A stretch of 38,896 nt of DNA from Candidatus Moraniibacteriota bacterium (GTDB taxonomy: Bacteria; Patescibacteriota; Minisyncoccia; Moranbacterales; UBA1568), in contig JAQTRS010000001.1 of assembly GCA_028711705.1 (NCBI GenBank), forward strand, positions 162,761-201,656, written 5' to 3'. Within the stretch, counting starts at the first letter, position 1; each line of letters begins with the position of its first letter. Shown one piece after another: positions 1 to 38,896 of the stretch. The notes beneath the pieces were generated by a model that saw nothing but the letters and a program-made list of their open reading frames with translations, did no database searches and had not been told where the DNA came from. The position numbers and the translations under genes were made by a program.

Positions 1-192
1 AAGGGCATCGACTATGTCGTCGTCTCATCGGGCCGCCAGAGCCGCACCGCCAAGATGATACAGGGCTCCATCAGCAGCGGCAAGCAAAACATCATCCCAT
101 TCGACACTTACTACACCAAGACAGAGGGCATCGCGTATACGCTCGAAATCGACCATCGTCCGAGCAACTTCATCAAAGTCATATCCTTCTAG
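1..192 (+). CDS. C-terminal end of an unidentified protein (5' truncated by window edge)
   Basis: An open frame runs from the first base to a TAG at 190-192 and encodes the last 63 residues of a protein whose start lies outside the window. The tail is rich in beta-prone and aromatic residues (ending ...SNFIKVISF) and has no membrane segment. It sits 2 bp before the next gene on the same strand, so the two are probably co-transcribed. The neighbour is a membrane glycosyltransferase, so a surface-glycan role is possible, but I cannot assign a family from this fragment. Confidence 0.55.
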   Translation, partial: KGIDYVVVSSGRQSRTAKMIQGSISSGKQNIIPFDTYYTKTEGIAYTLEIDHRPSNFIKVISF

Positions 193-194
193 CA

Positions 195-1832
195 ATGCAT
201 ACTTCCGATATCCTCAGCTATTTCAAAAAATACGGGTGGGTTATCGCGCTGATCGCCATCTGCGTCCTCGGCAGCTGGATGAGGCTGACACGCTACGCGG
301 ACACGCTCGTCATAAAGTCCGACCAGGCCCGCGATGTGCTCATCGTAAGCCGGGCCATGCAGGCTGGCTTCGATAGCCTGCCGCTCCTCGGGCCGCAGGT
401 CGGCGGAACAGATCTTCGCCTCGGACCGATCTTCTACTATTTCCAATACGTTTCCGGAAAACTCTTCGGCGGCCGAACCGAAAGTTTTTCCTATCCCGAT
501 CTTCTCTTCGGCATCCTGACCCTACCGCTTCTTTTCCTGCTCCTGCGCCGTTTCTTTACGCGCCCGCTTTCGCTGTGGCTCGCCGCCCTCGGAAGCGTCT
601 CTTTTCTCCTTATCACATTCTCCCGCTTCGGCTGGAATCCCAACAGCCTCCCGTTTTTTACCACCCTCTTCGCCTGGTCTTTTCTCAAAGCGCTCGATCA
701 TACCGATGTGCGAAAGCGCCTCTGTTTCATCACGCTTTCTGCCATAAGCACGGGCATCATCGCCCAACTGCATCTTGCCGCCATCCTGGGCCTCGGTATC
801 GGACTGGGACTCTTCATTATCCTTTTCAGACCGCTCCGATACAAAGAAGTCCTCCTGTTCATCGCCATCGTGCTGGCCCTGCATACCCCGATGATGCTCT
901 CGGAATACCGGACCGGCGGGGAAAATTCGCAGGCATTCATTCAGGCAGCCACCAAAAAAGGTTCGGAGGACACGGGCCATGCCTGGTATGAGAAAACCTT
1001 CCGTGCGTATCAGCAAAACGCCGGCGCAACCTGGCTCATCCTCACCGGTCAGCAAAACACCGATACCATACTCACCAAAGGGCGCCTCATCAAGTGCGAT
1101 AAGGGCTGCAAAGCGGCGCTGCCCTACTCTCTCTTGGCTATGGCGCTCTTGGGCTCTATCCTGGTGGCCGGATACCTTTCCTGGAAATCCGCCGAAAGCC
1201 CGGAACGCAAACAAGCCCTGTCATTCATCATGCTGTGGATGATAGGTTTCCTCCTTCTCACCATTCCGCTCGCCTACCAGCTCGAAACACGCTTCTTCCT
1301 TTCTATCATACCGCCGCTGTTCATCCTCATCGGCCTCACGGTGCAGCGCATAAGCAACAGACTTGCGGGAAAAACAGCAAAAGCGCTCCTCATGTTCGGA
1401 GGCATAGCCATCCTCCTGCTGCAATTCCACACCAGCACTGCCTATATCCGCGAACTGACCCGCTCCCAGACATCGGCGCAGGAAAGTTCCCGCGACTTAC
1501 GCTTCGGCACCGCACCCAAGGTGACGCTCGGGCAACTGAGATCCATCGCGCAGGAAAGCTCCCGCCATTTCGCCCCAAACGAACCCGTTATCGTCACCGG
1601 AGAGAGTCTCTACGCCAAAGCGATGTACTATGTGCTTTCGTCCGAGTTCGATCATCCGGGCTGCTACCTCAAGGGTGACAACGACATCCCCTCAAGTTTC
1701 AATCGCCTCATCATCGAATATGCGCCGGACGACAAAACACCTGTAACCTTCGGAACCCTCTCCGCCGCATTCACGCCGGCCATTCCCTCGAAAACCGCCG
1801 CTCCTTTGCCGAAAGGATGTCTGACCTACTGA
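195..1832 (+). CDS. GT39-like multi-pass membrane glycosyltransferase
   Basis: A 545-residue integral membrane protein. It opens with a short cytoplasmic stretch and a first transmembrane helix (about residues 14-30), followed by a polar loop with DQARD (about residues 43-47), the position where GT39/PMT and ArnT-like enzymes carry acidic catalytic or metal-binding residues. About ten more hydrophobic helices follow, and then a soluble C-terminal segment of about 130 residues. Families of this fold use a lipid-phosphate sugar donor and transfer the sugar to an acceptor on the outer face of the membrane. The ATG lies 2 bp after the previous stop, without a clear Shine-Dalgarno, which suggests translational coupling. 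A strong terminator follows. The family call is from topology and the N-terminal motif; donor and acceptor are unknown. Confidence 0.75.
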   Translation: MHTSDILSYFKKYGWVIALIAICVLGSWMRLTRYADTLVIKSDQARDVLIVSRAMQAGFDSLPLLGPQVGGTDLRLGPIFYYFQYVSGKLFGGRTESFSYPDLLFGILTLPLLFLLLRRFFTRPLSLWLAALGSVSFLLITFSRFGWNPNSLPFFTTLFAWSFLKALDHTDVRKRLCFITLSAISTGIIAQLHLAAILGLGIGLGLFIILFRPLRYKEVLLFIAIVLALHTPMMLSEYRTGGENSQAFIQAATKKGSEDTGHAWYEKTFRAYQQNAGATWLILTGQQNTDTILTKGRLIKCDKGCKAALPYSLLAMALLGSILVAGYLSWKSAESPERKQALSFIMLWMIGFLLLTIPLAYQLETRFFLSIIPPLFILIGLTVQRISNRLAGKTAKALLMFGGIAILLLQFHTSTAYIRELTRSQTSAQESSRDLRFGTAPKVTLGQLRSIAQESSRHFAPNEPVIVTGESLYAKAMYYVLSSEFDHPGCYLKGDNDIPSSFNRLIIEYAPDDKTPVTFGTLSAAFTPAIPSKTAAPLPKGCLTY

Positions 1833-1853
1833 CACTTCGCGCATTCCTACGAA

Positions 1854-1895
1854 AGTATTAAAAGCCGCTGGAATATACCAGCGGCTTTTAATACT
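1854..1895. terminator. Bidirectional intrinsic terminator
   Basis: A perfect 18-bp inverted repeat (1854-1871 and 1878-1895) with a 6-nt AATATA loop; the GC core GCCGCTGG/CCAGCGGC is flanked by A4 and T4 tracts. It lies between the convergent + glycosyltransferase (ending 1832) and the - gene ending at 1915, so it can stop transcription from both sides. Confidence 0.9.
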
Positions 1896-1914
1896 GACAG
1901 TCTTGGCAGAAATC

Positions 1915-2436
1915 CTATTGGAAATAGTCGAATTTCCTCAGGAAGTCTTTATAGATTTCGAGAGATTGCTTCGCCTGACCAAGGTCGATATGGAAATCCT
2001 GCTCGAAGACGATACGGTTGCGGATCTGATGGACTTCCTTGAGCTTCGCCGCGTCATCGGGCTGCATCATCTCCAATTGATCGATCTTCTGCGCCATATC
2101 CGCTCCGGAATCATACCCGATGTCTTTAAGGATGCCTTCCACGACATTGTCCGCCTCCAGAATCGCCACCTTGTATTCCGAGACATTGCCGCTCTCTAGG
2201 CGCTCATTGAGCTTAGCCCATTTCTTGTTCATATCCGACTGCGACACGGACGGCACGAGCGCCGTGCCATAGCTTCCCTGCCGAAGCTCGCTGCGCAAAT
2301 CACGGAAAGAAAGGATGAGGACGATGTCGATAATCAAAACGACGGTATAAACCGCGAGAAATATCTTGATCGCCGCGAAAAAATACGAATCGGAGAATCC
2401 AGTGAAGACGGTTTGAGCAAACGTTACAATATCCAT
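1915..2436 (-). CDS. Membrane-anchored protein with HEPN-like C-terminal domain (unknown function)
   Basis: A 173-residue protein. One hydrophobic helix (about residues 20-44) is followed by a charged linker and a helical domain (about 85-170). That domain has the pattern EYKVAILEAD...GILKDIGY...HQIRNRIVFE, which resembles HEPN/DUF4145-type helical bundles where an RNxxxH motif is typical. Here the RN is at 139-140, but the position of the expected His is Phe144, so if it is a HEPN fold the RNase motif looks incomplete. It is the last gene of the ligA-gatC-gatA run, 21 bp beyond gatA, and ends just before the shared terminator. The HEPN call is by eye only; an alternative is simply a conserved CPR membrane protein of unknown role. 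Confidence 0.6.
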   Translation of the reverse strand: MDIVTFAQTVFTGFSDSYFFAAIKIFLAVYTVVLIIDIVLILSFRDLRSELRQGSYGTALVPSVSQSDMNKKWAKLNERLESGNVSEYKVAILEADNVVEGILKDIGYDSGADMAQKIDQLEMMQPDDAAKLKEVHQIRNRIVFEQDFHIDLGQAKQSLEIYKDFLRKFDYFQ

Positions 2437-2457
2437 GTATTTCTAAATTAGAGATTC

Positions 2458-3906
2458 CTACTTAAACCCCTTTTCGAACGCATCCGCCGCGCACAACAAC
2501 GTCTCCTCATCGAACCACTTCGCCATCAGATGGCCGCCGAGCGGAAGGTTCTTGCCGTCTTCTTCGAGCGTTCCCATCGGGAATGAGATAGCTGGAACAC
2601 CGACCAGGTTGGCGGTGATGGTATAGATATCGCCCAGATACATCTTGAGAGGGTCATCCGTTTTCTCGCCGATCTTGAACGCGACTTCCGGCGCGGTCGG
2701 CGAGAAAATAAGATCGACTTGCTCGAAAGCCTTTTCGAAATCATGTCTCAAAAGTGAGCGCACTTTCTGTGCCTTGATATAGTACGCATCGTAGTAGCCG
2801 GCGCTCAAAATATACGTGCCGAGCATGATGCGGCGCTTGACCTCGGGACCGAATCCGAAACGGCGCGTATCCAGATAGGTCTCCAAAAGGTTATTGCTTT
2901 TCTTGATGGAATCTTCGTTATCATTGACGCGCAGGCCATACTTCACGCCATCGAAACGGGCGAGGTTGGAACTCACCTCGGCCGGCATGGCGATATAGTA
3001 GGCCGGAAGGGCGTATTCGCTGTTCGGCAGGCTGACGGATACGATTTCCGCGCCCAATCTTTTGAATTTTTCGATAGCTTCATCAGCGACACGTTTGATA
3101 CGGGGATCGAGCGCTTCCGAAAAATACTCCTTCGGAATACCGATCCTAAGCCCTTGGATATCGCCCGAAAGGAAGCTCTCATAAGGCTTGTGCGCTCCCT
3201 CAGCGGTCGTGGCGTCCATCGAATCTTCGCCCGCGATGCACGAAAGCACCAAGGCGACATCCTCCACCGTCTTGCCGAACGGACCGATCTGATCCAAACT
3301 CGAACCCATCGCCATGGCGCCGTAGCGCGACACACGGCCATAGGTCGGCTTCAGTCCCACCAAACCGCAGAACGCGGCCGGCTGCCGGATCGATCCGCCC
3401 GTATCCGTCCCGAGCGAAAACACCGCCTCATCGGCAACCACGGCTGCAGCGGATCCGCCCGACGATCCTCCGGGAACACGCGTTATATCCACCGGATTTT
3501 TCGTCACCTGATACGCGCTGTTCTCGGTCGAAGAACCCATGGCGAATTCGTCCATATTGGTCTTACCGATTATCACAGCACCCGCTTCTTTGAGCCTTCG
3601 GATAACGGTTGCATCATACGGCGCGATATAGTTGTCCAAAATCTTCGATCCGGCCGTGGCGCGCACGCCTTCGACGCAGATATTGTCCTTGATAGCGCAC
3701 GGGATACCCTCGAGCATACCGATTTCCTCGCCGTTCTTGATTTTCTCATCGACGGCACGGGCCTGCACCAAAGCGCTTTCTTTCATCAAGGTGAGATAGG
3801 CTCCGATTTCCGCATCCCGGCTTTCGATACGCGAAAAATATTCTTCCGTCAAAGCGACCGAGGTAATCTTGCCATTCACGAGCTTAGTGTGTAATTCTTT
3901 GATCAT
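2458..3906 (-). CDS. gatA: Asp-tRNA(Asn)/Glu-tRNA(Gln) amidotransferase subunit A
   Basis: Subunit A of the GatCAB transamidosome releases ammonia from glutamine or asparagine, so that Glu-tRNA(Gln) or Asp-tRNA(Asn) can be amidated on GatB. The amidase-signature triad is complete: Lys73 (in GIPCAIKDN), the cis-Ser at 148 (in PGGSSGGS) and nucleophile Ser172 (in GTDTGGSIRQP). Length (482 aa) is typical for the family. It is preceded by gatC on the same strand with a 78-bp gap that carries a dispersed palindromic repeat. gatB is not in this window and must lie elsewhere if the complex is active. Confidence 0.97.
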   Translation of the reverse strand: MIKELHTKLVNGKITSVALTEEYFSRIESRDAEIGAYLTLMKESALVQARAVDEKIKNGEEIGMLEGIPCAIKDNICVEGVRATAGSKILDNYIAPYDATVIRRLKEAGAVIIGKTNMDEFAMGSSTENSAYQVTKNPVDITRVPGGSSGGSAAAVVADEAVFSLGTDTGGSIRQPAAFCGLVGLKPTYGRVSRYGAMAMGSSLDQIGPFGKTVEDVALVLSCIAGEDSMDATTAEGAHKPYESFLSGDIQGLRIGIPKEYFSEALDPRIKRVADEAIEKFKRLGAEIVSVSLPNSEYALPAYYIAMPAEVSSNLARFDGVKYGLRVNDNEDSIKKSNNLLETYLDTRRFGFGPEVKRRIMLGTYILSAGYYDAYYIKAQKVRSLLRHDFEKAFEQVDLIFSPTAPEVAFKIGEKTDDPLKMYLGDIYTITANLVGVPAISFPMGTLEEDGKNLPLGGHLMAKWFDEETLLCAADAFEKGFK

Positions 3907-3940
3907 AATACTTATTGTTTCAATTCATTCAATCGATGCA

Positions 3941-3967
3941 TCATGCTGAACTTGTTTCAGGATGACA
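3941..3967. repeat. Dispersed palindromic repeat, copy 1 (gatC/gatA gap)
   Basis: The sequence TCATGCTGAACTTGTTTCAG continues as GATGACA. Its ends form a near-perfect hairpin (TCATGCTGAA with TTCAGGATGA). The same unit recurs at 15223-15253 and in the opposite orientation at 15284-15308, with a half copy at 16393-16408. It sits between gatC and gatA, which are on the same strand. Confidence 0.8.
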
Positions 3968-3984
3968 AGAAATATGCCTACTTC

Positions 3985-4278
3985 TTAGAAAACTGATTTT
4001 ACCTTCACATACTTGCCCTTGGTTTCCGGCACATTATTCATAATCAGTTCCGTCTGGTGAGGGGCTCGCTCATAGGCATTGTCGCCTCGCATACCGTTTT
4101 CGCGACCGATAATCTGACGGGGCACCGAAACCGCGCTCACATCTGCCTTTTCCAAATCCTTGAAGAAATCCAAAACGCCCGAGAGGTCCTCTTGATACTT
4201 TTCGACCTCATCGTCTTTCACTCCGATACGCGCCAAAAGGGCGATATGCTTCACTTCTTCTTTCGATAACATACGCAT
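3985..4278 (-). CDS. gatC: Asp-tRNA(Asn)/Glu-tRNA(Gln) amidotransferase subunit C
   Basis: A 97-residue protein with the standard GatC layout. The N-terminal helix LSKEEVKHIALLARIGV is followed by the helix VEKYQEDLSGVLDFFKDLEK, then the variable loop, and a C-terminal segment ending NVPETKGKYVKVKSVF, which wraps around GatA in known structures. It has no catalytic residue; its role is to tether GatA to GatB. It lies 12 bp downstream of ligA and upstream of gatA, so the three are probably one transcript. Two in-frame ATGs are close together (residues 1 and 3) and I cannot choose between them. Confidence 0.95.
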   Translation of the reverse strand: MRMLSKEEVKHIALLARIGVKDDEVEKYQEDLSGVLDFFKDLEKADVSAVSVPRQIIGRENGMRGDNAYERAPHQTELIMNNVPETKGKYVKVKSVF

Positions 4279-4290
4279 TTCATCTTAGGA

Positions 4291-6366
<2,076 letters not shown>

Positions 6367-6368
6367 TC

Positions 6369-6377
6369 AGTATAGCA
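6369..6377 (-). promoter_or_regulatory. Extended -10 promoter element of ligA
   Basis: On the minus strand the sequence is TGCTATACT, a TGn-extended -10 with hexamer TATACT at 6369-6374. It is followed by GAATATAT and then the ligA ATG at 6360. No clear -35 is visible, as expected for extended -10 promoters. Initiation 6-7 nt downstream would leave a leader of only 1-3 nt and no Shine-Dalgarno. A second hexamer, TATAAT, lies about 30 bp further upstream and could give a longer leader. Confidence 0.55.
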
Positions 6378-6405
6378 TACGCGCCGCGCAGGATTATACA
6401 ACGGA

Positions 6406-7554
6406 TTATCCTCTGAAATGCCGTATAATATCTTGAGCGGTCTTCTGCCAATTGAGCTCCTTGGAGCGTTCGACGCCTTTTTTTCCGAGGGCATCGTGGA
6501 GGTCTTTGCTGAGCAATACTTCTTGCATCGCGTGAAAAAGGTCATCGGGCTGATAGGGGTCGATCATAATGCCGGCACTGCCGACCACTTCCGGAAAAGA
6601 CGAAGTGAAGGAGACGATGACCGGTATACCGCAGCGCATCGCCTCGGCAGGCGGAAGGCCGAAGCCCTCAAAAAAGGACGGGTACACGAACAGACTCGAA
6701 AGATTATACAGCGCTGGCTTATCCTCATCGTCCACGAAGTCCGTCACGATAATCTGCTCGCGATAGGGTGAGCGCTCTATCTCCCTAAAGATCTCATCGC
6801 ATTTCCAACCGCACACGCCCGCGATCACCAGGGCATATTTCTGAAGCTCAGCATCCCCCGTCTTCTGGAGCTGATCGTATGCGCGGATAATCGCCACGAT
6901 ATTCTTGCGCGGCTCGATAGTCCCCAAATAGAGGATGAATTTATAGGGCAGTTTATATTTTTCCTTCACCGCGATAAGTTCCGGACTATTGCGGTTCATC
7001 ACCATGAATTTGCTCGAGACGCCGGAGAGCATGGTCGAAACCTTCTTCTCCGGGATGTCGTACAGTATCACAACATCCGTTTTGGTGGATTCGGACACCG
7101 CGAAAATATGATGCGCCCGGCGACACAGGTAACGAAAATTCACTAATATGTGCCAAAACCTGCGCTTCCACGAAAACATCTCAGGATAGCGCTCAAACGA
7201 AAGATCATGAGCGGTCACGAACAATTTTACGCCCTTGGAAACGGCGATGAAGTTCATGTTGGGCATGAAGAACATATCCACCCCGCCAAGCAAACGATCG
7301 ATTTTCGGAAAGCGGAAATACCACAAACAGAAATTGAGCAGCTTATTAGGAATGCGGAAACGCTTCACAAAAACATTGGGGTACTGTTCCACGAAGCCCA
7401 AGTCGACATCCGTATCCTTGTAAAGATTCAAAAACAGGATATACGTATTCTCGCGATCGCGCAGGAAAATATTTTCCAACAGCTGCATCGTATATTCCTC
7501 CACTCCTGTCCGTTTTCCGGACGCCAAACATCGTATGTCTATTCCGATTTTCAT
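6406..7554 (-). CDS. GT4-family glycosyltransferase
   Basis: About 382 residues with the GT-B fold of family 4 retaining glycosyltransferases. The N-terminus (MKIGIDIRCLASGKRTGVEEY) holds a glycine-bearing acceptor loop. The middle contains LYLGTIEPRKN, a typical start of the donor-binding half, and the C-terminal half carries the E-x7-E donor motif in EGFGLPPAEAMRCGIPVI. Enzymes of this type add hexoses from nucleotide sugars to lipid-linked glycans at the cytoplasmic face. It is the last gene of the surface-glycan cluster. The start is placed at the ATG before KIGIDIR; another ATG lies two codons upstream. The sugar specificity cannot be read from the sequence. Confidence 0.88.
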   Translation of the reverse strand: MKIGIDIRCLASGKRTGVEEYTMQLLENIFLRDRENTYILFLNLYKDTDVDLGFVEQYPNVFVKRFRIPNKLLNFCLWYFRFPKIDRLLGGVDMFFMPNMNFIAVSKGVKLFVTAHDLSFERYPEMFSWKRRFWHILVNFRYLCRRAHHIFAVSESTKTDVVILYDIPEKKVSTMLSGVSSKFMVMNRNSPELIAVKEKYKLPYKFILYLGTIEPRKNIVAIIRAYDQLQKTGDAELQKYALVIAGVCGWKCDEIFREIERSPYREQIIVTDFVDDEDKPALYNLSSLFVYPSFFEGFGLPPAEAMRCGIPVIVSFTSSFPEVVGSAGIMIDPYQPDDLFHAMQEVLLSKDLHDALGKKGVERSKELNWQKTAQDIIRHFRG

Positions 7555-7631
7555 AATCATTGCATCAATACTGAATTTCTTTCTTTTTTCCTTGCCTTTG
7601 TTTCTTTCTCAATCTTTGAGTCTTTTCCTTT

Positions 7632-7721
7632 ACCCGTAAAATATATTCCGAGTCTCGCGTAGTAGCCGTTTGGCGTACTCGACAAGGCTGCAGAGTAAGA
7701 CTTGGAATATATTGTACGGGT
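7632..7721. repeat. 90-bp imperfect palindromic element
   Basis: Two 24-nt arms (7632-7655 and 7698-7721) are inverted copies with 22 of 24 positions matching; one of the two differences is a G-T wobble on the plus strand. Inside, GTAGCC (7662-7667) can pair with GGCTGC (7686-7691), so a long two-stage hairpin can form. There is no U-tract, so it is not a standard terminator. It occupies most of the gap between the Wzz-like gene and the next glycosyltransferase. Confidence 0.7.
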
Positions 7722-7743
7722 CGCTCTCTACAAGAATACTCCA

Positions 7744-8340
7744 CTAATTTCTTCGGGTACTAGAAAAATAATGCCTCAATAACACTACCCAGAAACCGAG
7801 GAACACTCCCAGTGCGAGCGATACGGCAAGAATAAGGGTTATGCCGATGCGGCCGTCGCGGACGACCGGATCATCGCCCACCACCGAAAACCAGGTCGAT
7901 TCCTGCTGATCCTTATTGAGCGTATCCGCCTCCCTATTGATGCGGGCGACGAGCGATTGGGCTATCTTATCCGCAAAAGCGCCATCGTACGCATCATAGG
8001 TCACCTGGATCATCTGTGAAGATAATCGCTGCGCCTTGAAGGCGTGACTGTTCGCATCACTTATATCCGCATAAATATCCGAAACGATACGCGGTGATCC
8101 AAGCCAACGCACGACCGTGTCCGCAAAACGCTCATCCGCTTGGAGGCGATAGAAATCGTGATACTGGTAGTCCATCGTCTTATCCGAACCCAGGCGCGTC
8201 ACATTGAGCGTAAGATTGCTGGCGACATGCTCTTTCTGAAGGCTGTGCCCGAAGGCACCGAGCGCGACGCACAGAGCGACCGTCATGAAAAAAGCATTTC
8301 GGTGCGTGCGAAAAATGGTGATGATATCTTTGAGTTCCAT
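7744..8340 (-). CDS. Wzz-like chain-length determinant / polysaccharide co-polymerase
   Basis: A 198-residue protein with the typical topology of Wzz-type co-polymerases: a short cytoplasmic start (MELKDIITIFRTHR), a transmembrane helix (about 14-32), an extracytoplasmic domain of about 130 residues, and a second transmembrane helix (about 167-190) ending in a basic tail. These proteins set polymer length in the Wzy-dependent assembly of surface polysaccharides. It is short for the family (often 300 or more residues), and there is no tyrosine kinase domain. It lies 2 bp downstream of a GT4 glycosyltransferase, so it is in the same operon. Confident on topology and context, less so on exact role. 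Confidence 0.75.
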   Translation of the reverse strand: MELKDIITIFRTHRNAFFMTVALCVALGAFGHSLQKEHVASNLTLNVTRLGSDKTMDYQYHDFYRLQADERFADTVVRWLGSPRIVSDIYADISDANSHAFKAQRLSSQMIQVTYDAYDGAFADKIAQSLVARINREADTLNKDQQESTWFSVVGDDPVVRDGRIGITLILAVSLALGVFLGFWVVLLRHYFSSTRRN

Positions 8341-8342
8341 AG

Positions 8343-9443
8343 TTATTTCTTTAAGTGTTCCGCTAAAGCGCTCTGTACATATTCCTTTATTTTAGCCTTG
8401 AAATGATCCTTGTCAAACTGGAGGGCCTTGTTTCGGATATAGGTCGGGTCATAATCCCCGTCTTTGAAATTGGTCACCGCCTCGACGATGGCAGCCGCAT
8501 CCTGCCGCTCGAAGAACATGCCCATCTTGCCGTTCTCCAGATGCTCGGCGATATCCCCACCCCTATACGCGATAAGCGGACGCCCCGATGCCATGGCCTC
8601 TATCGCCACGATGCCGAAGTCCTCTTCCTGCGGGAAGATGAAAGCGCGGCACTTGGCATAGTACTCGGGCAATTCCTCATCAGACACCCTGCCCAAGAAT
8701 TCGATATTCGGACCGGCGATCTTTTTGAGGCGCTCGATTTCCAATCCGCGGCCGATGATCTTGAGCGGAAGACCCAGACTATTGAAGGCCTCGATAGCGA
8801 TATCATGCCGCTTATAGGCGATCAGCCTCCCCACCATGAGGAAATAGTCCTCCTGCTTGGGCGCGATGAAAAAACGATTCACATCGACGGGCGGATGGAT
8901 GATATTCGCCTCCTTGCGATAGTACTTCCAGATGCGCTTGGCAACGAAGCGCGAATTGGCCAAAAAATTATCCACCCGATCGGCGGACGCCTTGTCCCAC
9001 AGACGGATGGGATTCATGAAGAACGGCACGAACCGGGTGATGAACTTCGGGAAACCGAAATCCTGCGTATATTTCTGGCAGTCGTCCCAGGCATAACGCA
9101 TCGGCGTGTGCATATAGCAGATGTGGAGCGTCTTGGGCTTGGTGATGATGCCCTTGGCATAGCTTGAGGAATCGGACAAGACGATATCGTACTGCGAGAA
9201 ATCGAACTGCTCGATCGCAAGCGGCATGAGCGGCGGAAACAGCCGATGGTTGCGGCGTATCCATGCGAAGCGCTGCAAAAAGGACGTCCGGATATCCTTG
9301 CCGGCGAACAATCCCTGCATGGCATCCTGATCGTATATCAACGTGTAAATCGGCGCATACGGGAACAATTCCGTAAACACTTCGAGCACGCGCTCAGCTC
9401 CCCCTCTTTGTACCAGATAATCATGGACTAAAGCTATTTTCAT
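8343..9443 (-). CDS. GT4-family glycosyltransferase
   Basis: A 366-residue GT-B enzyme. It begins MKIALVHDYLVQRGGAERV, the glycine-rich acceptor-side loop common to GT4 proteins, and contains FLMVGRLIAYKRHDIAIEAF at the start of the donor half and the E-x7-E element in EEDFGIVAIEAMASGRPLIAY. It probably transfers a sugar from a nucleotide donor onto the lipid-linked repeat unit. It is followed after 2 bp by the Wzz-like gene and preceded 5 bp away by a small membrane protein. It has no signal or membrane segment, so it is cytoplasmic or peripheral. Confidence 0.9.
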   Translation of the reverse strand: MKIALVHDYLVQRGGAERVLEVFTELFPYAPIYTLIYDQDAMQGLFAGKDIRTSFLQRFAWIRRNHRLFPPLMPLAIEQFDFSQYDIVLSDSSSYAKGIITKPKTLHICYMHTPMRYAWDDCQKYTQDFGFPKFITRFVPFFMNPIRLWDKASADRVDNFLANSRFVAKRIWKYYRKEANIIHPPVDVNRFFIAPKQEDYFLMVGRLIAYKRHDIAIEAFNSLGLPLKIIGRGLEIERLKKIAGPNIEFLGRVSDEELPEYYAKCRAFIFPQEEDFGIVAIEAMASGRPLIAYRGGDIAEHLENGKMGMFFERQDAAAIVEAVTNFKDGDYDPTYIRNKALQFDKDHFKAKIKEYVQSALAEHLKK

Positions 9444-9448
9444 AGGGA

Positions 9449-9802
9449 TTATTCCGACAGGGCGGCCTTACGGAAAACGGCATGCAAAAACCAGTGCAAA
9501 AGGGAAAGTACCAATGCGCCCAAGATGGCGGCGCCGAAGCCGTTCACCTCAAATCCCTCCACGATTTTGGCCAAAAGCATCAGGAAAAACCCGTTGATAA
9601 CGAAGGTAAAGAGGCCGAGCGTCAGGATATTGACCGGCAACGTCAGGATAATCAGAAGTGGCTTGAGTGTCACTCCAATGACACCCCACAAAAGCGCCAC
9701 CACGAGCGCCGTCCAGAAACTGGCGATGTGAATGCCGGGAACGATATTGGCAACCACTAAAAAAGCGAGTGCGTTCAAAACCCATTTCCCCAAGATAAGC
9801 AT
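9449..9802 (-). CDS. Phage holin family 4-type small membrane protein
   Basis: About 117 residues with four hydrophobic helices. It matches the pattern of the widespread bacterial PF04020 (phage holin 4 superfamily) proteins: an opening LGKWVLNALAFLVVANIVPGI, then LLWGVIGVTLKPLLIILTLPVNILTLGLF, then FVINGFFLMLLA. These are not phage genes in most genomes and their function is unknown. The start is placed at the internal ATG (9800-9802), because a TATAAT hexamer at 9819-9824 lies inside the longer reading frame. It sits between two glycan genes. Confidence 0.8.
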   Translation of the reverse strand: MLILGKWVLNALAFLVVANIVPGIHIASFWTALVVALLWGVIGVTLKPLLIILTLPVNILTLGLFTFVINGFFLMLLAKIVEGFEVNGFGAAILGALVLSLLHWFLHAVFRKAALSE

Positions 9803-9818
9803 AGTGTCGAAGTGAAGA

Positions 9819-9824
9819 ATTATA
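9819..9824 (-). promoter_or_regulatory. -10 element upstream of the holin-like gene
   Basis: A consensus TATAAT on the minus strand ending 16 bp before the chosen ATG. A second, TATACT-like, hexamer lies about 10 bp further up. No good -35 is visible. It supports the short start of the gene at 9802. Confidence 0.4.
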
Positions 9825-9866
9825 CCTTTAGTATAAAGCATTTACGACTTTCAGAAAAGTTGGCAT

Positions 9867-9901
9867 AAAAAACGGTCCTGCAAATTGACTTGCAAGGACC
9901 G
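9867..9901 (-). terminator. Intrinsic terminator after the 172-aa membrane protein
   Basis: On the minus strand CGGTCCTTGCAA pairs with TTGCAGGACCG (one bulged base) around a short loop, followed immediately by TTTTTT. It lies 33 bp beyond the stop of the gene at 9934-10452 and separates it from the holin-like gene. Confidence 0.85.
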
Positions 9902-9933
9902 AAAGCGGATAGCGTATCCTGGTTTTCCTGTTT

Positions 9934-10452
9934 TCAGGCGCGAATATGTTCTTTACGTGACAGTTTCGCCCTACGCTGAGGGTGCTCACAACATTCGAAG
10001 AAGACCGCGCATAAAAACAAAAGCATGCTCACGGTCAGAAAAATATCCCCGATATCGAACGCAAGCGCGCAGAATATCCCGATAACCAGCACGGTTTTCA
10101 AGAGGTCGAATAGGATGAATTTCGCTATTTCATCATTATCGCCGTAGAAAAACCGCACAAAAAGCTGCAGCATCCTCAGAAGGACAAAGCGCACTATGAC
10201 AACGCTTGAAGCAAGTGCGAAGAGAGCCTTCCCGATTTCAAGCAACGATTCATGCTCATCTATCACCACCGGGATCATAAACGATATAACGGCGATACCG
10301 ACGGTATGAAACACGAGCATCCCTCTCCCCCTCCGGCTCCAGCTCTCATAACCGGCATCCATAAACGGCTGAAAAAAATACCGTATCAGCCACGAGTCGA
10401 TAGCGATCAAAAGATTCCATAGACTCCACCCAACGAATGTCAACATTTTCAT
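9934..10452 (-). CDS. Integral membrane protein of unknown function
   Basis: A 172-residue protein I do not recognise. It has about four hydrophobic segments (around residues 8-25, 47-63, 74-90 and 120-150). An Arg/Ser-rich loop (SWSRRGRGM) follows the first segment, and the cytoplasmic tail is Cys/His/Lys-rich (FECCEHPQRRAKLSRKEH). The start ATG is preceded by AGGGG about 10 bp upstream. It lies between the sugar transferase and the holin-like gene on the same strand, with its own downstream terminator, so a role in the envelope is likely only by location. Confidence 0.65.
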   Translation of the reverse strand: MKMLTFVGWSLWNLLIAIDSWLIRYFFQPFMDAGYESWSRRGRGMLVFHTVGIAVISFMIPVVIDEHESLLEIGKALFALASSVVIVRFVLLRMLQLFVRFFYGDNDEIAKFILFDLLKTVLVIGIFCALAFDIGDIFLTVSMLLFLCAVFFECCEHPQRRAKLSRKEHIRA

Positions 10453-10566
10453 GATAATGTTCCCCTGAACAAAAACATATTGATTTTTAAAGATCCATCT
10501 ACGTGAAAATCCTCACTACCGAAATTTCGATAGCATACCCCACTCTAGCACGAGCAGGGACGGACG

Positions 10567-11982
10567 TCAATTTTTCCGCCTACGGAAGAGGACGCCGACG
10601 GTCTTGAAACACAGCTGTATATCGAGCAGCAAGGACCAGTTCTCGATATAGAAAAGATCGATCTTGTATTCATCCTCGAAAGCCAGATCAGAACGGCCCG
10701 CCACCTGCGCCATCCCCGTCACACCCGGCTTGACGGTCAGAAGCCTGCGATGGTATTCCTTATACTTCTCCACCTCGCGCTTCTGATGTGGACGCGGCCC
10801 CACCAAACTCATGGTGCCCAGCAAAACATTGAAAAACTGCGGCAGCTCATCGAGCGAATAGCGTTCGATGAACGCGCCGACGCGCATCTTTCGCGGATCA
10901 TTCTGGATCTTATACAAGGGTCCTTTGCGGATACTGAGATCCTTGATAAGCTCCTGTTCATAGGCGATCGCCGCCTTAAGCTCCGGGTTTTCTTTGGTAA
11001 TACAGTGTTTCCACTGCATATAGCGGAACTTATAAACATAGAAAACGACTCCGTTTTCCCCGATACGTTCATTCTTATAAACGATCGGTCCCTTACGATC
11101 CTCGATCTTGATGAGCAGCGCAACGATAAGCATGATCGGTGACGAAAGGACGATCAGTGTGAGCGAAGCGATGATATCGAAGATGCGCTTCAAGATCTTC
11201 CCCCAACCGTCCAACGGCGTATGCTCGACCTCGATCATCGGCCCCCCATCGAACATCTTCATCGTAAAACGAGCTGTCTGCAGCGTCGTCGGAACGTATT
11301 TATAAACGATGTTATTGATGGCGCAATAATCCACCAATTTTTCCTGTTCGCCATCGGTCAGCGTCGGATCGCACACGATGATCTCATCGATACCCTGACG
11401 GAGGCGCAATTCCTTGACCGCTTTGATGCTGCCCGTCTCCAGCACGCCTATCACCTTATACCCGAGCGAAGGGTTCTTCTTGAACACCGACTTCAGACGG
11501 CGTATCCTGCCATTGGTCCCGATGAGTGCGATGCGATGGACTCCGATGCCGCGCTTCGCTACCAGCCACTTCTGGAATTTCTGCATCAGATACCGGACGA
11601 AAACGACATAGACAACCGCGAACATCCACGCGGAGAGGATGATAAAACGGGACGAAAACCATTCCCGTTTCAAAAATATCGCCACGATGATGATGACCAA
11701 TCCGAGCGATGTCGCCGAAAACACCTTGAAGGCTTCTTGCCAAAACTTACGCGTCGAACGGATATCATACAAACCCTCGATCGCATACACGAGCACCATC
11801 AGTCCGGCGATGATGAACGTCACGTCCAGATAGGTATTGAATGAAAATTGATACAATTTTGGCAAAGCCGACACCACCTGCGGGATATCGCGGATGGCGA
11901 ACGCGGTCAGGGATGCCAGGACGACCATCGCATAATCCACCGGAACCTGAATACCGCTAAAAAACAATTCGGATCGTTTCAT
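10567..11982 (-). CDS. Undecaprenyl-phosphate sugar phosphotransferase (WcaJ/WbaP type)
   Basis: A 471-residue enzyme that starts repeat-unit synthesis by moving a sugar-1-phosphate from a nucleotide sugar to undecaprenyl phosphate in the cytoplasmic membrane. The N-terminus has four to five transmembrane helices (residues 15-140), then a CoA-binding-like cytoplasmic domain (RIALIGTNGRIRRL), a membrane re-entrant helix (KRIFDIIASLTLIVLSSPIM) and the catalytic bacterial sugar transferase domain with FERYSLDELP-type (FIERYSLDELPQFFNV), SLVGPRP and PGVTGMAQV motifs. All family hallmarks are present. It is the first gene of the glycan cluster, and an extended -10 element lies about 30 bp upstream. 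The sugar identity is unknown. Confidence 0.92.
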   Translation of the reverse strand: MKRSELFFSGIQVPVDYAMVVLASLTAFAIRDIPQVVSALPKLYQFSFNTYLDVTFIIAGLMVLVYAIEGLYDIRSTRKFWQEAFKVFSATSLGLVIIIVAIFLKREWFSSRFIILSAWMFAVVYVVFVRYLMQKFQKWLVAKRGIGVHRIALIGTNGRIRRLKSVFKKNPSLGYKVIGVLETGSIKAVKELRLRQGIDEIIVCDPTLTDGEQEKLVDYCAINNIVYKYVPTTLQTARFTMKMFDGGPMIEVEHTPLDGWGKILKRIFDIIASLTLIVLSSPIMLIVALLIKIEDRKGPIVYKNERIGENGVVFYVYKFRYMQWKHCITKENPELKAAIAYEQELIKDLSIRKGPLYKIQNDPRKMRVGAFIERYSLDELPQFFNVLLGTMSLVGPRPHQKREVEKYKEYHRRLLTVKPGVTGMAQVAGRSDLAFEDEYKIDLFYIENWSLLLDIQLCFKTVGVLFRRRKN

Positions 11983-12012
11983 AAGAAAATATAGTTAGAA
12001 AACTCTTCTTTC

Positions 12013-12021
12013 AGTATACCA
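12013..12021 (-). promoter_or_regulatory. Extended -10 promoter element of the sugar transferase gene
   Basis: On the minus strand TGGTATACT, with TATACT at 12013-12018, then GAAAG. It lies 30 bp upstream of the ATG at 11982 and matches the motif seen before ligA, RNase HI and the membrane fusion protein. Confidence 0.55.
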
Positions 12022-12058
12022 TCGATAACCGTTCTGCATTAATATTCCGAACTGATTC

Positions 12059-12174
12059 GAGAATGATGTGCGAATTCATTTTTTTGAGTACGGATATTTT
12101 TCTGCTGAAAAATTCCTCGTCCTCGCGCCGTCGCGCTCGCAAGCCTCAAAAAAATGAATTCGCACATCATTCTC
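12059..12174. repeat. Perfect 30-bp inverted repeat with 56-bp centre
   Basis: The arm at 12059-12088 is the exact reverse complement of 12145-12174 (30 of 30). The arm begins GAGAATGATGTGCGAATTCA and ends with T7GAG. The 56-nt centre contains an ATTTTTC/GAAAAAT hairpin and a GC-rich run of CG-dinucleotide repeats. It starts 21 bp past the 3' end of rnpB and lies upstream of the sugar transferase promoter side. It could act as a terminator-like structure or be a MITE-like repeat; the 70-residue frames running through it are not convincing genes. Confidence 0.85.
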
Positions 12175-12194
12175 ATCATCTTCAAAACACGCGC

Positions 12195-12553
12195 TATCAA
12201 AACAAACCTATAAGCCGGATTCTGTGCGCTGCTTTTAAGGGCAGCCGGCAATCATTTCTCTAGGCATGATATCGCTATCATGCTCAAGCGGCACTCCCCG
12301 ACAAAAGTCGGGGCACGACCTTGCACCCGGGTAAGGATTTAGCCGTTTCACTCCCGATATCGCTATCGGGACTCATCCTCACCGAAATGAGGATGTCCTC
12401 CCCTTTCGGAGAAAGACGTCTCTGCTCGCACCTCTGTCCTCACGGACGACGGGGATTACCCGCTACCCTGCTGCCTCTGTTGCCAGAAGCGAGTGTCCGG
12501 ACTTTCCTCACCTACCCTTTCGAATAAGCGCGATTGCCCGATTTGTTTTGATA
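12195..12553 (-). ncRNA. rnpB: RNase P RNA
   Basis: The catalytic RNA of RNase P, which removes 5' leaders from pre-tRNAs. On the minus strand the 5' part has GAGGAAAGTCCGGAC (conserved P4/J region), the centre has GTGAAACGG, and the 3' part has the conserved GATTGCC block and ACAGAATCCGGCTTATAGG. The ends pair as P1: ATCAAAACAAA near the 5' end with TTTGTTTTGAT at the 3' end. Four further perfect stem-loops are visible, two of them closed by the same GCGA (GNRA) tetraloop (12264-12283 and 12352-12371). The boundaries given are those of P1. Length of about 359 nt is normal for bacterial type A. Confidence 0.95.
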
Positions 12554-12583
12554 GAGCGTATTTTGAAAGGGCCTATCCTCCAC

Positions 12584-12612
12584 AGCATACAACATTTCCC
12601 CTCAAATGTCCA
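12584..12612 (-). promoter_or_regulatory. rnpB promoter
   Basis: On the minus strand a -35 TGGACA (12607-12612), a 17-bp spacer and a -10 TATGCT (12584-12589). Start is expected near 12577, leaving about 24 nt of 5' extension to be trimmed before P1. Confidence 0.7.
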
Positions 12613-12690
12613 GCATAAAAACCTTAAAAAATAATCTGAAAGATCAGAGCGCATAGGCAACCCTGACCTTATAATGTACATCTGAAAAGA

Positions 12691-12728
12691 ATCATGGCTG
12701 TCAGATATTTGGGTGTTAAAGCCATGAT
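12691..12728 (-). terminator. Possible weak terminator after pheT
   Basis: A 9-bp inverted repeat (ATCATGGCT / AGCCATGAT on the minus strand) with a 20-nt loop, followed by TCTTTTC. It is 53 bp past the pheT stop and upstream of the rnpB promoter. The long loop and short U-tract make it a weak candidate. Confidence 0.35.
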
Positions 12729-12780
12729 GACTCTCTTCTGATTTATGATGAAATTTGCATCAGCTAGCGTAAAGGATTTT

Positions 12781-15165
12781 TTATACACGACGGGCGACTT
12801 TGAGGGTTTTTTCGAGCGAGGCAGTGATCTTTTCAAGCAAAGCATCCGCTTCTGTGCCCTCAAGAGTCCTGTCCATAGCGCCGAAATGGATGTGGAAAGC
12901 GAGGCTCTTCATATTCTTTTCCTCGTCGAAGTACTGATCGAAGAGTTCGACGCCGAGCACAAGTCCTTGGCTTTTCTTGTTGATACCGTCGATGATATCC
13001 TTGACCCGCACGGTCGCCGGCACGAAAATCGAGATATCGCGCAATACTTCCGGATAACGGTTCATCGGCACGAAGGATTTCACAACACCGACCAGCTTCT
13101 GAAGCGACGCGTAATCCAATTCGAAATAGGCCACGCGCTTCTTGATCTGGAAGTATTCCAAAACGAACGGATGGATTTCTCCGATGCGTCCGATATGAAT
13201 CGCGTCGTGCCCCTGCACACCGAATATGTCCCCGGTGCGGGTCGGGTGCCAGTACTGGCCGACACTCTCGGTCGTATCATAGGTCGAAACGATGCCGATC
13301 CCATGCAGCATCCGCTCGAGCATTCCCTTGAGTACGAAGAACGACTCCGCATCATTTTTTTCCAAGACGATCGATCCGGCAAATATCTGACTCTCATGCA
13401 CCGCCTGGAATTCCGATGCATAGTACACATTGCCCGATTCGAAGAGCTGCAGCGACTTTTGATGCTTCAGATTCTCACGGATATTCCTCAACATATGAGG
13501 AAGCAGACTGGCCCGCATCAGCGCCTGATCAGGATTCATCGGATTGGCCAATTCCAAATACGACACATCTCCCATACCGGTCGCCTCCGCATCCTGTCTA
13601 CTATAAAAAGCATAATTGAGTACCTCCGTAAAACCGTTTGCGCAAGCACTATCTTGTAACTTCCGCTGCAATAAACGCACCCCATCCTGTGTAACACCTG
13701 TGAGCGAAATCTTCGGTGCGATAACCGGAACGACATCATAGCCGATCATCTTGCCGACCTCCTCGATCAAATCTTCAGCGGAATCGATATCCAAACGATA
13801 CGTCGGAACCGTCACATCCAAAACATCCTGCTCATTCCTCTTCACCCTGCATCCCAATCGCGGCAGTATCTTCTCGATATCTTCTGCCGATATATCGATT
13901 CCCAGCAATTTCTGCGCAGCACCGACCGGAAGTGGCACTACTCTGGATACGAATGGATCCGGATATACATCCACTATCGCCACATCCGAGCCCTTCGCGA
14001 TATGAGCTAAAAGTTCCAATGCGCGCACCATCGCTTTTTCCGCAAGGTTCGGGTCGAGGTCTTTTTCGAAACGATCAGAAGCATCGGTACGGATACCAAG
14101 CTTGGTACGCGTTTTACGGATAGAGACCGAATCAAAATGAGCGCCCTCCAAAAAGATGCTCTTTGTTTCACCTGTCACGCCGGAATCTTTTCCACCCATC
14201 ACGCCAGCCACCGCCAACACGCCCGCGCCATCCGCGATCACGATATCTTCGCCGGAAAGCGTATAGGTTTTACCATCGAGCAACGCGGCCGTTTCTCCCG
14301 CCTCCGCAAAACGCACATCCACGCCCTTGCTTCCATCTTCGCGCTCTGCCATAATATCCCAATCGAAAGAATGCAATGGCTGCCCGAGTTCGAGCATCAC
14401 GAAATTCGTCACATCCACCACATTGTTGATAGAACGGATACCAAGTTTTTTCAAACGGTTCTGCAGCCAGATAGGAGAGGCCTTTACCTCGATATCTCGG
14501 ATCAAGGCACCGATATACCGTTTCGATAGCCCTTCACTCTGTATGGAGACAGTGAATGCCTTCGATTCGCTCTCCGGAAGAACCAAACTTTCATAATCAT
14601 AATCCAATTCGCCCTCTTCCAGGGCGACGATTTCCCGAGCCATGCCGACATGACTGAGCGCATCGTGCGCACGGTCGGGCAAGACCTTGATGTCCAACAA
14701 AAAATCGCTATCATTCAAAAAATCCCTCAGAAAATCCCCAGAAACAGCCGCTTCCGGCAAGACAAAGATTCCTTCGTGACCCCCACCCAATCCCAATTCT
14801 TTCTGAGAACAGACCATTCCGTACGAGGTGACGTCGCGGATCTCGCTCTCCTTGATCTCGAAATTCCCGGGAAGCTTCGCGCCTACCATCGCAACCGGCA
14901 CTTTCTGACCCACCTCGATATTCGGTGCGCCACATACGATCTGCAACGTCTCCGAACCGACGTTTATTTGCGCCACACGAAGCCTATCAGCATTCGGATG
15001 CTTGACCAACTCCATCACTTCTCCGATAATCACATTCTCCGTATCGAATCCGATCTCCTCGACCGATTCCACTTCGAACGTACGCATCGTCAAAAAATCC
15101 GCCAGCTCTTGCGCTGTTTTTTGGGTTCCTGATAATTCTTGCAACCATTTGTAGCTATATTTCAT
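12781..15165 (-). CDS. pheT: Phenylalanine-tRNA ligase beta subunit
   Basis: A 794-residue beta chain of the alpha2-beta2 PheRS. The N-terminus has the tRNA-binding EMAP-like domain (VIIGEVMELVKHPNADRLRVA, residues 46-66), then B3/B4 editing-domain sequence, the B5 domain (about residues 400-470), the catalytic-like core, and the C-terminal anticodon-binding FDX-ACB domain (from about residue 700, RYPEVLRDISIFVP). Length matches the bacterial form. It is 172 bp downstream of pheS; the gap holds two copies of a dispersed palindromic repeat. Expected to form the enzyme with the pheS product. Confidence 0.97.
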   Translation of the reverse strand: MKYSYKWLQELSGTQKTAQELADFLTMRTFEVESVEEIGFDTENVIIGEVMELVKHPNADRLRVAQINVGSETLQIVCGAPNIEVGQKVPVAMVGAKLPGNFEIKESEIRDVTSYGMVCSQKELGLGGGHEGIFVLPEAAVSGDFLRDFLNDSDFLLDIKVLPDRAHDALSHVGMAREIVALEEGELDYDYESLVLPESESKAFTVSIQSEGLSKRYIGALIRDIEVKASPIWLQNRLKKLGIRSINNVVDVTNFVMLELGQPLHSFDWDIMAEREDGSKGVDVRFAEAGETAALLDGKTYTLSGEDIVIADGAGVLAVAGVMGGKDSGVTGETKSIFLEGAHFDSVSIRKTRTKLGIRTDASDRFEKDLDPNLAEKAMVRALELLAHIAKGSDVAIVDVYPDPFVSRVVPLPVGAAQKLLGIDISAEDIEKILPRLGCRVKRNEQDVLDVTVPTYRLDIDSAEDLIEEVGKMIGYDVVPVIAPKISLTGVTQDGVRLLQRKLQDSACANGFTEVLNYAFYSRQDAEATGMGDVSYLELANPMNPDQALMRASLLPHMLRNIRENLKHQKSLQLFESGNVYYASEFQAVHESQIFAGSIVLEKNDAESFFVLKGMLERMLHGIGIVSTYDTTESVGQYWHPTRTGDIFGVQGHDAIHIGRIGEIHPFVLEYFQIKKRVAYFELDYASLQKLVGVVKSFVPMNRYPEVLRDISIFVPATVRVKDIIDGINKKSQGLVLGVELFDQYFDEEKNMKSLAFHIHFGAMDRTLEGTEADALLEKITASLEKTLKVARRV

Positions 15166-15222
15166 ATGTATTAAGCAAGTAATTTTTTAAATAGTCATAC
15201 TGATTCGAGTTGATCATTTCCG

Positions 15223-15253
15223 GTTGTCATGCTGAACTTGTTTCAGCATGACA
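15223..15253. repeat. Dispersed palindromic repeat, copy 2 (pheS/pheT gap)
   Basis: A 13-bp perfect inverted repeat (TTGTCATGCTGAA / TTCAGCATGACAA) around a CTTGT loop, followed by TTTTTA on the plus strand. It is the best-formed copy of the repeat also present at 3941-3967. Confidence 0.8.
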
Positions 15254-15283
15254 ATTTTTATAAAACCAGCTTTATTTCTTCGA

Positions 15284-15308
15284 GATCCTGAAACAAGTTC
15301 AGGATGAC
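15284..15308. repeat. Dispersed palindromic repeat, copy 3 (inverted orientation)
   Basis: ATCCTGAAACAAGTTCAGG continues as ATGACA. It contains the central AACAAGTTCAG of the repeat in the opposite orientation to copy 2 and can form TCCTGAA/TTCAGGA. It is 30 bp from copy 2, so the pair itself forms a larger inverted repeat. Confidence 0.75.
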
Positions 15309-15337
15309 ACTAAAAACATAAAGTCGCCCGCCTAAAT

Positions 15338-16378
15338 TTAAAACTGACTCAAAAATCGGGTATCACCACTATGAAAAAGTCTGATATCCGGGATATCGTA
15401 TTTCATCATCGCCAATCGCTCAAGTCCAAAGCCCCAGGCCAATCCCTGGTATCGATTGCGTTCATACCCCGCATTCACAAAGACATTCTGATTGACCATA
15501 CCCGCACCGCCGAGTTCAAGCCATCCGTTGTGACGGCAAGCAGAACAGCCTTTTTCTCCACCGCAGCTCAAGCAACTGATATCGAATTCGAATCCAGGCT
15601 CCACAAACGGGAAATAGCTCGGTCGCAAACGGATCTTGACTTCCGTCTTAAAAAATCGTGAAAAAAATTCCTGAGCAACATATTTCAAATTGCCGACATT
15701 GATGTCTTCTCCTACCATAAGCGCCTCGAATTGGAAGAAGGTGTGTTCATGTGTCGTATCGGTCGCTTCATTGCGAAATACTCTGCCAGGAGCGATGATA
15801 CGGAATGGCGGCGTGTGCTGCTCCATATACCGGACCTGCACCGCCGATGTCTGCGATCGCAAAGACAAGTTCTCTTGTCCATCTTTGGATTTGATATAAA
15901 AGGTATCCTGCATATCGCGCGCCGGATGATGGGCTGGGGTATTGAGGGCATCAAAATTATAGAATTCGGTTTCGATTTCCGGACCACTGGCGATATCGAA
16001 GCCCATCGAAGTGAAAATATCCTCGATTTCCCGTTGCACCTGCGTCAGGATATGCAAATGTCCTTCCGGCAACTTCACGCCAGGCGCCGTCACGTCCAAA
16101 CGATCCTTCTCCCAATCAACAGAAGCGAGCTTCATTTTCTGGCGAGCCTCCGCGAAAGATCTGATCATTTCCTGCTTGATGGCATTGACCAAAGGGCCGA
16201 CCGCCTGCCGCTCCTCGGAAGACAGGTCCTTCAGACCCTTAAGCAGGGCATTGAACTCACTCTTACGACCGAGAAACCGGATTTCGATCTCATTGAGATC
16301 CGTTTCCGTCTTGGCTTTCGCCACAAGGGCGAAGGCTTCATTCTGGATATCGACGACATGTTTTTTGAGTTCATTCAT
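15338..16378 (-). CDS. pheS: Phenylalanine-tRNA ligase alpha subunit
   Basis: A 346-residue catalytic class II chain that activates Phe and loads tRNA(Phe). It has the N-terminal coiled coil (residues 1-90), motif 2 region (FRIIAPGRVFRNEATDTTHEHTFFQFEALMV, cut here into two overlapping parts around residues 192-222) and motif 3 (GLAWGFGLERLAMM). Between residues 269 and 281 there is a four-cysteine C-x2-C-x5-C-x2-C cluster, which looks like a small zinc-binding insert; such inserts occur in some PheS lineages. It is followed by pheT. Confidence 0.97.
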   Translation of the reverse strand: MNELKKHVVDIQNEAFALVAKAKTETDLNEIEIRFLGRKSEFNALLKGLKDLSSEERQAVGPLVNAIKQEMIRSFAEARQKMKLASVDWEKDRLDVTAPGVKLPEGHLHILTQVQREIEDIFTSMGFDIASGPEIETEFYNFDALNTPAHHPARDMQDTFYIKSKDGQENLSLRSQTSAVQVRYMEQHTPPFRIIAPGRVFRNEATDTTHEHTFFQFEALMVGEDINVGNLKYVAQEFFSRFFKTEVKIRLRPSYFPFVEPGFEFDISCLSCGGEKGCSACRHNGWLELGGAGMVNQNVFVNAGYERNRYQGLAWGFGLERLAMMKYDIPDIRLFHSGDTRFLSQF

Positions 16379-16392
16379 AGACTTTGTATATG

Positions 16393-16408
16393 TGTCATGC
16401 TGAATTTA
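16393..16408. repeat. Half copy of the dispersed repeat (tyrS/pheS gap)
   Basis: TGTCATGCTGAATTTA matches the left arm of the repeat at 15225 and then diverges; the right arm is missing. Confidence 0.5.
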
Positions 16409-16442
16409 TAAAGCGGCTCCTTGCGAGCGAAAAAAGACTCTC

Positions 16443-17639
16443 TTATGCGACCTTGATTTTCACGAAATCCTTCTTGCCCACCTTGAGCACCTTGTCATCA
16501 TCCCCTTCGGCTACCAAAGCATCGATAAAGAGTTTCTCGCCCTCAAGAGAAACGCCTCCCTGATCGATTTTCCGACGAGCATCGCTCTTGCTCTCCGCCA
16601 AGCCGTTTTTCGCCAAAACATCGATATATTTCTCATCGATCTTCACCGTGACCTCTCGGACATCTTGAGGAATCTCTTTCTTGGAAAACGTATCGATAAA
16701 GTACCGCTCTGCTTCATCGGCAGCGTCGGCGCCATGATAGATCATGATGACCTCCTTGGCCAATCGCAGTTTGGCATCGCGCGGATTGAGCGTCCCGGAA
16801 ACGATGCCTTCCGCTATCTGCGAAATTTCCTGCATCGGCACGCGGGTGCAATGCACCAAGTAATCGATGATCAAATCATCAGGAGCGCTCATGATTTTCC
16901 CGAACATATCCTGCGCGCCATCCAACAGATTGATGGTATTGCCGAAGCTTGAACTCATCTTGCGGCCGTCCGTCCCGAGAATAAGGTTGGTCAGAAGGAC
17001 ATCCTGCGGCACCTGCTTATAATGCGCCTGCAATTTTCGCCCCGAAAGGATATTGAAGCGCTGGTCATTGCCACCGATTTCCACATCCGCTTCGACGGCC
17101 ACGCTGTCATAGCCCTGCATCAACGGATAGAGCATTTCCCGAAGCGAGACCCGCTTCCCGGCATCCAACCGTTTCTTGATATTGTCACGCGCGATGAATT
17201 CCGCCACGGAAAACTGGTCGGCATGCTCCCCGATTTCATTATAATCAAGTTTGCCGAGCCATTCGGAATTATAATGCACCTCGATCTTGTCTATATCCAA
17301 AAGCTTCGCTGCCTGCTCCACATACGATCGCATATTCTGATGCACCGCTTCAGAAGACAGCATCGGACGCTCGCTCTCTTTATCGGAAGTGTCCCCCACC
17401 ACCCCGGTAAAATCACCGACAATAAACACGATCGTATGCCCAAGATTTTGGAAATCACGTAGCTTCAGTAGCGAAACCGCCCGTCCAAGATGGATATTCG
17501 GGCTTGTCGGGTCGATGCCGAATTTGATGCGCAAGGATTCGCCGGAAAGCAGGCGCGCCCGAAGCCGATCGAGATCGATAACTTCCGAAACGCCTCTGGT
17601 CAGAATCTCATCGACTTGCATTTGTGTATTCATAGACAT
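16443..17639 (-). CDS. tyrS: Tyrosine-tRNA ligase
   Basis: A 398-residue class I synthetase. The HIGH-type motif is HLGR (50-53), the KMSKS-type motif is KMSSS (228-232), and a C-terminal S4 RNA-binding domain spans about residues 335-395 (VLAKNGLAESKSDARRKIDQGG). Residues GGNDQRFN (190-197) belong to the tyrosine-binding pocket region. It lies upstream of pheS on the same strand with a 64-bp gap. Two ATGs two codons apart are possible starts. Confidence 0.96.
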   Translation of the reverse strand: MSMNTQMQVDEILTRGVSEVIDLDRLRARLLSGESLRIKFGIDPTSPNIHLGRAVSLLKLRDFQNLGHTIVFIVGDFTGVVGDTSDKESERPMLSSEAVHQNMRSYVEQAAKLLDIDKIEVHYNSEWLGKLDYNEIGEHADQFSVAEFIARDNIKKRLDAGKRVSLREMLYPLMQGYDSVAVEADVEIGGNDQRFNILSGRKLQAHYKQVPQDVLLTNLILGTDGRKMSSSFGNTINLLDGAQDMFGKIMSAPDDLIIDYLVHCTRVPMQEISQIAEGIVSGTLNPRDAKLRLAKEVIMIYHGADAADEAERYFIDTFSKKEIPQDVREVTVKIDEKYIDVLAKNGLAESKSDARRKIDQGGVSLEGEKLFIDALVAEGDDDKVLKVGKKDFVKIKVA

Positions 17640-17663
17640 ATGGACGTAGTAAAAATTTCGCTG

Positions 17664-17975
17664 CTATTTATTGTAAGATTCTGCTTTCGGATATTTTTTT
17701 TCGTTTTGTAGCATTTTTTCATGAATGGCTTCAGAAATATCGATATTGTTCAGTGTAGCAAATTCCAGGCAATAAATCATCACATCGGCAAGCGCGCGTT
17801 TTATTTCAAGAGCATCCCCGTCGCCCTTTTCAGACCATTGGAAATGCTCGAGCAGTTCGGAAGCTTTCAGAGAAATAGAAACAGCCAAATCCCGAGAGCC
17901 AGGATTCAACTCACGCTCTTTCATAAACTGTGCGATCAATTCCTTTACTTCCTCGATTGTCGTCCGGCTATCCAT
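17664..17975 (-). CDS. MazG-like nucleotide pyrophosphohydrolase
   Basis: About 103 residues, a single all-alpha MazG/dCTPase-like domain that hydrolyses nucleoside triphosphates to monophosphates and PPi, often in house-cleaning. The pattern SLKASELLEHFQW and then ALADVMIYCLEFA corresponds to the ExxE...ExxD-type Mg-binding helices, though the second half here is only partly conserved (ADVMIY). The start is placed at the ATG (17973-17975), because the longer frame begins with a TTG. It sits between tyrS and a small unknown gene; an inverted repeat lies directly upstream. Confidence 0.8.
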   Translation of the reverse strand: MDSRTTIEEVKELIAQFMKERELNPGSRDLAVSISLKASELLEHFQWSEKGDGDALEIKRALADVMIYCLEFATLNNIDISEAIHEKMLQNEKKYPKAESYNK

Positions 17976-17989
17976 ACGATATCTCAAAG

Positions 17990-18053
17990 ATTAAAAATTC
18001 GGGCATGGTTCAGCATCAGAGATTGGAACGACGCAATATGCCGAATTTTTAAT
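17990..18053. repeat. Inverted repeat between the 102-aa gene and the MazG-like gene
   Basis: ATTAAAAATTCGGGCAT (17990-18006) pairs with ATGCCGAATTTTTAAT (18038-18053), with one bulged G, around a 31-nt loop. It begins 4 bp after the upstream stop. It may work as a terminator or attenuator in the minus-strand direction, since the 3' arm supplies a T5 run. Confidence 0.6.
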
Positions 18054-18057
18054 TTTT

Positions 18058-18363
18058 CTATTTATCCAAACCCATTTTACGCTTGGCAAGACGATACTGA
18101 TCATCTGAGACCATACCGCTCTTGCGAGCCTCTTCGAGCTGCTGCAGGATTTCGTCTTTGTGCTTGGCGATATTTTTCGGGGTCATCATTTTCTGCACCA
18201 TCTTCTGCTGCTCTTGCGGACTCATAGCCATAAAACGCTTCATAGCCATGCGCTGAAGCATATTCATATTCTTCATATCCGGCCCGACCGCAGCCTGACT
18301 ACCACCATCTTTTTTCTCATCCTCGTCTTTTTTCGTAAATGGATTCCACATAATTTCAGTCAT
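18058..18363 (-). CDS. Small charged protein of unknown function
   Basis: About 101 residues, no recognised domain. It has an N-terminal stretch of Lys/Asp/Glu (KKDEDEKKDGG), then a Met-rich segment (MKNMNMLQRMAMKRFMAMS) and a helical C-terminus. The end (EEARKSGMVSDDQYRLAKRKMGL) resembles the short helical tails that join small membrane-associated proteins, but this is only a likeness. The TTG start of the longer frame is dropped in favour of the ATG at 18361-18363. It lies between secF and the MazG-like gene. Confidence 0.6.
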   Translation of the reverse strand: MTEIMWNPFTKKDEDEKKDGGSQAAVGPDMKNMNMLQRMAMKRFMAMSPQEQQKMVQKMMTPKNIAKHKDEILQQLEEARKSGMVSDDQYRLAKRKMGLDK

Positions 18364-18417
18364 CAATCAGCAGCCAACAACCATCAAAAATGATTTCATC
18401 TTGTTGTCCGTTGATTG
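18364..18417. repeat. Imperfect dyad between secF and the small unknown gene
   Basis: CAATCA/TGATTG and AACAA/TTGTT can pair across a short centre. The downstream region is a low-complexity TTGTTCATTGTTAATTG run. No U-tract follows, so it is not a good terminator. Confidence 0.35.
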
Positions 18418-18424
18418 TTCATTG

Positions 18425-19327
18425 TTAATTGATTTTTTGCTTCCACTCATAGCCCGTCACCAGCAAAGCGGAAGCGACATAGATGGAAGAATAGGTTCCT
18501 GCCGCCACACCGATGAGGAGCGCGAGCGCGAAATACCGGATAGACTCGCCACCATACACGGCGATCGCGAGCAAGACGACGATGACCGTAAACGACGTAT
18601 TGAATGACCTGGCGATGGTCTCATTCAAGGAACGGTTGACAACATCCTCGAAGTTTTCTTTGGCACGAGACCGCGTCAGGTTTTCACGCACCCGGTCATA
18701 CACGACGATCGTATCATGAACCGAGAACCCCAAAATAGTAAGGAGTGCTGCGATGAACGGCGCACCCACTTCCACTCCGAAGAAATGCCCCAGAACGGAA
18801 AAGATGCCCACTGTAATAATAAGATCATGAAACAAGGCGACATTGGCCATGATGCCGTAGTACCACGAAGATACCGGGCGAGACACCTTGCGGAAGGCCC
18901 ATGCGATATACAAAGCAATACCGATAATCGCGGTAATCAAGGCATTGATCGCGTCCTGCCTGATCTGATTCGAAACGGAAGCGCCGATAAAATCCACGCG
19001 CACAAGCTCCGTCTTATCGTCGAATTTCTGAAGTTCCGCCAACACCTTTTCGTTCAGGGCTTCATCGGATGCGAGGTAGCGGATAATCATCCCCTTCTCG
19101 CCGGTCGGCTGTATGCTCAGACTGCGGAGCTCCAGCGCCTCAAGCGAAGCCTGCGCATCCTGCGCCTGCGGCACTTTGCCATCCGAAAACTGCACCTCCA
19201 TCAGGGTACCTCCCTTGAAATCGATACCCAATCGCAATCCCCAAACGGAAATGGCGACAATACTTAAGACTGTCAACAGGCCGGAAACCCAGTACGCGTA
19301 TTTTCTTTTTTGAATCAAAGACCACAT
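18425..19327 (-). CDS. secF: Protein translocase subunit SecF
   Basis: A 300-residue membrane protein of the SecDF complex that helps pull proteins across the membrane using the proton gradient. It has a first transmembrane helix (about 11-30), the conserved LGIDFKGGTLMEV motif (33-45), a periplasmic P4-type domain (about 45-130), then five helices containing the family signature GFSVHDTIVVYDRVREN and the late LALLIGVAAGTYSSIYVA. The length is normal. It follows secD by 25 bp and should be co-transcribed. Confidence 0.96.
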   Translation of the reverse strand: MWSLIQKRKYAYWVSGLLTVLSIVAISVWGLRLGIDFKGGTLMEVQFSDGKVPQAQDAQASLEALELRSLSIQPTGEKGMIIRYLASDEALNEKVLAELQKFDDKTELVRVDFIGASVSNQIRQDAINALITAIIGIALYIAWAFRKVSRPVSSWYYGIMANVALFHDLIITVGIFSVLGHFFGVEVGAPFIAALLTILGFSVHDTIVVYDRVRENLTRSRAKENFEDVVNRSLNETIARSFNTSFTVIVVLLAIAVYGGESIRYFALALLIGVAAGTYSSIYVASALLVTGYEWKQKIN

Positions 19328-19352
19328 AAAATAATTCGTTACATTAATCCTA

Positions 19353-21047
19353 TCACTCGCCCTTGGGCAGCTTCCTTTTCGGCGCGATGAGCCACACTCG
19401 TTTCTGCACCCATTCCCCCAACGCGAAACGGAGGATGGTCTTGACCAATACGATAGCCGTAAACATCGAGAAGAGCACGCCGATCATCAGGATGATCGCG
19501 AAACCTTTCACAAACCCCGTTCCCAACCAGATCAGGATAAGGCAGGTGAGAATGCTCGAGGAGTTGCCGTCACGGATACTGGGCCATGCCCGACGAAAAC
19601 CTTCTTCGATAGCTTTCGACACGGACTTGCCGTTCCTCAGCTCCTCCCAGGTACGTTCAAATATCAGGATATTCGCATCCACAGCCATACCGATGGAAAG
19701 GATGAATCCGGCGATACCGGCCAAGGTCAACGTAATAGAAAACGGCGTATACGAAGAGAACTTGAAAACGGTCACTAGAAGCGCGGTATATAGGACAAGG
19801 GCCAATGCCGCTATCAATCCCAAGAATCGATAGTAGATAATCATAAATACGATCACGGTCGCCACGCCAACCATACCGGCGAACAGGCTCTGATGAAGGG
19901 ATTCCTCACCCAAAGATGCGGAAACGCTCTGCTGTCCCACAAGCGTGATCGGTACCGGCAGCGCCCCCTCATTCAATCGTGACACCAAATCCTTCGCCTC
20001 TTTTTCCGTGAAGTTTCCCGTGATAACCGCCTTGCCGTTGGTAATCTCGCTCTGTACGGTCGGTGCGCTCACAATCTGCCCGTCGATGAAGATAGCCATC
20101 CTCTTACCGAGATTCTTTTTCGTCAGATCGGCGAAAAGCCCCGTTCCCTCATCGTCGAACTGTATCGCCACCTGCGGCTTGCTCAGGCCTTGGCTCTGCC
20201 TATCGACTTGCGCATCTGTGAGATTCTTTCCGGTAAGTCCTGTCGCTTTCCAGGCGAGCTCCGGGTACATATCGACAGACTGCTTGCGGAACAGGATGTG
20301 CTGAGCACGCACTTCCTTAGCATCTCCTTCGCCGCGCTCCTCCACCTTCTTGATGATATGCCAACCGAACTGACTCTCCACAAGCTCCGGCCACACTTCT
20401 CCCGATTTTAAGGTATCATTGAAAATAACGTCGTCGAATTCCTGCACGAACTGACCCTTTTTCGCGAAATCCAGATCGCCACCCTTATCCTTGGATCCGG
20501 GATCCTGACTCAACTCCTTGGCGAGCGCCTCGAAGTCCTCGCCTTTTTTTGCGCGATCCAAAGCCGCCCCGGCATTCACCTTGGCAGTAGCATTGGATGC
20601 GTCGAACATCGAGTTCGTTTCATCGCCGGCCTCCTCCTTGAATTCCAAAGTCGGTGTTTCCTTGAGCATTCTCTTCGCCTGCTCGACATCTTTCACTCCC
20701 GGAAGCTCCACGATGATCCGATCCTCGGTGCCGGACTTCGCCAACTGCACCAACGGCTCCCCCACACCGAACGCATTGACACGACGCTCGATCACCGCCA
20801 AAGACGATTCCAGGGCGTCATTTTTCTTTTCGGAGTCAATGTTGGATACGTCAACAACGTACTCCAAATGAATTCCTCCCTGCAGATCCAGTCCAAGATT
20901 GATCTGCGGCTTATTCAAAACATCCTGCACCTTCTGCGGCATGAACATACCGGCCTGAGGATAGGCGAAAAATCCCGCAACCACCGCAAGAGCCACCACC
21001 AAACCGAATCGCAACCGCATTTTTTGATGAATTTTCATATTTCTCAT
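19353..21047 (-). CDS. secD: SecD with an embedded parvulin-like prolyl isomerase domain
   Basis: A 564-residue SecD. A transmembrane helix (about 12-30) is followed by the DLQGG element (about 54-58), the P1 domain, then TGLTGKNL (269-276), the P1 base segment and five C-terminal helices with AGFILSIGMAVDANILIFER. Between about residues 150 and 255 lies a parvulin/PpiC-type domain: GEDFEALAKELSQDPGSKDK, GGDLDF, KGQFVQEFDDVIF, ESQFGWHIIKKVEER, and then EVRAQHILF. In ordinary parvulins the HIL strand comes first; here it comes last, so the domain looks circularly permuted. The two conserved His residues (His230, His250) are present. A consensus promoter lies about 35 bp upstream. Confidence 0.95.
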   Translation of the reverse strand: MRNMKIHQKMRLRFGLVVALAVVAGFFAYPQAGMFMPQKVQDVLNKPQINLGLDLQGGIHLEYVVDVSNIDSEKKNDALESSLAVIERRVNAFGVGEPLVQLAKSGTEDRIIVELPGVKDVEQAKRMLKETPTLEFKEEAGDETNSMFDASNATAKVNAGAALDRAKKGEDFEALAKELSQDPGSKDKGGDLDFAKKGQFVQEFDDVIFNDTLKSGEVWPELVESQFGWHIIKKVEERGEGDAKEVRAQHILFRKQSVDMYPELAWKATGLTGKNLTDAQVDRQSQGLSKPQVAIQFDDEGTGLFADLTKKNLGKRMAIFIDGQIVSAPTVQSEITNGKAVITGNFTEKEAKDLVSRLNEGALPVPITLVGQQSVSASLGEESLHQSLFAGMVGVATVIVFMIIYYRFLGLIAALALVLYTALLVTVFKFSSYTPFSITLTLAGIAGFILSIGMAVDANILIFERTWEELRNGKSVSKAIEEGFRRAWPSIRDGNSSSILTCLILIWLGTGFVKGFAIILMIGVLFSMFTAIVLVKTILRFALGEWVQKRVWLIAPKRKLPKGE

Positions 21048-21081
21048 CTATAGAAACAATCATAATTACCAGTCTTTTGGC

Positions 21082-21110
21082 ATTATATCGCGCTCTTTCG
21101 TTTTAAGCAA
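21082..21110 (-). promoter_or_regulatory. secDF promoter
   Basis: On the minus strand -35 TTGCTT (21105-21110), a 17-bp spacer and a consensus -10 TATAAT (21082-21087). The expected start leaves a leader of about 25-30 nt before the secD ATG at 21047. Confidence 0.6.
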
Positions 21111-21144
21111 ATAAAAAATCCCCCTCCATCCTGTCCAAAAATGC

Positions 21145-21651
21145 CTATTTTTTCAGAAAAGCATGGGCGCTTTCGAGAATATTTTTGGCAGCCGGAAAGG
21201 TGAGCTTACTGATCGCTTCTTCGAAGGGAAGCCAGGCGAAACCGGTATGCTCCTCCGAAATGGCAATATTACTATCGATCGCCTCGGCGAGATAAAAATA
21301 GACGGTTTTGAATATCCAGATGCCTTTTCCGGATCGCTTGCGCTTCACAAGTTCGGTGCCTTTGGCGGTATAGAAATAACGTGTATACTTGCGAAAACCC
21401 TTCACGACCTCGATATGCTTGATGCCTGATTCCTCCGCTGTCTCGCGCCGCAGCGTTTCTTCCTGCGTCTCGCCGGCCTCGATATGCCCCTTCACATAAT
21501 CCCAGTGACCATGCGGGTAACGCAGCAAAAGATACTCGATCCGATTTTCAACGCGACGAAAAATGACCGCCCCGACGGAAACCTCATAGGCGACCGGAAA
21601 TCCGAAGATACTCTGAAACCCGGGCTGTGTTTTTTTACCCCATCCAAACAT
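21145..21651 (-). CDS. Nudix hydrolase
   Basis: A 168-residue protein with a complete Nudix box at residues 55-77 (GHIEAGETQEETLRRETAEE and then SGI), which holds the Mg-binding Glu residues for cleaving a nucleoside diphosphate linked to another moiety. The sequence before it (VGAVIFRR...YLLLRYPHGHWDYVKGH) resembles Ap4A-type (asymmetrical diadenosine tetraphosphate) hydrolases, but substrate is not fixed by the motif. It sits between secD and the ABC exporter and has about 140 bp upstream, so it may be separately transcribed. Confidence 0.93.
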   Translation of the reverse strand: MFGWGKKTQPGFQSIFGFPVAYEVSVGAVIFRRVENRIEYLLLRYPHGHWDYVKGHIEAGETQEETLRRETAEESGIKHIEVVKGFRKYTRYFYTAKGTELVKRKRSGKGIWIFKTVYFYLAEAIDSNIAISEEHTGFAWLPFEEAISKLTFPAAKNILESAHAFLKK

Positions 21652-21791
21652 AATTGTAAAATTTACCAGACATCTCCCCCGAAAGAAAGCTACCGTTTTT
21701 GTTTATTGAAAGCTGCGATACTACAAAAGTGATGCGTACTGTCTATACCCTAACCTTACCGCAAATGGACGCGAAGAGCAAACATCGAAGT

Positions 21792-23045
21792 TTATCCCTG
21801 CCTGATCGCTTGAATGGGGCTGATCTGCGACGCCCGCCACGCCGGATAGACACCGAACGTCAATCCGGCGATCATGGAAAATGCCATGGCCAAAAGAACG
21901 GTCTGAAGAGAAAAGTCGAAAGCGACCGGGAATCCGAAAGATGGAAGCAAGGCAAAGATGCCGAAAAGCAGCACCTCCGCGATGATGATGCCGATGATAC
22001 CGCCGATAAGCGCCACGATAAGCGCCTCCACCAAGAATTGCCATAAGATATCCTTGGCACGAGCGCCCAAAGCCTTTCGCAAGCCGATCTCCCCCGTGCG
22101 TTCCGCCACAGCCACGAACATCACGTTCATGATGCCCACCCCGCCCACGATCAGCGAAATCGAGGCCAGCACCAAAAGCAGCATCTGGATGGCACCGAAC
22201 ACGGTCTGTATCATTTCCTGCGCTTCCTTGATGGTGGTCACCGCGAAATCATCCTGTCCTTCCTTGCGGATATCATGGCGGTCGCGCAGCAATATCTCGA
22301 TATCGCGCGCTGTCTGGGCCGCCATAGAGACATCCCGCATCTTGACGGTGATAAACGTCACGTGATCGACACCGAGAATCTTTTTCTGGAGCGTCTGAAG
22401 CGGAACATAGATGAAATCATCGAAACTAACGAATCCCGTCGAGCCGCGCTCCTCCAATACACCGATCACTTTGTACGATTGCCCCTTCATCTTGATGTTC
22501 TTCCCTATCGCGGGCGTATCGCCGAAAAGCGATTCCTTGACGCCCGAACCGAGCACCACTACCTGAGACAATCCCTTCTCTTGCGACTCGCTATAAAAAC
22601 TGCCCTCCGCCAATTTGATATTCTTATCCACCCCGACGATACCGGACGACGCCCCGAACAGCATGATGCGTTTGTTGATTTCCTGAAAACTCACCAATTC
22701 CTGCCCCAGCGACCCCCCATACCAGGTCACCACGTTCGGGAGCTTCTCGATCTCCTCAGCATCGCTTTGCTTAAGTGTGGTTATCTGCACGCCCGAAGCG
22801 AGCGAAGTGGCGTTCTGCGTCGAATTTTTCGAAGCGGACGGAATCTTCACCTCCACCTGGATCACATCCGACCCATAGGTATCCACCTGTCCCAAAACGT
22901 AACCCTTGACCACATCGCCCAGCGTCACCACCATGATAATCACGATGGTACCGATAATGATGCCGGAAAGCGTGAGCATTGTCCGGCCGAAATTGGCAGT
23001 CAGGTTCTTCCAGGCGAATTTGAGTGAGAGAAAAATTTCTTGCAT
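21792..23045 (-). CDS. MacB/FtsX-type ABC transporter permease (second)
   Basis: A 417-residue permease of the MacB_PCD + FtsX layout: a first transmembrane helix (about 19-41), a large extracytoplasmic domain (about 45-270), then three C-terminal helices (about 280-400) with the FtsX pattern LRKALGARAKDILWQFLVEA. It pairs with a similar permease just upstream (17 bp gap) and the ATPase to form a mechanotransmission-type exporter. It is the last gene of the exporter cluster. Confidence 0.93.
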   Translation of the reverse strand: MQEIFLSLKFAWKNLTANFGRTMLTLSGIIIGTIVIIMVVTLGDVVKGYVLGQVDTYGSDVIQVEVKIPSASKNSTQNATSLASGVQITTLKQSDAEEIEKLPNVVTWYGGSLGQELVSFQEINKRIMLFGASSGIVGVDKNIKLAEGSFYSESQEKGLSQVVVLGSGVKESLFGDTPAIGKNIKMKGQSYKVIGVLEERGSTGFVSFDDFIYVPLQTLQKKILGVDHVTFITVKMRDVSMAAQTARDIEILLRDRHDIRKEGQDDFAVTTIKEAQEMIQTVFGAIQMLLLVLASISLIVGGVGIMNVMFVAVAERTGEIGLRKALGARAKDILWQFLVEALIVALIGGIIGIIIAEVLLFGIFALLPSFGFPVAFDFSLQTVLLAMAFSMIAGLTFGVYPAWRASQISPIQAIRQG

Positions 23046-23061
23046 ATATTTCAGTGAACAG

Positions 23062-24303
23062 CTATTCGTAACGCAAAGCTTCCATCGGACTCACCTCTGC
23101 AGCTTTTTTGGCGGGGTATAGACCGAAGAAAATGCCGATGATCAAAACGACGACAAGGGCGACAAGAGCCGATTGCAAAGTCAGGATGAATTCCCATTCA
23201 TAGCCCAAACTCTGAACGATCACGGCCGCCACATAGGTCAGACCGACCCCCAAAAGGAATCCGAGCACGCCCCCGGCAAGGGAGATAAATACCGACTCGA
23301 CAAGAAACTGGAATTGTATATCGGCATTGCGGGCGCCCAGCGCTTTTCGCAGCCCCACCTCGCGAATCCGCTGCTTGAGCGCGATAAGCATGATATTCAT
23401 GATGCCGATACCGCCCACAAACAAAGAAATGCCTGCCACGAACGTCAAGAAGTACTTGAGCACATTGGTGATATTGGTAATGGTGGAAAGCGCCTCCGCC
23501 GTACTACGCACCGAAAAATCATCCTCCTTATCACCCTCAAGATCGTGACGATCGCGTAAGATATTACGTATGCTCTCCGTCACCAGAGGAATATTATCTT
23601 CGGTATCCACTTTCATCCGGGCCAAGCTAATATAGTCGATGCCGAGCAAGAGTTTCTGCGCGGTGGTGACCGGGACGTAGACCGTCTGATCCGGATTAGA
23701 AAATCCCGAACTCCCCCGTTCCTCAAGCACGCCCACCACCGAAAAATTCAGGTCCCCGAAAGAAACTGTCTTGCCTAAAGGATCAAGGTCTCCGAAAAGA
23801 TCATGTGCGCGCTCGGAACCGAGCACCACCACCCGAGACAGCCCCTTGTTTTCATCCGCCGTAAAGAATCTGCCCTCTCCGATCATGATGCTTTCCACCA
23901 AAGGAAGTTCCGCGGACACGCCCTGATACGTCATGGCGAACGACTCATTCTTATACGACACCGTCGAAGAACCGCTTACATAGCCCGACGCGGCCAAGAC
24001 ATGCGGATTCTGCTTGATGATAGCCTCGACATCTTCCATCGTGAGCGTCGTCGTCACCACGCCGAACGCCGAGGCGGGCGGTCCGGATTCTTCCGAGGCA
24101 CCCGGAAGGATACCCACCAGATTCGAGCCGACCGAACGGATCTGCCCCAAAATGAGCTGCTGCGCCGAAGCGCCCACCGACATCACCAGTATCACCGACG
24201 CGATGCCGATCACGATGCCGAGTATCGTCAAAAACGTCCGGAATTTCGAAGCGGACAGATTCTTCCAGGCCATTTTCATCGATCGATAGATTTGTGGAAT
24301 CAT
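23062..24303 (-). CDS. MacB/FtsX-type ABC transporter permease (first)
   Basis: A 413-residue permease with the same layout: one N-terminal helix (about 19-42), a periplasmic MacB-type core domain (about 45-270) and three C-terminal helices, with GLRKALGARNADIQFQFLVE before the second helix. It is homologous to the neighbouring permease (both carry LGSxxxxxLFGD, VGVLEERGSxGF and similar motifs), so one probably arose by duplication, and the pair likely forms a heterodimer. A TATACT -10-like hexamer lies about 15 bp upstream. Confidence 0.93.
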   Translation of the reverse strand: MIPQIYRSMKMAWKNLSASKFRTFLTILGIVIGIASVILVMSVGASAQQLILGQIRSVGSNLVGILPGASEESGPPASAFGVVTTTLTMEDVEAIIKQNPHVLAASGYVSGSSTVSYKNESFAMTYQGVSAELPLVESIMIGEGRFFTADENKGLSRVVVLGSERAHDLFGDLDPLGKTVSFGDLNFSVVGVLEERGSSGFSNPDQTVYVPVTTAQKLLLGIDYISLARMKVDTEDNIPLVTESIRNILRDRHDLEGDKEDDFSVRSTAEALSTITNITNVLKYFLTFVAGISLFVGGIGIMNIMLIALKQRIREVGLRKALGARNADIQFQFLVESVFISLAGGVLGFLLGVGLTYVAAVIVQSLGYEWEFILTLQSALVALVVVLIIGIFFGLYPAKKAAEVSPMEALRYE

Positions 24304-24318
24304 AATTCATCTAATACG

Positions 24319-24324
24319 AGTATA
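24319..24324 (-). promoter_or_regulatory. -10-like element upstream of the first permease
   Basis: TATACT on the minus strand, 15 bp from the permease ATG at 24303; no TGn extension and no clear -35. If used, the leader would be about 8 nt. It could uncouple the permeases from the ATPase and GNAT genes. Confidence 0.3.
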
Positions 24325-24364
24325 CTGCACCAAATATCTCTCCACACGATAGTACTGTTCTGAT

Positions 24365-24400
24365 CGTGTCATTCCGAATGCGGTCGGGGGATGACGCACG
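24365..24400. repeat. Palindromic repeat, diverged relative of the GTCAT-type units
   Basis: CGTGTCATTCC pairs with GGGGATGACGCACG, allowing mismatches, around a GAATGCGGTC centre. The GTCAT...ATGAC ends are like those of the repeat at 15223. It lies between the GNAT gene and the first permease and may act as a terminator. Confidence 0.5.
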
Positions 24401-24408
24401 ATAGCCAT

Positions 24409-24834
24409 TTACTGATTGGTATAGTTCCGTCGTATCATTACATGATAAGACGAAAAACCGAACTTCTCATAAAAACGGGCTACATCTTTATCACAAACAA
24501 GATCGACCATATACAAATGATCGATCTGAACCATCATTCTTTTTATAAGTTCACGACCGATACCTTGTTTTCTATAATTTTTTTCTATCTCGAGAAAAGG
24601 GATATAGGCACTCAAAATATTATCCGACAAAGCGGTTATGTACCCTACAAGCTTATTCTTTTCATTATCAACCGCCAAAACGATATATTCAGCATTTTCT
24701 ATGCTTTTGCGCAGATCATCCTCACTTGGCTTACTTTGCCAACCATCAAAAAAACCGGTGACTTCCAAATCAGTCAGATCTTTTTTTGCAGTTGAATAAG
24801 ATATTGTTGCCATATTTATATACACTTTCTTCAT
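24409..24834 (-). CDS. GNAT-family N-acetyltransferase
   Basis: About 141 residues. The acetyl-CoA-binding motif A is IEKNYRKQGIGRELIKRMM, with the R/QxxGxG/A pattern RKQGIG; later, VCDKDVARFYEKFGF is the usual C-terminal motif B. The substrate is unknown. The coding sequence is clearly richer in A+T than its neighbours (three sampled 60-base stretches near 24421-24600 average about 34% GC against about 50% or more around it). It lies between the ATPase and permease genes of the exporter on the same strand, so it is likely an insertion, with co-transcription possible. The start is placed at the ATG before KKVYIN; another ATG lies seven codons later. Confidence 0.85.
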   Translation of the reverse strand: MKKVYINMATISYSTAKKDLTDLEVTGFFDGWQSKPSEDDLRKSIENAEYIVLAVDNEKNKLVGYITALSDNILSAYIPFLEIEKNYRKQGIGRELIKRMMVQIDHLYMVDLVCDKDVARFYEKFGFSSYHVMIRRNYTNQ

Positions 24835-24857
24835 GCTCAGTAAAAACACTTGAAAAA

Positions 24858-25673
24858 CTATTTCGCCAACTCCGTCTCGTCCTTGGCGATACGACGATTC
24901 TGGATAGTATCGTCCGCGACGATCTTACCATCTTTCATGTACAGCATCCTCTTGGCATGCTGGGCAGTGGTGGTCTCGTGCGTGACCAGCACGACCGTGT
25001 GTCCGCTATCGTTGAGCGCTTGCAAAATCATCATCACCTGAAGCCCTGATTTGGAATCCAGATTCCCCGTCGGCTCATCCGCGAAAATGATATCGGGATT
25101 ATTGACCAAGGCTCTTGCGATAGCCACGCGTTGCATCTCCCCGCCCGACAATTGATTCGTCATATAGTCGCGGCGATGCTTCATGCCGACCGCCGTCAGT
25201 GCCTCCATCACTTTCGTTTCGTGCATATCCCTGCTCATGCCCTCCCACATCCTGAAAAACGACCGCTCCATATCCTCTACAGATCGCGTCCCGCCATTAC
25301 GGAAGGCGCGCCGACTAGGACCGTACACATCATACAAAAGAGGTAACTCGACATTCTCGAATACGCTCGTCCTCGGCAGCAGATTGAATGACTGGAAAAT
25401 GAAACCGATTTTTTGGTTACGGATTTCGGCCTGCTCGTCCTGCGAAAGCGTCGTGACATCTCTCCCTAAGAAAAGGTATTTCCCCGATGTCGCCTGATCA
25501 AGCAATCCGAGCACATGCATCAGCGTCGATTTCCCCGACCCGGACGGCCCCATGAGCGCCACAAACTCACCCTTGCCGATGGAAAATGTCGCCTCAGACA
25601 AAGCGCGGGTCTGTATATCCCCGTTTTCATATACCTTGGTCAGGTTCTCGCATTGGATCAAAGGTTCATTCAT
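24858..25673 (-). CDS. MacB/LolD-type ABC transporter ATP-binding protein
   Basis: A 271-residue nucleotide-binding protein. Walker A GPSGSGKST (42-50), Q-loop Gln94, signature LSGGEMQR (175-182), Walker B IIFADEPTGNLDS (195-207) and the switch His232 are present, all as in LolD/MacB ATPases. An unusual stretch of about 35 residues (about 117-152, with DVYGPSRRAFRNGGTR and SVEDMERSFFRMWEGMSRD) is inserted in the helical subdomain before the signature, making the protein longer than the usual 225-235. It starts 2 bp after the membrane fusion gene and should couple to the FtsX-type permeases. Confidence 0.94.
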   Translation of the reverse strand: MNEPLIQCENLTKVYENGDIQTRALSEATFSIGKGEFVALMGPSGSGKSTLMHVLGLLDQATSGKYLFLGRDVTTLSQDEQAEIRNQKIGFIFQSFNLLPRTSVFENVELPLLYDVYGPSRRAFRNGGTRSVEDMERSFFRMWEGMSRDMHETKVMEALTAVGMKHRRDYMTNQLSGGEMQRVAIARALVNNPDIIFADEPTGNLDSKSGLQVMMILQALNDSGHTVVLVTHETTTAQHAKRMLYMKDGKIVADDTIQNRRIAKDETELAK

Positions 25674-25675
25674 AA

Positions 25676-27001
25676 CTATTGTTTCTTCGTCTCAACGATA
25701 ACCTCCTGGTGTTCACTCACGCCGGAAACGATCTCGATCTGGCCATCGCTGCCCTCGATCCCGACTTTCACCTCCCGGCGCTCAGCGATCTTGCCATCGG
25801 CACTTTTCACCTCCACGTAACGGGTATTCCCGTCTTGCTTGACAGCGCGTGTCGGCAGCGTCAAAACACCTTTTTTCTCAGCGATGTGGATGTCGATATC
25901 GCCGCTCATACCGGGCTTCAGGCGCCTATCGATATTCGCCAGACGCAGCTTCACCTTGTAGTACACGACATCTTGGATGACGGTCGATTCCGGATCGATC
26001 TCCACGATACTTGCCTCAAGCTTCTCATCCGATTCCAGGGCATCGAAGGTGACAGCGGCCGTCTGATCCGTTTTCACGGCAGCGATGTCCGACTCGGGAA
26101 TCTTGGCCTCCAAAATCAGATCCGTCGAAAGCAATCGTCCGAAAGACTTGACACTCCCCGACCCTATCACCTCGCCGCGCTCATAATTGATCACCGTCAC
26201 CACGCCATTGACAGGCGCCTTCAAAACCGCCTTGTCGAGATTATTGATCGCGATGTCGTAATTGGACGAGGCAATGGCGATGGCGCTATTCTCGATCGCC
26301 TGCTGACTCTTGGATTCGAGAGACTTCACCTTCTCCTTCTGCGATGCATACGCATTGTCGGCCACCCTCACCGCCACGTCGCGATTGCGTCTTACGGTAT
26401 CTTTGGCTTCCCTCGCCGCTTTCGTGGCATTGGCTGCGGCCGTGAGCGTGAGCTTAGCGCTCTTGGCCGTCGAACTGCTCACGCCGTTGTCGTCCACCAC
26501 CTGATTATAATAACTTTGCACGTCTAATTCATACTCCACCGCATTGTCATAGGCCTTGTCGGCCGCATCCACCTTCTGATCCTCCGCATCCGTCACATCC
26601 GTCACATACTGTTTGGCATTCTTTTGCACCTCGCGGGCCTCGCGGAGCGTATCGTCATTCACGCCGGCATCCGCCTGCGCCCGATCCAGCGCCGCCTGCG
26701 ATTTCTTCACCTCCTCATTCAGCGCCAAAGACTCTATCGATGAAAGCACATCGCCCTGACTCACCGATACACCCACCTTCGTCGCGATATTCTTCACCCG
26801 TCCCACCGTTTCGAAATTCAGATCGATTTCCGTATCGGAGAGCAATGTCGCGGAAGCGGACACGGTCTGCGAAATATCCCCGCGCGACACCTGCGTCGTC
26901 ACGAACAAATCCTGATCCGCATTACGGCTCGAATACCAAAAATAACCCACGATAGCGAGAGCGATTACGAACCACAACCACTTTTTTTTCAAAAACGACA
27001 T
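25676..27001 (-). CDS. MacA/HlyD-type membrane fusion (periplasmic adaptor) protein
   Basis: A 441-residue protein with an N-terminal transmembrane anchor (about 8-24), biotinyl-lipoyl-like halves (VGRVKNIATKVGVSVSQGD and NLDKAVLKAPVNGVVTVIN), a long coiled-coil hairpin of Ala/Lys/Glu-rich helices (about residues 100-250) and a C-terminal beta-barrel and membrane-proximal domain. It is the adaptor of a MacAB-like tripartite exporter, although an outer-membrane channel is not expected in a monoderm CPR cell. It is the first gene of the exporter operon. An extended -10 element lies about 30 bp upstream. Confidence 0.92.
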   Translation of the reverse strand: MSFLKKKWLWFVIALAIVGYFWYSSRNADQDLFVTTQVSRGDISQTVSASATLLSDTEIDLNFETVGRVKNIATKVGVSVSQGDVLSSIESLALNEEVKKSQAALDRAQADAGVNDDTLREAREVQKNAKQYVTDVTDAEDQKVDAADKAYDNAVEYELDVQSYYNQVVDDNGVSSSTAKSAKLTLTAAANATKAAREAKDTVRRNRDVAVRVADNAYASQKEKVKSLESKSQQAIENSAIAIASSNYDIAINNLDKAVLKAPVNGVVTVINYERGEVIGSGSVKSFGRLLSTDLILEAKIPESDIAAVKTDQTAAVTFDALESDEKLEASIVEIDPESTVIQDVVYYKVKLRLANIDRRLKPGMSGDIDIHIAEKKGVLTLPTRAVKQDGNTRYVEVKSADGKIAERREVKVGIEGSDGQIEIVSGVSEHQEVIVETKKQ

Positions 27002-27030
27002 AGTGAAATCGAAAGTAAAATTATATTGTC

Positions 27031-27039
27031 AGTATAGCA
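27031..27039 (-). promoter_or_regulatory. Extended -10 promoter element of the exporter operon
   Basis: TGCTATACT on the minus strand (TATACT at 27031-27036), followed by GACAAT, about 30 bp from the membrane fusion ATG at 27001. No good -35 is visible. Confidence 0.55.
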
Positions 27040-27046
27040 CAAACAC

Positions 27047-27475
27047 CTACAACAAGCTGCTCTGCTTCGAAGCATTATCGAGCGCATGATTCACCATGGC
27101 ATCCGCGCGCTTGTTCTGCTCCCTTGGTACATGCGTGAACGTCACCTTGCCGAAATCGAGCATCTCATTCCATATCTCCATGAACAATTTCTGGATGCGC
27201 TCCTCCTTGATCTTGTAGATATGGTTCAATTGCCTCACCGCAAGCTCCGAGTCCATATACATATCCACGTGCACCTTTTTTGATTTCTCCTTCCCGATCA
27301 AGGCCCTGATCTTCTGCAAGGCGAACAAGATAGCCCCGTACTCTGCATCATTATTGGTCTTGTGCCCGATACACTCGCCATATTCCTTGTTGAGCGTTTC
27401 GATATACACGCCGATCGCCGCATCCCCGGGATTGCCGCGGGAACCCCCATCCGTAAACACCACTATTTTTTCCAT
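27047..27475 (-). CDS. Ribonuclease HI family protein
   Basis: A 142-residue RNase H fold. The catalytic acidic residues are Asp9 (FTDGGSRGNPG), Glu45 (NNDAEYGA), Asp75 (MYMDSELAV) and Asp125 (NKRADAMVN), so the DEDD set is complete. It resembles the archaeal/ST0753-like short RNase HI group in lacking the basic protrusion of the E. coli enzyme. It removes RNA from RNA-DNA hybrids. The promoter lies about 30 bp upstream, and the exporter operon begins 45 bp downstream. Confidence 0.94.
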   Translation of the reverse strand: MEKIVVFTDGGSRGNPGDAAIGVYIETLNKEYGECIGHKTNNDAEYGAILFALQKIRALIGKEKSKKVHVDMYMDSELAVRQLNHIYKIKEERIQKLFMEIWNEMLDFGKVTFTHVPREQNKRADAMVNHALDNASKQSSLL

Positions 27476-27504
27476 AACGAAATATAAAGCCGATTACCTC
27501 TTCA

Positions 27505-27513
27505 GTATAGCAT
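27505..27513 (-). promoter_or_regulatory. Extended -10 promoter element of the RNase HI gene
   Basis: TGCTATACT on the minus strand, followed by GAAGAGGTA, about 30 bp upstream of the ATG at 27475. Confidence 0.55.
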
Positions 27514-27560
27514 CATATGAGAGCGTTCCGTAAATCCGCCCGAAACGGCGCCCTGAAACA

Positions 27561-27590
27561 TTGACAGGACTGCTTGCATAATGCTTCAAT
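27561..27590 (+). promoter_or_regulatory. Possible promoter of the plus-strand 122-aa gene
   Basis: A consensus -35 TTGACA (27561-27566) with an 18-bp spacer to a weak -10 TTCAAT (27585-27590). An alternative CATAAT is too close. Start near 27597 would leave a leader of about 30 nt containing the GAGG ribosome-binding site. Confidence 0.35.
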
Positions 27591-27626
27591 ATGAAGGTCG
27601 TCAACAACACAATCATGAGGTGACAT

Positions 27627-27995
27627 GTGAACAAAACACTCTACGCCTGTTCCATAGGTATCGGGTATCAACATCCCGAAACCCATGCCCGTACCAAAAA
27701 GGCTTTTGTCTTCGATGGCTTCGAACAAGAATCCTTGGCAAAAACATTTTTGGATCGCTTAACAACCTTTATCGATGAGTTTATCGCGAGCGCCAAAAAA
27801 CAAGGCGCCATTCCAGAAAACATCTGGATAGATGACTCGCTCAAAAAGATGCTCCACCCGGCAGTGATGGATGCTGAAATAGCATCGGTCACCGTGACCG
27901 ATATAGCTGTCATCCCGATAATACCCAGTAACAACCTTCCTTCCATGCTCCAAGAAATACTCCGCTATTTCGGCATAGGACTGAAGTTTTGTTAA
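27627..27995 (+). CDS. Unidentified 122-residue protein
   Basis: I do not recognise this protein. It begins at GTG (27627), supported by GAGGTG just upstream (27617-27622) and the coding frame starting MNKTLYACSIGIGYQHPE. It is a soluble-looking mixed alpha/beta protein without signal or membrane segment, with EQESLAKTFLDRLTTFIDEFIA likely a helix and a hydrophobic middle VTVTDIAVIPIIPSNNL. It is the only plus-strand gene in the right three quarters of the window, with a candidate promoter and its own terminator. It sits between two minus-strand operons, next to a MITE-like element, so it may be a recent arrival. A standalone expression unit is the safest description. Confidence 0.65.
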   Translation: MNKTLYACSIGIGYQHPETHARTKKAFVFDGFEQESLAKTFLDRLTTFIDEFIASAKKQGAIPENIWIDDSLKKMLHPAVMDAEIASVTVTDIAVIPIIPSNNLPSMLQEILRYFGIGLKFC

Positions 27996-28016
27996 ACCCT
28001 CTGTCACCCCAATATG

Positions 28017-28051
28017 AAAAGCCTTGCAGATAGTATCCGTAAGGCTTTTTT
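28017..28051 (+). terminator. Intrinsic terminator of the plus-strand 122-aa gene
   Basis: AAAAGCCTT (28017-28025) pairs with AAGGCTTTT (28041-28049) and is followed by TT, giving a T6 run in total. It lies 21 bp after the stop at 27995. Confidence 0.8.
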
Positions 28052-28056
28052 ACTAA

Positions 28057-28240
28057 GAACCTGTCTACAATCTCATGTCGAGCTGTAAATCTTAAAATTT
28101 CGAGCGAAAAAGCTAAAAAGCGCGAAAGGCTATCGGGATAACCTGACAAGCTTTTCAGGTTTTGCAGCCGAAATTTTCAGATTTCAGCCGACAAGCAACG
28201 GATTTTGTTTTACTTGTGCGGTGAGATCGTAGACAAGTTC
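28057..28240. mobile_element. MITE-like palindromic element (184 bp)
   Basis: The ends are inverted copies: GAACCTGTCTACAATCTCA on the left against GAACTTGTCTACGATCTCA read from the right, 2 mismatches in 19. Inside, a second pair of arms (around 28078-28108 and 28164-28191) is also inverted, separated from the right terminal arm by an unpaired stretch of about 30 nt. The centre has an AACCTGA/TCAGGTT hairpin. TAA occurs on both outer edges (28054-28056 and 28241-28243), as a 3-bp target duplication would. There is no transposase gene. It lies 20 bp beyond the helicase stop. Confidence 0.65.
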
Positions 28241-28260
28241 TAAGAAACATGCTCCGATCA

Positions 28261-29850
28261 TCAGCTGCCGAGCAAGCCGAGTTTTTTCAAACGGGCCTGC
28301 GCGCCACTGATCGGCCGATCAAGCGTTTCAGCGATTTCCGAGAGCGGGACATCCTCATAGAAAAGCGCCTTAAGCCTCGCTTCTTCCTTGGCATCCCATT
28401 TCCTCGATTTCGCCGCCTTTTGCTTACCCGGCTTTTTCAAAACCTCCTCTTTTTCGGATACTCCCTGCAAAGATTTCTTGATGCCCTGCAGAAGGGAACT
28501 TCCCATCGGCATCGGGTCGGTCCACTGCCCGCCGCACAACCGGACAAAGTCTTTCTGTCGCTTGAGGATATCCTTCTGTGCGAGTTCCTCATACATTTTG
28601 TGAGCCGTATCGGATTGCTCGCGGAACTCGATATCCTGTTTCAAAATTTCCGGACTGACCCGGAATGCCTGATCATTGACACCCAAAAGATGCACGCCCG
28701 AAAGGGATCGCACGCGAGAGAGCGCCACATACCCCTGACCGAACTCGAATGTCCGCGACAGATCCATCACCGCCGCATCCATACTCATCCCCTGGCTCTT
28801 ATGGATAGTGATCGCCCAAGCGAGGCGCAGCGGTATCTGCATGATCCGTGCCAAAACCTCGCCCTGCTCTTCGATCGCCCATTCCATCGGCTTGGCCGTA
28901 AGCACCGTTTCGTCACGCAGCATCACCACCGGGCAACGGCTCTCATCATCGAAACCGATAACGGTGCCCAGCGTCCCGTTCACGAATCCTGCATTGGGAT
29001 TGTTCTTAGTAAACATGACCGCGGAGCCCTCCTTAAGATCCAATCGTTCCGGAGAAAGGCAACCACGCTTAAGCGCCTCCACCAGCCTCTCCGGTCCTCG
29101 ATCCGCCATCAAAAATGAACGCACCTTGTTATCAAGCTTCGCCAATTCCTTGGCATTGATCGTATCGACATCGGCATTGTGCGAAAAAAGCCTCGTCACA
29201 TCGGTCGGGATTTCCTCCATGGTCAACAGGCAGCTCCTCATCCGCTCGAAGTGCTGCTCGCCGAATTCGTCCCGACGCATCGCCGAAAGGATTTCCAAAA
29301 ATTTCTTATCTTCCTGACGATGCTGCTCCGTCAGATAGCAGACGGTCGGATTCATCACCCGCCACGCGACGGAAGAAAACGAAAAGACCGATTTCATCTC
29401 TTTTTTCGATACCGAAACCGGAGGTAGCTGAAAAAAGTCCCCCACGAAGACCACCTGCATCCCGCCGAACGGCTGCGCGGATTTCTTGACCCGCCGGCAG
29501 ATCCGCTCGACATTGGAAAGCGTCTCGCCATCGATCATCGAGACCTCGTCCACGATCAGCACCTTCGTCTTCTTGATACGCGCGCTAATATAGCGGCTCT
29601 TGGCGATATCCGCGACATCCTCATCGGTCAGGGAATACATCACCCCGATGCCGCTCCACGAATGCAGCGTCATCCCATGGATATGCGTCGCCGCGATGCC
29701 GGTCGATGCCGTGATGGCCGGCTCGATGCCGTGCGCACGCAAATACGCCACATACTGATTGATCGTATGCGTCTTCCCTGCCCCGGGTTCTCCTGTCAAA
29801 AAAACATTGACCCCCGTCTTCAAAATGTCCAATGCTTCTTTTTGCGTCAT
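28261..29850 (-). CDS. Pif1-like SF1B DNA helicase with C-terminal HTH-like domain
   Basis: A 529-residue helicase. Walker A GEPGAGKT (20-27), Walker B VLIVDEVSM, motif III FVGDFFQLPPV, the LTEQHRQ arginine-finger region, and the late motif ITIHKSQGMSMDAAVMDL with GYVALSRVRS are all Pif1/RecD2-like. These enzymes move 5' to 3' on single-stranded DNA and unwind duplexes, G-quadruplexes and RNA-DNA hybrids. The last 55 residues (WDAKEEARLKALFYEDVPLS through ARLKKLGLL) look like a Myb/SANT-type helix-turn-helix, probably for DNA binding. A consensus-like promoter lies just upstream. Confidence 0.93.
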   Translation of the reverse strand: MTQKEALDILKTGVNVFLTGEPGAGKTHTINQYVAYLRAHGIEPAITASTGIAATHIHGMTLHSWSGIGVMYSLTDEDVADIAKSRYISARIKKTKVLIVDEVSMIDGETLSNVERICRRVKKSAQPFGGMQVVFVGDFFQLPPVSVSKKEMKSVFSFSSVAWRVMNPTVCYLTEQHRQEDKKFLEILSAMRRDEFGEQHFERMRSCLLTMEEIPTDVTRLFSHNADVDTINAKELAKLDNKVRSFLMADRGPERLVEALKRGCLSPERLDLKEGSAVMFTKNNPNAGFVNGTLGTVIGFDDESRCPVVMLRDETVLTAKPMEWAIEEQGEVLARIMQIPLRLAWAITIHKSQGMSMDAAVMDLSRTFEFGQGYVALSRVRSLSGVHLLGVNDQAFRVSPEILKQDIEFREQSDTAHKMYEELAQKDILKRQKDFVRLCGGQWTDPMPMGSSLLQGIKKSLQGVSEKEEVLKKPGKQKAAKSRKWDAKEEARLKALFYEDVPLSEIAETLDRPISGAQARLKKLGLLGS

Positions 29851-29873
29851 AGTGAATGTAATGGAATATCCCT

Positions 29874-29902
29874 ATTTTACCATGCTATGAAGATAGAGTA
29901 AA
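29874..29902 (-). promoter_or_regulatory. Promoter of the Pif1-like helicase gene
   Basis: On the minus strand -35 TTTACT (29897-29902), a 17-bp spacer and -10 TAAAAT (29874-29879). Start near 29867 leaves about 17 nt before the ATG. Confidence 0.55.
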
Positions 29903-29921
29903 CAAAAAAACTATACCGACT

Positions 29922-29959
29922 AAAAAAGACTTACAATCGCAGCTACGATCGTAAGTCTT
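29922..29959 (-). terminator. Intrinsic terminator after the isochorismatase-like gene
   Basis: AAGACTTAC...ATCG and CGAT...GTAAGTCTT form a 13-bp stem with one mismatch (29926-29959) around a 6-nt loop, with an A6 run on the plus strand, which is U6 on the minus-strand transcript. It starts 11 bp after the stop at 29970. Confidence 0.88.
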
Positions 29960-29969
29960 CACTCAAAAA

Positions 29970-30518
29970 TCACCCTTCGCCACGCAGCGACCGAATAATG
30001 TGTTCATGCGTTTCCATAAACAGCGTCCGGCTCGCATACCACTCCTGTATTCCCCGTTGATACGCCATCGAATCACCCTGAAATGACGACGGGAAATAAC
30101 CCCCGATCAAATCCCTGCTCGTAAGGATGCCGTATTTTTTGGACATCGCAGATTCAACCGTCTCATAGACGCACTGACAGGCGTTAACACCCATAACAAG
30201 CAGACTCTTCGCATTAAATGCTACGAGTTGCGATTCAAGGGTCGTTTGCTCGAAAGCATTATCGAAATACTTTTTTATCCTCATGCATCGATCCTTCGGA
30301 AATCGCCTGATCGTGCTGAAAATATCCGCATCCAATCTTCCATAAAGAGCATGTCGGATACTGATAACCGGAATATCTTGCTTGCAACACTCATTCAATA
30401 CAAAAATTTGACGCGATATCAAACTTTTCTTTTCTTCCGTATCGATAAATATCGGTTGCATATCGATTACCATCGCAACGATATGCTTCTTGTTTACGCA
30501 TAATTCTTGAACTTCCAT
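29970..30518 (-). CDS. Isochorismatase-like cysteine hydrolase
   Basis: About 182 residues with the isochorismatase/nicotinamidase fold. The catalytic Asp is in VIDMQPIF, the Lys in the RIKKYFDNAF region, and the nucleophile Cys is the second one of GVNACQCVYET (pattern GVxxxxCV). Members hydrolyse amides or isochorismate; substrate is not readable. The start is placed at ATG 30516-30518 because GAGGTG lies 6 bp upstream; the longer frame begins with a GTG that is part of that ribosome-binding site. It has its own terminator and is somewhat lower in GC (about 45% in samples) than its neighbours. Confidence 0.87.
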   Translation of the reverse strand: MEVQELCVNKKHIVAMVIDMQPIFIDTEEKKSLISRQIFVLNECCKQDIPVISIRHALYGRLDADIFSTIRRFPKDRCMRIKKYFDNAFEQTTLESQLVAFNAKSLLVMGVNACQCVYETVESAMSKKYGILTSRDLIGGYFPSSFQGDSMAYQRGIQEWYASRTLFMETHEHIIRSLRGEG

Positions 30519-30608
30519 CTGACCCACCTCTTCATTATCGATTGCCCTATTATTAACGTACCAACCCTAATCTCCCATAAAATTCCGTATCTGTCCAATC
30601 AATCCGCG

Positions 30609-31184
30609 CTATCGCGAAATCACTTCCAATAGTTCTGGAAATTCCGCCGTTCCCATATCGTCTATCAGGTAGTGGCAGCGGCCCGGAAGATCGATAATTT
30701 CTCCACCCAGGGCATCATGCAATATCTGGAGGCTTTTCTTGCCGGGCCGTGATTCATTGTCAGCAGTAAACATCACGATTTCGCCCACCCGTTCCGGAAT
30801 GGTCGCATCGATACTATAGTCATAAAACTTTCGCCTCGCTTCATCCTCTTCTTTGGAGACATTCCACGGAGCGACAAAGATAAGTTTGGCGATTTTGGTC
30901 TTCGTTTCACCCAGCCAGCGCGCCAAAAATCCGCAGCCGCAGCTATGTCCGACAAGCACCGTGTTCTCATCGACGCGGAGTTTCTCGAATTCCGCTTTGA
31001 AGCTTTCATACTCAGGATAATCCGGCTTGGGCATACGAGGAGTCGCCGCCTCGATCCCGCGTGCAAGGAGCTCTTTTTTGATCCATGACGCCCAATATTT
31101 CTCATACAATCCGCCCTCCAGATCCATCACCTTTTCCGCATCCGGAAAACACCCATGGACAATAATGCATCGTTGTATACTCAT
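30609..31184 (-). CDS. RBBP9/YdeN-like alpha/beta serine hydrolase
   Basis: A 191-residue small alpha/beta hydrolase. The nucleophile is Ser81 in the elbow GHSCG (79-83), the oxyanion region is IVHGCFPD near the N-terminus, and the catalytic His is likely His171 in GRCHYLI; the acid is probably in the TADNES segment. Length and topology match the RBBP9/YdeN family, whose physiological substrates are mostly unknown. It is preceded by a 95-aa gene (43 bp gap) on the same strand. Confidence 0.88.
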   Translation of the reverse strand: MSIQRCIIVHGCFPDAEKVMDLEGGLYEKYWASWIKKELLARGIEAATPRMPKPDYPEYESFKAEFEKLRVDENTVLVGHSCGCGFLARWLGETKTKIAKLIFVAPWNVSKEEDEARRKFYDYSIDATIPERVGEIVMFTADNESRPGKKSLQILHDALGGEIIDLPGRCHYLIDDMGTAEFPELLEVISR

Positions 31185-31227
31185 AGAGGATTCATTACGA
31201 ATTACGAATAGCGAAAAAGAGCGCCCT

Positions 31228-31515
31228 TTACGCTTCAGGCGTTTCCCTCTCCTCTATCTCGTCGGCGAGTTTCGATAACAGCGCATAGTTCCGACTATTG
31301 AAAGCCTCGTCTTTGGCGATATACAGGCGGTCCAATCGTTCACTGGGACTGCTAGCCTCGGCATGTATCCTGGCGAGAATGATATCGAATGCTTCCTGTA
31401 CGGCCAAAGGATCATTCTCTAAAACTTCTCCCGATTCCTTCTTGGCTTCCTCGCTCGGCATCGCACTCGGTATCATCTCCGATTGAAACGATACCGACAT
31501 GTGTTCTGGCTTCAT
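31228..31515 (-). CDS. Small acidic protein of unknown function
   Basis: A 95-residue protein with no recognised motif. It is rich in Glu, Ala and Ser, with a likely disordered start (residues 1-35) and a helical C-terminal part (SERLDRLYIAKDEAFNSRNY then ALLSKLADEIEERE). It has no membrane segment. It lies 24 bp after recJ on the same strand and is probably translated from the same mRNA. Confidence 0.6.
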   Translation of the reverse strand: MKPEHMSVSFQSEMIPSAMPSEEAKKESGEVLENDPLAVQEAFDIILARIHAEASSPSERLDRLYIAKDEAFNSRNYALLSKLADEIEERETPEA

Positions 31516-31539
31516 AGTTTTTTGATTACAATTATACGC

Positions 31540-33255
31540 CTAATCCCGCATCCGCATATCGATCAATTTCAATTGTGTGGTCGTCTTGCCGTTCCAGGTG
31601 TTCTCTTCCAACTGGAAGACGACATCCACCTTTTGGCCGGCAGCCAAATCAGGGAATTTCGTGCCCAGATTGAACCCGATCGCATCGAAGACCCGCTGCA
31701 TTGCATCATCGGAACGCAGGACGAGCTTGAGATGCTTCTCACCATTGCCCACGGTACGCACGGATTGCACGATCATATCTTCGAGCAGAAAGACCGGCTC
31801 GCGGTTCCCTTCCCCGAACGGCATCATCTTCATGATTTCGCTCACCAGCTGCGGCGTGATCTGGAACGGCGAAAGCTTCATGTCGATCAAGATTTCTGGC
31901 TCAACCACGATACCCTCCAATTTTTTCTCGATAATCCCGTTGAGCTTCTCATAGAAAGCCTCCAGGTTCTCATTCTTGATCGTCAGTCCCGCCGCCTGCG
32001 AATGCCCGCCGAATTTCACGAGCAACTCGCCGCATTCCTCGATAGCATCGATGATATTGACCGAAGGGATGCTGCGGAACGAGCCCTGGCTTTCGTGCTC
32101 ACCTTTCTGAAAGACGGCCGTCGGCCTATTGAGTTCATGCGCGATACGCCCTGCCACCAAACCGACGATACCCAAAGGATAATGCTCGCTCACGGCGAAG
32201 ATGAATTTCTTATCGGCATACATTTCCTCGGCCACCTTGCGCACCTGATCGGTGGTCTGGGTACTGATCTTCTGGCGTGCGACATTGTTGGCCTCGATTT
32301 CCAAAGCTAAGCCCCGAGCCATTGCCCGGTCCTCGCACATCAAAAGCTCATGCGCTGCCTGAGCATGCGCCATACGTCCCGCCGCATTGATACGCGGCGC
32401 GATCTGGAATCCGATTGTCCGAGAATCTGGCACGTGATTTTCATCGATAGGAATCTTGCCCACCGTAAACATTTCCTGAAACCCGATGCGCCTCGTCTTG
32501 GACAATACGATAAGTCCGTACTTCACCATCACGCGGTTCTCACCGATCAGCGGCATACAATCCGCCACCGTCCCAACAGCCGCCACATCCAAGAACCACT
32601 TCAGGTGTTCCACATTCTCCGGCAAAAAGGTCGTATACAGCGCCTGCGCCACCTTGAACACCGTCCCGACGGCGCACAATCCCAAAAACGGGTATCCCGA
32701 ATCCGTCATCTGCGCATTGATGATCGCGTAAGCCTTCGGCAATACCTCCGGCACATGATGGTGATCGATAATGATCACATCCATCCCGAGTTTATTGGCA
32801 GCATCCACCTCTTTGACATTGGTCATGCCGCAATCCGTCGTCATCACGAGCATCACGCCGTCCGCTTTGAAAACATCCAGAGCGTTCATATGCAGGCCAT
32901 GCCCTTCGGTATTCTTGTCGGGAATATATATGGACACCGGAATATCCAGCGCTCCTAAAACCATACGCAGCAGCGCCGACGACGTCACGCCGTCCACATC
33001 GAAATCGCCGAACACGCCGACGCGCTCGCCATCCTCTTTTGCCTTCCGGATGCGCTCGGTCACTTTCGACATCTGCACGAACAAGAACGGGTCATGCAAA
33101 TCGCTTGCATAATCAGGATTGAAAAAACGCCGTATCGATTCTTCATCCGTCACGCCGCGGGATTGCAACAGGGCGGAAGTGACGGGATGCAGTTTCCCGT
33201 CGGAAACCGCTTCACTGAGCTCATTCGCCTCGGACTGTACTTTCCATACCGCCAT
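31540..33255 (-). CDS. recJ: Single-stranded-DNA-specific exonuclease RecJ
   Basis: About 571 residues, a DHH/DHHA1 phosphoesterase that degrades single-stranded DNA 5' to 3' in recombination and repair. Motif I is VFGDFDVDGVTSSALL, motif III is the DHH of VIIIDHHHVPE, then the DHHA1 region (NRPTAVFQKGEHESQGSFRS, GGHSQAAG), and the C-terminal OB-fold domain. The start is set at the internal ATG before AVWKVQS, because the 25 extra codons upstream have no RecJ likeness and contain a possible -10 (TATACT). Length fits the family. Confidence 0.95.
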   Translation of the reverse strand: MAVWKVQSEANELSEAVSDGKLHPVTSALLQSRGVTDEESIRRFFNPDYASDLHDPFLFVQMSKVTERIRKAKEDGERVGVFGDFDVDGVTSSALLRMVLGALDIPVSIYIPDKNTEGHGLHMNALDVFKADGVMLVMTTDCGMTNVKEVDAANKLGMDVIIIDHHHVPEVLPKAYAIINAQMTDSGYPFLGLCAVGTVFKVAQALYTTFLPENVEHLKWFLDVAAVGTVADCMPLIGENRVMVKYGLIVLSKTRRIGFQEMFTVGKIPIDENHVPDSRTIGFQIAPRINAAGRMAHAQAAHELLMCEDRAMARGLALEIEANNVARQKISTQTTDQVRKVAEEMYADKKFIFAVSEHYPLGIVGLVAGRIAHELNRPTAVFQKGEHESQGSFRSIPSVNIIDAIEECGELLVKFGGHSQAAGLTIKNENLEAFYEKLNGIIEKKLEGIVVEPEILIDMKLSPFQITPQLVSEIMKMMPFGEGNREPVFLLEDMIVQSVRTVGNGEKHLKLVLRSDDAMQRVFDAIGFNLGTKFPDLAAGQKVDVVFQLEENTWNGKTTTQLKLIDMRMRD

Positions 33256-33343
33256 ACAGATGTTGTTTAGAGTATAATAATCCACGCAAAGCCTTTCCTC
33301 TTCGCGCTCAAAAAAACGCCTCGGATCCACAGGATGCTGCTGG

Positions 33344-33895
33344 CTACACGCAGATCAGCTTCGCTTCGAATGTTCGCGAATGAGCATCGGTCACAGACAA
33401 TTTGAGCGCCAATTGCTGCCCACCATTTTCATCGCACAAGAAATTCGCATTCAAACTGAAATCTTGGGCCAACTTCTGGGCATCCAAAGATCGCGGATCA
33501 ATGGATATGAAGTACTCGCTCGTCGTCAGAAGCGACCGTACGGTGCGGACCACGTCATTCACCGACATCATGCCCTGTACGATGAATTTCTTGACACCGA
33601 GTTCCATGGCATGCTTCTGATCCTCCTCGCGACCGAGGTGAGAAAAGAACACCACGGGAATAGAGGCGGTCACCACGCTTTTCTTGAGCGATTCCACCAG
33701 CGTGAATCCATCCATGCGAGGCATGACGATTCCGGTGAAAAGAACGTCCGGCGCCTTCTGATTGACCATTTCCAACGCTTCCAAACCATCCTTCGCCTCA
33801 CGCACCTCGAAACCGTCATTGCGGAACACTTCGGCATACAATCCGCGCATTTCAGCGTCGTCATCGGTTACGATGATACTGAATTTCTCTTTCAT
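33344..33895 (-). CDS. Degenerate (phosphorylation-deficient) response-regulator receiver protein
   Basis: A 183-residue protein with a CheY-like receiver (1-125) and a C-terminal extension of about 58 residues without a known DNA-binding motif. Acidic pocket residues Asp11, Asp12 and Asp13 are present, but the phosphoacceptor position is Gly55 (DVLFTGIVMP in place of the usual LDIMMP) and the conserved Lys is Gln107 (FIVQG in place of LVKP). The switch Ser85 remains. So it is unlikely to be phosphorylated in the standard way. The codon for Gly55 reads GGA. No histidine kinase is near. It lies between recJ and an L,D-transpeptidase gene. Confidence 0.9.
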   Translation of the reverse strand: MKEKFSIIVTDDDAEMRGLYAEVFRNDGFEVREAKDGLEALEMVNQKAPDVLFTGIVMPRMDGFTLVESLKKSVVTASIPVVFFSHLGREEDQKHAMELGVKKFIVQGMMSVNDVVRTVRSLLTTSEYFISIDPRSLDAQKLAQDFSLNANFLCDENGGQQLALKLSVTDAHSRTFEAKLICV

Positions 33896-33923
33896 AGGGT
33901 CGATTTAAAAATAATCTGCCCTC

Positions 33924-33929
33924 AGTATA
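33924..33929 (-). promoter_or_regulatory. -10 element of the receiver gene
   Basis: TATACT on the minus strand (TTGTATACTGAGG), 28 bp upstream of the ATG at 33895, just after the terminator of the L,D-transpeptidase. It resembles the other TATACTGA elements; a weak TTGTAG lies at the -35 position. Confidence 0.45.
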
Positions 33930-33933
33930 CAAG

Positions 33934-33981
33934 AAAAGACCCTTTCCTACAAAAAAAGGTCTTTTGCTCAATAAGCAAAAG
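33934..33981 (-). terminator. Terminator hairpins after the L,D-transpeptidase gene
   Basis: On the minus strand, CTTTTGCT pairs with AGCAAAAG (33961-33981), and is followed by ACCTTTTTTT. A second overlapping pair, AAAAGACC (33934-33941) with GGTCTTTT (33958-33965), can form instead. The two structures share the same bases and cannot exist at once. Confidence 0.8.
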
Positions 33982-33994
33982 GATACGATTTCGC

Positions 33995-34921
33995 TCAGTG
34001 CACGATAACCGGCGTGCCGATGTCGGCAAACTCCCACGCCCGCTGCGCTGCGCCCACTCCCAGACGGACACACCCGTGCGATACCGGTATCCCCAAATGA
34101 TTCGCTCCCTCCTTATACCCTCCCGGCCACTCGGGCAATTCATGAATGCCGAATTTTCCGCTCGGTGTGATCGCCATCCAGTACGGCATATACAAGCCAT
34201 ACTGCTTGGACCAGGGCTTTCTTGCCTTGTTCTCGATCTTGAATTGGCCCTTGGGCGTCTCCATCCCGCGCTTGCCCGAAGAAATCATATATGCATCGAG
34301 CGGCTTGCCGTCTTCGAACAAGACCATTACCTGGCTTACGAGCGACACATCGATATAGCGCCCCTGGAGTATCTTCGCTTCCGTATTGCGCTTCGCATCG
34401 GCAAGCTTGCGTAAGGTGGCCTGCTTGGCTCCCGTCAATTTCTCTGTGGGCGTCGTGAACCGGGATGTCGCAAGCAGGGTGTATGCGCTATCATCCATGC
34501 CGCGGCGCCTGATGAATGTTTTCAACGTATAGGGCGTCGACAGCGGCAAGGGTTCTTTTGGAAGCAGCTTGAACACTGTTTTTTCAGGATTGTTTTCATA
34601 CGCCACGGAAACGGGTGGATCGAGGCGGAAATCCACGAAAAAATCATCGGTCGTCGCATCGAAGCGCACCTCTATCGGGTCCTCGATATCCAGCAAAACC
34701 TCTGTCGCGCCATCAGCGGGGACTATCGATGCCACCTGGGGCACTTTCGCAGGCACTCCCGATATAAGAGGCTCCGAAGGCGCCAGCGCCTTCGGAGCCT
34801 CTATGACAGCAGCCTCCTTATGTGCGCTGACGGAGCCATCAAAAAAAGAAACCCCGAACATGCTGAACACAGCCGAAACGACAGAAACGACTCCGATTAC
34901 GAAGCGGGCACCCAAATGCAT
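33995..34921 (-). CDS. L,D-transpeptidase (YkuD) with Ig-like domain
   Basis: A 308-residue envelope enzyme that makes 3-3 (meso-DAP to meso-DAP) or protein-anchoring cross-links. An N-terminal hydrophobic segment (about 5-25) serves as signal anchor, a Pro/Ala linker follows (34-52), then a bacterial Ig-like domain (about 55-135, VPADGATEVLLDIEDPIEVRF split across the strands), then the YkuD domain with catalytic Cys284 in SHGCVRLG and the HELP...HLGIPVSHGC pattern. The signal region and Ig domain place the catalytic part outside the membrane. A striking perfect hairpin (34767-34802) lies in the linker-coding part. Confidence 0.92.
   Translation of the reverse strand: MHLGARFVIGVVSVVSAVFSMFGVSFFDGSVSAHKEAAVIEAPKALAPSEPLISGVPAKVPQVASIVPADGATEVLLDIEDPIEVRFDATTDDFFVDFRLDPPVSVAYENNPEKTVFKLLPKEPLPLSTPYTLKTFIRRRGMDDSAYTLLATSRFTTPTEKLTGAKQATLRKLADAKRNTEAKILQGRYIDVSLVSQVMVLFEDGKPLDAYMISSGKRGMETPKGQFKIENKARKPWSKQYGLYMPYWMAITPSGKFGIHELPEWPGGYKEGANHLGIPVSHGCVRLGVGAAQRAWEFADIGTPVIVH
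34767..34802. repeat. Perfect 16-bp inverted repeat inside the L,D-transpeptidase gene
   Basis: AGAGGCTCCGAAGGCG (34767-34782) and its exact complement (34787-34802) flank a 4-nt loop. It codes for the linker around residues 40-51 (APKALAPSEPL), so it is in the 5' part of the mRNA and might slow translation. Confidence 0.8.
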
Positions 34922-34959
34922 AGGAATGTTTATGTTTATTTTCTTTTTATAGCGCCCAT

Positions 34960-35301
34960 CTATTCTTCTTCCGCGTGCAACCGCTCTTTCAGCTCACGAG
35001 CGCCTTCACGCTTCAGGTCCTTCATCTTTTTCCTGTCGGAAACGATCTGATCTTCCAGCTTATCCACCACGACATCGATAGACCCTTCGGCCGTCGTCGT
35101 GGCATCTTCGGCCCGATACAAGTGATGAGGCGTGCGCACCATCACTTCCACACGAAACTTCCTCTGTTCATTCATACCGACTTCGATTTCGAATTTCGAT
35201 ACGGGATCAACCAGTTTTTCTATGCGTTCCAATCGCTTCAGTATATACTCGCGCGCCAAGGCATTCACTTCCACTCCCTTGAACAAAAATCGTGTATTCA
35301 T
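34960..35301 (-). CDS. hpf: Short-form ribosome hibernation-promoting factor
   Basis: A 113-residue HPF/RaiA (YfiA-like) protein with the beta-alpha-beta-beta-beta-alpha fold. It begins with FKGVEVNALAREYILKRLER, and has FRVEVMVRTPHHLYRAEDAT and the C-terminal helix SIDVVVDKLEDQIVSDRKKM. It binds in the mRNA/tRNA channel of the 30S subunit and stops translation in slow-growth states. The C-terminal ribosome-dimerising domain of long HPF is absent. It lies upstream of the L,D-transpeptidase on the same strand; a TATAAT lies about 30 bp upstream. Confidence 0.93.
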   Translation of the reverse strand: MNTRFLFKGVEVNALAREYILKRLERIEKLVDPVSKFEIEVGMNEQRKFRVEVMVRTPHHLYRAEDATTTAEGSIDVVVDKLEDQIVSDRKKMKDLKREGARELKERLHAEEE

Positions 35302-35332
35302 AGCATTACGCTTATTGATTACTCTCTATCTC

Positions 35333-35338
35333 ATTATA
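35333..35338 (-). promoter_or_regulatory. -10 element of the hpf gene
   Basis: A consensus TATAAT on the minus strand (GTGTATAATGAG), 31 bp upstream of the hpf ATG at 35301, in the gap after murB. The -35 is weak. Confidence 0.45.
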
Positions 35339-35367
35339 CACCACTCCCCTCCGAAATATGCCATGCC

Positions 35368-36297
35368 TCAAAAACCGACCAGCTGCGGTTCCTCCATGAG
35401 CCGGATACCCAGCTGAGTGCGGACCCTTTGCTTAACGATACTCGAGAGAATAAGGACGTCCTCGGCGGTCGCCGTGCCGGTATTGAGGATATAGTTCGGA
35501 TGGATATCGCTCACCCGCGCCCCGCCCACCGACTTGCCCCGCAAACCGACATGATCGATCAGCCACCCGGCCGGCAACACATTCATACGCGCCCGGACAC
35601 CGGTATCATGATAAAACTCCTCGAGCAACTTCTCATCCGTCACGGTCGGATTCATAAAGAACGATCCGGCGCACGACAGATGCTGCGGATGCTTGGCTTC
35701 GCGCTTGGCGATAGTCTCCTGCGCGATACGCCCGATCTGCAAGGCGTCGCCCGGCGTCAGGGCGATTTTTACGGATAGCACGAGGAGCTGCCCGTTCTTT
35801 TTGAAAATACTCTTGCGATACGAAAACTCGCATGCCTCTTTTGCCAAGGTTTTCACTTCCATACTCCTCGTATCCAAACAGGTCACCTCCGTAGTCAGGT
35901 CGCCGATCTCCACTCCGAAGGCGCCCGCATTGCCGCGCACCGCACCGCCCACGCTTCCCGGTATGCCTGCCATAAGCTCCATCCCCGCCAGACCCTTCCC
36001 GGTAGCGAACGCGATGACATCCCCAAGCGTCGCTCCTGCACCGGCGATAATATGCGCACCGTCGGATTCGATACCGCTATTTTCAAGCTTGATCACCAAT
36101 CCGTCGAAACCCGTATCGGAAAACAAGATATTGCTTCCGCCGCCCAGCACGAACACGCGAAGCCTATGCTCTTTCGCATACCGCAGCGCCTCCGTTATAT
36201 CCGCATCGGAAGCGACCGTCGCGAAGTACTTCGCCACCCCGCCGATCCTGAATGTCGTAAACGGCGACAATGCGACATTTTCCCGTATGGTAATCAT
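35368..36297 (-). CDS. murB: UDP-N-acetylmuramate dehydrogenase (UDP-N-acetylenolpyruvoylglucosamine reductase)
   Basis: A 309-residue FAD enzyme that reduces UDP-GlcNAc-enolpyruvate to UDP-MurNAc. The FAD-binding segment has TFRIGGVAKYF and VLGGGSNILFSD, followed by GIPGSVGGAVRGNAGAFG, the catalytic Ser in CAGSFFMNP, and the end GGARVSDIHPNYILNTGTAT. Length and motif order are normal. It lies 11 bp after murC on the same strand. Confidence 0.97.
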   Translation of the reverse strand: MITIRENVALSPFTTFRIGGVAKYFATVASDADITEALRYAKEHRLRVFVLGGGSNILFSDTGFDGLVIKLENSGIESDGAHIIAGAGATLGDVIAFATGKGLAGMELMAGIPGSVGGAVRGNAGAFGVEIGDLTTEVTCLDTRSMEVKTLAKEACEFSYRKSIFKKNGQLLVLSVKIALTPGDALQIGRIAQETIAKREAKHPQHLSCAGSFFMNPTVTDEKLLEEFYHDTGVRARMNVLPAGWLIDHVGLRGKSVGGARVSDIHPNYILNTGTATAEDVLILSSIVKQRVRTQLGIRLMEEPQLVGF

Positions 36298-36308
36298 ACA
36301 ATTGTATA

Positions 36309-37730
36309 TTATTTGATATGCGCCAAGGTATGCACGACTTCCCAGACATTGCCGGCACCCAGCGTCACCACGACATCGCCGGGAAGAATCTTCTCTTCAA
36401 GTTCCGCTATGACATCGGGTACGGTCGCGATATGCACCGCTTTGCCACGACTATACTTGTTGACCAAATCCACGATCTCGCGCGAAGACACCCCGCCTTG
36501 CTGCTCGCGGGCGCTGCCATAGATATCCAGGACATAGACGACATCCGCATCATCGAAGCTCTGCGAAAACTCCACCAAAAGCGCCTTGGTCCGGGTATAG
36601 GTGTGCGGATGGAAAATCGCGACGATCCGCCGCTCCGGATACAGGTCGCGGAACGCCTTGAGCGTCACTTTGATTTCCTCAGGATGATGCGCATAATCAT
36701 CATACAAAATGGCATCCCGATACTCCCCGATGTATTCGAATCGCCTCGCCGTCCCCCTGAAATGCTTCAGTCCCTTGCGGACCTTTTCCATATCCAGCTT
36801 CAAGAACGTACATAGTGCTATCACCGAAGCGGCATTCAAGGCATTGTGTTTTCCGGCAAGTTGCAGCGCGAAAACGCCCAGGCTTTCCCCTTGATGAAGG
36901 ACTTCGAATGTCTGCTTGATCGATCGATCTTCAGACTCGGGATCAAACGTTGTCACCGGAGCATACTTAATGATCCGAAAATCGTTTTCCTCCAAAAATC
37001 CATAGCTAAGCTTCTGGCAATGCGCATCCTTCGCGATATCGATCACGCTCGAGCTATCGCCCCACGACACCAAGACGCCATGATGTGGTATCTTCCGTGC
37101 CAAATCGGCAAAGGCCTGCTTATACGACTCGAAATCGGGAAAGAAATCCGGGTGATCGAAATCGACGCTTGTCACGATCGATCCGAACGGGAAATAGTGC
37201 TGAAGCTTGTTCTGGTACTCGTCCGCCTCGAGCACGAAATACTTCCCCTGACCCGAAAGGGCATTACCTCCCCACTGCAAGATCTTGCTGCCCACGATAG
37301 CCAAAGGATCCTCCCCTGCCTCGCGCAGCACCTCTGCCAAAAGCGCCGAGGTCGTCGTCTTGCCATGCGTCCCGCACACCGCCAGCCCCAATTTTTCCTT
37401 CATAAGCTCCCCCAAAGCTTCGGGATAGCTCAATACCAGAACTCCGCTTGAAAGGGCCTGCGCCAACTCGGCATTCGTCTCCTGCGTATAAGCCGTGGAA
37501 TAGATGATGGCATCGGCATCGGCCGGGATATTTTCCGCAGCAAAATGTTCCGTCACCGAAATACCCGCCTTCTGCAAGACCTCATCCGTAAAAAACACCT
37601 CGGCGGTATCGGAGCCTGTGACGCGCACGCCCTTTCGAATGAGCACCTCCGCAAGGGCCGTCATGCCCGCGCCTTTGATTCCGATGCAGTGTACTTTTTT
37701 CGCGTCTTGAAAAATCATAAGGGTATTCAT
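36309..37730 (-). CDS. murC: UDP-N-acetylmuramate-L-alanine ligase
   Basis: A 473-residue Mur ligase that adds L-Ala to UDP-MurNAc. The N-terminal domain starts VHCIGIKGAGMTALAEVL (UDP-binding), the ATP loop is GTHGKTTTSAL, the central region has LEADEYQNKL and the carbamylated-Lys area, and the C-terminal domain has the DDYAHHPEEIKVTLKAFRD motif typical of MurC. Between murG (upstream, 44 bp gap) and murB (downstream) it forms a division and cell wall cluster. A second ATG four codons in is an alternative start. Confidence 0.97.
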   Translation of the reverse strand: MNTLMIFQDAKKVHCIGIKGAGMTALAEVLIRKGVRVTGSDTAEVFFTDEVLQKAGISVTEHFAAENIPADADAIIYSTAYTQETNAELAQALSSGVLVLSYPEALGELMKEKLGLAVCGTHGKTTTSALLAEVLREAGEDPLAIVGSKILQWGGNALSGQGKYFVLEADEYQNKLQHYFPFGSIVTSVDFDHPDFFPDFESYKQAFADLARKIPHHGVLVSWGDSSSVIDIAKDAHCQKLSYGFLEENDFRIIKYAPVTTFDPESEDRSIKQTFEVLHQGESLGVFALQLAGKHNALNAASVIALCTFLKLDMEKVRKGLKHFRGTARRFEYIGEYRDAILYDDYAHHPEEIKVTLKAFRDLYPERRIVAIFHPHTYTRTKALLVEFSQSFDDADVVYVLDIYGSAREQQGGVSSREIVDLVNKYSRGKAVHIATVPDVIAELEEKILPGDVVVTLGAGNVWEVVHTLAHIK

Positions 37731-37774
37731 TACATGCTTAATCGCTCCCTTGCGAACATGCCGCGCTCGATCCG

Positions 37775-38896
37775 TTATTGCCGCATCAGAAGAATCAGTT
37801 CGTTCGCAATCGCATCCGCGGCATCCGGATGATAAAACACCCGTATCGCCTGCGCCATACGTCCCCGCAGTTCGCCATCCTTCAGCAACTCCGTGATCTT
37901 ATTGAAAAATATATTCTCCCCCAAATTGCCGTCTTCCAATACGAGCGCACCGCCAACGCGGGCGATTTCATAAGCATTCATCCGCTGCTCATCATTGGCC
38001 GCCGAGGAAAGCGGTATGAGTATCGCCGGCTTGCCGACCGCCGCGATTTCGGCGATAGCATTGGCACCGGCACGGCTGACCACAAGATCTGCCACCGCCA
38101 AAGCGTGTTTCAATTCGTCCATCGGCAAAAAAGCCCTCGGGAAATAGCCGTGGCTGTCCGGTTCGATACCGAGCTCTTTCGAAAGCTCCACGGTCTCGGC
38201 ATAATGCGCCTCGCCCGTCTGATGAATCACCTGCGTTTCCTGGAGCAATTTCGGCAGCAGCGTCACGATCGCTTTGTCGATAACGCGAGCCCCCAAACTT
38301 CCGCCGAGCACCAAAATCGTCGGCTTCGCTTCGTCCAGATTGAAGAGATTGCGAGCCTGCGCAGCATCGCCCGACAGCACATCGGAGCGCACCGGATTCC
38401 CGATCAATGCCACGGATCCGGCTGGGAAATAATTCATAGCGGTCGGATAGGCCACCGACACCCGATCCGCAAACTTCCCCAGTATCCGCGTCGCCATACC
38501 TGGGACCGCATCCGAATCCTGCGTCACGATAGGGATACGATACATCCATGCCGCCAGCACCACCGGCACGGCGACATAACCGCCCTTCGAGAACACCGCA
38601 TCCGGCATATAGCGGAGCAGATACCAAAGGGCCTGCATGAAGCCCAGCGGTATCTTGAAAAAATCCGCAAAATTCTGCACCGAAAAATACCGACGCATCT
38701 TGCCTGTCAGAATAAAGACTGCCGGGATACCGGCGCCGTTCATGGCGTCCTGCTCGATCTTCCCCTTCGATCCGATATACAAAAATTCCGTCTGGGGTCC
38801 GAGCTTGCTGCGAAGACTCTCTGCCACCGCGATAAGCGGCATCACATGCCCGCCCGATCCGCCTCCCGTCACCACGACACGATAGGGTTTGTTTTG
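37775..38896 (-). CDS. murG: MurG, undecaprenyl-PP-MurNAc-pentapeptide GlcNAc transferase (5' truncated by window edge)
   Basis: A GT28 enzyme that adds GlcNAc to lipid I to make lipid II on the inner face of the membrane. The open frame continues without a stop to the last base, coding KPYRVVVTGGGSGGHVMPLI at the first in-window residues, so the true start lies outside. The G-loop GGGSGGH and later the donor-loop motifs VLGGSLGARVIDKAI and VVSRAGANAIAEIAAVGKPA are present. The C-terminus ends normally. It precedes murC on the same strand. Confidence 0.96.
   Translation of the reverse strand, partial: QNKPYRVVVTGGGSGGHVMPLIAVAESLRSKLGPQTEFLYIGSKGKIEQDAMNGAGIPAVFILTGKMRRYFSVQNFADFFKIPLGFMQALWYLLRYMPDAVFSKGGYVAVPVVLAAWMYRIPIVTQDSDAVPGMATRILGKFADRVSVAYPTAMNYFPAGSVALIGNPVRSDVLSGDAAQARNLFNLDEAKPTILVLGGSLGARVIDKAIVTLLPKLLQETQVIHQTGEAHYAETVELSKELGIEPDSHGYFPRAFLPMDELKHALAVADLVVSRAGANAIAEIAAVGKPAILIPLSSAANDEQRMNAYEIARVGGALVLEDGNLGENIFFNKITELLKDGELRGRMAQAIRVFYHPDAADAIANELILLMRQ

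Follow-up and report, generated by a model that had tools for sequence, protein, structure and literature searches.

A conserved pseudo-receiver family without the phosphoacceptor aspartate, encoded next to recJ in Patescibacteria

We analysed a stretch of 38,896 nt (the window) from a genome of Candidatus Moraniibacteriota, which amounts to 1.16 Mb in 21 contigs with a completeness of 99.5%. On the minus strand of the window, the gene reading from 33895 to 33344 (ATG start, TAG stop inside these coordinates) encodes a protein of 183 aa, and the 25 orthologues of the family could be aligned end to end. The opposite strand holds an open frame of 344 aa (33380–34414, plus strand), antisense to this gene and to part of the neighbouring YkuD gene, and calling by longest open reading frame picks it over the real gene. 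Residues 1–124 of the protein (33524–33895) form a receiver-fold domain of the (beta-alpha)5 type, as indicated by Pfam, AF2 and Foldseek. PF00072, the profile that the initial annotation of this sequence had proposed for a check, matched residues 7–106 at 9.6e-21 (74.5 bits compared to a cut-off of 30.2), which identifies the domain as a receiver. The AF2 model (pLDDT 87.8 overall) shows five strands and the helices in receiver order, and Foldseek matched it to RR468, PhoB and CheY at E-values of about 1e-9 to 1e-10. By sequence, the nearest solved chain is Thermotoga RR468 (PDB 4ja2, 5uht and 6rh1; 1.2e-17), for which Foldseek gave a TM-score by target length of 0.95–0.96 against the receiver part. 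RR468 has no C-terminal domain, unlike the protein investigated here. Its phosphoacceptor Asp53 is present and takes its phosphate from HK853.

Inspection of the active site showed that the phosphoacceptor Asp expected at the end of beta-3 is replaced by Gly55 (codon GGA, 33731–33733), and the conserved Lys at the end of beta-5 by Gln107 (codon CAG, 33575–33577); both substitutions had been read in the initial annotation and were confirmed by the sequence and the alignments. Two observations fix the Lys site: Phe104 at position K-3, which is kept in the window, and an alignment without gaps to receivers from related genomes, where the motif is DYxVKA or DYLIKS. Other features of a functional receiver are retained, namely the acidic pair Asp11-Asp12 (33860–33865) and Ser85 at the T site. 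Ser85 opens a SHLGRE loop (residues 85–90, 33626–33643), in which His86 occupies position T+1 and Arg89 follows. According to passages of a review on such proteins (PMC12632262), T+1 is usually Ala or Gly in true receivers. The 183-aa protein is a pseudo-receiver (PsR/ALR), that is, a receiver fold without key phosphotransfer residues, and its activity would be independent of Asp phosphorylation.

Directly behind the pseudo-receiver gene lies recJ (31540–33330, minus strand), whose product is an ordinary RecJ with the Pfam domains DHH, DHHA1 and RecJ_OB. The likely true start of recJ is the ATG at 33255, 88 bases past the stop of the pseudo-receiver gene, and at this distance the two genes are likely co-transcribed. 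A YkuD gene is located upstream, and between it and the pseudo-receiver gene our scan found a terminator-like hairpin (33961–33981, minus strand). By count the hairpin scan is weak (3 found compared to 1.7 expected), and only this hairpin has a clean T-run. Because of its position, the pseudo-receiver gene probably opens a new transcript of its own. Farther downstream, a few genes behind recJ, a PIF1-like helicase gene (28261–29850, minus strand) precedes an RNase HI-like gene (27047–27475, minus strand), so that a run of nucleic-acid enzymes stands behind the pseudo-receiver gene in the window.

The C-terminal extension (residues 126–183, 33347–33520) had initially been described as a tail without a recognisable DNA-binding motif. 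This description holds insofar as the profile search gave no Pfam match for these residues and hence no output domain of the OmpR, NarL or NtrC type, but it overlooked that the tail appears to be a degenerate zinc ribbon with a beta-alpha-beta-beta order of predicted elements. The pattern C-x2-C … F-V-C-P-x-C is found in the tail of most other families of the order, and of 112 homologues, 61 have two CxxC pairs (four Cys in 57 of them, five in 4). The protein of the window does not have two such knuckles; one Cys is left in each (Cys154 and Cys182). Most members of its family likewise keep one Cys of each pair, and in genus g3 these are missing as well. A four-Cys relative gave weak matches to several Pfam zinc-ribbon models, all of them below the cut-offs. 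The AF2 models of a four-Cys protein and of the window's protein both place strand-helix-strand-strand after the receiver, with lower confidence in the tail of the four-Cys model (block means 58–74), and the Foldseek lists for the full-length models were filled by receiver matches. The basis for the assignment thus consists of the Cys pattern, the weak Pfam matches and the predicted strands, and on this basis we read the tail as a decayed four-cysteine zinc ribbon that is intact in most of the order. The ancestral ribbon may have helped to contact nucleic acid or a partner, a role that we infer for the tail, and in the window's family, where most Cys are lost, the tail is likely held by packing alone.

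Within this family, a full-length copy was found in 25 of 28 genomes (the window's own counted), and the other 24 copies are 42–56% identical to the window's protein. Gly55 is invariant in all 25 orthologues, the acidic pair is kept in all of them, and the Lys site is occupied by Gln (6), Thr (9) or Arg (10). The reading frame is free of internal stops in every copy. Half of the invariant columns of the family alignment (13 of 26) fall in the pocket: D11, D12, G55, I56, M58, P59, D62, G63, S85, H86, G88, R89 and D92. For seven close pairs we calculated dN/dS; two gave no dS, and the other five gave 0.035, 0.019, 0.086, 0.095 and 0.043. These sequence comparisons show strong purifying selection on the gene and an old loss. 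Viewed in a single sequence, the losses of Lys, Cys and Asp resemble decay, but an assembly error or a decaying pseudogene is ruled out for practical purposes by Gly in 25 of 25 orthologues, dN/dS values of 0.02–0.10 in five pairs and open frames in all 25 copies.

We then extended the comparison to the order, in which 99 of 128 genomes matched at 1e-30. Two of them with frames of 131–132 aa (G065 and G066) were left out, and each of the remaining 97 genomes was counted with the one match of best coverage, leaving aside the extra matches in G107 and G063. The Asp site reads Gly in 95 of the 97 homologues, Ala in one (G032) and Asp in one (G033), and Lys is present in three (G096, G034 and G033) and absent from 94. 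The substitutions which the initial annotation had proposed to look for in related genomes are therefore the rule, and homologues with Asp and Lys, which it had named as evidence against its reading, are not what the sister genomes carry. Its statement that the acidic pocket is kept extends to the order as well, with the two residues retained in 95 and 93 of the 97 homologues. In the SHLGR loop, S85 is found in 95, H86 in 94, G88 in 94 and R89 in 93 homologues, and Phe104 is almost invariant. The G033 homologue (L217:2619–3203, plus strand) counts against a strictly fixed Gly: Asp and Lys are present, the acidic pair is changed to Gln-Pro, and the gene still adjoins recJ. Judged by its sequence, with the acidic pair lost, this homologue too falls short of a simple functional receiver; it is a candidate for the study of reversal. 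A response regulator that functions via phosphorylation of some residue elsewhere in the protein would be compatible with the retained acidic pair and the Ser at the T site, but we consider it very improbable, given that Asp is absent from 96 and Lys from 94 of 97 homologues, that 94 carry a bulky His at T+1 and that the only homologue with Asp has no acidic pair.

Outside the order, the search of the class yielded 15 long matches and 3 short ones (G239, G198 and G178), and Gly is found in all 15 homologues from the other orders. Across the phylum we scanned 379 genomes, of which 48 matched at 1e-32, and read the best 30 of the 48 loci. Ten of these 30 loci matched at 1e-49 or better, and all ten carry T/S-G-I-x-M-P together with SHLGR; the next 20 loci, at 1e-34 to 1e-36, have Asp in every case. 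The family f135, which lies outside the class, still has Lys (VKG or IKG) with Gly already in place of Asp, which suggests that Asp went before Lys. In a FastTree phylogeny of the receiver part, all Gly pseudo-receivers group in a single clade that excludes the ordinary receivers; the support of this clade is only 0.67, and a single loss of Asp is therefore likely rather than proven. Taken as a whole, the sequence comparisons describe an old, maintained pseudo-receiver family of Patescibacteria, with a loss that is common to much of this group.

Pseudo-receivers are a known kind of protein. Passages of the review cited above put them at about 6% of bacterial receiver domains and describe a class that is recognised by PF00072 and has no phosphoacceptor, like the family studied here (PMC12632262). 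In about 80% of that class the second acidic position (DD2) is non-acidic according to the same passages (PMC12632262), whereas the window's family keeps the acidic pair, and it further differs in the near-fixation of Gly throughout an order, the His at T+1 and the link to recJ. A precedent for a receiver fold working without Asp phosphorylation is FrzS of Myxococcus xanthus, in which Ala replaces the Asp (PMC1974792) and which, as stated in the review, binds SgmX through its pseudo-receiver (PMC12632262). FrzS differs in that Ser replaces an Asp of the acidic pair and in its role in motility, and the passages of this paper considered here contain no mention of a recJ link or a zinc ribbon for FrzS (PMC1974792). 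A zinc-ribbon passage in PMC5847659 concerns another domain, TackOD1. Among the titles and abstract openings of the literature searched, none names a receiver or pseudo-receiver as a partner of recJ and none describes the window's family, and the combination of near-fixed Gly, His at T+1, acidic pair and recJ linkage was not found there.

The conservation of the pocket, which is the most conserved part of the protein, could also point to a sensor for a small ligand or a metal. In such a protein the emptied pocket (acidic pair, Ser85, His86 and Arg89) would take up a ligand such as a nucleotide or metal ion and thereby switch an output face, and recJ would be the target via expression or contact. 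Ligand-binding pseudo-receivers are known, and the review passages list ShkA, CikA, KaiA, JadR1 and RedZ (PMC12632262). However, in several of the known examples with a stated site the ligand sits on other faces (PMC12632262), and we regard a ligand sensor as unlikely.

Next, we investigated how far the arrangement seen in the window is shared. In 92 of the 97 genomes of the order, the pseudo-receiver gene is immediately followed by recJ in the same orientation. In three of the five others (G044, G041 and G069) the contig ends within 450 bases, and in two (G055 and G119) recJ is located on another contig, as it is in G141. More than 500 bases separate the two frames in 4 of the 92 pairs (G042, G043, G054 and G076), and across 91 genomes of the order the median distance from the pseudo-receiver stop to the likely recJ start is 75 bases. 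The pair was also found for 7 of the 15 homologues from the other orders of the class. Among the ten Gly loci of the phylum scan, recJ follows directly in six (two of them, G000 and G012, belong to the window's own family), in L315 a fragment of recJ lies about 1 kb behind, and the remaining three show none within 1.5 kb; among the 20 ordinary receivers in the best 30 of the 48 loci, none stands beside recJ. Outside the class, the pairing was seen in G402, G418, G470 and G522, which represent a family with a protein that has no zinc ribbon, and the recJ link is therefore a property of the receiver part. Upstream of the pair stands an ADP-forming acyl-CoA synthetase in many families and DnaJ in most of the window's family, and the pair stays together while the upstream gene changes between families.

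Two variant architectures were seen among the homologues. In f22, a family outside the order, two tandem-fused pseudo-receivers, both with Gly and SHLGR, are encoded just before recJ (L211:6071–7045, minus strand). In family f4 (L188, L189, L194–L199 and L190) the protein has an N-terminal extension of about 80–240 residues with a similar start, which is acidic and looks like low-complexity sequence; L188, the extended protein that was scanned, gave no Pfam domain besides the receiver.

A model in which the protein works with RecJ alone is challenged most strongly by genomes in which one of the two genes occurs without the other. We searched 22 genomes of the order that do not carry the pseudo-receiver gene (9 more were left out) and found recJ kept in 19 of them, from which it follows that RecJ works without the pseudo-receiver. 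Conversely, the search for recJ elsewhere in the genome, which left out G261, G184 and G159, gave no match at 1e-20 in four genomes with the pseudo-receiver gene (G130, G244, G154 and G328), so that RecJ cannot be its sole partner. Where recJ does not adjoin the pseudo-receiver gene, the neighbours are varied. In family f13 an RNase HI-like gene, similar in kind to the one farther downstream of recJ in the window, directly follows the pseudo-receiver gene in G130, G244 and G261 and lies 568 bases away in G184. A DEDDh exonuclease and RNase H1 come after the gene in G159, and a UvrD helicase does so in G385. A PF04308 RNase H-like gene lies directly upstream in G198 and G178 and about 0.9 kb upstream in G239. 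Neighbours other than nucleases are a TrwB-like ATPase and a trypsin-like peptidase in G141, a pterin dehydratase in G154, a DsbD-like protein in G328 and an inositol phosphatase in G502. In G373 the neighbours are short frames, one of which was scanned and gave no Pfam match.

Gene adjacency can reflect shared expression instead of contact, and the pseudo-receiver may have an unrelated task, for example in partnership with a canonical receiver or a histidine kinase, and share an ancient transcript with recJ by chance. The absence of the pair from part of the order, with recJ present in most of the searched genomes that have no pseudo-receiver gene, and the retention of the pseudo-receiver in genomes without a recJ match are both in line with this explanation. 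The genome has few two-component systems, as the initial annotation had supposed: we found 6 receiver matches in 5 open reading frames and 4 HisKA matches, 3 of them over the cut-off. However, the profile search found no HATPase_c match within the window, which rules out a partner histidine kinase beside the gene. In addition, the recJ link persists across families in which the genes upstream and downstream have been rearranged, it is seen again outside the class, and the neighbours that stand in place of recJ are in many cases likewise nucleases or a helicase. We therefore hold a mere neighbourhood in expression to be doubtful, although it is the best placed of the alternatives.

The explanation that we favour, with a probability of about 0.5, is a phosphorylation-independent pseudo-receiver that is most likely expressed together with recJ and binds RecJ, or the complex of RecJ with nucleic acid, as an accessory or regulatory factor. 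The face of the former active site would have been reshaped into a fixed binding surface composed of the acidic pair, Gly55, Ser85-His86, Arg89 and Phe104, and binding to RecJ would modulate the exonuclease. In lineages without an adjoining recJ, where the gene often stands beside other nucleases or a helicase, the module may serve those enzymes. The constitutive or protein-binding pseudo-receiver proposed in the initial annotation fits this picture, with Gly in nearly all homologues of the order and Lys in hardly any; what had escaped it were the loss shared among relatives, the recJ linkage and the decayed zinc ribbon.

The 2025 review describes the switching of bacterial pseudo-receivers as a mystery (PMC12632262). 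The near-fixed substitution, the conserved pocket and a candidate partner encoded by the next gene make this question testable with two proteins. A module that cannot be phosphorylated at this site was kept, nearly always adjoining recJ, across a large group of organisms with tiny genomes, which suggests that a signalling module became a fixed partner of DNA-processing enzymes. Going further, it is conceivable, and we advance it tentatively, that RecJ has in this protein a dedicated subunit of ancient origin, or that the protein serves enzymes of primer and gap processing (RecJ, RNase H, DEDDh exonuclease and UvrD) as a general adaptor, in either case derived from a phosphate-dead receiver of an early ancestor of Patescibacteria. 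If so, its zinc-ribbon arm would have come and gone, and it would be, to our knowledge, the first receiver-fold protein directly serving a DNA-repair exonuclease. A signalling fold would then have become a nuclease cofactor in small-genome organisms, in which an idle regulator would not persist.
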